Source: Brachycybe producta (taxonomy: Eukaryota > Arthropoda > Diplopoda > Playtdesmida > Andrognathidae). Taken from it: 64,000 nt of DNA. The DNA lies in assembly GCA_036925085.1 (NCBI GenBank), contig JAUPFP010000013.1, forward strand, positions 2,605,001-2,669,000. Direction: 5' to 3'. The first letter of the stretch is position 1, and each line of letters starts with the position of its first letter. Of this stretch, positions 1 to 64,000 are shown piece after piece. The notes under the pieces are model-generated. The model did not search any database and was not told the DNA's origin. It saw nothing but the letters and a program-made list of their open reading frames with translations. The position numbers were made by a program, and so were the translations under genes.

Positions 1-299
1 TGGCATTACTATTTTTACAAAATAAATGAACCATGATGGTTCTTACATTATAGATTAAATTTAAAAAAGGCATTTTTTTTCTGTATGTGAAACAGGTGTT
101 TTATAAAAATTGAGTCTACTCCCTGACTCCCCTTATTCATATAGTTACAAGTAGACTCAACAACATTATCTTTTGCTTTGTGCTCATGCTTATGAAGTTA
201 TGAGCAAATTTGCTCCCTTTTTTATTTGTATGACCCATTAATTACTGTCTCAATTTTTACAGTAGGCCTAGTTGTTGAAATGAAGGGAAAAAAAAAATA

Positions 300-560
300 C
301 TGGCGGTCGCCACTGGAGGAACAGACTAATCGTAGATCACTAGGTGACCTACACTTCAGAACTGTAGGTCACTCAGTGAACTAAACTTTAGAATTTTCAT
401 TATATCGGTGATTAGGTTGGGTTACATTAAATTATGCTTGTTGCAACAGGTCTTGGGGGCCCCTCAAGAATGTAAAAGAGTGTAGGTCACTGAGTGACTC
501 ACAGTTCATCGCCAAATAGCTATCTGAAAGTGTAGGTCACCTAGTGACTTACGAATATTA
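300..560. repeat. GGTCACTNAGTGACC palindrome repeat, diverged copy
   Basis: Four palindromic units of the form GGTCACTNAGTGACC or CACTAGGTGAC lie at about 336-354, 366-382, 482-500 and 531-552. The lead-in ACAGACTAATCGTAG is the same as the end of the element at 24347-24604, so this is a second, more degraded member of that family. Its terminal repeats are not clearly paired. Confidence 0.6.
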
Positions 561-3079
561 TAAAAACTGAGATGGCGATCAAAATAACATTTTTGGTTAA
601 ACCCTCAAAGTTGTATTTTGAATGATTGTTAAGTTAAAGTTAGTGGCTAAAACTCATCAACATTTACTTAAAACTATATCTAAAATGTGTAAGCTTAGCA
701 GTAGCTTTAACTTAGCAAACATTAACAAATACGAGCCTATAAGTATGATGTAAGAAATCTTAATGAGTTTAGCAATTAACCCTCCACACAAAGACAAATT
801 AAGATTATTTCTTCCATTATTGTAGAAGAAAGAAGTAAAAATTTATTCTGAGCACACGAATGACATGGTTTTGATGCTGAATTATATACAATTGCCAACA
901 ATACAATTAACTTGACATTGTAAGACAGAAACAGAGACACAAACGCAGAGTCAGCAACTGAAGGCATATTACCAAGTGCTATTTTTTTCCATTTGTTATC
1001 TGAGATTGGAAGGTGGTAGGAAATAAGAGTGATGGAAGTGATAGAAAGAAAAAAACAAAGAATGGTCAGAATTGATAGAAAAAAAGGGCAGAATTGAAAC
1101 AAAAAAAAAGTAAATAAGGAAAAAACATTTATGTATGTTAGCTTCAAAGTTAGTCATTCTTTATAATTACTTGGCCAAGTGCAACTGATAATAACATGAT
1201 AACTTAAATCTACACATTGATTCACATTTTAGTCTAGGTGCAAAATGCCTGAAACAGTTCAGTTTACCATACTCAAATTGGCTGTGTGTCAGGAAACTAA
1301 AAAAAAACTATTATCTGTATTATGTAAAGAAAAGTAACTACCGAACACAACATGTAACCTGATTGTTTTTAAGACAATTTTTGGAAAATTCTAGCTGCGC
1401 CTATACCCTTCTCAAGAAAGCAATCATATAATGCACATACAGTACTTGCTTTCTGGAGAAGATTAAAATGAATATGGTAAGTTTCAAGTGTGAAGAAGAA
1501 GCAAATGTTGATGCCATATTTGCACCCATGGCCTCCTCATATGAGACTTTCTATGGCCTCATATTTGAGAAGAAAATGGCAAAATCAAACACATTTTAAA
1601 GAAATTGGCTCTAGTTTCCGAACGCAGACAGTAACAAATATCTAATGAACACGTTTGTGAAATTCGGAAACCATAAATAGCCAAATTCGGTATTCAAAAT
1701 AATGCAATTCGGGAAGAAAAAAAAAAAAACGATTATTTTCGGAAATAAATATGAAAAATAAATAAAATGGGAATTTTCAAACTTATTTAGTCAAAAGTCA
1801 ACTAAATTAAGTTGAATAATAATTAGTTTTTCAAAATGTTCTTGTCGCAAACTTGACTAGCCTCACAGAGAGAGAGAGAGAGAGCACTGTGTTGTAGTCT
1901 TTCTTTATATGTTATTTAGTTTTAGATTATACATTTGGATACATCAAATATTCTGATTTTTAACAATAAAAAAACTTTCAATATTTTAAAATTAACTAAA
2001 AAAATAGTAATAAAAATGTAAAATCTGGTAAAAGAAAAAAATCATTTTCGAGAATTCGGGAAGAAACCATTTTTTTGTTGTTGTTGAGAAAAATCAGGAT
2101 TTTAATTTTGAGCAAAATTGACTCAATTATAAGCAAATATTGTAACGCACTTTAATTCCCGCCATCCTAATACTTATGCTGTTTCGTGAAATTTAACTAT
2201 TTTTCCAATCCTGCTAATGACATTATATTTAGATTATATACATTGCTATACATTGCTCTAAAATGCTAGTCATTTTGAAGATTTACTAGAAAGGTGTTTT
2301 TTTCTTTCGCAAGTTGGCTTGTAAATTTTCAAAATAACTGATTTTCCACTTTAACAAATGTACATGTGGCATGAAACGGCCAATTTTCAAGAGTATGTAA
2401 ACCAATTGTAGATGACCTCAGCATTTACAACGAATGGATTTCTCTTAAGACAAAAAAAAAAAAGAATCGACAAAAACGAAAGAAGGATTTTCTTTCTAAT
2501 CATCTGAAACATTTAATTTAATTTCCGACATTGGAAGTTGATTAGATCCTATAATCTCATTGCTTAATCTCTTTCAGTGACACATACAGAGGAAAAAAAA
2601 GAGAGAGACCAATGATATCTTATTTTTTTTGTGTAGGTTTAACAAATGCAACCACAATCATTGACTCCATTATACTTTTCTGTAGTCTCATTTCTTTCTC
2701 TTGTATAGGCCTACATTTTTCTTATTTTTTGTAGGCCTACCATATATATACATGTATATATATATACAGTATAACTATATTTCATGAACGTCACTTTTTC
2801 CATTGTAGATATACATGTATATTGTGATAGATGTTGTGGTAGTATTTGTCACAGCTAGCATATATACATTTAGTTCAGGTTTTTTTTTCTGTCTATGGTA
2901 GCAAAATTCGCCTCTCAAAAAGAAGAAAAAACTTTTAGTTCATATCCTTTTGTGTTGACAGGAAATGAAACAAGTGGAATAAAAAATGTCTTACAAATGA
3001 TTATGATGATAACTATACTGTACATGGGAGGCCCACTAAGCTTACAATAGCAATAAAGAAAATAATAACTGATTCTGAC

Positions 3080-3084
<5 letters not shown>

Positions 3085-3141
<57 letters not shown>
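3085..3141. repeat. (AT)n microsatellite
   Basis: Uninterrupted TA dinucleotide tract. The open reading frame through it (repeating Ile-Tyr) is an artefact. Confidence 0.95.
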
Positions 3142-3145
<4 letters not shown>

Positions 3146-3476
3146 TCTAGTGGGGTAACCCGTCATAAATGACGGGAGCAAAATTCACAGGCAATTGTGC
3201 GCATGCGCGTCGTTTTTTCCTTTTTTTACTCCTTTCATTTCAATTTCAGCCACCCCCTCCCACTTTCCCCCTCCACGTTTCTCTCTCCCTCTACACTTTC
3301 CAACCTTTTTCCCCCTTTCCACTTTAATATCATGGGGTTCTTGGATGAGAAGAGTTCAACATATAGTTGACCTTGAGAGAAAAAAAAGCAGTTCATTTAT
3401 TCAAATTTATATAAATTCCGACACAGCGTTAGTTCCCTCGCACACACACACACAGACAGACCTGGGATATTATATA

Positions 3477-3517
3477 TTATTATATATATAATAATATAAT
3501 AATATAATAATATAATA

Positions 3518-3608
<91 letters not shown>

Positions 3609-3609
3609 T
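3477..3609. repeat. (AT)n and (AATAT)n microsatellite
   Basis: An imperfect TATATAATAATA-type tract grading into about 100 bp of pure AT, ending shortly before the target-site duplication of the MITE at 3634. Confidence 0.95.
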
Positions 3610-3633
3610 CACAAATTTTGATGTAGTTTGGCT

Positions 3634-3884
3634 TAGAGACCTACATAAAGCCCATGGGCCGGTGGGCTTGGGCTGGCATTTATATGTGAAAGGCCCATGG
3701 GCCTGGTGGGCTTTGTAGGCCTGGTGGGCTTCATGGGCTTTGTAGGCCTGGTGGGCTTCATGGGCTTTGTGGGCTTTGTGGGCTTTGTGAGCCTAGTGAC
3801 CCTGGTTGGCTTTGTGGGCTGGGCCTGGTATAAAGTCTCATGGGCTGGGCTTGGCATCAATTTTTTACACAATGTAGGTCTCTA
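3634..3884. mobile_element. hAT-type MITE with GGGC-repeat core, copy 1 (8-bp TSD)
   Basis: Terminal inverted repeats TAGAGACCTACAT and ATGTAGGTCTCTA bound 251 bp. The element is flanked on both sides by the identical octamer GTTTGGCT (3626-3633 and 3885-3892). An 8-bp duplication is the mark of hAT-type transposition. The core is a degenerate array of GGGCTTTGTGGGC and GGGCCTGGTGGGC units, which in one frame reads as a Gly-Phe-Val repeat; that frame is a by-product of the array, not a gene. No transposase is present, so it is non-autonomous. Confidence 0.9.
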
Positions 3885-5326
3885 GTTTGGCTATTTTCAA
3901 ACTGTCCTAAAATATTTATTTTGAAAGATGTCGTCGTAAAATTATTTCTTACTCAGAGGTGGACTGGAAGAAAGAAATGGCTCGCAAAAATTGTTTATTT
4001 TAATCTAATAAAATCCAAAAAAATGCTTAGAACTCCACTACCTTGATTCTAATTTCACGTTTGACTGCAATATATGTGTCATATTTTTCTATACGTAAGA
4101 AACAAGCGTAGCCAGCCATTTTTTTTAAAGTACACGACCCAGCGTAATAATTTTTCTTATTTCCTACATTTATCTTCAATAAAAAAATGTGTCATTTTTG
4201 GTTTTTGGATATTTTCTACTGCTTAAAAAACATTAGTTTTCTATTCATTTTTTGCGCGATTTGTTTCATTATGAAATAATCCGGCCCTCAAACTATGTGG
4301 CCCATCAAGAAAATGCCCGATTGCTCTATAGACCAGTCTGCCATTGTTTTTATGTGATTCCTTCAGTCTTTAAATGTGTAATGAATTTTGAATTTTTTTC
4401 TAAAAATCAATTTTTTTAACTAAAAGCAACGAATTTTTAGATTCAATTATCATAAATATGCAATATTAATGTAAAATAATCTAGAATTGAAACTCTATGT
4501 GAAGATTATCTTGAAAAAATATTAAATCTTAGAAACGTGTTCTACTTTCTTTTTTTTTTTTTAGATCTAATTACTTTTAGACAGATTTGTGGATTTTTCT
4601 CTTAGAAATAAGATCAATGAAAAAATGTTGATCCAATTTCATAATAAGTACATTTATCAAACTCATATGGGCCCAAACATCTAGAAATATATCTAATATG
4701 TCTGAAGGAAAAAGAAAACAACACGCAAACGTCTTTTGATTATAATCGATCGAATTACATATATTCTCATACTATCTATAAGGGCAATTTTAACATTAGC
4801 CATTGTGTAAATTCGCTAAACAATTTGCACAATACCGTCAGCAACAAGCCAATTTAGATAATGCTGCTAATGTGGAAGTGCAGCAAAATGACTGTAAAGT
4901 CTAGTTTCAATTGACTTATGATTATGAAATAATTTCAAGATTCATTTGAAACTAGAAGACTAAAAACGAAGGTGATAACTTCTTATAAGAGAAATTCCAC
5001 AGTGACAACATTTACGATAAAATATTTATCAAAATTTGAAAATGTTGAAATGTTTACATTTTTTTTTTGGATCAAGAGGAATGTGGAAAAAAAAAAACGG
5101 ATGAACGTCTTTTTGAAAATCGCATAAAATGTTTATTTTTAAAGATATTTAATCATAAAAAATATTCCGTGATCAAACCCAGCTATTGACCATAAGTAAA
5201 TAATTAATATTAATGTGATTTTATAATTTTAAACCTTTGCATTTAATGGGTAAATTTCTTAGACATTTATATTTAGTTGATATATCTATGGAGGAGGGGG
5301 AGGTCTCTTACTTCGAACTCTTTTAA

Positions 5327-5946
5327 GGCGCATTCACACTAGGTTGGTTTACAAGACTAGCGTTTGCCAATTAGAATTAGCAGAGCGCATGCGCATTACC
5401 ATCTTATCGTTTTATATAGGAAAACTAACCTAACCAAACCAAACCTATAGTGAACGTCTCATCGGCAGTTTCCATTGGTGATCAATAGATGGGGCTGCTA
5501 ACGCAAATCTACAATCACTTTCTTATATAATGATAAGATGGTAATGCGCATGCGCTCTGCTAATTCTAATGGGCAAACGCTAGTGTTTACAAGCTGCTGG
5601 TTGCTGCTGGCTATTAGCAGCAATAGCAAGCAGCGGCTGCTTTGGGTTCACACTTCTCCAGTCATTTCTAGTATTAGCAGCGCAAGTCATCCAATCACCT
5701 TCATGATAAAACACAAACTCTAACAACAACCAACCCACGCAGTGGAGTTACAGACTGGTAGCAGCAGGAAGGGAGTCACATGACCAGCTGGTAGCTGTTA
5801 AAGTTGAACATGTTCAACTTCACCAGCCGCTGTTAAAATCACTAGCGTATTGGAGAAAGCAGCTGCTGGTAGCAGTTCACACTATGCTGCTAGCTGGCTA
5901 CAACCAGCAACCAGCAGCTGATAAACCAGCCTAGTGTGAATGCGCC
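5327..5946. mobile_element. 620-bp foldback element with a second foldback nested inside
   Basis: Outer ends GGCGCATTCACACTAGG and CCTAGTGTGAATGCGCC are a perfect 17-bp inverted pair. Inside it about 5354-5419 is the inverted complement of about 5521-5591. These inner arms contain AGAGCGCATGCGCATTACC and CTAGCGTTTGCC, which suggests one foldback inserted in another. The right half is rich in GCTGCTGGT/ACCAGCAGC units. No clear target duplication (flanks TTTTAA and ATTACT) and no transposase. Confidence 0.85.
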
Positions 5947-6114
5947 ATTACTGTATTTAATCTGAACTTTATTTTTGTCACTTATTCCCAGTGGCTTCTA
6001 TGCCCCTCAAATAACAGACTGTGCCACTTACGAATGTTTTTGTTAATAGACTGGGACTTTGGTTCTGAAACATACTGTACTGTGTATAGCCTATGGCTTC
6101 TAAAGAAAATTACC

Positions 6115-6129
6115 CCCCCCCCCCCCCCC
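6115..6129. repeat. poly-C run
   Basis: About 17 consecutive C in otherwise AT-rich DNA; a homopolymer that may be length-variable or mis-assembled. Confidence 0.8.
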
Positions 6130-6271
6130 TCAAAAAAAATCGAAAAACACAATTACATGATTATGCAAATGACAATAATAAAATGTCTATAAAGAGGTCT
6201 GCAAATGAAAGAAGAAAAAATACACATATTTCATCCTTATATTTGCATATATGGATGATTTATTTATTTAC

Positions 6272-6406
6272 CTGCTAAAATAAGAAATATGGCAGCTAAT
6301 AGAGTGCTGACGTCTTGAAGACAATGGCCAATCAAAGACGTTAAAAGGGCCAAACCCACAAGTAGAACACTGGCAGCCATAAATGGAGTTGACAATCGCA
6401 TATCAG
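6272..6406 (-). CDS. TARP-like gene, exon 3 (TM2 and start of TM3)
   Basis: 135 bp between an acceptor (CTATAG) and a donor (GTAAAT). It enters and leaves in phase 1. The frame encodes DMRLSTPFMAASVLLVGLA and then a His-Cys loop leading into VSTLLAAIFLILAG. This matches the TM2-loop-TM3 exon of CACNG genes, which ends at the same Ala-Gly position and, from memory, is of similar length (about 138-141 nt). Confidence 0.88.
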
Positions 6407-7876
6407 CTATAGAAATGAAAATAAATTTCCAAAAAAAAAATATTATTTTATCAAATAAAATAAATTATTAAAAATGCAAATAAATGTGTTATTTTGTTAA
6501 ATTTTCATTCTTTTCATTTTTTTTTTAAAACAAATTAATTTGAACAATTTGTGTTGGAACACACAGACAACTCTTTGATCCCCTTTTGGCCCCTTTTGAT
6601 CCCCGAAAGCGGTTTGAGCTATGGTTGCAGTGTGTTTCCGATGGAAAGACTCAAAGTGGTCAAAAAGTTGTCTATGTGCCAAGGGCCATATTACAAACTG
6701 TATACTCTATTGCCTTTAATTGAACTGTAGATAAATTCAAAATTATTAATTTAATAAATAACATAACTTACAAAATTCAAACAATTGTGTTTTTTTAAAA
6801 TATAATTTCATTATATTTCGTGACTTATTTTTTTTAAAAAAAATAATTTGGTGAACCAATGTTAATTGAACGATTTATGATGCCGCATTTATAGTCCGAA
6901 TTTTATTATGTCGCCCTATTAGATTTGTATTCAAATTATGCCACAGATCACGAAAAACGTGATCTCAAAATGCCGACTATAAACACGGCATAAACATCTT
7001 TAGTCAAATTCAGAATCACTGTAATCAAAATGAGAACAAATTAAAAATTATTAATAATTAATATTTTTTTTTTCAAAAAAATGCAAACAATTTCGTCTAT
7101 TTTATAATATTTAAATATTTCTTTTCATCTTTATATTTCTTAAAAAAACAGCTACTGCAAATAACATAAATCTAAAGACTAAACAAATTTAATTAACCCC
7201 GTTTAGTTTAAATTAAGCCAAGTAATCATAACGGCTTAACTAATTTCTCTTAAAAAAACCTAATAAAAAGATTATAGAAGCAAGTCGAATGCAAAATGTT
7301 AATTAGCTAAATTCTAACGATTAAAACTTATAAAAGTAGATAATGTTTTGTAAGCTAAAACGTAATCGATTAGAAGATTCTCGTCATTAATGCAGATTCC
7401 ACACCAGCGAAGTTTATTTATAGCTAAAACTCCTCATAGACTGTATATAAACATATATCTTCATAGCAATAACTAAAATTAATGAAAAACCAACAGAGCG
7501 AATTTTAAATTTCGTGTATCTCATGCATCAATCTGGCTTAAAATACAATGTTAATCAAGAAATTCTCAGACATCACAGGCGTAAAAATTCTGCCTGCTAT
7601 TCAGTTTCTTATACTGAATATTATAAATTCATACTTAATCTAGAAAATATTATTTCCAGCAACTTTATCTTCATGCTACTTCTTATTTTTTATACTTTAA
7701 TTGAATATATCCCAATATACCTATACATATCAACACAAATTTGCAAAATTCATTTCATGTTTGGTTCAGATCTTGTACTTATTCAATTAATGTACACACA
7801 CTTAATGCATATTATAAATGCAAAAGTAATAAATGAAATTTATATAGATTATTAAATTTATTTGTCAGTCACTATG

Positions 7877-7955
<79 letters not shown>

Positions 7956-10774
7956 ATACAATGTTATATGTATTCATGTATTATGTATATTTTAAAATAA
8001 CTTTTTTTCTTCTATAAATACATTACATCTTTAACCTACTAATATACGGCATATCTAATGTACATATATGTGCTTACTTATAGATATAATATACATGTAT
8101 ATTAATTGCCTAAATTCACTAGTCCCTTATTTTAAAATTAATAAAACAATAAGTAGAGATCTGGTAATTATTATTATTATTCTTTGGCGCATTTTAATAG
8201 TTATAAACTTATAAAATTACAAAATAATACACGAATTATGAAATTCATTTGAAAAAAACAGTGGCATTGGTAAAGTAGGTATTTTTTATACCTTTTAGGG
8301 TTACCATGCATATATCAGTAATAGTATTTTTTAAGAATGTTTGTTACTTAAGGCATAGAAAGATTTTTGCACGAACTGGTTCATATTACTGGTCATTTCT
8401 TCCTAGGGTGGTCACTGGTAAGACAATAGAACTCTCTCTTGAAGAGGATTTTATGTATGAAAATAAAGTTGTAAATTTTCTGACAATGCATAATTTCAGT
8501 TACACCAGAACACAATGCAATTGTTATCGGGTTTATATCTTTGGTTTTTGACACTGCAGTTCTCATGTAGCAAATTAGACTTTTGTCTCTCTGTCACAGG
8601 CCTTCTTAACTGCTTGCAGAATATATTTTTGTTTCAAAATCAAATTCAAATTCAAAGCTAAGCTTAAACAAAGACAAACTTTAAAACTATTAAATTAGAC
8701 TCACTAATTTTCATATTCTCCAAAACTTCTTATTGTGAGTCAAAGGTGAATTTTTAAGATTAGCTTTGTTTAAGCCTTAAGTGTAACGAGTCGTTTTATA
8801 ACATGACCATTAGAGAAATTTGTTATGGTGATAGTTTTATTTTAAGCATCGTCTGTGAATACAGGGTTAAAGGTTTGATTACAGAGTAGACCGAGTGAAG
8901 AAATCACAAAATACTCATGACGATATATTTCAAAACAACAGCTTTAGGGCCTTTTGAAAAGAAAACCACATTTCATGTTTTCACTAGTAAAAAATACACA
9001 AAATTAATGCAATAGGCCATTTGCAAACTGCATATAAAAACCTTATTTTGTCAAAAAAAAAACCTATATATTCATGCAATTTTCAGTAGATAATTCAAAT
9101 TTGTCTCGTAAACAAAACAAAACAACTAAATTAAAATAAAATATTTGCAGTTGTTTTCACTCAAGTCGCAAGTGCTATCTTGTTTAAATATTATTGTGTA
9201 ACTTTAGCAATAAACAATTGAAAAACAGAATTGTATCCAAACTTTCTATAAAAAATAGTTAGATATTACAGTGTAGACAACACAAATCGATGTGATTTTA
9301 TTTTGTTTCTACCCAAGGGAAATTACAAACGTTTTTAGATTTTGAAATTTTGTTTATTTTTTTGTAATATATGAGCCCATTTATCTTTTTTTCTTCTTCA
9401 TATGAATAATGACAAAAACCATGTTGTATCGAGTCCTATTTAACCGAGTTTTATTATGTTAACAATACTCAGAGGGTTCTAGTTGACGTTCAAGTGCCAA
9501 GTTTTCTTCTTGAATTTGGACCAAAGTTTGAAATTCTTTGTAGTTGCACAATTAATTGTATCTACACCTGTACTTTATGATTTTTTTAAGTTAAGCCTTG
9601 TTTAATATTAGCGTTACATTTATGGTGATTTTAAAGTGTAGCCTAAATGTCTTTCGAACTCTGATTACTATGATTTTTCAGGTACAGATTGAAGACAAAC
9701 TTAAATGTATTTTAAAAACTAGAAGGATAGCTCAATCACTTAATGGTATTTTTATGTTGATATCTTTCAATAATAAGCTTTTTGTGAGTTTGAAAATGAC
9801 CCAACTTTTAGCAGAAGATATTTTTTTTTTAATTTTTGCCTATAAAAAGTTTATTTTGAAAGAAATCAACATAAAATACCCTTGAGTATTCGAGCTGCCC
9901 TTCTAGTTTCTAAAACGCTTCCTAGTTTCTCTTGATTTTTCTAATGAAAGATATCAGAGTACCAAAATCAGCTGTTCATAAACCATCGCAAGCAACTTTG
10001 TTATATTGCAACAAATGTAAACCCGGAAAAATCTACTTCAGTATTGAATTATTGATGAAAGAACCTGAAATACCTTTAAAAAAGCATTTGAAACTCGAAC
10101 AATAAACGAATCGATTATTTTCATGACGATATTATTTATGAAAATAAAATTCTTATAGCAATTTTAAAGTGTTGAAACTTTTGAAAGAAAAATTGCCTTT
10201 TTAAAACCACCCTATAAAGTTTACTTTAAAATATATAATCATGAAAATATATCTTTATTTTTTTTTTTGCAACAAAAAAATAGTTCCTTACTAAAAAGCT
10301 AGCCAACTGAACCAAAACGACACCAAAGCCAAAACTAAGCTTAATTAAAGAAAAGCTTAATAACTCTCCATGACAGCAAATAAATGGAAAATTAAAACTT
10401 AACATGCCATGAGTGATTGCCAACATTTAGGGAGAGTTCATAGACCATTTAACGTTTGAAATATTTTGACACACATGTAATAATTAAAAATTATATATTA
10501 AAAAAAAAGATAACTTTCATATGAGATATAACCTAATAAAAGTTCATCCAAGATTAATGATCAATAACAAAACTAAAAATCAATTAATTGACGTCAACAT
10601 GTCTTAATTACACGTGTGAACTTTAATGATGTTCTACCCCACTTAATTATAATTAAAACTAGAGTGGAATTAAACAGTAAAATCGAAATAGCTTTAAAAC
10701 AGAAAACATTGCTTTCATCTCTTCACCTCTCTCTCTCTCTCACTCTCTCTCTCTCTTGCTCTCTCTCTCTCTTG

Positions 10775-10816
<42 letters not shown>

Positions 10817-13800
10817 CTCTCTCTCTCTCTTTCCCTATCTCTCTTTTCCTATCTCTCCCTTTCTCTTTCCCTACCTCTCCCTTGCTGTCTCTAACTCTCT
10901 CTCTCAGTTTAATATTAAAGTATAGAACTCCAAAAATCATTACAGTTCATAGGCTTATACCATGAAGACAATAGGAAAAACAAAGCCTAACCTATTTGAC
11001 GATAATGCACTCTAACTGTAATTCAAAATAATTGTTTTGTTGTCAAAGTATACATCCATTTAATCACCCATCCCGTTCTCTATTTCACCCCAAACTTGAA
11101 ATGTATTCCACAAACCCCAGTTCTTCAATCAGTCATTTTGTTTTATAGATTCAGATAGATAAAGATAGACCTTAATCCATTATAGAGACACAATACTTAT
11201 TGCCATCTAGAGATTAACTTTAAAAAAGTTACAACTTTTCCATTTGTTAGTAGTACACAAAGTAAATACAGAGAGTGGGAGATACTTTATACATACGTGT
11301 ATATTCTAAAATTCAAACTAAATGCACAAACAAAATCTCATGTCTATATAATCTACTTTAGTTATAAATAGTAAACCTTTTTATATAAATACATACAGTA
11401 TATATAGGCCTACTGTTTATACTGAGTGCAACATTTGCATTTTTTCCATTACATATATTAAATAAATTCCATTTATGATGTTGCACTATAGATATATTGT
11501 AATAGTCTAGCTTTTTTTTTTCTTCTTCTTCTTCTGTAAGCCAATATGTTCATGCATATACACAAACACAAAATTCTTTTTAAATGCAAATCGAAAGTGC
11601 TTAGGGTAAGTGGGTTTTATATATTCAAATAGATCAACTCATTGCGATTGATTGTACCCACTGTTAAATGCTATTTTTTTAAGTTGTAAGAACATATTCT
11701 TAAACATTTTATCTTTAATGCCATCAGTTGCGCTAAATCAGCAACTGTCGCAAGAGTGAAGAAAGAAAAGAAAATTATTCGGTCCTATAGTAAAAGTGTA
11801 CAAACAAGGAAGTTCTAAACATCCACTAGTCATTGTGCAATACCACCATATAGGTAATAAATGTCCGTGCAATGAATCGCGTTAAACGCACCAAGTTAAA
11901 TGTTTATCTAGATTAGGTTAATCTAGATTTCTTAGCATCCTGTACATTAAAGGTGCATATTTAATAATATTTAGTAAATATTATTTATTACTGTATTTGT
12001 GGGGCTGTACCCATCTAAAATGACGACGAGGGTTAGAGGTGGAGGCTACCTATTAAAGAATTACGTAGATTAGTGTATATACAGAAATGTTACAACACAT
12101 TTTACAATAGGTTGTAAAGTCTAAAATGTTTAAGGAACAACTTGTAATTTTGTTAAGCATTAGTATAGTACTGGTAAACCCGTCGTGCAACTTGCAAACA
12201 ATAAAGATGACGTAGGCGATATTATGTGAAATTTTGAAGCAAATGAGTGTACACTCGCTTGTTTCAAAATTTCATACAAAATCGAATACAATCATGGATT
12301 GAAATCCTTCATGTGACTCCTTATATGGTGTCAACCATGTATGTGTTTAAAGACCATAAGCAAACTCCAAAGTAAACTCCAGAATGTGCTTCATTATTTT
12401 TCTTCAAAGATGTATATTCACGCCATCTTAGTCGTTTTTTTTTGTAATGAAAACGTATAGAGAACTTTTTATTTTACGTTTTTAATGACTTTTTTCGATT
12501 TTTCTAGAACTTCTGTGTAATTTTTTCATGTAGTACATTTGGAAATCTTTAATTTGGTATGTACATTATGTGAAAGTTTATCTTTGTATAGGCGCAATTG
12601 AAATCCCCCTACGCCTATTAATATAGTAGTAGACGTTATTGTTTGGGCCAGTAAAATCCAATATACTTATGACCCTGATTCCACCAATCTTTTCTGTTTA
12701 TTTGACAAAGTTGTTGGTTTTTTATTTAAATAACCCAGCCACTAATCTTGAACTGACAAACACAGTATACTTAGTTGTAGCCAATGATCGAAAGCATATG
12801 CTAGCAAGTAAGTCAAATACAATTCTTTTTCCGTCATCTTTTCAAATTCACTTTTCAACAACAACGGAAGAAAAAAAACACTTACAAAGAAAAGATCCTG
12901 AGAATGTTGCTGCTTTCCAAAAAGATGAATTCATTGCAGTCAACCATAATGGAATTGCAGCACATTTACCCAGTGAGTGGCTCACTCCTAAAAAAAGATA
13001 TAAAATATTCGTTAATACAGATATAACATGCATTTTCTTTTTCAATCCAACCAAAATCAGAAATACAAAAAAACAAACATAAAGCATGCATGTCATTTGC
13101 ATGAAAAGTTGACAGCAACTACAAAAAAAATTCAATGTAGACAACCAAACTTGACAATATTTCTGGTTTTTGCAGACAAGTATAATCGATAAATAGACAA
13201 TGTACTGTAGAATTGTTGAGGGACAATGCATTGTGTATGAGAATAATAATATTTGGCTATAATGTATGCGTTAATTTAGGTGGGAGAATATGAGACTATA
13301 GTTGAAACTGTTTTATCAACTACTGAAGTCTAGAATAATAAAACGAAACGATGTAAAAAGCCTCTCCCCCCCCTTCCTTCACTATCTATGGTTGGTTGGT
13401 TCATTTTTGTTGCACTAACAAATTTTAGCCTCGTTCATGTAATAATCTTATTTTCTTTTAAAATAATTGAAGTCCATAAGGTATCAAAACAATAAAAAAC
13501 ATAAAAAAGCCTACGGATATACACGAGCATATATTGTCTCATTTGCATATGTACCGTATGCAAATGAGACAATATTACATCTCAGTATCATAACTTATGT
13601 TTTTTTTGCAAAAAGAAAGGGTTTGTACCGAACAAAAAAACGCCCGACCAAAAAAAAAATGATTACTAGCATACGCTAATTTTTTATGATAATAAATACC
13701 TTTTGGCTTTCTTGGCAAACGTTTTTTTAAGAATTTGTTAAATGTTTACATTTATAAGATTTAAAAATAAAACAAAAATTCCAACATAAAATACATTTCA

Positions 13801-16800
13801 AATCTGTTATTTTTATATAAAAAAATTAAACAACAGCCACCAAGTTAATAAAACAAAAATATCCGCAAGTTAAAGATTAATATTTTCATAACCTATGAAA
13901 GCAATTTATTTGAAACTTGATATACGATATACTGTAGTTTGCAAATTTATTTATACAAGAAATAATAAGAAATTCTTCAATAATTAATTAATTAATTAAC
14001 GACGTAGACCAAAATTCATTATTCCGTAAGGAAAAAGGCACTGATCGACGAACGGTATTCTGCATTCTTCATTGACAAATATTTATCAAAGTTCGGCTCA
14101 AGGAAGTGAGCATGTCGAGGACTGTGGTTTCGAAGTCGTGGTACCGTCAGGAAATCTGTCCTCCTAATTTCGACAATCCGAATTTTACACAACTACCTAA
14201 CACTTCCTAACATAACTCAAACTTCTCTCTAAATTCAGTGACGTGCATGTTATTTTAAATCTAATATTGTCATTCAAATATTGTCATGATACTGATCAGT
14301 ATGCTGTGTACTCTAGCAACCTACAATATGTAGGCAAACACACTTTGTTTTTCAATAAAGTTTCTTCTTAAAGTTATTTAATTTTGAAAATAAGGTTTAA
14401 AAATCGTTTTCTTTTTTTTTTTTTTAAATATGGTGCGTACCGGTAATTCATTTTAATATTTATTTATTAATTTAAACAGGGTCCAATGCCTCAAATTCTC
14501 AGGATGCCCTAAATGCAAAGAAAGAAAGTTCAGGTATGCAGAGAAAATAGTTTGAAGAAGAATATTGTTTTTTGATTTTTTCAGCACCACCTGAATTGCT
14601 TTTTTTCTTCAGAAAAACAACAGCTGTAATACTTCAACTTCAAAATCCAATAACGTTGTTGATTGTTAAGAGATTTTTTTGTCCAAATCTACATATAATG
14701 GTAATTGTTTAATATTAAAAAGGATAACAGAAAAATCGGTTAACACGAAATATCTTTTAAGTTCGGTTCGCCAGGAAATTCCCCCCCCCCCTGTATTTAT
14801 AAATTTGATTAAGACGAAACCGATAACTCGAAAATACAGCTTAACACCAAACAATTTTTCGGCTCCAATATTTAATAAAACGAAATAAAGTTAAAAGCCT
14901 GCTTTCCTACATTATCTTTGATATAGTATTTGGTGAAACTCTTTTCATACATAAAAACAATTTAAATGAGTGGTTGGGTTTCTCGGTTTCAATTTTTTTC
15001 CCGAATTCTTCTTAATTACAATAGAAATACATGCAATTAAAAATTACTAATTTTTTATTAAAAAAAATACAATAAGGAAATGTTTGTATTCTATTTTTTG
15101 TGTCGTTCTTGTCGTTATCATCCTTATCACAATTGTAAAATATGTTTGGGGTTTATTTTAATGTTTTAAACGTTCTTTTCTTTTAACACAAGATTTGATT
15201 AACACTCAACTATATTCTGGTGTCTTCCATTTCGTGAAATCGTGTTAAACGATTTACACTGTATATTGTTCACAACTACACTTTTAAGTTTTAAATGGGG
15301 TAGCTTTTTACAGTTTGTAAAGTATTTATAAATATATAAACAACATTCATTTTACCTACAAGAAACATCACAATCTCTCTATTATTATGCACATTAGTTA
15401 AGGTGTTATGATAAATAGCTCATACACGACAGTCTAATTAGGTTCACAGTTTCATACAAAGTGCCATTACTTTCATATAGGCCCAAAGGGGCCTATAATA
15501 TCTACCCTGCATTTTTGTTTAGAAAATAAATATTCAACCTAATATTATTTAGTAGAAACACGCAGAAATATGTTATATAAACCAGGCCATATAACAAACA
15601 TTTCATTCTGGTCACTAAGAGCTACTTCACACAGAACACTTTGTGTCGGCACAACAGCCACACTTTTTAGTGTTCGTTTTTAGCAGAATATTGATTACTA
15701 TGGTCGTGTTCACACGAGACACCACCACCGTTACGTTTTTTTCTAGCGTCGATGAGTGTTCGAGTTCAGCCACGAGTGGCGAATACCGCCACTTTGTCCA
15801 TATTAATCAAAGTGATTGCAGTGGAATGAACTGACAGAATTCCACTGTTTCCAATGGTGGTCCGTGTGAAGCATAGCGCATCTACCACTGTTTGGTGCCA
15901 CAAAGTGTCCCATGTGAAGCAACACAAAAGCCGGCTTCAAATAAACCACTTTATGGCGCCACAAAAAAGCCCCACAAAGTGGTTGAGGAAGCTTTCATCA
16001 CACGAACCACAATTAAAAACAAATGAATTATGTCAGTGCGAGTCACTGGTATGATCTTCATCATCATTGAAAATTAATGACATTGTTGGTACTTGTGGCC
16101 GAACTCAACCACTCATCGCCACTACTGTCGTGCAGAATAATCTACAGCCTGTTAAAAACGACCACATGCTATAAAGTGGTCCGTGTGGAGTCGGCCTAAG
16201 GTACAGATGAAACACAATGACATTCTACTGTATGACAACAACAAAAAATATCATCATGACTGATATTACACAAAAACAAAGTCTGAATACATTTATTGTA
16301 GACCAAAATCGTTCAAAATGTTACTATTTCTCTCAGTATGACATTTATTCGAAAGAAACACCAAAAAAATGTATTTTTATCATTTAGAATATGGAAAAAG
16401 GAAATCCCCTTTTCTTATTCCTCTCTCTCGTTTTCTATATCTTGGTGACAAAAAATATCCGACAGTAGAACATCAATCTTTCTTTATATTTTTCTATGGT
16501 TCACCACCATTCTCACCCCCTCCTCCTCATCCTCCTCAACAAACAGTTCGATCTATTTAAACCTTTTTTTTATTTTCACCCATCCACCCAAAAGAGGATT
16601 TTCTTAAAAGCCTTATATACCTTATCAAAGAAAACAATGTTCATATTTCTTCACTTTCTATTTTTTTTTGTTGCTACAGAGATAATATTATGTGGTGTGT
16701 AGATCACAGACAAGAAAAAAAATTCTTAGAACCTTCAAAATGGGTTCTATACAAATCAATAGTAAGGTTTTTTTTTATAGTTTGAGATAATAGAAAGACA

Positions 16801-19800
16801 ACGACACATTTTTTGAAGGCTTGTGGCGACAGTTAGGAGAGGGCTCACCATTAAAAAGACCTCATTTTTTTTTTTGAATGATACATAATTTTAAATTACA
16901 ATAAGACATTTCATCATTCTTCTAAAGGTTTGTTTCCACTTTGACTCATGAGACGATATACCTGAGACTCCTGAGTCTGCAATATAATTTAAGACAAAAT
17001 TCTTTTATAAATAGAACAACACCTTTGTGGAATGCTCTTCCAGATAATATTGTATATTCGAGTTCTGTTAACATTTTTTAAAAAAACGTATTATTGACTT
17101 GGATCTTTTATCCTTTACTGAATCATCGGTATTTGTTTAAATATATTCCATGAATTGCGATTTTTACTACATCAATTTTTAATTTTATTGATAATTTATT
17201 ATTTATTTTTTTATTTTATTTATTTTATTATAATAAATTTATTTTATTGTATTTTGGATGGATCATTATTGTTACTGTTTGTGTTAGTGTAGAATTGACT
17301 TTTCTTTATTTGTTGTCTCATATAAGCTGTGTTTATCACCTTTGAGATGAATAAATAAATAATAATAAAAATAATGACAAAAAAATACTTTTTTAAAGGT
17401 ACGTTTCTATTCAGACTCGTGAGTCTGTATACATGCGTCTGTAAACATTTTGATAAAGTTGTACATGAATCCAGATACATGTACAGTTATAGCATGTATA
17501 AGCGAATGACAGTGTAACCGAGGTTACTTATGTAAAGCATTCTTTTTAATTGGCGCCAATTTGACGTAATAGCCGAGTTGCTATTGTACCTGAGGTCACC
17601 ATAACAAAGTCTGACTGTATATGATGCTTTTTGCACTTCCAAAACATGTTGCATCTATACACATGTACATACCAGTACAAAAAAAACATTTTTATGAGCT
17701 CTTCAAGGGGAAGGGAGTTTTTCTTTGTTATCTACATTATATGCGCACTGACTCATTTTTTTTTCCTTTCTGCACATTTGCTTATGAAAAAAAAATGTTT
17801 TTGCTCTTGGAACAGGCAGCCAGGCGCTTGCAACATGAAACAAGCAACATTTTAATTGCTTTTGCAACATTTTTTAGTCTGGAAAAAACTCATTTTTGTT
17901 AAGTCTATGTTGGAGACTCATGTATACAAACTCATGCATCTGAGTGGAAACGTACCTTAATAGCCAAAAACAAATGTTTCCTCAAAAAAAAAAATGTTTG
18001 AAAAAAACACCTCCAAACGTGGAAGACTTCCCTAAACTGGGCATTTGTTTATGGAAATGCAAAAGACCTCACATGCATGTACATGCGCACAAGTGGAAAC
18101 AAAGTCTAACAAATGCAACTTACAATTAGTTCAAAGTGCAATTAATCGTAAAATACAACAATAACCACTACATATTTTAAATTTCATATTAGATAAACAA
18201 ATAATAACAAAGAACTAAAACTAGAAATGCCAGAATGCCCAGTTATAAATGTAAATTAAATTGTTTGTTAAAATTCGCTACAGTATCATGTCAAATTTGA
18301 TAGACAACTTTCAAAACAGCTTTTTTTTTAAAACCAATTTCTACCTAAAAAAAACCTATGAAAAAAAAATAAAACCTTAAACCATAAAAGCTGAAAATTG
18401 TTTCATCAAGGGACGCAGAACGATAACAGCCCCTAACACTTTTTATGCCATAAAATATTGATTTTATAAAGATATTTTAGGATTTAGTTTATATAAAATA
18501 TCATATTTCATATGTAACTTTAATAAGTCTAATATGTCTTTTTAAGTTTGGGCAAGATTTATATAATCATCGGACGTCTATAAAATATTACAAGACAAAA
18601 TAGGCCAAATAAAAAACTTTTATATGTCTATATTTCATTTTTTTTTTAAAAAGTAAGCCAGTTTTTTTTAGAAATTGATAACATTGGAAAAAAAAGTTTG
18701 TTCTGATTTTTTCTGTTTATTTCTTAAGGTAGTTTTAAAGTGTAAACACCCCTCTAATTCTGATTATTGCCATTGAGCAGCAAAATTTAAAAACAACAGC
18801 TTACGTGTTTTAGAAACTAGACGAGTAGCTCAATCACTTAAACATATTTTCATATTGATTAACTTTTAAAATAAACCTTTTACAGCATTTTGAAAATGTC
18901 TCAACAACTTCAAGGCTAAGCAGACAATGCTTAGTAGATGGCATATTTTAATTTTTAACTATGAAAAGTTTATATTGAAAAATATCAACATAAAAATACT
19001 ATTAAGTGATTCACCACCTACCGTTTCAGTTTCTAACACATTTTTTTGCTATTAGAATGCAGAATAACCAAGAGTTCGAAAATTAGCTGTTCATAAAACA
19101 TAAAACATTTTGAAAATGACTAACTTTAAGCAGACAATGCTTAGATAAATACATTTTTAATTTTGAAATATGAAAAGTTAATTTTAAAAAATATCAACAT
19201 AAAAATAATATTAATAGGATTTAATTAATTAATTTATCTACTATTCTACCTTCTAACACATGTTTGCTCCTGAAATGTATAATAATGAGAGTTCAAAAAT
19301 CAGCTGTTCAGAAAACAGCTTAATATGCCATGTCACCACATATAAAGTGACAATACAATTGTTTTAAATTGTTTTTATGTTTCAAGTAGCCAAGATATTT
19401 TTTTTTAAGTTTTCAATACAACTTTTACAGACTTTTTTTTCTGCTAAAATTCTCATCTTGAGTTTCTATAAAATCTATTTTACTTTCTTTACTCTTTCAT
19501 TTACAAGTAGAGTAGAAATGCTTTTAAAGTAAATGGGAAAAACTTCAAAAAAACACAATGAAAAAAAAAATGAAATTTAAGCTTAAAGTGCTATTCGATA
19601 TGCCAATGTTTTCTAGAAACATAAAATGTAGACCCATCAAATGCAGTAGAAGTGTTTGCAGTGATTGCCTTCTACAAGGAGCTAAAAAAAAGTTTACTTG
19701 TATAGCTATTTTCTAAAAACATTTATTTTAAAAGAAATGAGGGAAAATAGAAACATAACTTTAATTTCTTATTTTCTACATGCAAAAATGTTCTCGTGCA

Positions 19801-22800
19801 GCTGTTTTAATTATAGACAAAGTCTATTAAAATAAAAGAAAGTATTAATTTCAAGTTGTTTTATGTGGATACATTATACTTAAGCTGTAATTGCTGTTGG
19901 AATTTTTTTTAAACTTTATTTTAAGCCTAATTGAAAAACCTCGAGACGAACAAAGTCAATGTTATCTGCACTTAAATTGTTAGACATTTGGTATATTGTT
20001 TGAACTATATTGTATGTTTTGTCTGTGTATACACAAACACACGAACAATGGTTTTGTTTTCATTGTTTCATTAGGAGGATCATCTTCACACATAGATCAA
20101 TGATTTCAATTGCATTATTTCTACTAATCAATGGGTCTAGCAATTGACTTCCATGAGTGAAAACAGCTGATTTGACCAAGAATTAAATAAATAAATAATG
20201 AGCCAGCTGCGGCTAGAATAATTGAAAGTGGTTCCAACAGATTAAGCTTTCAGACAAGAGAGAGGGGGGGGATCTTTTGTTATTTATAATTTAAAGAAAA
20301 TTCAAAATCTATTTGAAACAAGAAGAGAAAATAAATGCAATAATGGGTTTTATTTAAAAAAAATTCAACAATGTTTTAAAATAAACGTTTCATGTCAGTT
20401 TTAAGAAAAAAACAATTTTAGTTTGTTTCATTTTAAATTGGTAAATTATCCATGAAAAACGCAGCGCCTTTTTGAAATTACCATTTGTAACACGTTTATT
20501 TCGAAAAAAACAAAATATCGATAATAAAATAGCCTACAATTGAATCATTTTAGTTTTTCTACTTTTCATTTATACTTTCGAGGTCTTATTTTAAAAGGCG
20601 CTTCTAAAAAAACAAAGGAACGCAAAAATCACAGAAAATACGTCAAAATAAAATTCTGAAATTTACAATTCTAAAATAAAATCAACTTACTTATATTTTA
20701 CGAAAAAATTAAAAAATCTGTTTAAAACTAGAATAGAAAATAAACGTAATGATTGCATTTTCATGGCGATATCTTTTAAAGTTAAATTTGTTTAAAAAAC
20801 GTAAATTTCCCTCTTTTTTCAAACTACAATAACAAGTTTATTATGAAAGATATTGTCAAGAAAATAACCATTACCGTATTTCTTTTCTGTTCTAGTTTCA
20901 AATAAATTTCTAGTTGGTTAAAAAAAAACTAAAAGGACTTCTAAAAAAAACTAAAGGGTATCAATGAGTGCAAACATATGCAAGTAAAATTTACTCGAGC
21001 TTGATGTTAAGGGATGAATCACACATGCAGAAAAAAAAAAACAATTAGAAAATATAAATAAAAATAAAAATATATTTTCAGCAGTATTTCTCTGTTTCTC
21101 CACATTTAAGGGTTCTCTCACATTGCAATAAAAAACGTTTCAAAAGACAATGTTTAATTAATAGAAGCGGTGATAAACAATAGAAGGAGGAGCCATAATA
21201 AATGATGCTACTGAAGAACGTCATCCTATTGGCTAACAACATGTAATTACGTGTGGCAAGAAGAAATAATGTCACCGTTTTTTCTTCTGCATACATTCAG
21301 CCAGATAAACAGAATAAAATTATTTAAATTGGATAAAATTCCTTTTTCAGTGGATTTTTTTCCTTACGAGAAGAATCACACACGCTGAAAAAAATCACAC
21401 TGAAACCAACTTTTTAAGGCACATTAACCATAAGGGCAAAGGACCATAGTCCATAGACATGTAACTGAATTCTATATGTGAATTTCTATTTTCTGGATGT
21501 TATTTCAGCATGTGTGATTCTTCCCTTAGTGTATGGTTAGATAGAAAAAATTATTTTTGTTTTCATTGTCACAAAATGTTCAAATAAGAAAAAAAAATGG
21601 AAGTGAGAAAAAATGTGTTGAGGAAAATGATGATTCGTCTAGAATCTAGAACCATTTTTGTTTGGTTCACTTGATTCACTTTAATTAGCTTTATAACTAG
21701 TTATACAGACCTATACCCACACATATATAGAAAAGGCTCATGAAAGTTGAATGTGGCGCCTCAAAACGACTGAAAGAAATAGGCTTAGATGAATTTTTTT
21801 TTCGTTTATTGCAAAAAAGGGGGAAATTTTTTTTTTTGAGTGAAGTAACATAAAACTCAGCGAGAGTTGCATGTAGATAGCTGATTAAAACAACTGTGTG
21901 TATATCACAAACGTAATTTCATCACATTTTACGACTTCCACCACCACGTCCCTTATATTTCTCTACCTACAATACATGGCTATACTGTATATACAGTATA
22001 CTGTATATAGCCATATGTTTTAAAACTTTTTTTTTTTCTGTTTCTAAAAGTCTTGCAAAAAAACACTATAAAAATAGTTCTGTGCATACATGTATACGAT
22101 TTATATCTTTGTTTCACAGGTTAATGTATGACGTCAGAATACTAAAAGTGAAAATAAGGACGTCTAAAAAGTCTTGCTAATTTCTTCTTTGCAGAAAAAA
22201 AAGTAATAATAATAATAAAAAAAATGTTTCATCATTTCTGTCTTCAAGACTTTATTTATATTAATATATAAAGCTTTTATATTTACTGCAAAACTTTAAT
22301 TAAATTGTAGGCTTACCACAAAAAAAATAAGGAGTTGTAATTTTTTTAATGAATAAATTAATTAATTAATAAAGTGTGTCGTACTAAAGAGTAATTAAAA
22401 AAATATACATTTAAGTAGTGACTTTGGAATATATATTTACATTTTATGCAATGAAGAAAAAATGATTATGTAAAAAAACAGGAAAGCCATCAATATACAA
22501 TTACATAGAAGTCACATTAATCATAGTACGGAATTGAATGGTATAATATAGAAAGAAAAAAAAACTATTATCGGGATGTTTGAATTGCACATACCATAGG
22601 CCCTATACTAAAATAATAATAAGAAGAAGAAAAAAAAATTTCATGTTGACAATTTAAATGTCAATGATAAATTTTTCTCGAATTACCAGCATTTTTATTA
22701 GGTCTACATTATATTAATATTTAAACCTATTACTCATCTGAATCATCTCAAAAAATCATTTAAATATAATAAAGTTGAGCTGGAGTTATTTCGTAAGTAT

Positions 22801-25800
22801 GTAAACGTATAGAAATACAATTACACTTTCTAATTCAGATTGAATTTCACATTTCTTTTCGTTTTTATGATTACTTTCGTGAGTTTTTTTGTCAGACTTT
22901 TCTCTATGTTTTATCAGAATTTTTAGGTCTTAACATTTAATTTTGTTATGTACATGTACATTGTTTGCAAGTTTATTTTTTTCTATAGAATTCACCTTTG
23001 TATACAAAATAGAATGTTATTTAAAAAAAAAGTCTGATAATTTTGAATGGCATTGCGAAATCGTCTTTTCAAGTAGCCAAAGGGCCTTAAAATCAGATTA
23101 TTTTCTATTAAAAAAATATTTTGAGTTACTTTAAAGACTTTCATCAAATTTATAAATAATTATCATTGTTGTAATTTTTTTCGGAACTTTAATTTTAGAT
23201 ATAAATGTTATTTGGCGTTTTCTAAAATAAAATATAAACCATAAGCTATCTATTTTTATAATAAAAAATACATGAGTATATGTTTTGGTCTGAATTCGTA
23301 AAAAAATATTGATTGAATAAAAAAATTTCTCATCTTTTTTATGGCATTTCTACTCTCTTACATACTAACCCCAGATCCTAAAAAAAAATCTTTAGCACCC
23401 CCATTGGGTTCAAGCTACCTTTAATAAAAAAATTTCTTTCTTTTTCTGCCTTTTATATGAACCCAATATATATGTCTTTAAAACGGAAGTTGATTTTAGG
23501 ATCCCATATAATCATGTAGCTGATAACACAATGAACTGATTTACCATAAAATTATCCGAAAAAAAAAAACCTCAAAAGAAGCTTAACAAAAAATATATAT
23601 AATTTGCAGTGTCATATAGAAATATTTTTTGTTGATTTTATTTTATGTTGCTCAATAAGAGACGAATTTTGAAAAAAAATATATATATATATATATATCC
23701 TTTCTTACTAAACAACAATAATATAATTAATAATAAATGAGGAACGCACATACACAAAATATTAAAACAAACCTCTCAATGCAAAAACATAAATTTACTA
23801 ATGTTGACGTGTAAATGCATATATGAGTTTTAATGTGCATTATTTATTTTGAGCTTCTATAGCTGCCCATAATTTAAATGCTAATAGCAGCAGCCACTGG
23901 CACATTTGCATTTAGTTCTAATTTCAGGGGGGAGGGGGCATCCTGGTCTATGTTTTCACATATAAAAGAAGAACCCATATCTAACAACAGTATTTATCTC
24001 TTCTTATTCTTAATAGAATTTCTCTTTGCTTTTTCTTCTTCGTCTACTTCTCTGAATAACATAAATTATTTATTTTAATTATAAAGCTGCTTTTAGTCGA
24101 GGTCTACTCTTTTTTTTTATTTAAAAGATAGGCTATGGGTGTCAACATAAATTAAATTTTCTTATTTGTTTGTTTTGGTCCATCTAACTGATAAAATTAA
24201 TCAGATTATCATACAATTATTCTCTCATTTACAATTTTATCTTTAACAAATGATTTCATTTCGACCAACATATTTTCATAGTGACTGACATCTTTTAAAA
24301 TAGTCAGTTTTTGAAACAAACTAACTTTGAAGCGGCGATCCACACTGGGACAGACAAATCGTAGGTAACTAAGTGACCTACACTTTAGAAATATAGGCTA
24401 CTCAGTGACCTACACTTTAGATAGCTATTCAGACAAGAACTGTGGGTTGTCTGAATGGCTATCTAAAGTGCAGGTCACTGAGTGACCAATGATTAGTCCT
24501 GGTGTAGGTCACTGAGTGACCTATGATTAGTCCTGGTGTACGTCACTGAGTGACCTACATTTCTAAAGTGTAAGTCACCTAGTGACCTACGATTAGTCTG
24601 TCCCCTTCATTATAGAAATAGTGATACAGAAATGTTATAATTACATTATATCATTTCTAAATAACAGTTTCTTGAAGTATTTCGTCTTCTCTGTTGTAAG
24701 CAAATTATCATTTAAGATGTTTTAACAGTAGTTACTGCAAAATATGCCAATTCAGTAGAACTTTGGTCACTCTGCATTTAGATTCCAACGAATAATAAAA
24801 AATTGAAAACCTTTTAGAAATTAGAAGAGGAAATAAATTACCTAAAATGGTTTATAAACAAGCTAACTTTCGAACACTTGTTTATTCTGAATTTCAGGAG
24901 AAAAATTAAAGAGAAACTAGAATGGTAGCTTAATCAATTATTGGTGTCCTCATGTTGATATCTTTCAAAATAAACTTTTTATATAGACAAAAAATTAAAA
25001 AAAATATTTTCAAACTCACATACAAAGCTATTCATATTACACCAGAAAGACAGAATATGTAGAGTTTGAAAGGCATTTTACACCTTAAAACCACATTTAC
25101 AATATTTTCATGTTGCTATCTTTAAAACAAGCTTTTAATTTGGCCATTTTAAATTTTAAATTTTCGTTTTTCACTTCAAGTTGGTCCCAAATAAGAAAAA
25201 AATATCGCCTCATAAACTACATTCATTTTCAAATAATCATTAGAAAGCTAGTTTTTCAAGAAATGGACATAAAAATTGGACTTTAGTGAGTCAATTACTC
25301 GTCTATTATTCAATTTATACATTTTTTAAAAAAGCACAATAACTACAATTACAAATTTACTATTATATGAAGTAATATGACGTTTTTACTTTTATAAAAA
25401 TGTTTTCCTCAACAAAATAAAATTATATTCTACTTTTCTTGCAACAACAAACTCCTGTCTCTCACTCTTTTTCTCCCCTTTTGTTACAGGACAATCAATA
25501 CAATGTAGTTGTCACAAATTTTAGGGTTGAGTTGTTATAACCCGTTCTTCTAGTAAGTACTTGCTTAGAAACCATTTCTGTAGCTACTTCTACTACTGCT
25601 ACTGCTATTACTACAATACAGACATAACTAGAATCTATAGAAAAGTGGCTATAGAATTGCATCAAGGAAGACACATTTTTAGAAACAACTCTACCATTGA
25701 ATTTATGGTAGCCAACCACAGACACAAACACACTTTACTTCTTTTCAGAGACTACAGTATATTATCCCTTTTTTATCCGGCTGCTCGTTTCTATATTGTT

Positions 25801-28320
25801 GTTTGTTTTTTTGTAAACATTTCATCAACATTATATTGCAAAAATATTTTCTAAGTAAAATATGAACTGTAGACTATTAGATATTGAATTTTCGTTTTCT
25901 CTTAAATTAAATATTTTGAAACTTCAGAAGAAGAAAAAAAAAAACAGATTCTAGACACAAAAAAAAAAGAAGAGAAAAATCGAAATGGAGCATCATGAAG
26001 TAATCAATTACTTTCCTTAAGGCAATAATCATTTCATTTTTCGACATGATTCAGAACAATGAAAATGCTTTTTAAAAGCAAATTATGAAAAACAAAAATA
26101 TTTAAGATTCATTTAAAATTAGTAGAGTAAACGAAAAGTGCACAAGATGATTTTTCAAATAGAAAAATTGCTACTAACACCAAGATCTACACCGTCTGTA
26201 GCTTCGGGCGGATTCGCATCCAATCGCGTCTACTAGGTGAAAACATTTACCATGTAACATTTACCCTAATGTGTAACATTTACCCTAACATATCGTTGTT
26301 AAGGTGAAAAACTTCTAGGGGGGTTGGTTTAATAATTCCATACGCAGTCAGAAAAATGAGAACGCTTTGTTATGAAATAATTTCAAGATTCATTTGAAAC
26401 TAGAAGAGTAAATTAAATCAAAATGCGCCAAGAAGATTTTCACAATGAAAATACGGCTCGTAGGCCTATATTAAAATTTCTTTAATCTCTATTAGGTGAA
26501 AAAGATTTAGGTAATTTATCATTTAAATAAAAAGCAATTACAGCATTTGGTGTGAACATAATTTGTTTAGGTGAACTGACTTTTAGATGCACAACGCGCA
26601 GTGTACTGACACCCTGTAAAAATCAAAATATTATGGCAGTTTGAAAACAAAAAAAAGCCAAACATATTTTAATAGCTAATACTGTACCTCGTTTTCACAA
26701 AAAAAATTAACTGTTAACCACAGTTAATTTTCTAGTGGAAACAAATGTGGTTACTTTAACCATAGTTAAATTTCTGAAGTTAACTCAACTGCATTGACAC
26801 AATATGGTTAACCCACATTATTGAATGGTTAAATACATCACTTCCTGTGTTTAATCAAATTTAATCTACAAACAATATGGTAGAAAGTGAGAACACTCAA
26901 TTTTTGACTGAATGAAGCATGAAACTTTCACAAAATTCACAACAGTTAAATTGGAAGTGAAACGGGACAGGAAGTGATACAATCATTTGACCCTCAGATA
27001 AGACTTTTAAATTTAAAACACACAACAGAATCCCTTCTAGTTTGTTTGCAGTTAACTATAACCTTGGTTATATAATTACAGTTAATTTTTGCAGTGGAAA
27101 CGAAGTATAAACAGTCAACTAAAAATAAAAAAACAAAAATCTATTTTTTAAATAGCCTTACAAATTCATTTCCAAGAATATCTTCAAAAATGAAAGTAGG
27201 TCCTATACTATATGCTGTCATTTACTGTTCTGGTTTCAAATAAATCTTTGAACTAGGCTACTTTTAATAAAGGTATTTTTTCTGCACTTTTGATTGAACC
27301 ATTCTTGATCACTATGGAGAGCAGTTCTTGACGAAATTGACACATTTCGCTTTGTGTATAATCCACAATTCAATTATGGGTATCTGATGTACAATTCAGT
27401 TATGTATATCTACAATTTATTTGAAAATATCCATAATGAAATCGGGCATATCTATATTTGTATTGCAAATATAAATATTGGAATCATGGTTATTCATATA
27501 AGGGACATCTTGACATGAACGAACATCCATAATGGTTCGACCGCAAGTGCCAAAAAAAAAAACATCATAAGTTGCTTCATAAAAAAAAAACGTTCTTGGT
27601 TTTTCAGCACTATGTCCAAAAATAAAAAAATGAACCGATTTCCCTATAAAGCAAATGAAAAAAAAAATCCATTTGCTTATGGTAAGCCGTAAACCTCAGG
27701 GTTCCTGAGTGGTTTTTAAGCACGGATATCTATCTCCATGTAAAGAAATAAATGACTGTGCATAAATGATGTTACAGTTGTACCTACCAATATGTAACTA
27801 AATCATTCACATCTCAATCTTCGAGCATATTTTTTTATAGAAAAAAGACCTACTACTTTAAATATATCATTCAAGTAGGTGTAAACCAAGACAGAAAAAA
27901 AAAAGAAGCACCATTTTTTTCTTGTCCCCTAGTTTGATACTCACTTATGCTATTCGAAGTATTTGTCCAATTAACAGTGGCACAAGTCCTCCAGAGTCCT
28001 GACTGAAACGTCACCAAATAACACGTCTCTTCTGTAGAGTTTGACGTTGGTATTGGTTCAGTTGTACACATCCATCGGTCAGTTGTTATCGATACAATAA
28101 GAAGTATCAATGATATAAGACTAGCTAAAACTGTGAGCCGTGACAAACACCTCTGAAAACACGTGTGACGCCGACCACCGCCACCTCCACTGCCACCGCC
28201 GCCGCCTCCGCCGCCACCTTCATTCTTAAACGTTGGAGGCGATGAAATACCAAAACTTGGTCCACTACTAGCACTACCGCTTCTGTAGTTGCTGCTACTA
28301 CTACGGCGACTTTTCTCCAT
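6272..28320 (-). CDS. claudin/CACNG (TARP)-like four-transmembrane protein, 5' three exons
   Basis: Partial gene; coding exons 28320-27945, 12987-12886 and 6406-6272, joined by two phase-1 introns of 14,957 and 6,479 bp. The joined frame is open for 204 complete codons. Features in order: Ser-rich start, poly-Gly with one Ser (residues about 35-49), first membrane segment (about 61-79), Trp83 followed by SGLWRTC (107-113), a second extracellular Cys134, second membrane segment (about 168-186) and the start of the third (192 on). W...GLW..C...C is the signature of the PMP22/claudin/CACNG superfamily, and TARP subunits carry the same SGLWRTC form. Three N-glycosylation sequons lie in the first extracellular loop. 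The fourth membrane segment and C-terminal tail, expected in one more exon, are missing and probably lie left of the window. TARPs are auxiliary subunits of AMPA receptors or calcium channels in the plasma membrane; function here is inferred from family only, and a claudin-like junction protein is the alternative. Confidence 0.85.
7879..7949. repeat. (AT)n microsatellite
   Basis: About 70 bp of uninterrupted TA dinucleotides in intron 2 of the TARP-like gene. Confidence 0.95.
9712..9913. mobile_element. foldback repeat, GTAGCTCAATCACTTAA family
   Basis: The left arm (AACTAGAAGGATAGCTCAA, then TTGATATCTTTCAA) is complemented by the right arm (AAAGAAATCAACAT, then GCCCTTCTAGTTTC). The 3' flank carries AAAATCAGCTGTTCATAAA, which recurs beside copies at 19.07, 19.3, 40.75 and 58.5 kb. 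No coding capacity. Confidence 0.75.
10728..10906. repeat. (CT)n polypyrimidine tract
   Basis: About 180 bp of CTCTCT with scattered TTG and CC interruptions. It yields long Ser-Leu or Arg-Glu frames that are artefacts. A mirror-symmetric polypurine/polypyrimidine tract of this length could form triplex DNA. Confidence 0.95.
12228..12273. repeat. near-perfect palindrome
   Basis: Two 23-nt arms meeting with no spacer at GTGT/ACAC; 20 of 23 positions pair. In intron 2 of the TARP-like gene. Confidence 0.85.
12886..12987 (-). CDS. TARP-like gene, exon 2 (second part of extracellular loop)
   Basis: 102 bp with a strong acceptor (TATCTTTTTTTAG) and a strong donor (GTAAGTG). It is symmetric in phase 1, so it joins exon 1 and exon 3 in frame. 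It encodes VSHSLGKCAAIPLWLTA and a further 16 residues, supplying the second loop cysteine (GKC) expected after the GLW..C motif. CACNG genes have a small symmetric exon in the same place (about 84 nt from memory). Found by phase and splice logic rather than similarity, hence less certain than its neighbours. The 147-codon frame on the plus strand at 12639-13082 is its antisense shadow. Confidence 0.7.
13531..13575. repeat. perfect 19-bp inverted repeat containing octamer motifs
   Basis: Arms ATATTGTCTCATTTGCATA (13531-13549) and its exact complement (13557-13575) flank a 7-nt spacer, TGTACCG. Each arm contains ATTTGCAT, the POU/Oct octamer, so the site presents two octamers in opposite orientation 17 bp apart. 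It could also fold as a perfect hairpin. Confidence 0.9.
14020..14185 (-). other. GC-richer island with a short minus-strand frame of unknown nature
   Basis: Base composition rises above the surroundings. The minus strand has an open run of about 55 codons containing TDFLTVPRLRNHSPRHAHFL and ending at TAA near 14022. The family is not recognised and the frame does not join the TARP-like exons in phase. A degenerate tRNA-like promoter (GGTTTCGAAGTC) on the plus strand makes an old SINE an alternative. Confidence 0.3.
15616..16200. mobile_element. foldback element, CACTTTGTGG family
   Basis: The left end (TAAGAGCTACTTCACACAG, then AACACTTTGTG) is complemented by the right end (ATAAAGTGGTCCGTGTGGAG, then TCGGCCTAA). 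The interior repeats CACAAAGTG and GTCCGTGTGAAG motifs in both orientations. Related fragments lie near 44.84-44.91 kb and 58.16-58.2 kb. No coding capacity; the plus-strand frames here are artefacts. Confidence 0.7.
16925..16985. repeat. detached left end of the TTTCCACT...CTCATGAG element
   Basis: AAAGGTTTGTTTCCACTTTG followed by ACTCATGAG resembles the left end of the element at 17397 (AGGTACGTTTC...GACTCGTGAG), in direct orientation. The LINE fragment lies between the two. Confidence 0.5.
16988..17378 (+). mobile_element. LINE (non-LTR retrotransposon) 3' fragment
   Basis: Near 17018-17070 the plus strand reads PLWNALPDNIVYSSSVNIF, the WN-LP-xxVV-xS-SVNxFK motif that ends many LINE reverse-transcriptase ORFs. 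The frame breaks straight after it at an A-run, so it is decayed. About 280 bp of AT-rich 3' sequence follows and ends in GAGATGAATAAATAAATAAT, a typical (AAT)n-like LINE tail. The reverse-transcriptase core is missing, as in a 5'-truncated insertion. Family (Jockey, CR1 or RTE type) is not resolved. Confidence 0.75.
17397..17957. mobile_element. foldback element with TAA target duplication
   Basis: Ends AGGTACGTTTC and GAAACGTACCT are an exact inverted pair followed by matched CTCGTGAG/CTCATGCATCTGAG subterminal sequence. Both flanks are TAA (17394-17396 and 17958-17960), consistent with PIF/Harbinger-type 3-bp duplication. No transposase. A separate pogo-like fragment occupies about 17505-17622. 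Confidence 0.8.
17505..17622. mobile_element. pogo/Tc1-like repeat fragment
   Basis: Contains ACGTAATAGCCGAGTTGCTA and, after TTGTACCTGAGGTCACC, an AACAAAGTCTGACTGTAT end. The same order occurs at 35590-35715 (TATAGCCGAGTTGTTATG, CGAGGTCGCTATATAACC), so this is a dispersed family. AACCTCGGTTATAA-like ends recall pogo/Tigger elements. Confidence 0.55.
18805..19320. mobile_element. foldback repeat, GTAGCTCAATCACTTAA family, compound copy
   Basis: Starts GTTTTAGAAACTAGACGAGT then AGCTCAATCACTTAA; the complementary AATATCAACAT...AAGTGATTC arm lies near 18990-19010. The right arm with its AGAGTTCGAAAATTAGCTG flank is then repeated diverged at 19090-19320, as if a second copy sits end to end. Confidence 0.65.
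20300..20930. repeat. cluster of diverged AAACTAGAATAGAAAATAAA repeats
   Basis: Blocks near 20309, 20715 and 20890 share TTTGAAACTAGAAGAG and TTTCATGGCGATATCTTT cores in both orientations. Related pieces occur near 4.93, 10.09 and 26.39 kb. A second AT-rich foldback family, too diverged to bound. Confidence 0.5.
21010..21526. mobile_element. foldback element, GAATCACACATGC ends
   Basis: Ends AGGGATGAATCACACATGC and GCATGTGTGATTCTTCCCT pair at 18 of 19 positions and are flanked by TA. A third copy of the end (GAAGAATCACACACGC) lies internally at 21371. A relative with the same right end occurs at 45700-45960. Confidence 0.8.
21978..22016. repeat. palindrome, ATGGCTATACTGTATATACAG type
   Basis: ATGGCTATACTGTATA and TATACTGTATATAGCCAT form a near-perfect inverted pair with almost no spacer. 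Confidence 0.8.
24347..24604. mobile_element. foldback element built of GGTCACTNAGTGACC units
   Basis: Ends GGGACAGACAAATCGTAGG and CCTACGATTAGTCTGTCCC pair with one mismatch. Between them at least six palindromic units of the form GGTCACTNAGTGACC (24361-24590) are spaced about 30 bp, separated by ACTTTAGATAGC or GATTAGTCCTGGT spacers. A diverged copy is at 300-560. No target duplication and no coding capacity. Confidence 0.85.
24910..25160. mobile_element. foldback repeat, GTAGCTCAATCACTTAA family, degraded
   Basis: GAGAAACTAGAATGGTAGCT and TTGATATCTTTCAAAATAAA match the left arm of the family; the right arm is only partly preserved. Confidence 0.55.
26686..27107. mobile_element. foldback element, TACYTCGTTTYCAC ends
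   Basis: TACCTCGTTTTCAC at the left and GTGGAAACGAAGTA at the right are an inverted pair, followed inward by TTAACTGT/ACAGTTAA. Interior repeats of AACTGTGGTTAAC-type motifs occur in both orientations. No target duplication was identified. Confidence 0.75.
27280..27550. repeat. AATTCAATTATGG(A)TAT minisatellite element, copy 1
   Basis: Degenerate tandem units of about 20 bp (TATCCACAATTCAATTATGA-like). They are flanked by GAACCATTCTTGATCACTATG on one side and CCATAATGGTTCGACC on the other. The same arrangement recurs at 51840-52035. Confidence 0.7.
27945..28320 (-). CDS. TARP-like gene, exon 1 (start codon to end of GLW motif)
   Basis: 376 bp from ATG (28320) to a GTGAGT donor. The chosen start gives MEKSRRSSSSNYR; an in-frame ATG 111 bp upstream would add a Phe/Val-rich leader from AT-rich DNA and is less likely. 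The exon encodes the glycine tract, the first membrane segment (LTVLASLISLILLIVSITT), Trp83, SGLWRTC and sequons NST, NWT and NTS. The glycine run uses mixed GGN codons (GGC, GGA, GGT), so it is probably a selected linker rather than a simple triplet slip. Confidence 0.9.
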
Positions 28321-28749
28321 GTTCACCGTCAACAAAAATAAGAAACACACAAAAAACTCTAGTCGAAAACACAAACTTCGAACACTCCCAAAAAAAAAAA
28401 AAATAATAACAACAACAAAAAAGAAATCCACAAATTTGAACTTTCAATATCAAATAAATGTTATATACCTATTTAGATCCGATTCTACTCCAGTAAATAA
28501 AAATGTGCATTGATCTAATTCCAAGTTCTTATTACACATAATTTACTAGAAGAAAAAAAAAAACGGGGGAAAAAAACAGAAAAATCAAACTTTTGCAAAC
28601 AACAAAAAAATCATCACAAAAAATCACAAAAAAATCATCATGAATAAAAATAATTAACAAAAACTTCTAACTCGCAAAAAAAAATATCCACAGGAGTTCT
28701 TATTGAAATCGAATAGACACTTAATAAGGCATCCTGCTTGAAGGTGAAG

Positions 28750-28791
28750 TTGATGATGATGATGACGACGATGATGATGATGATAATAGAT
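28750..28791. repeat. (GAT)n microsatellite
   Basis: GATGATGATGACGACGAT-type triplet run upstream of the TARP-like start codon. Confidence 0.9.
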
Positions 28792-29847
28792 CCTATATAG
28801 CTTATCAAACAAACAAAAAAACTAGAAGGTAATCTTCATCATAATTATCTTCATAGAAAGAAAAGATCTGGTTGTTTCCATCATTAGTTTTTCTTCTTCA
28901 TATAAAGAGTAAAAACTGCATCTTTTTCGTTCTCTCTCTCTCTCCTCATGATCCTAGTTGGTGGCCGCAAGCAAACAAGACTAAAAACTGACTTCCAGCT
29001 ACTTGACTATGATATTCTTCTTACATAGACTTCTTCTGTTATCTCTCTCTCTCTCTTTCTCTCCCTCTGTGTGTGTGTGTGTTTTTCTATCTGACAAGTC
29101 TATAGGGCCCCAGATATAAAACCAATGTGGTTGGATATCATATGAGGATCGGAGGTGCCCAGAAAAAATGAGCTAAAGGGCACCAAAGAGAAAAAAAAAA
29201 ACAGTATATATCTCACTATTTTTGTTCAAGAGGTCAAATCACACAAATACACCACAAACCACATTAAATTCATTGTTGCAGAATTATATCGCTAAAAATT
29301 CCAAAAAAAAAACAACATCAGGAGGAGGAGAAAAATAAATAAATAAATATATACAGTACATAGCATTCACATAAGAATACTTTGACATGAATACCTTTTA
29401 GCCACTTTGTTTCAACCCGGGCTTAAAGGCCATGACGTATAAGATCTACTTTGTATAAAAGCATACATCAGTTAGCTGTAGAAAACGCTATTTTAAGTAA
29501 ACTATAAACGCACATTTTTCGATTGAAATGCTACTGCAGCTGTTTATATATATGAATGCTAAGAAGCACATTTTCAGGCGGGGTTTTAGCTCTAACTCAT
29601 ACTCTTAAAAAGATAACTTGTGCTCAATAGCGCTATTCAGTAGCTTTTTTTGGGAGGGGGGCTGGGGGATATATATATTTTCAAAGCAAAAAGAAAGAAA
29701 TGTAACGATTTTTATACAACCACTCTGCAAAGACCATATAACAAGTACATAGACCATATACAGCATATACAATAGTTGTATATATGAAGTAAAATGTATT
29801 GGTTTAAACATAACGTAACACACAACTAGAACTATGTATCATGTGTT

Positions 29848-29853
<6 letters not shown>

Positions 29854-29889
<36 letters not shown>
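29854..29889. repeat. (AT)n microsatellite
   Basis: Pure TA tract of about 36 bp. Confidence 0.9.
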
Positions 29890-29892
<3 letters not shown>

Positions 29893-30294
29893 TACTATGA
29901 AAACACACATGCGTGTATTTCAATAGCTTAATATTAAAGATTATTATAGCAACCCCCACAAAAAATATGAAAGTATTTCTGTCAATCTAATGCATTGAAG
30001 TTTCAATGAAGATTATGTGATCCATATTATATAAAAATCCTCTTCTTTGCTTCCTTCAGGGTTTGAAATTTATAATAATAACTTGTGGTTGTTTCTATAA
30101 AATTACAATTTTTTTTTGCTTTCTAGTTTTTGATACAAACAACATTCTGATGCTAGAGAATTATATTTGAATAAAGAATCAATGAAAATTGATTAAGATA
30201 AGTGACGTTATATTTCCAATTTGTATAATTCACAATTAAATAAACATATTTGTATTATTATTAAATATATATGAATAAAACAAAAATTAAATTT

Positions 30295-30610
30295 AAACTA
30301 GTCCTCGGATATAATGACAACTGATTATAAATAATGTTATTTTTCCTCAATTATAATGTCACTCTACCTCGGTTATAACGAGAAAATTTCTATGAATTCT
30401 AATATTTTCTTTTTTGAAAAGCAAGATTAAAACTAAAGAAGTTCTTTGAGAAGAATTGCACCAAAATTAAACGTCCACGGAAACCGGACGTGTATAAAAT
30501 AATATTAAAAAATATGTATTTTTTTTACTAACAATAACCTGCATTTAAATGACGAAAATCGATAACCTCGGATACAACGTCACTCGGACACTTATTATTT
30601 AAACAGCTGT
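30295..30610. mobile_element. pogo/Tc1-like repeat fragment
   Basis: Contains CTCTACCTCGGTTATAACGA, CCTCGGATATAATGAC and CCTCGGATACAACGTCAC. The AACGTCCACGGAAACCGG core near 30470 is inverted at 35400 as CCGCCGGTTTCCGTAGACGTT. The two blocks are therefore members of one family in opposite orientation. Confidence 0.55.
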
Positions 30611-30654
30611 TCAAATTTTACTAACTCAAAATTTACATGTCACAATTACGTAAG

Positions 30655-30830
30655 CCTTTCGAAGGCCCTTCAATTTTGTGAGGTTCCCGAGGGCTTCACA
30701 CTTTCGAGAGGCTTCCCAGTTTCCGAGACCTTCCAGTTTAGAGTGGCTTTTGGGGACCTCGTAGTTTCGCGAACATCCTAGGTAGCATTTTTCACAATTT
30801 CGAGAGGCTCCTGTCCATTTTTTTAAACGT
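30655..30830. repeat. TTTCGAGAGGCTTCC minisatellite
   Basis: About seven degenerate units of 20-25 bp with the core (T)TTCGAGAGGCTTCCCAG. GC-richer than its surroundings. Confidence 0.7.
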
Positions 30831-31984
30831 ATATTTATTATGTCGTTAATAACTGGCTTAAATTACCAAAGTGTAGGTGATTTACTTTTCAAAATACATA
30901 TTCTTAAACAAAACGCATAAAAGTGAATGTTAGGCTTATCAGTGCAGGTGGCAGTTGCCACCTTGTCGTCCGAGCCAGTACGTGCCTGATCGGATGGAAA
31001 ATTTCTGATAATTTATAGTTTTATATACATAGTAGAATTATAAAATTATTACTTTTTAGTACTATTCTGCTATAATCTACTAAATTCAAGAGTCGTCTAA
31101 TTAAAAAAAACTTATTAATTGTTAAAAGTTCAATAATCCATAATATCCTGATTTCAAATGATATCAGACATATATCATAGATCTTATGTGCATAGAAAGA
31201 ATATAAAAATCACAAATAGAAAAATAAGTTTTATCTAGGTTTAGTTCTTAGTTAAGCCATCCTTTTCTGCTTCTCCCCCCAACCATTTCTTCATTTAGTT
31301 TTTGAAAATTTGTGGTCTTCATCTAAAATCCCAATAACTATTTCATATATAAAGTATTAGTTCTCGAAGGATTAGAAAAAAAAAGTGTGCCAAATAAGAG
31401 CTCAAATAGAAGCACAATAAGCTCTAATATTTCTAAGCCTGGTTGGCTGGCTGGCTGGCTCACTTGTTCTCCAAAGAGTGTAAGGAAAAAAAAAGTTGCA
31501 TTTGCAATTTACAGAGTTTATATACTATGTAGCTATAATATTCGTGTTCATGCATATTTAATAAACAAAACAACGTTAGATAATTATCTTTTCGAAAATG
31601 CATTTTCTTAGATAATCACGAGTTTCTATGCCAAAAGAAAAACATTTTTATAAGCTTATAATAATAAAAAAAAAATTGGCCATCTGTTATAAGACATATG
31701 ACCAACCAAAAAAAACCCCTATTTTTTCATAGCCGCCTAAAGTTGTTTTTGAGGTAAGTCTTAAATAGGTTTAAGAGTCAGTCCCTTATATTATTTTCAT
31801 CATTGGGCCCTGCAGAAAAAAAATGGCCACATATATTAAAGCACATATAGACTGAGACATCTAAATATATCATAAAATAACTCTTTTATTTGTTTATCGA
31901 TCAAGTCATAAGTATGTAATCTATACAGAGTGAAACATAATTTCTACACAACTAATGGTTTCAAAGTCCATACAATTTTAAAGT

Positions 31985-32105
31985 GAAAAAAGCCCACCAA
32001 GCTCATAAAGCATATAAAGCCCATGAGGTCCACCATGTCTGTGAGACCCGTACAGCCCACCAGAATCATGATGACCACCAGGCCCACAATGCCCACTGGC
32101 TTTTT
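31985..32105. mobile_element. GGGC-core MITE, degenerate copy without ends
   Basis: AAGCCCATGAGGTCCACCA, CAGCCCACCAGAATCATG and CACCAGGCCCACAATGCCC match the core of the 3634 and 43996 elements, but the TAGAGACCTACAT ends are absent. Confidence 0.65.
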
Positions 32106-34079
32106 TTGAAAAATAAAATGGCTAGCCCACTGGCTTTTTTTTTAAATCAACAAGTGATATTAGCAAATATTTTCTAATAAATTTCTTAGATAATTTAGAT
32201 TTTATAATTCGCCAAAAATTACATGTGTTTTTTTCCTGAAATAATTTTTTCGCCGCACCAAATATGCCTTTTTTATGTTTTAGAATATTATACATTTTTA
32301 TTATTCATATCAGGTTTAAAGACCTTTATTCTCTTTTTCAATGAAATAAAAATTTGGAATTATTTACTAGTAAATATTGAAACATAATAATAATAATGTA
32401 CATGTATATCTGCAATGGCTGAGACCAGACATGATGCGAATTCGTTTCGCGCGGTTATTCTAGTACCGTAATTCAGAGTGCAATAAGTATTAAAATATAC
32501 TGTCCTTCTACTAATAAAATTGCATAACCTATTTATGATTCCTATTTTTAAAATTCGTTTGAAAAATAGCCTACATGCAAATTGCCATAGACCGATTCAA
32601 AAACGAACAAAATTGGATTACTAAAAATGATTCCTTTCACTAAAAAATATCCAATAAACATTTAAAAACAAATTGAGTGCGTGTTTTAAGACATGATAGA
32701 TCTACTGATAGAATTATACCACTCCAGTGCAACTCGTATGATTATAATTTTATACAGAACCGTAGCTAGAGCAAGGCGAATGGAGGTAACCAGCCTTGAG
32801 CGCAAAGTTCAGTTGCTCAGAAATAAAAAGCGTAAAATCACAAGTATGATAATACTAAAGGGGCGCCAGTTTTAATCTTGCCTCAGGCGCACACAAAAAC
32901 TGCAATTTTTTTTTAAGTATAAGTCCATGGCGTTCCAGATAATCTTTTAAAAATTAGTTATAAAGTGTAAAAGAATTAAAACTACTAAAAAAAAATTGTT
33001 TGCATCAAATTTTTTAAAATTATTCTAAAAAAGAAACACAAATGTGATGTTATAAACGTGAGTGAATTTTAATTTAATTTATACATTATGCTATCATTTT
33101 TTTTCTTTTATTTTTACGAAATATTATGACAGATAAAATTACATTTTTTTCTGGTTACTACCAAAAATAACTTCTGGCACAGTTTGCATTTTGCAAGCCC
33201 TCTCTGTAAATGATTGTACATGTGTAGGAACAGCAGCAAGCTTACCGATTAAGATATGTTTCTTATTTATTTTTTTTTGGGGGGGAGGGGAAGAGGTAAT
33301 ATTGAGGCCGACTATATCAAATATACGCATGCGTAGTTTTTTTTTCCATATAGGCATGAGAAAAGAAACAAAAAAACTTCCATGTTTCTGAAAGAATGCA
33401 GTAGTAGATAATATAAGTACATCTTTTATGTACAACCAGGGAAAACGTTTGCATTCTATCTCTTTCATATTATTCTGCTCTTTCTTTTCTTATGTTTTGC
33501 TTCTTATTCTTCTTCTTCTGCTTCTTTTTCTTCATGTGTTTCTCTCTATCTTTACTTGAGTTTTAGAAGAAATGCAAAAAACAAATACCTGACCAAAAAA
33601 AAACACTACATCTTGCAAAAACAACAAAATTACATTTCATAAAAGTTGCCATTTCGTCCAGTCTGGATCTTACTCCTCTCTCCATAAACACAAAAACAAA
33701 AAAAAAAAATGCAACTTAATTTCGAAAATTGCCTGCAGATTTATTTATTTTCTTTCTATTTGCTAGCATTCTTATTCTTGAAAGAATTTTTTCAGTTTTA
33801 GATGCAAAATCGAAGAAAGAAACTTGATACTTGAAGTCCAACTTAGAACTTCTCAATAGAGTTTCAATAGTACTTAAAAAAAATTAGGGGTTTTCTATGA
33901 TGTAATACTTGCATCGCCCTTTGAAGAAACTTGTGACTTCAAAGGGACTGACTAAAAAAATTTAGCATTTGTGCCATTGTTATCGAATCTTGAAAACATT
34001 TATTATCCCTTTTTTATCAGACAAAATAACACAATTCTTAATTTCTCGATATCACAATCTGACATCACAAGCTTCATTT

Positions 34080-34215
34080 AAGAACGAGGTAAGTATAACC
34101 CTGTTCAAAAGGGTTCAAAAGTCAAGTTGCATTCTCGAATCTGGACCAAATAAAAAAAAAAATACTGCAAAGTATGTATGCACGGTTCGTGTATCATCAA
34201 GGGGCAAAAAGTAAT
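34080..34215. repeat. dispersed repeat, member 1 (TATGTATG...ATCAAGG family)
   Basis: GGGTTCAAAAGTCAAGTTGC, GTATGTATGCACGGTTCGTG and ATCATCAAGGGGCAAAAAGT match the order seen at 37715-37850. A further piece in inverse orientation lies near 9470-9530. Confidence 0.55.
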
Positions 34216-35574
34216 TTAAAGCACTAAAGAGCTTAGAAACATTTTTGTTAAAAAATTTAACACTTTAAATGTCACTCGAATTTTAAATCTAAGAAACCTA
34301 ATTTAAAATAAGCCATTTCTATCTCATTATAAAATGTGTTTCTAGCTTTCAATATATATATTTTCTTTTCTTTCTTTTTTATATACGCTGAGTGCCTTAT
34401 TTTTTAAAGTTCCCTTGATGCATTTTTCCCCTTCTTTTTTTTAGTACCCCTTATTCTTTTTCCAGTACTTTGTAAGTGATATTTTGCTTAAAGGAGACAG
34501 AACCATTGATAAAAAGGCGATTCCTATTATTATATACCACAATAGTACTTTGAAGAGAATTTAAAACAGGCATAAAGAGCGAAAAGGGTGGGCATCCATG
34601 TATATTTAAATTTTCATGCAAATTGTTTAATATAGTCTCCAATGGCGACAATTATAATACATACAAACTCTAACAAATTAAATTGCTGCAAAATGAAAAC
34701 ATACTATTCGTTAACATAATATGACTGGTTGAGTCATTTAAATGAGCAACATCACTTTTGTTTCAATCACATATATAATGCTTGTCCCTTTTTCTTTGAA
34801 ATTGCTCAATTGGTTTTTACTGCAGTACGGCATATGTATGAAAAGAACTCCTTATTCTGAATTTGAATAATTACTTTGCAAGCAGTCCAAAAGGCCTATG
34901 ACAGAGAGACAATGTTGTAAAAAAACAACATAAGCAATGACATTGTCAAAGAAACAAAGTAAATAATAAAATACCCATTTACCCATGCTTACATATACAA
35001 CCCAATTGAAATGTAGCATGGCTATGTCTTGTTTGAATTCCATTCTAATGACCCCCCCCCCCACAAGATGTATTTTTTCCCATGCACAAAATCATCTGAA
35101 AGCAAATTCCACTGTCGAACAACCTGTGGTTACAAATTGCCAATAATACGATTAATACATTTTAATAACTCGACCAGCAACCTTGAGTTGACAAATAGTA
35201 CATAGTTATATCATGAGACTTAGTTAATAAATTATTACATTATTTTTAAAACAAAAATTTATATATACAGCCAAAGTATTTTAGCATCATTCAAGGGACC
35301 GAATATTTTGTGACTTTGTATCGTACGTTACCTATTTTCAGCATTTAAAATACAGATTATTAGTAAATATATTATATTTTATAGTCAATTTTATTTTCTA
35401 CACGTCCGCCGGTTTCCGTAGACGTTTAATTTTGTCACAATTCTTCTCAAAGGAGTCCTTTAGTTTTAATATTGCCTTTCAAATTGTATGAACTATTAAG
35501 TTTGGTAACTGAAATTCACGACTAACGTCACATTTTTTCTTGCTATTTCTACAAAAACATTAAAATTCATAGGA

Positions 35575-35715
35575 ATTTTTTCGTTATAGCCGAGGTTGAG
35601 TGACGTTATAACCTAGAGAAAAAAATGACATAAAAATCCTTTTCAATTGGTGTCATTTTGACATTATAGCCGAGTTGTTATGTTCGAGGTCGCTATATAA
35701 CCAAGTTTGAACTAT
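35575..35715. mobile_element. pogo/Tc1-like repeat fragment
   Basis: TCGTTATAGCCGAGGTTGAG, GACGTTATAACC and CATTATAGCCGAGTTGTTAT; same family as 17505-17622 and 30295-30610. Confidence 0.55.
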
Positions 35716-35746
35716 ACATGTATGTACATGATACTATATGTTACGG

Positions 35747-35863
35747 TCAATCTGCAGATTGCCTAGGCAATTTTGGCAGATTCCCTAGGCGATTTTGCAG
35801 ATTCACTAGCTCACTAGCAGTTTGGTGGTTTTGCAGATTGCCCAGGCAAATCTGCAGATTGAC
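35747..35863. repeat. inverted repeat with GCAGATTGCCTAGGCAA units
   Basis: TCAATCTGCAGATTGCC at the left is complemented by CAAATCTGCAGATTGA at the right. Between them GCAGATT and CCTAGGC units repeat tandemly. Confidence 0.75.
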
Positions 35864-36576
35864 TGATTCCGCAAATTGACAGTAACATAATTTACACATA
35901 ATGTATATTCGAATGCTTTAAATATTTTGGTCTGCTCCCTATGTTTTTCTTTTGCCTTTTTTATCTGTTTATATTTATTAGTGAAGATGGAATGCTTCAG
36001 CAATCAAACCTTCCCAGAATTCAGCCACATTACAATTATTGTTTATTTTTCTTTCTTGTTGCTTCTTTCATTTCTGATGAGAAACAACGACAACAAAAAA
36101 TCTTGCCATAGGTTAACCAAACACAATTTTACATTTCATCCACTTTTAAACAAATAAATCTTCATCTAAATAAAAGTAGAGAAAAACGAGTTTTGCATCG
36201 AAAAAGCTTCGTGTATATCTAATTTCTAACGAAATGTAATGGTTCTTTTTTGTTTTTGTCTTTTCTTCACAACAAGTTGGACCAAAAACATTGTCCTAAT
36301 TTTTTTTTTCGTAACCGTAGCTAAAGACAATTTCATCCAATTTACTCAATGATATTATAGTTTCAGTATGTTCTTTTAACAGACAAACAAATTGCTTTTG
36401 GCATCCAAATTAAAGAAAGGGTCTAAGAAAAATTACTACTATTTTTCTCTAGTTCAGCGTCAATTGGAAGTATAACCCTTAATATTTAAGTCAGCATTCA
36501 TTTGTGTGCACAACCTATTGTCCACTTTAGAATTTCTAACGTTTTTGTAAAGGTAGATTAATTTAAAAGAACGTTA

Positions 36577-37069
36577 AGCCTGGATCCCACATGCGCGAAA
36601 GAAAGCAGAAAATAGAAATAGAAATAAAAAATCTGACAAAAAAAAATCCTTCCGCTACATTTCTGTTTCATTTTGAAATCAGCGCTTCTCACATATTATT
36701 TAATACAATAAAAATACCTTGAGGTCATTTTTGAGTTTATGGAGAAGGGGAGAAAAATAGCAGGAAAAGTCATCACACCTGAATTCTGCATCAGAGAACA
36801 GAAAAAGTTGAAACAATTTCAGCTTTTTGATGGTGTGTTTTCCATCTGGAACGATTTTTTGTTTGGAAAGACGCCAAGGGTTGGAGATAGAGGCTATCAG
36901 TGACGTGAAGCTACTAAAAAAAAAAACATTTGTTTATACTTTTTTTTTAGCTACCTTCATGTCACTTCTAGCCTCCATCTCCAACCCTTGGCGTCATCCC
37001 AGCTGAATATAACCCTTTCTTATGACTAATTTCTGTTAAGCTTTTTTTTCTGCATGTGGGATCCAAGCT
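36577..37069. mobile_element. foldback element, AGCYTGGATCCCACATGC ends
   Basis: AGCCTGGATCCCACATGC and GCATGTGGGATCCAAGCT pair at 17 of 18 positions. A second long hairpin (36870-36995) is nested inside. No target duplication and no coding capacity. Confidence 0.8.
36870..36995. repeat. long nested hairpin
   Basis: Arms beginning GACGCCAAGGGTTGGAGAT pair over about 50 nt with few mismatches; the loop is A/T-rich. It may be a separate small MITE inserted in the 36577 element. Confidence 0.85.
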
Positions 37070-37714
37070 TTTCATACAAACAACGATCCGACAAAAACAT
37101 GTAGAAATTTTAGACCAAAATACTCGTGCCATTAAAGGAATTTCCGTTCTCTCTCATTTTTACAATCCAAACATGTGTTGTCTACAAATGTCTGTACAGA
37201 GTGTTCAAAAGAAAAAAGAAAAAACAAATGACCATTATATTTGATAGCATTGAACAACGAACAAATCAATTTCCTACCCTCTAAAAAAACCTCATCTCAA
37301 ACATGTGAAATCTTAGCTTTGAAACACTTGAAATATCATTTGTAGACACATCTATGAAAGATTTTCTTGACTAATGTTTTTTGCAACAGCTGTGACCTTT
37401 AGGCTTTAAAGCACAAACCTTTACATATTCTGTGTGTTATTTCCGTATCAAAAAGAGTACATCAATAAATTTGAATTTCTCACAAATTCACTGATACCAA
37501 AATCTTGAACAAATCTGATATTTTCTTTGCATTGTTATGAAAATTTACAAGTGAAAAACGTTTTTCTTCTATAGCACTTTTTTTTAAGATTTTAAGGCCC
37601 AAATTCAAGAAGAAAACTTGGCAATTCAACTTCTCCTTAAATAGTCTGAGCGAAATTTTAACATAGAAAAAATCATGTTCACTTGTACTCAGGAAAACAT
37701 GGTTTATTTATTTT

Positions 37715-37850
37715 GAAATGAAATTCAAGAGGGTTCAAAAATTGAATTTCAAGTATCAGTTTTCTTGCTTTAATTGTAGACTAATACTGTATGTATGGTT
37801 TGCCTACCATCAAGGAACAAAAGTATCGCTTTAAGTTTGGCCTATGATTG
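37715..37850. repeat. dispersed repeat, member 2 (TATGTATG...ATCAAGG family)
   Basis: GAGGGTTCAAAAATTGAA, CTGTATGTATGGTTTGCC and ACCATCAAGGAACAAAAGT correspond in order to 34080-34215. Confidence 0.55.
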
Positions 37851-38744
37851 TCAATAAATACACAAAAAAGTAGAAAATAGAGGTAAAACAGTATTTATTT
37901 TCCACAATTATCGTATTAAAAATAAACAGAATGAATGGTAATACAAGTGCAATAACCGTACCACCCTGCATATGGATTGTATGGATAAGTGATGACAATC
38001 TTTAAGGTACAAATTAGAAAAAAATCTTTGCACTTGAACTATCTGAAAAAAAGTTTCAACCTATAAAATAACATGTTCAACTAAAACAAAAGGTTTTGTG
38101 TTCGAACCCTGCTCAGAGTGTTCACGTTGAAATAGAAGTGCTAAATTTCTTTCTTTAAATGTGGTGGTAAATTTTGCACAAATTCATATTTTTCATTTTC
38201 TTTCTAAAGTTATTGTACAGTTGAGTTTATTGTATTCTTTTAATTCTTTTGCTCTATTAATTTCGTTCATCTTATTCAATAAAAAGTTACAGAAATTCTA
38301 GTGCGATATTTGCAAATTTAACGTTAAAAATTGCAATTTTACGAACACTTAGACTCGTTTAATAAATAATAAATATGATTATTACTGTATTTTATTATCG
38401 AAAAAAATTAATATTTAAATTGTCTTTTTGTTTCGTATTATGCTGATTATAATATACCCATATATGGTATAAACGTGATGACCACTTTGGACATAATAAG
38501 GGTTGTAGAGTTATAAACATCTTTTAGGTCAAAAAGTCTGCACCTAAAAAAGAGATGGAAGACCACAGAAGAAAGCCAAGAACGGTTATAAAAGCAGCCA
38601 ACCATCAGTTTAATGGTTTTGCATTTAAGCACCTACTGAAAACACCTCATCCATAGCTCTCTTCCATATAATACTCTTTCTTTTGTCTTTTTTAACGGTT
38701 ATCGTCGCCTTTCAAGCCAAATATAGCCTAATATATGGTCCTAC

Positions 38745-38747
<3 letters not shown>

Positions 38748-38781
<34 letters not shown>
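38748..38781. repeat. (AT)n then (GT)n microsatellite
   Basis: Pure TA tract followed by a short GTGTGTGT run. Confidence 0.9.
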
Positions 38782-38783
<2 letters not shown>

Positions 38784-40519
38784 TGCGTGTGTGTGTGTTA
38801 CATGGTTTTTGTGTTCATAAGAATCTGCTGAGAATAAAATTAGTTAAGTCTTGAAGAAAAATTCTTCAGATTAATTCTTCTATTACAATGGGGATAATAT
38901 TGCTAGCTAGCGTAAAGTGGTATGTTTCTTTTCAAAACGCTCAAGAGACTTAAGTTAAGAAGACAATGTCGAGAAGAAAGTGGTAGAAAAAAGACAGAAA
39001 AAAAGAAAACTGAAGACAAAACTGTTGAAAATAATCTAAGGATCAAAAATAAAATAAGATTAAATTAACAAAGAGAAAATGTGAACCAGACTAAAGTGCA
39101 AATTTAAACAAAAATGTATAGGCCTATTATATAAAAAAAAATGTTTTCCAAGAACACCTTGACTGTAACATCAAATGATCACCAGACAAATGATTACCAA
39201 ACAATTGATTTTTCTAAAATTAATCTAATTTGGATTTAAGGATAAATGGTAATTAAAGTACAAATTTGACGACGAAGACAAAAAAAAACCACTATTCGAT
39301 TTAAAGTGGTTCGCAAGAAAAATTGTTTAAACAAGAGTTTAATTCTCAGGAAATTTACATAATCGACTTACACGTTGTTTTTATAGAAAAAAACTTTTTT
39401 ATTTAAAAAAAAAATTCAAAGTTTGTTAGATAACATGTTAAAATATTTTCATAAATATATCTTTAAAAAGAAACTTTTTAGAGTTTTTACGTTAACTTGA
39501 AAATTAAACCTTCACTAAAGTTGATCTGCAAAATTAATTTGTACAATTTGACCATTTTTTTTAAATGATGCTATACAAATTTCTTTATTAAAATACCGCC
39601 GAGAAAATTACAAGTAATTTTATATACAAGTAATAAGTTAATAATCATACACGTATATTATTTTAGTTTATATTTATAAAACAAACTTTGACACGTAAAA
39701 TAATGCTGAACAATCATAAGATGGTTTAGAAGCAACCATTCTTAAGTAATGTATGTAAATGAAGAAGAAACAACACAGAATCTGCATTTCAGAAGCAACA
39801 TTAATAAGAAATTGAAAATATTTCGGAAACTATTATTATAGAAAAGTAAATGAATCACTGTCATATTAATTTAATATGATAAATAGTCAAATTGCTACAA
39901 AAACATTTCTAAGAACAAGTATGATTTTAAAGAAAAAACTAGTTTTCTAGGACCTATCAGATACAAGTTAATAATTTTGATAATTTAAAAAAGTGCACAG
40001 AAGTTTCAAGCGTGAAACAGCTGCAAATGTGGAAAAATAAATGAATAATGCACTGTGAGTGTGTGTAATTATTTACGACGAGTTGGAGCGTACCCTCCTC
40101 CCTCTATTTTTCTCATGCATGCATGTTTACATTGCTGCTATTAGAATACAAAAGTACAGTAGTTATTTTGCTATTATTACACACTGACGTAACACTGTTT
40201 TAAATGCATACGTTTAATGATTAAGAATTACCACCCTCATATGCATGAGTGAGTAGTTTTAAGTGCTCCTTCCTCCAATATTACAGCCACACACAACACA
40301 ACAAAAGGCAACTTCTTAAATATCTTTTAAATTTATACACAGACTATTGAGAATAACCCTTAGCCCTTCACCTAGTATTTTATCAATAATATAATTATTA
40401 TTTTATGTTTAATGTTTATAATTAATCACTTATTTTTTTAAAAATAAAATTATGGAAATAAATTAAAAATCTGACAAAAATTTGGTTATTCTGTGCTTCA
40501 CAAGTAACATGAATATGAA

Positions 40520-41180
40520 ACTGAAAGTGTTTTAGAAACTAGAAGGGTAGCTACATCGTTTCAACGAACTGTATTTTAATTTTGGTATCATTTAAAACTA
40601 AGTTTTTTAAAGCAAAATATGCTTAGAAGTTTTTTTTCTATAAAAGATTCATTTTGAAAGATATCGATGTGAAATTATTAATATATAAAATTGATTCAGC
40701 TACAGTTCTTGTATTTAATACCCTTTCATTTTCTCCTTATTGTAGAATAACCAGAGTTTGAAAATCAGTTGTTTATAAAAAAAAAAAATAAAAAAAAGGT
40801 ATTACGAAAGAAATAATTTGAGAAAATCTTAGAAAAATCTAATATTTGATCATATTAAATTTAACTGCCATAAACATATTAAACACTGTTTATCAACGTG
40901 AAATTTCTCTTTGCTAAAAAAAAGGTAAAGACAAATCTTATAATAATTAATAAAAATAATACTTAAAACTAATAAAGAAATGTTTACAATTTTTTTTAAA
41001 TGACAAAAAAATCTTTTTTTAACAGTGACATTTTTTAGAATAACTTTTTCCGTTTTGATACTTGCCAAGAATAATCTAGAAATTACACTTCGTATAAAAA
41101 GCTTGGTTTAAAAGATATCAGCATAAAATAACTAAAAACAGTAATTCGTTTACTTTTCTAGTTTCTATAATGCTTTCAAT
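40520..41180. mobile_element. foldback repeat, GTAGCTCAATCACTTAA family, compound copy
   Basis: Begins GTGTTTTAGAAACTAGAAGG then GTAGCTACATCG. Right-arm pieces (AAAGATATCAGCATAAAAT and TTCTAGTTTCTATAATGC) lie near 41110-41170, and the AGAGTTTGAAAATCAGTTG flank near 40750. Confidence 0.55.
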
Positions 41181-41937
41181 TTCCCTGCTGATTTTTAATT
41201 ACAGAATAACCACGTAGTTCTATTGGTATATATGACGTTGAAATAATTCTTTAACATTATTTTGAGTTAACTTTATTTCTAAATTCTGCTACTAGCAGAC
41301 AAATTCTGTTAAATTCTTTATTTGGTTAACATTTTTTATGTTACCCATGTGTAAATAAATAAAATAGTTGCAATTCAATTGCTTTTCGGTTCACTGTACA
41401 ACATTATAATTTTTTTTTTAAATATTGAATGAAATTCATTTCATTTAAGCCACGTAAAAAAATTAATCGTATCAGAAATACACAATTTACAAGTAAGGCA
41501 ATAATTATCTCTTATTATCTTTTATATGCTGAATATGAGCGTAACATATAATATTAATATTTTATACCTAGGAGGACTACTGTATGTCAAGGTCTTTTTA
41601 GATGACGTCCATGTTCATATAGCAAGCATATAATATGCGTATAGATATAATTTACAAGTACATTGTCAGTTTTAATTAATCTTTAAGATTCTTCAATGTA
41701 AATTATGTTACTATATATACTGTAGTTTGAGTTACTGACGTTACAATTTTTTTTAACACTTTCTACAATATGTTTCACAACCAACGCCTCGATCTATTAC
41801 CAAAGTATACGTTGAAGGCACAGACGGTTGAATAACGACAGACAATTGAATATCTCAGAAACTATAAAGCTGCACAATGAGGGTTATTACACGGTACTAC
41901 TGTACTTATCCCGATAGAAGTGTTGATATATATATCC

Positions 41938-42005
41938 TCCTACACAGGCTCCACACCAAATGCATGTGGCGATTGAGAATAAAGGGGTGTGAAGCCTGCG
42001 TAGGA
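41938..42005. repeat. 68-nt hairpin
   Basis: Arms TCCTACACAGGCTCCACACC and GGTGTGAAGCCTGCGTAGGA pair at 18 of 20 positions around a 28-nt loop. The size and shape resemble a microRNA precursor, but a tiny MITE is equally possible. Confidence 0.8.
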
Positions 42006-43995
42006 CATACTCTATACCGAGACTTTTATTTGAATAACTAGTTCTGTACAATAAGCCTCATTGAAAACTTAAGAGGTTATCAGTATAACTGAGATTAGGT
42101 ATTACGCAATACCTGATATAGTCGTTTAACACAATGCGTTTCCTTTTCGTTTACATTGATTCATTTTGCACACAATTAATTATATTTGAAATGTGAAGTG
42201 CAATGAGCACTCAAATATACTGTAAGTAGGCTACTGTCCATCAACAAATAAATTTGCATAATCTAGATAAGATTCCGTCTATTTCGTTTTTAACAAAAGA
42301 CTGTCAATAACCTACATGCTAATTAGCGATCCACTTTCGTTCGTTTTTAATCTTCGGAAGAAATTGTTATGCAGGAAAAGAATGCATAACATGGCATTGC
42401 TGTAAATCGTAACCAATTTCTTAAGAAGAAAACGAAGATCTGCATTTCAGAAAAAAGCAACAATCCAACCATCCAAAAATGCAATGTTAATTAATTTTAA
42501 AGTGAAGTCACATCACTCAACAATTTGTAGAAAACTTGATATAGTTTTACGAGCGGTAATGTCAGGGTAGTGCAACAAATTTGTGTGTTTTGTGGAGAGC
42601 TAGATTTTATGAAGCAAATGTTATTATTGCATTAAAAATACAGTATAGAAAGGCTTGTATATAATATACATCTTTTAAGTTTCGGGTCTTTTAGTATGAT
42701 GGTTTATAAAGTTTTACCCATAAAATATCACTGATCAAGGCAACTAGCATGCAAATAGTGGTATGGTGGTAACATTTTCAAGTGTCTCAAGAAAATTTTT
42801 CGATTAATGTGAATTCACCTTAAAGGAGCAATAAAACATGGCCAACTTACATACAAGGTGTACAGGCTAACATACATGTACATTGTTATAACATTTGCCA
42901 AAATATATGCTTAAATAATTGTATAATCGTTGCACAACGAAGATTTTTAAGGTCTCCTATACATCCTCATCTCCTCGTCTCCTCATACATTACAAAAACC
43001 TATATTATTTCTAGAGATCAATTTCATAAAAATACCACAAAACCTTATTTTTTGTGCTCTTCTAAAAAGGAAATTTCAAAGAAGAAGAAGAAAAAATGCT
43101 TTTTATATATCGAGTTGTTCTCTACACAATCAATAATTTTATTTGTACAGAAAATATTGATGCTGTCGACAATTGAAATTACTTCAGAGAGTACGTTTCC
43201 ATAACGATATCGGTTTCTATTCTTATATTCTAAATAAGAGACCTTTAAGTCATGCACTTTATTTATTCTTTTGTTCATTTTATTTTTCATGATAGAAAGA
43301 GTTGTACTTAGTTACTATCATCGTCCAAGCAGAAATTATTTCAAATGGACCTAAATCCAATTTTTATGGTAAATGAGGGATTATTATTATTATTATTATT
43401 AGTATATTACAGTAATAAAGTGTTGGTCTATAAGAATCTAAAATCGATTCCTCTATTAAGACTCATTTTTATTACCTAAACGTATACAATAACATTTAAT
43501 TATAAATGTATATAACAAAATTGTTGACTGTAAACAAATAGGTTTCGAAATAACATCCTAATTACATAAAACATAAAAGATAATTTTCATAATTGAAATC
43601 CATATGGGTTGCAAAACATATTCTCCATTTTTAAGAAAAACAAAACAAAACTAAAATGGTTAAAATGCTAATAAACTCATATGATTACACCATATTTAAC
43701 GTACAGTGGATATCAAGTCCATTGGGATAACTTGGAATTTGATAGAAAAAAAATATTATAAAACGTACAAATGCTAAAAATTTAATTTAAAACAAAATTT
43801 TATAAATTCTATTTGGTTAAAAGTCTCGAAAGAAATGGTAACGTAAGAGTAAAATTAAATTAAATGATGGTTCGAGATTAAGATAATAGTTTTGTTATAT
43901 TAATATTAAGGCATAACATAATATACATACTTGGTGACGCAAGTAAAACGAGTCATGTTTAAAGATAAATATATCAAGAAACTGGTCATTTGTAC

Positions 43996-44179
43996 TAGAG
44001 ACCTACATTGAGTAAAAATTTGAAGCCCAGCCCATGAGACTTTATGCTGGGCCTAGCCCACCAGGCCCATAAAGTCCACAACGCCGACGAAGCCCACCAG
44101 GCCCACAAAGCTCACCAAGCTGACAAAGCCCACCAGGCCCACAAAGCCCACCGGCCCATGAGCTTTATGTAGGTCTCTA
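43996..44179. mobile_element. hAT-type MITE with GGGC-repeat core, copy 2 (8-bp TSD)
   Basis: TAGAGACCTACAT and ATGTAGGTCTCTA bound 184 bp, flanked by the identical octamer ATTTGTAC (43988-43995 and 44180-44187). The core is AAGCCCACCAGGCCCAC-like units in inverse orientation relative to the copy at 3634. Repeat number differs between copies. Confidence 0.92.
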
Positions 44180-44655
44180 ATTTGTACCACAGGTTATTTG
44201 ACTTAGAAACTAAAATCAACTGCATAACGCCATATTGAGATACTGCCTGGTTTTAACAATGCATTATGAATGCTGCATTTCGGCTGTTTTCCCTCCACCA
44301 CAGGCCATCATTGTTGCTTTCAGAGTACTTTTAACAAATTCAAATTATAAAAGCTAAACATTTGAAATTTAAGATATACGCAAATAATATAGAATAAAAT
44401 AAATTGGTAAAGAATTAACAATTGTAGAAAATAACGTTTCAAATAGCCGTTTTCCTGAAGTATAAGTGCTCTGTAATTATCATAGTTTAAATCATCATAG
44501 TTAAATACATTTCTAAAATGTCTCGTCTAAGTGAGTTTTGCATCCAAGAAACCTATTAATTACGAAACGCAAGAAACGATTTTTAGGCCCTTCGCATACA
44601 TATATCACGAGTAGTTTATCAAGTCAAAAACGGCTACAGGAGGTAGGGTAGTGGT

Positions 44656-44787
44656 CAGGCCCGGACTGGCCCGGCCGGCGGTCAATTGGGGGCAAAAGAA
44701 AATGAGGCCAAAAATAAATAAATTAAAAAAATGGGGCCAACACAATTTCATAGCCGGTGGGGCCAACCACTAGCCAGTCCGGCCCTG
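44656..44787. mobile_element. hAT-type MITE, CAGGCCCGGACTGGC ends (8-bp TSD)
   Basis: Ends CAGGCCCGGACTGGC and GCCAGTCCGGCCCTG pair with one mismatch over 15 bp and enclose 132 bp. Both flanks are GTAGTGGT (44648-44655 and 44788-44795). The CAGGGCCGGAC-type terminus is a usual hAT end. A diverged relative may occupy about 3952-4350. Confidence 0.9.
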
Positions 44788-45699
44788 GTAGTGGTTGCAA
44801 TGAATTTGAATGAAATGCTATGGAAAGGCGCCGGACCTTTGCACACTGGCCACATGTGAGCTTCATTTTGCAGTCAAACTCGACCACAAAAAAGTGGTTC
44901 ATGTGCCAATTAAGCTCTTAAACGCCACTTTCAAAATTCAAAAAAAACATCGATAATTTTTCTCCCGTATGTTTCAGTTTTTGTAGATAAAAACTTTGTT
45001 TTGTTATTAACAATAAAAATACAAATGCAGTAAGCTTTTATAGTTTTTAAAATATTCATCTTCAAACAAGATGCGTTTTCTCGGCTCCATCTGACATATA
45101 CAGCACAAAATAAGGCAGTAGAAACCAAACGCAAGCAGCTTGGTAAAGGGTTTCCTGATGTGGCAGTATAATAACAACTGTGTGGCTCGTCAAGTAAAAA
45201 TGCTTTGCCACTAGCGTAGTCCGCACTCCTTCTTTCTCCCCCCTATTACAAATATCTTTACCAAACAGTTAAGGGAGGGGGGGGGGAGGGTTAAAAACTA
45301 AGGTAGAATCGGATGATGATTCTAAAAAGTAAGCACGTGCACCGACACAACCCCTGTGTACAATCTCGAAAAAGTGAGCAACAATTTTAATTTAGCTTTT
45401 TCTCTCTAATGAAAACGGATAGACGACAGCAACTTATGGTGTATATATTTAAAAGTAAGACTGCAAACAACAGCTGAATTTTAATTATAAAAATTCCCCA
45501 TTGGTTACCTTATTTCATTTATCCAAAAAGCTTACAGGAGAGCAAAACGACAAAAACCTCAACAAAGTCGCTGTTCATTTCGACTGTTTTAAAATTCTGA
45601 TAGAATACCATAAAAAATTATTCTTAAGTTGATTACAACTTGTGACATGGATAGCTATAATTAGTGATTAAGATGAAAATTCAGTTCATTTTTAAATCT

Positions 45700-45960
45700 A
45701 AGGCCAAAATCCCATACATGAAGAAAAACAGAAAAATAGAAATCAGAATAAAGTTTCAGTTGCAATGATCAAGGGTTTTCACAGAAAACACATAAATGGC
45801 GTGTCTGATAAATGTCTGTTAGAATAGAAAAATAGTTGAAACAATTTTAGTTTATTTTTAGCACACTTTCACTTTCAGCCAAGTTATTTCACAAAATTTA
45901 TTCAAATTTGATAAACTCTCCTTTCAGTGGAATTCTTTTCTGCATGTGTGATTCTTCCCC
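45700..45960. mobile_element. foldback element, GAATCACACATGC family, second member
   Basis: The right end TGCATGTGTGATTCTTCCCC is nearly identical to the right end of the 21010 element. The left end AAGGCCAAAATCCCATACAT is diverged. Confidence 0.55.
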
Positions 45961-46357
45961 GACTTTGGATACACTTCAGAGAAGAAATTATAGTAAACTC
46001 CTTTTTTCAAAGCAACTTTTAAAATATAATACAAACGTTGCTCTAAACTACAATGGTAAGATCCGTTTAACTATAATGGATTGTACTGGTTCTTCTGACC
46101 AGGGCCTTTCTTCAAGAGGGTCCCGGACGACAAGATACAATACTAATGCATACAAATTTATAAAGTTTCTTAAATGTTTTATAAATTACAAATTATTATA
46201 AAAATACTCAATTTAAAAATCGTTAATTATAGTAAAAGTTAAACCATAACCTCTATAAAGGTGGCTTTTTTAATATGAACAGATCCAAAAGCAGCAATAG
46301 TCAGCCTTTACCTTTACAGGATAGCAGCTAGTAGGAGTTTTGCCTTTTTAGTGAAAA

Positions 46358-46399
46358 AGGTGAGGCCCTGACAGATTACTTTGGACCACGGCCTCACCT
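46358..46399. repeat. short hairpin
   Basis: AGGTGAGGCC and GGCCTCACCT are perfect 10-nt arms around a 22-nt loop. A G+C-rich stem in AT-rich DNA. Confidence 0.75.
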
Positions 46400-46974
46400 A
46401 CACTTGTTACAGCCCTGTGTTTACGACCATATTCCAAAACATTTACATACAAGAAGAAAGGCTTACACAAAGCATAGAAATGCTCCATAGACTATGTATA
46501 GAAAATATAATAAACATCATGTTTCAAGCTCAGCGAGAGTCTATGGATCAATTTTTCAGTTTAGATTTATTCGAGCTTTGTACTAATTTGCAATGTTTTA
46601 GAATACGTTACTAAGTTTTTTTGTTATAAACAGCCATTGCAAATACATATGGTACATAACTATAGTGTTACTGAAACCATTTTAAAAATAAATTTAAAGT
46701 GTTTTAGAAACTAGACTAGTAAAATAAAACAAGCAAAGCAATTTGTACTTTGATAACTTTAAAAAAAACTTTATGACATTCTTAGTCTTCCTCTTCAAGT
46801 TGAACTAAAAGTCTTGAATCATTTCATTACTTTCAACGACCACCATTGGAAAAATACTATAATGAATCATGAAATTGATTTAAACATTGCTTTCAAAAAA
46901 GCGTTCTACTTGAATTTCCACATCACGTAGAAAAAAATCTAGCTGACAAACCAAAAAAATGCTTCAAACAGAAT

Positions 46975-46980
46975 TTTATT
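46975..46980 (-). promoter_or_regulatory. candidate CPPED1 polyadenylation signal
   Basis: AATAAA on the minus strand, 276 nt past the CPPED1 stop codon. Best-placed hexamer seen, but AATAAA is frequent in DNA this AT-rich. Confidence 0.35.
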
Positions 46981-47255
46981 ATGTTAGCAATTATACAAAA
47001 AGTATACATGATTTGCTATATCTGTACAATTTCATCTTACATTAGGAACAAAAAAAAATCTTAAGCCAGTAACGTGACAAAACATTGGTCACTATCATAA
47101 GCTTACACATTATTTTCCTCTATATATTATATAAACTTGTATATTCTTCTTCTACGAGCAGCGTATATCCATCTCTTCTTCATACTCTTGCCAAAACACA
47201 AAATTCCAAAATCCTATATATCTTTTTAGGGATGGGTGGGGTAGGGGGTAGGATT

Positions 47256-47455
47256 TCAAAAATCAATGGAAGTTGGGAGTTGATCAAGAGAAATATACTC
47301 GTGTCGTATACCGTCCTCGAGGACACGAACAATGCGAACTCCATGGTCATCTTCACCAAGTTGAGCTCCGATGGCCGATGTAACAATTTGCTCGAGACCA
47401 CCATAAAATCCACCAGCATTTCGGTGGTAGTGACCACAAAATATTGACCGGACGC
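47256..47455 (-). CDS. CPPED1: CPPED1 last exon
   Basis: Acceptor TGTGTGTAG, phase 1 in. Encodes GVRSIFCGHYHRNAGGFYGG, the final metal-binding GHYH motif, then the IVTSAIGAQLGEDDHG block and ends SLDQLPTSIDF-stop. It lacks the longer acidic tail of vertebrate proteins. The (GT)n stretch just upstream forms part of the acceptor tract. Confidence 0.93.
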
Positions 47456-50400
47456 CTACACACACATACATATACACATACATACAAACACAAGATCAAT
47501 TTGACGTATATATTTTCTAACCCTCAACCCTCGTTCTTCATAGAATAACAACTAGAAGAAGGACACTCTTCAATTCCCTTCAAATCCCACCCCTCTATGC
47601 AAAAAGAGTAATAGAATATATTGAGAACATCAAGAGTTGTTGTTACGTTCGAGTAATTGATTTGTGACTGTGTGTGTGTGGACAACACAATTTAAAAAAA
47701 AAACCTTTTGCTCCAGAGTCATTTTCTCTGTTTTCATCTTCCATTTGCCCATTCCTTTTCATTTTCTCCCCTCTTCACCCACATTTTTCCAATTTCATCC
47801 AAGTTTTGCTCTATTTCTCTCCCTCTTTATCTCTCTGCCCATCCTCATCTCTCTCTTTCTCCCTGATCTGTACCCCCTCAACTTACATCTTTTATACGCA
47901 AGACCATCACTTAGATTACAATTACTACTCCCTTAGCTAGAATTCTTGTCCCATATAAGAAAAAATAAATTACAATTTTCTTTTCAACTACTACAACCTT
48001 TACGTTATAACAAAAAACAACAACAACGAGCAAAACTTTAATCAATTTTAACCAACTGGCCAACTTTAGAATCTTTCAAATGTTTACGTTACAACTGTAA
48101 TTATATTTTCAAATCCACTTTTCCTTGGATAACACATTTTTTTCTTCTTCTTCTTTTTTTCTGTTCAATTGATTTGTGTTACTGGTGTGTTTGCAACTTA
48201 CGCGACCCGTGTTTTTTCGTATTACAATGTCAAGAGATTTGTCACTTGCCATAAAAGTGAAACAAATCTTCCTTTAAAGCGAATATCCGCGAGTGAAAAT
48301 GGAAAACAAAACTCAAGAATTTACAGCTGAAAATCTTCATATATAAATAAAGGCAATGACTGATGAGTTAGATGCTCACAGCACAACAAACATACTGCTA
48401 CAAAATCGTATATATCATTCCAATCTAGAGAACAACAATTATTATCTTGACTTCTTAGTTAAATTTTTTGTGTGTGAAGAAAGTTGTGTGTTTATGCTCA
48501 AGGGATTCTTGAATCAAATAAGATTTTTATGAGGATTTTAACTCATTCTTTTTGAAAGATGTACTTTTTAACATTTTTATAACATCTGTTCAAATTTGTT
48601 CTTACAGCCTGGCAGTAACTTTGCTGTGTGTTACCTTTAAAACTCTTGTTTCAGGTATTCCAAAGTTCGCCATAAGCTTATAGTCTTGACACTAGGAGGT
48701 TTGGTTTTAACTTTTTTCTTCAAAATATTTCACTATTTTAATTAAAGTACAAAATGAAAGCTCTCCAATATTTTGAAGCTTATATTTAATATTTATTTAA
48801 TTAATAATTTAATAATTTATTATTTATTATTAATTATTTAATAATTTTAATATTTTGAAGCTCCAAAATATTACAATAGATCCTACAATAAACTCCAATA
48901 TTTAGCGATCTTTATTTTGCAATATTTCGAGGGTTTTTACTTCGTGCAATAAAATGGCAAATAACTTTTGGAACTTTTCTAGATAATTTATTTTTTCTTG
49001 TTGTTTTCTAGTCAAGCTATAAAACGCTATTTAAGTTCATTAAAATTGATTGTTTAGCTACTGAAAAATTGTACTTTTTGAAACTGTAAAAGTTTGTTTG
49101 TATCAAGCAAAGCTAGAAAGTTGTTTGTTTCTTCTAAAGTCTAAACTAACTTTAAGTAAACTTTACAAAGCGTTACATTTGGGTAAAAGTGAAAACTCTT
49201 AAAATTAGAGAATTCTTTTCACAACCAGCTTATATTACTTTTCAGTGTTACTGTAAATCCTTTGCTAAGGCATAAAAAAAAAACATTGTTTTATGGAATT
49301 CATAATTACATGGCAATGCATCTTATCAGCTGCATTGCCTAATATGCAGGGTGGAATAATTTAAATGCAATTGACTTTTTGCTTTAAATCAGTGAGTTAA
49401 TAAAAAGAAACGTCCAGTATGAAGTCACATCAAAATGAATAGAAAAATAATTGCAAGTGTTAAGCTTATAAAAAGGAATCAGTGTGAAGCCAATACAATA
49501 ATGCACGTGTTCATTTTTTTGTTATTGCTCTAAATCGTTTTTAACGACAGTTCTTCAAACGTATGTTGGACGGTTTTTTGGTCCTATTTTTTAACATGGT
49601 ATTAAAAAAATGTACGATTTTAAACATTATTTAAAAATAGAAAGACCTTTTCAAAATTTATATAAAGCGACTACTTAACGAACAATACTTTACGTTGCAT
49701 TTTGCACTTTATTGTATATTCGTTGCACGATTGTGAGACTATTTCTTGCAATTTTACTAACACCATAATTATATTAACTCGTATGTCTCATTGTCGTCTG
49801 CTCAAAACAACAAGATAGAGGACGTGTATTTAGGCTCGGCTCTTAAACAAAAGGATGCATGACTTTTTTTGTTATTACCCCTTTATCAGACAAAATAGAC
49901 ACAATCGTAAACTTTTCGTCAATCCCAATGACGTCATAAGTTTTTTTCTTAACATTAGAAGCCTGTAATGCCAAAAGTGTAAACATTTTTTGTTGTTGTT
50001 GAAAAAAGATATCACAACGTTGGTTCATAACATGATTGTCCGAACCTTATTTTTGCTAAATTTAAGCTATAAACAGGAATATCGCTCAACTGCAAAACTG
50101 TAACTATCTTAAGTCACAAGAAGAGGAAAATACAAATAAAAAAACCAAATTGAGACAAACCTTTCGAGAATTTCTGACTCACCTGCCGTTAAGAACTTCT
50201 CCAACATCTTGAGTCTGATTTCCTTAATGATCGTGAATATCTCGTGATCCGGTTCTTGAGGATCCTCCAAAAACCAAGGAATGTGTTGAAAAATGACCGC
50301 ATGCTTGCAGTCTGAATCCTTAATGCGTAAAAGCTGTTCATCTAACCACCGATCGTGTTCTTCAGCCAACTCCTTAACCTGAAATCAAAAACAAACTGTT

Positions 50401-51561
50401 AAGTTAATATAGAAAATAATGATTATTTAGGCCAAAAGCATAAATATGTAAACTAATAACCAGTTTAATTTAAAATAAATTTGCATGAAATGCACAAATC
50501 ACATAATTTTTGAAAATGTATATAAAGTTGTATAATAATTTCGCATATTTCTTTAAAAAAATGCTTGTTATTGGTTAGAAAAATTATTACAAAGGGTTTT
50601 TAAAACGAAATTGTTTTTTTATTTTGCATATAAGTCCGGATCCACATCAAGCTAACAAAACAAGAACAAAAAACAGAAACAAAACGGAAACTCAAGCGTT
50701 TCGAAACTAAATGGCGACAATTCTATAACAATTATGCAACTTTTGTGTTTTGTTTTGTCTGCAATTTCACAAACAATTCCATGTCTCGGCCCCAAACCCA
50801 ACGTCTTTGCATTGTGTCACAAATGTGTAGTTGTTTTGTCTTGAGTACTGCTGACTGTTTCAGTTTTTGTTTTTGTTTTGTTTTCAAGACCTGCTTTTAA
50901 TGGCGTTTTTGATTTGAACTCATGTTGCACTTTTGTCAGCTTGATGTGGATCCGGTCTTACAAATAATTTCTAAAAACAATTTGTACATTTTTGAATTTT
51001 TATTTGCATAAAAGATTTGGCTTTAGTGATCAACTTTGCAAAAAAAAAAAAAAAAAGAAACTTACTCCCGCTCGATCCCAATAATATTGAGAGTTAATTG
51101 CGATGAAAAAGACTCCGGAGCAAAAGAACGAGAAGTAATCGTCACCGTATGAATTCCGATATTTTGCTACCGTCTCCGGAGTAGGATGGTTGCCGACATC
51201 GTGATTCCCGCAGATACAAACCAAAGGAATTTCAGAATCTAATTCCGCATAAACTTTCTTCAAATCGACTTCCTGCTCCTCCCTCTTCTTCTGACCTATT
51301 AAAATGAAACGAAATAATAAATTCTGTTCGATCGTGTGACGTCAGTGTACAAACCTGGAAATGCTTGCGTAAAATCACCACAAACAACGAAGAATTTTGG
51401 TTTCGGTCTCATTCTGTTGATAGCGCTCACTGCTTTACGACTGAGTTCGATCTCTTTAGTCCATCCGTAATCTTCCTTTTTTTCTAGGTATTCCTCGATC
51501 ATTCCAAATTGAGGATCCGATCCCTGAATGAAGTAAAAGGGACCCTTCCATTCCTTCTCCG
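47256..51561 (-). CDS. CPPED1: CPPED1, calcineurin-like metallophosphoesterase
   Basis: Coding exons 51561-51355, 51295-51066, 50378-50183 and 47455-47256, plus an uncertain first exon; together about 280 residues against 314 in human. Motifs in order: KGPFYFIQGSDPQFG (DxQ metal site), FFVVCGDFTQAFPG (GD), CICGNHDVGN (GNHD), WLDEQL, AVIFQHIPWFL (QHIP) and FCGHYHRNAGG (GHxH). These are the metal ligands of the calcineurin-like phosphoesterase fold in the usual order, and the KGPFYFIQG and GHYHRNAGG blocks are specific to CPPED1. In mammals the enzyme is a soluble Ser/Thr phosphatase reported to act on Akt; that role is family knowledge, not visible here. All splice junctions keep frame, and stop is TGA at 47256-47258. 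It is divergent to POLD2. One intron is only 59 bp, while the last is 2.7 kb. Confidence 0.95.
47745..47880. repeat. pyrimidine-rich low-complexity tract
   Basis: C/T-rich stretch in the last CPPED1 intron giving long Phe/Ser/Leu frames on the plus strand; no gene. Confidence 0.75.
50183..50378 (-). CDS. CPPED1: CPPED1 third conserved exon (QHIP motif)
   Basis: Acceptor TGATTTCAG, donor GTGAGT; phase 0 in, phase 1 out. Encodes VKELAEEHDRWLDEQL, AVIFQHIPWFL and a basic helix ending KFLTAG. Confidence 0.94.
50633..50958. mobile_element. foldback element inside a CPPED1 intron
   Basis: Ends AGTCCGGATCCACATCAAGC and GCTTGATGTGGATCCGGTCT pair at 19 of 20 positions and are flanked by TA. It occupies nearly half of the 687-bp intron. 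Interior AACAAAACAAGAACAAAAA-like sequence has matching complements near the right end. No coding capacity. Confidence 0.85.
51066..51295 (-). CDS. CPPED1: CPPED1 second conserved exon (GNHD motif)
   Basis: Acceptor TTTAATAG, donor GTAAGT; phase 1 in, phase 0 out. Encodes a charged helix (GQKKREEQEVDLKKVYAEL), the CICGNHDVGN metal site, then YGDDYFSFFCSGVFFIAINSQ. Confidence 0.95.
51355..51561 (-). CDS. CPPED1: CPPED1 first conserved exon (DxQ and GD motifs)
   Basis: Acceptor GTATTTTCAG, donor GTTTGT, phase 1 on both sides. Encodes EKEWKGPFYFIQGSDPQFG and FFVVCGDFTQAFPG. Because it enters in phase 1 with leftover bases CG, a separate upstream exon must supply the start codon. Confidence 0.94.
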
Positions 51562-51839
51562 CTGAAAATACAAAAAACAAATGTTAAATAACCGTTCACA
51601 TTTAAAAAGTCACGAGTACTTTAGATAATCTAAAAGGTAGTATAATTTAACCATTTCAGGCCAAATGTAGCGTTGTTTGTTTAAAAAAAACGAAAGTAGG
51701 CCATTCTCAAACTGCCAAAAAAATATTTATTTTGGAAGATATTCTTGTGAAAACCGTGTTTTTCTTTAAATTTCTTGTTAAGTGAAACAGTGAAAGTTTG
51801 TCCTAACACGTACAAAAGGCGTGTTTGTTTCTGCCCATG

Positions 51840-52035
51840 TGGTCGAACCATTCATAATCACTATGAAGGGCCGTCCATGTCGAAACTTCCGAATTTTGTC
51901 TACCTATAATTCAATTATCGATATCCACAATTCAGTTATGAATATCCACAATTTAATTACGAATATCCATAATTAAATTATGCATATCTCAATTTTGAAT
52001 ATAAATATTGGAATTAAGGATATTCATAATTGGGA
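51840..52035. repeat. AATTCAATTATGG(A)TAT minisatellite element, copy 2
   Basis: Units such as TATCCACAATTCAGTTATGA repeat every 20-22 bp. The left flank GTCGAACCATTCATAATCAC and the right portion ATAAATATTGGAATTA match the copy at 27280-27550. Confidence 0.7.
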
Positions 52036-52076
52036 GATTTTTTTTCCAGAACTACCCCACCGCATTTGGTCATGAT

Positions 52077-52285
52077 ACAGGCAGATAGAAATCGGTCAGA
52101 ACTTCAGTTGGCTCCGCCCTTGTTATGACAACCGGCAACTTCTAATTGGCTGGTTATGTAGTCTGACGTCACATGCTCCGCCCTTTTCAACGTCAGACTA
52201 CATAAACAGCCAATTAGAAGTTGCGGGTCGTCATAACAAGGGCGGAGCCAACTGAAGTAATTCTGACCGATTTCTAACTGCCTGT
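52077..52285. mobile_element. hAT-type MITE with long arms (8-bp TSD)
   Basis: The two halves are nearly complete complements: ACAGGCAGATAGAAATCGGT to the left, ACCGATTTCTAACTGCCTGT to the right, and arms of about 90 bp containing GTTGGCTCCGCCCTTGTTAT. Flanks are the identical octamer GTCATGAT (52069-52076 and 52286-52293). A broken relative (CAGGCAGTTGGGG...GCCCCGCCCTGTTATGAT) lies at about 52349-52400. Confidence 0.9.
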
Positions 52286-52535
52286 GTCATGATTCTCATG
52301 AATGATTCGAATAAAAGTGCAGAAAAAAACAAAACGCCTCAATAAAACGACAGGCAGTTGGGGGCAGCCATAAAAATTCTGTTAGCCCCGCCCTGTTATG
52401 ATCATCAGACCAATAACAAACCCATAACAAACAGAATCAAATGCGTTACAAACCTAAATAACCAATCAGAACGAACTTTTCTACTTCTATAAAACGCGGC
52501 TATGAGCACGTGCCCTGCATCGAACCACGTGGGGT

Positions 52536-52557
52536 GGTCGGGGGGGGGGGGGGGGGT
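52536..52557. repeat. poly-G run
   Basis: Long G homopolymer near the broken MITE relative; length uncertain in most sequencing chemistries. Confidence 0.8.
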
Positions 52558-53007
52558 CAGAAATTTAGCGCCAAATTCGACAAACTCGAAACATAATTGG
52601 TTATTTCTGAAGTGATTGATTGGAACAAAGATGACGTAATGTATTATCTATTTCCTTGCACTAGCAGAAAAGAACAAATTAAATGCATTTTAAAACTATA
52701 AAGATGTTTAAATACCTTCTCCAAAACATTGTAATTGATTATTTTTTGTTCCTATAAGAAATTCAGTTGCCATTCTTTAAAAATAACGGGTCAAAAATGT
52801 TTGCAAATGACCTCAGTCTCACAGAATGAGCTCAACGAAATTGACGAATGAGATCTTGATTCTTGAACAAATACATAGACCGAGATGAGGTCTACGATGG
52901 CCTATAAAGGACACACACACAACTAAATAAAATACAAACACAAAAAAGAGATATAGTTACACAATCACTTATTGAGCAAAAAAAAATCATAAATGTGGAA
53001 AACTTAC

Positions 53008-53017
53008 TAAGCCCCAT
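53008..53017 (-). CDS. CPPED1: candidate CPPED1 first coding exon
   Basis: ATGGGGCTTA followed by a strong GTAAGT donor. The phase (1) fits the next exon and would give M-G-L-T then EKEWKGPF. A TATA-like CTATAAGTATAG lies about 30 bp upstream of the putative leader. It is shorter at the N-terminus than vertebrate proteins. A phase-compatible alternative is ATG at 53823-53821 with a donor after codon 9, but it falls in a SINE relic. Confidence 0.4.
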
Positions 53018-53599
53018 GTCCTGTGTTTAGCACACACACACTATACTTATAGCATAGTAATTTTTAGAAAATTTTGTTTACTGAAATAAAAATTATTTAA
53101 ATTTTAATGTAAATCTCCATGTTAGTCCAGAAAACTAGAAGGTGGCTTTCCTGGCAGCTGATATTTTGACAATTGTTTATTCAGTGGCAGATTTACTATT
53201 TTACCACCCCTATTGGGAGTAAAGCCTGACCTGAGACTGGGGGTGGTTGGTTTCTGACAACCTTTGCAGAGCATGTCATCCCTCAAAATTTGCTGCCCTA
53301 CTCTGCTTATTGGTAATTAAATCCGCCTCTGTGTTTATTCATTAATGAATTCATCATTTTAGTGACAACAGTTAAATGTGGAATTATATTTTTTTTCGCC
53401 ATAATTAGTGATTCCGTATAACTGCAGCGGTATTTTATTTTTTAGCCAAAAGTGATGAATTTATTAACTGAGGCCATATCTTTTTCATTTTGTACTATAT
53501 TAAATTGTGTTTATGTCCTTTATGGGCCTTCGTAAAGGTTATTATAGTATTAGAAAAACCCAACCTTGAAAAAACCCATAGATTAGCAACAGATAACCC

Positions 53600-53805
53600 C
53601 ACTTAGGTGTTAAGTTGTCTAACATCGAGGTCATTTCAGGGACAAAACAGACAATTAAATCATTACAAAGGCCATTTTCAAATACAAATCAAATTAAATC
53701 AAAGCAAGACGCAACGCAAACATCCATGCCCTCGCCAGGATTCGCACCCAGAACCACCGGCACAGCAACCGGAGACCTTCGGCATTACTCTACCGAAGCG
53801 TCGGC
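53600..53805 (-). mobile_element. tRNA-derived SINE-like relic
   Basis: Read on the minus strand: GACGCTTCGGTAGAG (A-box-like), then about 55 bp later GGTGCGAATCCTGGCGAGGG (B-box-like), then an A/T-rich tail region. The spacing and B-box fit a tRNA-type RNA polymerase III promoter. The plus-strand frames of 72-90 codons over it are artefacts. Confidence 0.5.
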
Positions 53806-54109
53806 CATTGATGACGTTCATTTAGGCGCGAAATACAATTTATTTAGCCGCCGCCTTCAATCAAATTCACAAAGCGGCGACCAATAGCAGCTGTTTTTTT
53901 TTAATTGTAAATTAAAAGCAATACAAATACGATTATTATAAAATAATTACCAGAAAGTAACAGTATTTTTAATATTTATTTGTAAATCTTATTATCAGAA
54001 AGTTGTACACACAATATAAATTATATAATTAAGAAGTTTTCGTGTAAAAATAAAGCCGCTGACGAAATTGTAGATTTCGATTGGTAAACAATCAGCCGTT
54101 AAATTTGAC

Positions 54110-54200
54110 CATGATCGATAGATGGCGACACCTTACGTGTACATTTTGGCGCGTAATCTCACGTGTTTTGTTTGTTTCATTGTTGTTGCCATTGGTTGGG
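54110..54200 (+). promoter_or_regulatory. POLD2: POLD2 proximal promoter
   Basis: Within 170 bp of the POLD2 start codon lie a DRE-like ATCGATA (54114-54120), an E2F-type TTTTGGCGC (54144-54152), an E-box CACGTG (54160-54165) and an inverted CCAAT box ATTGG (54191-54195). No TATA box. The set is typical of replication genes switched on at G1/S. The transcription start itself is not visible. Confidence 0.6.
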
Positions 54201-54282
54201 GTTGTCATTTGTCTTTGACATTTGTTGAGTTTTTTTGTTGGAAATATTTCAGCGTAAATTGTTTCATTTGAGCTATTCAGAT

Positions 54283-54556
54283 ATGCTTTTTAACGTAGAT
54301 AAGGTTGGAGCTTTATTATCTTCACCTAAACGCGATGAAACGACGGCAGGTGCAAGTGGTGGCGATGACGACGACGACGATGGACCTTCCTCGTTCTTAT
54401 CGGCTTGTTTCGATCGTGTCGGCTGCGAATACAGAAACTGTTCCGATAAATTCCTTCTGAATGAAAAGAAGTTCGTTCAGCAATATTCTCAGATCTATTT
54501 CGCCCGATTGACAACAATGAGAAAGTTTCTGATTGACAGAGTTCACGAGAAATGGG
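54283..54556 (+). CDS. POLD2: POLD2 exon 1
   Basis: ATG at 54283 is the first in this leader; upstream in-frame codons are TTG. Begins [12 protein letters not shown], then a Gly-Gly-Asp6 run (54361-54381) of mostly GAC codons, then the conserved [16 protein letters not shown]. Donor after TGG-G, phase 1. Confidence 0.93.
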
Positions 54557-57500
54557 GTAAAATGTGTCTCATTACATAACTTACGTAAATAATCCTCGAA
54601 ACCATAACACGGGGAGCCACGAATTTACTGAACAAACAAGAACATAAATTTAGCCTCTCTGCAGAAATATGAGAAATTCAATGAACAACCTGTAAATCTA
54701 TTTAATACATACAACCCATGTTGTTGGCAGTTGGTAAAAACCTTTTGGCTCCAGACACTAATTGGCCCAATGTTGCAAAATTACATTTGGCCCACTTAAT
54801 GTTAACCTAAAAAAATTATAATATCAGTCATTTATAACAGGTTTAGGCGATCGTTGGGCCATCGCGAGTACAGCCAATAATGGGACCAACTATCAAACAC
54901 AATGTTGGCCGGATAATTTGGCCAACATCTTTATTATAAACGCCAATGGTTGGCATTACGTTGGTTCCGTATTATCATGCTGCTGCCTGGGAAGGTACAC
55001 GTGCTTTTGGACAACTTTCACCTTTGGAGGGGTTTCTAATCAAAATGTTTACTAAACACGTTATGTAAAGTGCACCTTTTCGGTATTATACTTACATTGT
55101 AACTGGGTGTCCTGAAATGTTTTTTCTTTCTTTCTAGGAATAGGCTAAATAGGTGTTCAGTGAATTGCCTGTTCAATAAATTCTGTAAATGTGTAGAACC
55201 TTTTTATTGTATTTTTCTGCTATTTTCCTATAAATTTCTACAATTTTTCTATAAATTTCTACAATTTTTCTATAAATTTCTACAATTTTTCTATAAATTT
55301 CTACAATTTTTCTATAAATTTCTACAATTTTTCTATAAATTTCTACAATTTTTCTATAATTTTCTACAATTTTTCTATAAATTTCTACAATTTTTCTATA
55401 AATTTCTACAATTTTTCTATAATTTTCTACAATTTTTCTATAAATTTCTACATTTTTTCTATAAATTTCTGCAATTTTCCTGTAAATTTCTGCAATTTTC
55501 CTGTAAATTTCTACAATTTTCATAGAAATTTCAGTATTTTCACAATAAATATCTGCAGTTTTCCTATAACGTTCTACGATTTCGATATATATATTTTTGC
55601 AGTTTTCAACAAATGTCTGCAATTTTATACACTTTTACACAATTTTTTTTTTTATCAATTTCTGTAATTTTTCAGGAAATTGATGCCAGTATTCAATAGT
55701 TTGCTTATGAATTTCTCGGCAACCTTTCATACAAATTTGTGCCATTTCGGTGTTTTTTATAAAACTACTTTATAAAACAGATAAACTTACACCGATTTAA
55801 CTAATTTGATTGTTATTTAAAGGTTCAAAAATTGAAATAAAGAAACTGCATCAACTGAACAACGATATGAACAACATTGTCATCATTGGTGCTCTGTTTA
55901 AACAGATGGAATTACGTCCTAGTATCTTAAAGGAAGTCAGCGAAGAGGTAATAGTTTCATCTTCCGAGTGTAATACAATTTACCTTGATGCGCTTTTTAT
56001 ATTATTTATTTATTCTTAAAAATGTTTCTTTTTAAAGGTATATCGTCTTGAAAAATTATGGTTTATTAATAAAACCTTGAAATTTTTTCCTAAGTTGCAT
56101 CCAAAAAAAAAAAAAGCTTCTCGTCGTTTTCCCTTTAAAAAAGGTAACTTTTGATTTACTATTTTTTTTACAGCACAACTTGATGCCACAACCTGTTACA
56201 AGTAGTTTTCACAGCGACGATGACAGACTAATTCTAGAAGACGAACTTCAGAGAATCACTTTAGTTGGAAATATCAATGTTCATAGTTTTGTAACAGGTA
56301 TATTGAGGTTAAGTAGTAAAGCATTTCGAAGAAAACATTTCGAGAGAGACTTGTTTCGTGTCACAGGTGTCGTCGTTGCCGTTTTCGGCCACGAAACTGG
56401 TAACAAAGAAGATGGAAAGTTCGAAGTTGAAGATGTTTGCTTCGCATATCCCAGAATACAACTTCAGTTGCCAGTTTTTGAAAAGGAGAAGTTAGTTTTA
56501 ATCGAATTAAATTTAACCAACTTAATAAGATAAACGGTTTTAATTTGTTTCTTAAAAGATACGTTGTTCTATTATCTGGACTTGGATACGGCAACAACGC
56601 TGGTTCACTATTCAAGATCCAATTGCTGGTTGATTTGCTAATCGGTTTGTTAGGAGACGAATGCGAACAGGAAGCAATGGCCAAGATATCGAGAATTATC
56701 ATCGCAGGAAACTCTCTGAGCAAAACAACTCGGGATAAAGATTTCACGAACAAAGTAAGTTAATCTCAAGAAGAGAGAAATAAGATTTAACTACGTGTTT
56801 TCTAGTCACACTTGGTTGAAAATTTGGATTTCGGAAATATCGTCGTGAAAATATTCTCATTTGGCCGTTATTTCATTCTTTTATTCTTTTATTTTCAAAT
56901 AAATTGTAAATTTCTTATAAGAAGTATTGTCGTGTTATTTCTCAATGTTATCTTTTTTTCTAGTCAATCAAATAAAATGATGCATTGTTTTCTTAGGCAA
57001 AATATCTGACTAAAAATACGAGAGCGGGAACAGTTGATGCGATTAAGAGTTTAGACGAAGTTCTATATCAAATGGCCGTACGTAAACAATCATTAAAAAC
57101 TAGATCTCGACGATTAATTTAAACGTTATCATACTATTTCAGACTAGCCTCGAAGTGGATCTGATGCCCGGAGAATACGATCCTTCGAATCATATCCTTC
57201 CGCAACAACCGTTACGTCCTTGTATGTTTCCAAAAGCATCGGTATATACGTCGATGCATGGAGTTACGAATCCATACGAAGCTCTTATCGGAAACGTAAG
57301 GTGAATACTCTCGATATGTTTACTCGTCGTGTGCCTAAAAAACAATGAAACTCATGTTTTTCTTTTATCTTCTTTAAAGATTTCTCGGCACTTCGGGTCA
57401 AAATGTGGATGATATCGCACGTTACAGTCGTTTGAATGATCGTTTAGAAATTCTTGAAAAGACTCTCGAATGGGGTCACATTATACCAACTGCTCCAGAT

Positions 57501-57943
57501 ACTCTTGGTGATTTTTATTTTCATCTCTTAATTCGAGTGTATTTTACGGTGTTTTGGTAGTAATTTCTCAAAAGTAATGAATTACTGCAATTAATTTATT
57601 AATTATTAATAAAAATGCTAATGAAACTAAGGAAAATGCAATTATTTTTCAAATGTTTTGGGGGAAAAACGAGTAATTTTTATTGATTTTCTTTTAAAAT
57701 TTAATAATTGCAATTTAGTTTTTCCGCTGATGTAATTAGTAATCATAATTACTTTGAAAAGTAATTTGTCCCAACGCTGTTATTTTGTATCTGATTTTTT
57801 TAAAAAAAAAAAACAATTTTTTTTGTTTTTTTCTTTTTAAGGCTGTTACCCGTTTTATGAAAAGGATCCTTTCATTATAACTGAATGTCCGCATATCTAT
57901 TTTGCTGGAAATCAGCCCGAATTTAAGACGAAACTTCATAAAG
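54283..57943 (+). CDS. POLD2: POLD2, DNA polymerase delta regulatory subunit 2 (last exon missing)
   Basis: Nine exons joined in frame give 437 codons; human POLD2 has 469. Exons: 54283-54556, 55823-55947, 56174-56297, 56367-56490, 56559-56754, 56997-57077, 57143-57300, 57380-57507 and 57842-57943. Diagnostic blocks in order: [45 protein letters not shown] (OB fold), [92 protein letters not shown] and [13 protein letters not shown]. These span the OB domain and the inactive calcineurin-like phosphoesterase domain of B subunits. The protein is the structural second subunit of nuclear polymerase delta, linking the catalytic subunit to POLD3. About 35 C-terminal residues (a VLLVxVPxF-type strand and tail) must lie in a further phase-1 exon, which was not found before 64000. 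Confidence 0.95.
54557..55822 (+). other. POLD2 intron 1
   Basis: 1,266 bp, the only long internal intron of the gene; its second half is a 21-bp minisatellite. Confidence 0.9.
55210..55545. repeat. 21-bp minisatellite in POLD2 intron 1
   Basis: About 15 copies of TTTTTCTATAAATTTCTACAA plus one base, near-identical in the centre and drifting toward the 3' edge (CTGCAATTTTCCTGTAAA). Because 21 is divisible by three it produces long repeated frames on both strands (FYKFLQF and its antisense); these are not genes. Confidence 0.95.
55823..55947 (+). CDS. POLD2: POLD2 exon 2
   Basis: Acceptor ATTTAAAG, donor GTAATA. Encodes [24 protein letters not shown] and SILKEVSEE; ends in phase 0. Confidence 0.93.
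56174..56297 (+). CDS. POLD2: POLD2 exon 3
   Basis: Acceptor TTTTTTACAG, donor GTATAT. Encodes [27 protein letters not shown]; phase 1 out. The conserved VTG is split with exon 4 across a 69-bp intron. Confidence 0.94.
56367..56490 (+). CDS. POLD2: POLD2 exon 4
   Basis: Acceptor GTGTCACAG, donor GTTAGT. Encodes [20 protein letters not shown] and VEDVCFAYP; phase 2 out into a 68-bp intron. Confidence 0.92.
56559..56754 (+). CDS. POLD2: POLD2 exon 5
   Basis: Acceptor CTTAAAAG, donor GTAAGT. Encodes [24 protein letters not shown] and [18 protein letters not shown], the first strand of the phosphoesterase-like domain; phase 0 out. Confidence 0.94.
56997..57077 (+). CDS. POLD2: POLD2 exon 6
   Basis: 81 bp, acceptor TTTTCTTAG, donor GTACGT, phase 0 on both sides. 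Encodes [20 protein letters not shown] and EVLYQMA. Confidence 0.94.
57143..57300 (+). CDS. POLD2: POLD2 exon 7
   Basis: Acceptor CTATTTCAG. Two donors overlap (GTAAGG at 57296 and GTGAAT at 57301); only the second restores the conserved NVRFLGTSG across the junction. Encodes [20 protein letters not shown] and [12 protein letters not shown]. Confidence 0.92.
57380..57507 (+). CDS. POLD2: POLD2 exon 8
   Basis: Acceptor CTTTAAAG, donor GTGATT. Encodes [36 protein letters not shown]; phase 1 out. Confidence 0.94.
57842..57943 (+). CDS. POLD2: POLD2 exon 9
   Basis: Acceptor CTTTTTAAG, donor GTAAGT (phase 1). Encodes [20 protein letters not shown], then [14 protein letters not shown] donor here, not a stop, shows that another exon follows. 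Confidence 0.94.
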
Positions 57944-58499
57944 GTAAGTGTCATTTTCAGATTTGTCTTTTTTTTTCATAACGTTTTCAGTTCGGCCCCC
58001 CCCCCCAACACGTAGCCATTTCAAAATACGCAAATGAAATGGAACACTTCAATACATTCCTGGTTTAACTGTAAAAGACAGTCGGCTCGTGCATAAAATG
58101 TTTGGATTCTTTTCATTGTAATACATTGTCAACCACAGCCCCCTGCCACCTCTGACAACAATTTATAGTAGAACTCGACCGCTCGAAAGTGGTCCATGTG
58201 TCAACAGAGATACTTTATTTTTGGAAGCAACATTAAGAAAAAAAAAGTGTTTTAGAAATCGGAATTAGGAACTGAATCATTTAGACGTATTTTCATGTTT
58301 GTATGTTTAAAAACAAACTTTTCAACACAATTTATAAGTTGACTACTTTTTAAGTATTGTTTTTAATTTTACTTATTTTGTTTACAGTGACGTCGCTATT
58401 AAAATTTTATTTACACAGATGACAACACGAACATTTTTAAGTGGTTCAGTAACTCTTCTAATCTCCTAAATAAACACTTTCAATTTCTTTTTAAGATGT

Positions 58500-58765
58500 C
58501 TTTGTGAACAGCTGATTTTTGAACTCTGGTTTATCTTGCATTTCAAGAGCAAGAGCAACAACACTAAAGAAATAATTAAAAATAGAAAGGTCGCCGATAC
58601 ACTTAATAGTATTTTTATGTTCATATCTTTCAAAATAAACTTAAGGACAAAAATTATAACATATTCTTCTGCTTAAAAGTTGGTGTCATTTTCAAAAAAG
58701 TGACATCAACATGAAAATACTTTTAAGTGATTAAGCTACCCTTCTAGTTTCTAAATCAAGTTTCT
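58500..58765. mobile_element. foldback repeat, GTAGCTCAATCACTTAA family
   Basis: The left side TGAACAGCTGATTTTTGAAC and TTCATATCTTTCAAAATAAA is answered by GTGACATCAACATGAAAAT and AAGTGATTAAGCTACCCTTC then TAGTTTC. Confidence 0.7.
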
Positions 58766-59700
58766 CATCATTTTTGCTTCTGAAATACAATATAACTTAA
58801 GAGATCTATTCCATAAAGCTCATCATCTTAGTTCTCCTTAATATGCCCATTTTGCAAAGGGTTATTCTTGAGATGGGATTTCTCATCAACAGATGGCAGT
58901 GTTGTAGTGTTTGGCTTGTTTGTAAAAAAATATAATAAAAATGTAAAATAAGAGTTTTATAGAATATTTTAGAATCGTTGATGTTTAACCAACGATAGAA
59001 TTAGACCCATAAAGATAAGTGCCACGTTAAAAATGATGAACATAACAAATGCTTCTTGTTATTATTCAACCCACTTTAAACAAAATCTAGAAAAAAGGAA
59101 AAGAAAGAAATTTCGAGACTATGCTTTTTATGGAATTACACACATGAAACATGCCTTATTTTATTAACTATCCGAATATGGACGTTTGTTAGAGAACGGA
59201 GCTCACGTCAGAAGGAGGCATAAAAGGTACATTTAGTATTGTTTAAGCCCCATAGCCAAGATATGGTTGTGTTCAGTTCCTGATTAAATTAAAATTAAAT
59301 TATTGATTTTTAAAAAGAGTTCGGTCAACTTTTAACATGAAAAGGAGCCTCAAACGTAACAAACGTCTCTTAAGCTGCGTTGCTTCCGAAACGCTTAGGA
59401 ACTGAAGGCACAAAATGTTTTCGAAAGTCATTTTACCACAGATTAGAAGTTTGTATCTAAATCAAAAATATACAGCGTGTTCTTTAAAGTCTGGAATCGT
59501 AGAAATACGAAAAAATGGCAATAGGCCTACATAGAATGTGTACACTAGTGTTCCTGATACACAAATTCAGCCAGCGATCACACGGTGAACGTCATGAATT
59601 ACTGTGTTACATATGCATAAAAAAGGGGTTTATGATTTTATGAGACTCCCTGTATTTTGTTTTTCTATCAAAACCAAATTTTTTTGGGGTACTTCAAGAT

Positions 59701-59979
59701 CAATGGTTCCCAAACTTTTTTTTTTAATACAGCACAGTATTTTTTGGATGTATAAATCGCGACAAACTAGTATACCACGGTGCACATACACCCTTTGGCA
59801 ACCACTGGTTTAGTGTGTACGTGTGTAATAAGGACAGTTTTACTTATTTTGCTTTTCCAATAGTTAAATTTTTTTTGAAAATAATAAAACTATATTAAGT
59901 TATTAACACATTCAACATTACATACAAACGTTTGTGGCGTACCTAGCAAAACTCACGAGACACTCTTTCGGAATCACTG
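59701..59979. mobile_element. hAT-like non-autonomous element (CAATGGTTCCCAAAC ends)
   Basis: Starts CAATGGTTCCCAAACTTTTT and ends TTTCGGAATCACTG, imperfect complements of the CAGTGGTTCCCAAAC-type terminus seen in many animal hAT elements. A second inward end (TTTGGCAACCACTG) lies at 59792-59806. No matching 8-bp flanks, so it is old or truncated. Confidence 0.65.
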
Positions 59980-60178
59980 CCTTAGAGCAATTGCGAACTA
60001 TTGGGACAATAGGATTATATGTTTTTTTTTTAGAAAAAAAAGCATTATGAAGTTCTTTTCATGTAATGAATAGGTCATTTAGGAAACTTAGGACCTTATA
60101 TTGAGAGACTAGTCCGTTATAACAAGAGTCACAACTCTAAAACTCTTGGTTATTCGTTGTTTAAGGTGAAATAGAATG

Positions 60179-60377
60179 TGTTTTAAAAACTAGAACGGTA
60201 GCTGAGAATCACTTATTATAGTAGTATTTTCATGTTAATATATTTCAAAATAAACTTTTTATATACAAACATTAAAAAAAATATCTCCTGCACATAAAAG
60301 CTTATTTTAATAGATAGTAAACATGAAAATTACCTTTTAAGTGATTGAGCTATCTTTCTAGTTTCTAAAACGCTTTC
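60179..60377. mobile_element. foldback repeat, GTAGCTCAATCACTTAA family, well-preserved copy
   Basis: GTTTTAAAAACTAGAACGGT at the left and GATTGAGCTATCTTTCTAGT then TTCTAAAACGC at the right. Paired AAAATAAACTTTTT and AAAAGCTTATTTT blocks lie inside. Confidence 0.75.
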
Positions 60378-61013
60378 AATTTTTCCAGACACCACCAAAC
60401 AACAGATTTTTCCATGGGCTTATTTTTTTTTTGACATTTGATTATTTAAAGCAATTTTATATGTTGTCATCGTTAAATTTGAAAAGTAATAAGAAACATA
60501 AAAAGAAAACCGTTTTCGTTTTCGTTTTTTGTCTTTGTGAACGTCATTACGTAAAAATAAGGGTAAGGAAATATGTCTAATAATAATGTAAAGGGACTTG
60601 TTTGTTGTCTTTGATTATTTTATGCATATCTAATTCTCACGAGAACATGAATATTTTCTTTTCTCTGTTGTATTTTTTTTCCCCGTCTGTCTCACGTTGC
60701 CTTTACTAGAACTCCTAAGTCAATTTTGGTTTCTTCTTTACTTTGTCAGGTTTACATCATTTTTTTTTCTTGCAAATTTTTTTTTCTGTTCGAAACAGAC
60801 GCATAATTTGAATACATTGCCGTTTCCTTGCGTTCATTTCTTTTTCTTAAAAAAAAAAGAAAAATAGTTTTTCGAGGCTTTGTGTCTTGTTGCGTTTATT
60901 ACATTTAAAAAAAGTGAACAAAATCTAAAATTCGTTTTATTTTTTAAATTTTGTTTTACTCTCTTTTCTTCTACACTTGCCCTGCATAAAATAAACTGAT
61001 GTGTATAAAAATA

Positions 61014-61186
61014 TAGAACTACATTGAGTAAAAATTTGAAGCCCTGCCCTGCCCAACCCAGCCCATGAGATTTTATGCTGGGCCCAGCCCACAAAGCCCA
61101 CCAGGCCAATGGGTCTTTAACATAAATATGCTGATCCAAGCCTAGCCCAAAAGCCCACCATCCCATGGGCTTTGTGTAGGTCTCTA
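61014..61186. mobile_element. hAT-type MITE with GGGC-repeat core, copy 3
   Basis: The right end GTGTAGGTCTCTA is intact. The left end reads TAGAACTACATTGAG, lacking four bases of TAGAGACCTACATTGAG. Flanks do not match, so the duplication is lost. The first 60 bp closely follow the copy at 43996. Confidence 0.8.
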
Positions 61187-61384
61187 ATTTCCACACTAAA
61201 TGGTTCACAAGTTCACATGCTTACCAAGAAAAGAAACTACCCCATTAACGGCTCTAATATGTTTATTTTATTGATTGGTCAGTGAGGAATATGTTATACT
61301 TTTATTAATGTGTGAAATAATATGTGGTTCAGTTCTATATATTTGTAAAGAACCCCAAGCGAGAAGTGATCAAACACGCCTTCC

Positions 61385-61503
61385 AAACCCATGATGCCCA
61401 CAAAGCCCACTAGGTCCATAAAGCACACCAGGCCCATGGGCCTTTCACATAAAAATGCCGGCCCAGCCCAACCCATGGGCTGGTGGGCGAAGAGACCTAT
61501 TAT
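61385..61503. mobile_element. GGGC-core MITE, copy 4 (left end missing)
   Basis: In inverse orientation it follows the copy at 3634 through GGCATTT-TATGTGAAAGGCC and GGCCTGGTG, ending at GAAGAGACCTA. The opposite terminal repeat is absent. Confidence 0.75.
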
Positions 61504-61820
61504 AGAACATAATAGCCACAGAGGTGGACAAAAACAAATTAAATACTTAGAAAGCCACCTCTCAAGCCCGAAGTTTTTGCAGAAAGTTTGAAATGTTTCA
61601 ATATAATCTGTTGAATGTGATAATTTCCATTTTGTAAGGAAATGCATTTTTAGGGTCGAAATATGAAGATAAATGTCTTATTGTGGTCAAGGTTTAGTCG
61701 TGTCCCACGTAATCCCCAACAGTTCGTTTATATCAGTTGAAGCCACTAGAGATTTGGAGGCCCCGTCTTTTCATGAAAACCCTCTCATGAGTACGAGTGG
61801 AGATGATGCTTAAAAAAGAA

Positions 61821-61837
61821 GGGGGGGGGGGGGGGGG
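61821..61837. repeat. poly-G run
   Basis: About 17 consecutive G. Confidence 0.85.
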
Positions 61838-62280
61838 AATACATATGCAAATATGTATTCTTGTTCTAGGCATTAGCCGTACTTGTTTCTTTTTAAGCTT
61901 GTAACCAAAATGAAGAGTGAAGTTAAATTAGTATTGATTTTTTTAAATCACTTTGATAAATGTGTTCACCCTACAAGAAGAGAAAGAACGGCAATGAAGT
62001 AGTAACATCTACACATTTACGTTAATTAGAACGATTTGCATTTTGCATTTTGAGACAAAAATATGTGCTTAGGGCTAAATTATATATAATTATCTAATTG
62101 GTTAAATAGTTGAGTAAAAAGTTAAATATAGAATAACTTGTGTCCAATTAATTAGGTCAATAAGAATAATCTCTTTTGAGTATTTTTATACAATCTTTTT
62201 CTTCCGTATCATCTCTCAAACTCAAAATAAGTCAATTGATTTAATTCTTATTTGGTTTTTAAGGTGGTTTTAGATTCTAA

Positions 62281-62462
62281 GACCTTGTTTCCATTGGGGT
62301 GGAAATTTTAACTTTTTGAAGATTTCAACTGTTGAAAAATAGAACAAACGTGGCCTTTGCCTATGAATCTATTTTAGTGAATAGTCGGGGAACCACGTTT
62401 ATTCAATTTTTAATCAGTTTAAATTTTCAAGTTCAAATTTTCGCCCCACTGGAAACAAGGCA
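62281..62462. mobile_element. foldback element with TAA target duplication, CCTTGTTTCCA ends
   Basis: CCTTGTTTCCATTGGGG at the left and CCCCACTGGAAACAAGG at the right pair with one mismatch. TAA occurs on both sides (62278-62280 and 62463-62465). Arms continue with GAAATTTTAACTTTTTGAAG and its diverged complement. 182 bp, no coding capacity. Confidence 0.82.
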
Positions 62463-62518
62463 TAAACGCTGTTTCGAATTTTACTTGTTCTAATTTTCAA
62501 GAGGAAAAACTAAGCAAA

Positions 62519-62725
62519 ACTTGAAAATTGTTTAAAAAATTAGAAGTGTAGCTTAAGTAACTGAAAAGAGTATTTTCAAGTTGGATATCTTTTTAAATAA
62601 GATTATTATGTGATTTTAGAAATTGACTAATTTTTAATCAGACTGGTAAAAAATTTTATTTTGAAATATATGAACATGAAAAATACGATTAAAGTGATTC
62701 AGCTACCGTTCTAGTTTCAACAATA
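62519..62725. mobile_element. foldback repeat, GTAGCTCAATCACTTAA family
   Basis: ATTAGAAGTGTAGCTTAAGT at the left; AAAGTGATTCAGCTACCGTT and CTAGTTTC at the right; TTTTGAAATATATGAACATG inside complements the left arm. Confidence 0.65.
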
Positions 62726-62850
62726 AGTTCGATTTCTTTTTAGTCGTTTTCATGAAACGAAGGCACAGATGAGTGTAAAGCAGGGTCCCGTATGATTAGA
62801 AAGTTTCATTTTCTTAAAGCAACGCACCTTCTGAAGGACTTTTTTTATTG

Positions 62851-62871
62851 GGGGGGGGGGGGGGGGGGGGG
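62851..62871. repeat. poly-G run
   Basis: About 22 consecutive G; together with the run at 61821, two long G homopolymers within about 1 kb. Confidence 0.85.
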
Positions 62872-63533
62872 TTGTAAGTGTTTATTAACTACTTATGTGT
62901 AATTTCTTTCTTCACATTTAAATTTATTTAAATTGCTACAAGATCCGAAAACTATAAACAAAAGTGAACCCTGGTAATTAGATTTATAACGTTATACACA
63001 CAGAATATATAATATATATATGTATATACATGTATATATGTATATAGAGATCGTTATATACGGAAGTGGTATTAGCAATTTACTTATAAATCATAACTTT
63101 TTCCTCAGTACATCGTATATTATTTCATGCGTTCATGATCCTGCATTAATCACCTGATTAATGCAACTCACGTACTGACCCGATTTGACCATCTCCGTAG
63201 ATCTCAACACACAAACGCACTTTACTATTTTCCACATTGGGGCTTAACATGGGATTTATCTAAAAAGATTATGTATTTTTTTTACAAATTTTTTTAAAAA
63301 ATGAAAACTAAAAAAATTGACGTTTTTTATTTTGTAAAAATGGTCTTTTACTTAAAGATGTATTTAGGTTCGCAGATTCAGATAGGTCTATTTTAAGTTT
63401 TTCAGAAGCGTCAGAAAAAGAAATTCAAAGTATATTTTTTAAGTAGAAAAGTGTAAAGGAACTGATTTAAAAAAATCTTTGTTGAAAACTGCGATTTGTT
63501 TTTAATTTTTTTTTTACACTGTGGGCCTTTGAC

Positions 63534-63858
63534 AGACAGGCGACTTTTGAAAGACAGTTTCGATGACAAAATGAAGTCTACGGTCACCGGGCTGTTGTCG
63601 CAATGTATTTTCAATGAAAAGAGGTCAACCTTGCCACACAGGCAACATTTAAAACACTGCAGCTCGGTTTTTTTTAAAGTGTACCGGTTTTGGCGACAAC
63701 TTGACTTCATTTTGTCGCCGAAAAGTGTTTTAAAAGTTGTCCGTGTTGCCAAAGATGGGTCGCCATTTTCCATTTCTATAGAAAATACAATACAACGACA
63801 GCATAGCGACCTTTGACTTCATTTTTTCGCCGAAACGTTTCTCAAAAGTCGCCTGTCT
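63534..63858. mobile_element. foldback element, AGACAGGCGACTTTTGA ends
   Basis: Ends AGACAGGCGACTTTTGA and TCAAAAGTCGCCTGTCT are a perfect 17-bp inverted pair. The interior repeats GACTTCATTTTGTCGCCGAA and its complement GACAAAATGAAGTC. The two overlapping frames of 106 and 120 codons on opposite strands arise from this symmetry and are not genes. No target duplication found. Confidence 0.85.
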
Positions 63859-64000
63859 ACCAATGTTCTTAGTCTTTATTATGTTACTTCACATAAATAA
63901 CTCCTCCACATTTTCACAAATTAATTTATTAGTGGACTATAGTCTTGTCGCTGCTGTTCAGTTTGCTAGACTTTCAACTAAGTTCGAATTTTCTAGCATG

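Follow-up and report, generated by a model that had tools for sequence, protein, structure and literature searches.

Two insertions in a 64,000-nucleotide stretch of the Brachycybe producta genome (contig JAUPFP010000013.1, positions 2,605,001 to 2,669,000; hereafter the window) carry a G+C-rich tandem array between short inverted ends, which raises the questions of what kind of element they are, how it was moved and whether it spreads its array as a seed of satellite DNA. Based on the results below, they belong to a genuine family of small DNA elements that has been copied repeatedly, most probably with the help of a borrowed enzyme of the hAT type. The whole reading, a non-autonomous hAT family served by a transposase acting in trans, with arrays expanded by slippage and no growth into satellites, is one that we hold with high confidence.

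Copies in the window and across the assembly

The first-pass annotation had described two copies whose 13-bp inverted ends match exactly and which are flanked by perfect 8-bp duplications (TSDs), and both were confirmed (Table 1). It had also described a strikingly G+C-rich core; each of these copies has a G+C content of 54% and the window 31%. The tandem array that it placed in the core was found as well, though with the unit corrected to 9 bp, the periods of 18, 27 and 36 bp being higher orders. Three further copies, decayed or without ends, had been proposed at 31985, 61014 and 61385. The last two are not separate copies: they are rather the left and right arms of one long copy with a middle of about 190 bp between them. 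No TSD was found for this long copy (61012 to ~61500). At 31985, what is left of a family member is a decayed array with no recognisable end.

Table 1. Family copies, arrays and duplications in the window (TRF, tandem-repeat program output)
Feature	Position	Strand	Evidence or remark
TSD GTTTGGCT, left	3626..3633	.	Flank of the 251-bp copy
Short copy, 251 bp, left-type end at 3884	3634..3884	-	Exact 13-bp TIRs and TSD
9-bp array, 27-bp higher-order unit	3698..3820	-	TRF: 2.9 copies, 94% matches at 3707-3785
TSD GTTTGGCT, right	3885..3892	.	Flank of the 251-bp copy
Decayed array remnant, no recognised end	31985..32130	+	Unit words cluster at 31991-32125; best end match has 5 mismatches
TSD ATTTGTAC, left	43988..43995	.	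Flank of the 184-bp copy
Short copy, 184 bp	43996..44179	+	Exact 13-bp TIRs and TSD
9/18-bp array, 36-bp higher order	44055..44158	+	TRF: 2.7 copies, 86% matches at 44055-44151
TSD ATTTGTAC, right	44180..44187	.	Flank of the 184-bp copy
Long copy, left arm	61012..61186	+	Outer end 61012-61024 (2 mismatches), array, inner end 61174-61186 (1 mismatch)
Long copy, middle, ~190 bp, no array	61187..61377	+	Inner boundaries with 0 mismatches to the genome-wide patterns at 61179-61206 and 61378-61405
Long copy, right arm	61378..61500 (end approximate)	+	Array words at 61396-61483; right end lost

The 13-mer end TAGAGACCTACAT occurs at four exact places in the window, which are the four ends of the two short copies; at up to 3 mismatches, 34 sites were found vs 15.5 in shuffles. 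A search of the window against Rfam gave no match at the gathering score. Among other features of the window are an exon matching the claudin family (E 1.2e-5, just below the Pfam cut-off) and a match to a subunit of DNA polymerase delta. Another, palindromic repeat consists of units resembling GTAGGTCACTGAGTGACCTAC and lies at 330-560 and 24360-24596, the latter with a period of 32-34 bp; it is possibly a further small mobile element. At 55214-55582, a 21-bp A+T-rich unit is present in 17.6 tandem copies, and several reading frames are open there.

In the assembly (295,300,729 bases, 442 contigs), the 13-mer was found at 706 exact places (349 + 357), compared with 4 (3 + 1) for the reversed pattern, which excludes a chance origin of the ends. 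The first 100 of these places, all on contigs C1 to C4, were listed; among them are 21 pairs of a forward and a reverse end separated by under 1.5 kb. Twenty of these pairs, chosen by position alone, were analysed, the 21st (C4:2611494) being left out. An exact 8-bp duplication flanked 10 of them, one with a single mismatch 4 and one with two mismatches 2, while the remaining 4 pairs had no TSD (at least 4 mismatches). Thus, as sampled, 14 of 20 pairs bear the 8-bp duplication expected of other genomic copies at no more than one mismatch. At lengths of 4-7 and 9-12 bp, exact duplications were found in none of these unselected pairs.

A wider set was formed by adding to the position-chosen pairs the window copies, single ends and 20 loci of the long form on other contigs; loci without a pair of ends at no more than 3 mismatches per end and 4 per pair were excluded. 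Thirty pairs in it had both ends exact, and their TSD was exact in 20 and had one mismatch in 4 (24/30 in total), with a mild bias, since at loci offering several pairs the one with the best TSD was taken. From this material, 37 distinct copies were chosen by a TSD with at most one mismatch, so that their own TSD-length count is circular and was not used. The locus L031 was dropped because its duplication is identical to that of L030. The duplications of the 37 copies gave the target consensus gTTnnAAc, with T at position 2 or A at position 7 in 53 of 74 chances (p=2.3e-11), and in mispaired flanks, taken as a control, agreement at one mismatch or fewer occurred in 19 of 1332 cases. The elements are 121-1220 bp long, and every one of the 37 is richer in G+C than its own flanks (medians 0.475 vs 0.332). 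Past mobility is shown by the duplications.

Some loci may reflect local events. The copies at L010, L030 and L031 (C1:4784947-4842928) lie within 58 kb and have the flank GTATGAAG in common, suggesting that a single insertion was multiplied by segmental duplication. Three short copies at L048 (C2:11308000-11316000; right ends at 11312315, 11313433 and 11315201) were perhaps carried by a local tandem duplication. One family copy (L020:301-1757) has a ~32-bp array, TTTGGCGTTTGTTCCAATTGGCGCTTATTCAG-like, in its body.

The long form and an older subfamily

The window holds both architectures of the family. The short form is represented by 11 copies of 121 to 251 bp, and the inner end of the long form was present in 20 of the 37 copies. 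The long form consists of a left arm resembling a whole short element, a middle, a second array and a right end. The left arm closes with an inner TIR copy that differs at a single base (GTGTAGG instead of ATGTAGG in 19 of the 20 copies), and the middle measures 180-198 bp in 17 of them. The arms are more variable (left 143-313 bp, right 87-506 bp), the largest right arm, in L021, including unrelated sequence. Genome-wide, the long form occurs at about 200 places: searched at up to 3 mismatches, its left boundary was found 199 times and the right one 218 times, with no hits for the controls. Of 20 long-form loci, 15 are flanked by an outer duplication with no more than one mismatch, and 5 are without it. 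The 3' ends of the 11 short copies resemble the inner and the outer right end of the long form about equally. Bearing on whether the left arm moves alone, ATTTCCA follows 88 of 130 exact inner-type ends. In the long copies inspected, both arrays run in the same direction.

The sequence next to the exact ends is not uniform. Ends followed by C or G were found 19 times (control 1), by A and a non-A 14 times (control 2) and by T and a non-G 60 times (control 1). Twenty ends of the last class were sampled as a TTT subfamily, and the continuation TTTGT was present in 15 of them. These loci are badly decayed: at one of the 20 (L088), a partner end was found together with a TSD of one mismatch or fewer. 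Their decay suggests that the subfamily is the older one.

In the first 180 bp of the TTT subfamily, the most enriched 5-mers were AAGCC, AGCCC and GCCCA, at 22 to 28 times their level in the sequence further on. At least two of the counted words occurred within 180 bp in 18 of 20 loci (just two in L096 and L101), and none in L086 and L098. GCCCA is oriented away from the end in 59 cases and towards it in 9, the same direction as in young copies, while the 9-bp register is weaker (23 of 75 spacings vs 820 of 1678 in young copies). Since the same words in the same direction are found in both, the vocabulary of the array appears to be an ancient component of the family.

The nine-base array and its fate

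Both TRF and autocorrelation gave an array period of 9 bp. The array motif is AAGCCCACC/AGGCCCACA..., and its GCCCA word also fills both subterminal stretches; the arrays are most likely expanded subterminal repeats. Runs of 3 to 20 units were found in 35 of the 37 copies, which places a tandem array between the ends of nearly all of them. Higher-order units differ by copy: 27 bp (94%) at 3707 in the window, 36 bp (97%) in L011, 31 bp (100%) in L022 and 18 bp (97%) in L067. This comparison between copies suggests that arrays change within single insertions.

To what extent the array travels with the terminal repeats was assessed where the array and end listings overlap (n=46 array loci). An exact end lies within 1 kb of 34 of them, with a chance expectation of about 0.004 per locus, so that, as sampled, the array does travel with the ends. 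Among the other 12 array loci, 9 have an end-like site that differs at no more than 2 positions (that of L059 possibly being internal), L057 and L058 have one with 3 mismatches, and none was found at L052. Because 11 of these 12 hold an end-like site, most arrays that lack an exact end resemble decayed copies.

The first-pass annotation saw in this carriage a route for spreading satellite seeds, which would mean that arrays are released from the elements and amplified into long blocks. The capacity of arrays to expand is indeed evident from the higher-order repeats, and satellites have arisen from other transposons that carry internal repeats, according to the parts of the sources available (PMC4079207, PMC9659126). 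However, the longest array register among 134 loci (L009-L142) has 26 units (234 bp, with one skipped unit per step allowed; L056), and the 16-bp array unit has 559 exact occurrences in the 295-Mb assembly (control 0). None of the 12 array loci lacking an exact end is a long block, nor was any such block seen in the loci L009-L142, although long blocks may be missing or collapsed in the assembly. The spread of satellite seeds is thus not supported, and we regard it as very improbable.

A further question is whether the array, as a part of the mobile element, does anything. A minisatellite born once by subterminal slippage and carried along as neutral cargo is an explanation to which we give about even credence. 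It agrees with the free variation in array length and with L018 and L070, which have no run of at least 3 units and yet bear TSDs. Against it, the older subfamily, with a different leading sequence, still retains the vocabulary and its direction, and pure neutrality might be expected to lose the vocabulary in some successful lineages. This retention and the presence of GCCCA words in both the subterminal stretches and the array are what would be expected if the array were functional, that is, if it offered multivalent putative transposase-binding sites, captured the borrowed transposase better and was for that reason kept in old and young subfamilies. According to the available parts of a study of Hermes, a hAT transposase, the DNA that hAT elements require can extend well past the TIRs, and in Hermes the BED domain binds subterminal repeats (PMC10368747). 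On the other hand, short copies with few units have moved too, two of them with perfect TSDs (L027, 121 bp; L012, 153 bp), and we consider a functional array possible but tentative. Somewhat more doubtful is the specific proposal of a putative self-expanding recruiting cluster, in which the length of the array, tuned by slippage, would set how well the MITE competes for hAT transposase. A resemblance of GTGGGC to GTGGC, formerly given as the Hermes site, was dropped as a candidate: since that site, as argued in the portion of the study available, should be re-assigned to AAGT (PMC10368747), the likeness is without weight.

Superfamily, mechanism and known relatives

The TIR tips of hAT elements follow the consensus (C/T)A(A/G)NG, and the tip TAGAG, with TAGAGACCTACAT at both ends, fits it. 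The target consensus gTTnnAAc resembles nTnnnnAn, the preference of Hermes as given in the part of the study available (PMC10368747), and with the ends and the 8-bp TSD it indicates a non-autonomous hAT family. The elements are short, they have inverted ends in high copy number, and they appear non-coding, since by eye no transposase-like frame was found between paired ends in 43 loci. The length and motif of the TSDs, the tip of the TIRs and the number of copies thus all support the initial assignment to hAT-type MITEs.

An autonomous partner with the same ends, which the first-pass annotation suggested looking for, was sought in part. A genome search with the hAT dimer domain (PF05699) gave 350 candidates, of which 150 were scored and 149 matched. 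No listed exact end is closer than 10 kb to any of the 63 matches on C1-C4; the smallest distance is 10,944 bp. The end was absent from the 3' flanks (700-800 bp) of 40 of the 149 matches, where the best site had 3 mismatches (L102, L109), which is at chance level. No partner was found within this scope.

Two candidates were rejected. Transposase-like pieces were seen in one of the 43 loci (L044), near an exact end at C1:17234900 (L044/L049), but by eye they belong to a separate hAT-like element (L049:1051-3288) with its own ends TAGGGTGGTCC, the duplication ATGTCTAT and broken transposase pieces; the locus was rejected for this reason. A Pfam search with three of the L049 pieces, at E up to 1, gave no hAT family. 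The other candidate, C12:2102782 (L122, L102), is a decayed 4.2-kb hAT with 20-bp inverted ends, 19/20 alike, and it contains the motif CIAHTLNLVV (L102 with L122). Its ends, TAGAGACGTGCAA/CAGAGACGTGCAA, are like the MITE end at 10/13 and 9/13 positions, a likeness no better than chance for the size of the scan, and its outer duplications disagree. As a real hAT, it nevertheless indicates that ends of such a general look belong to hATs in this genome.

Duplications near 8 bp are also made by P, Merlin and Novosib elements. A family of one of these superfamilies would agree with the result that no transposase with matching ends was found among the scored hAT matches and the 40 flanks. The target motif matching that of Hermes, the TAGAG tip, which fits that of hAT elements, and the hAT gene ending in TAGAGACGTGCAA/CAGAGACGTGCAA in the same genome argue against it, and we consider such an origin quite unlikely.

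Based on the hAT assignment, we suggest the following course of events. A hAT transposase encoded elsewhere in the genome would bind the 13-bp ends and excise the element, which would be pasted into 8-bp gTTnnAAc sites, the site being duplicated. The array would derive from subterminal repeats that grew through slippage or unequal exchange, and single insertions, probably after they had been made, would expand their own arrays into higher orders of 18, 27, 31, 36 or 54 bp. The long form moves as one unit between its outer ends and may have originated as a near-dimer.

Helentrons are not known to have inverted ends with 8-bp duplications, both of which are present in the family described here. 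Like this family, the Cg_HINE Helentrons of oyster, in the part of the report available, are non-autonomous elements that disperse short central arrays (PMC7492417). As far as the available portions of the sources go, the mar and BuT2 MITEs of Drosophila are likewise non-coding hAT relatives with 8-bp TSDs (PMC3517528, PMC3942097), and the BuT2 MITEs were amplified by transposition with a distinct TSD per copy, as here (PMC3942097); no array is mentioned in these portions, in contrast to the 9-bp array body and two-armed long form of the present family. Mobile non-coding elements that disperse an internal array, as here, include Xmix/Xstir and miDNA4 of Xenopus and pearl/HindIII of bivalves (PMC9659126). 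In the accessible part of that review, these are assigned to Tc1-mariner or Pearl or left unassigned, and are sources of satellites, whereas the present family is of hAT type with no satellite seen; the word hAT occurs there twice, both times in references (PMC9659126). The two arms with internal tandem repeats of the long form recall the foldback element Tetris of Drosophila virilis, but in that element the terminal inverted repeats enclose the tandem repeats, which are some 220 bp long and gave rise to kb-size arrays, by the part of the paper available (PMC4079207), while the arrays here are short and run in the same direction, which is not a foldback arrangement. The BrickBuilt MITE of Porphyromonas gingivalis also has a minisatellite inside a MITE and differs in being bacterial, with a 23-bp unit and 19 copies in one strain, according to the available part of its description (PMC4596501). 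In the portions available of the open-access literature searched on tandem-repeat and hAT MITEs, no hAT MITE with a minisatellite body was found.

The family is a new example of a known sort of element and not a new mechanism. As it stands, it provides a clean case of a hAT MITE that disperses a minisatellite, with no satellite seen. Its hundreds of insertions, with known ends and duplications around a changing minisatellite, make array turnover measurable copy by copy. If it is true that the array is transposase-binding DNA, the family would illustrate a way for MITEs to generate the sites that recruit their transposase.
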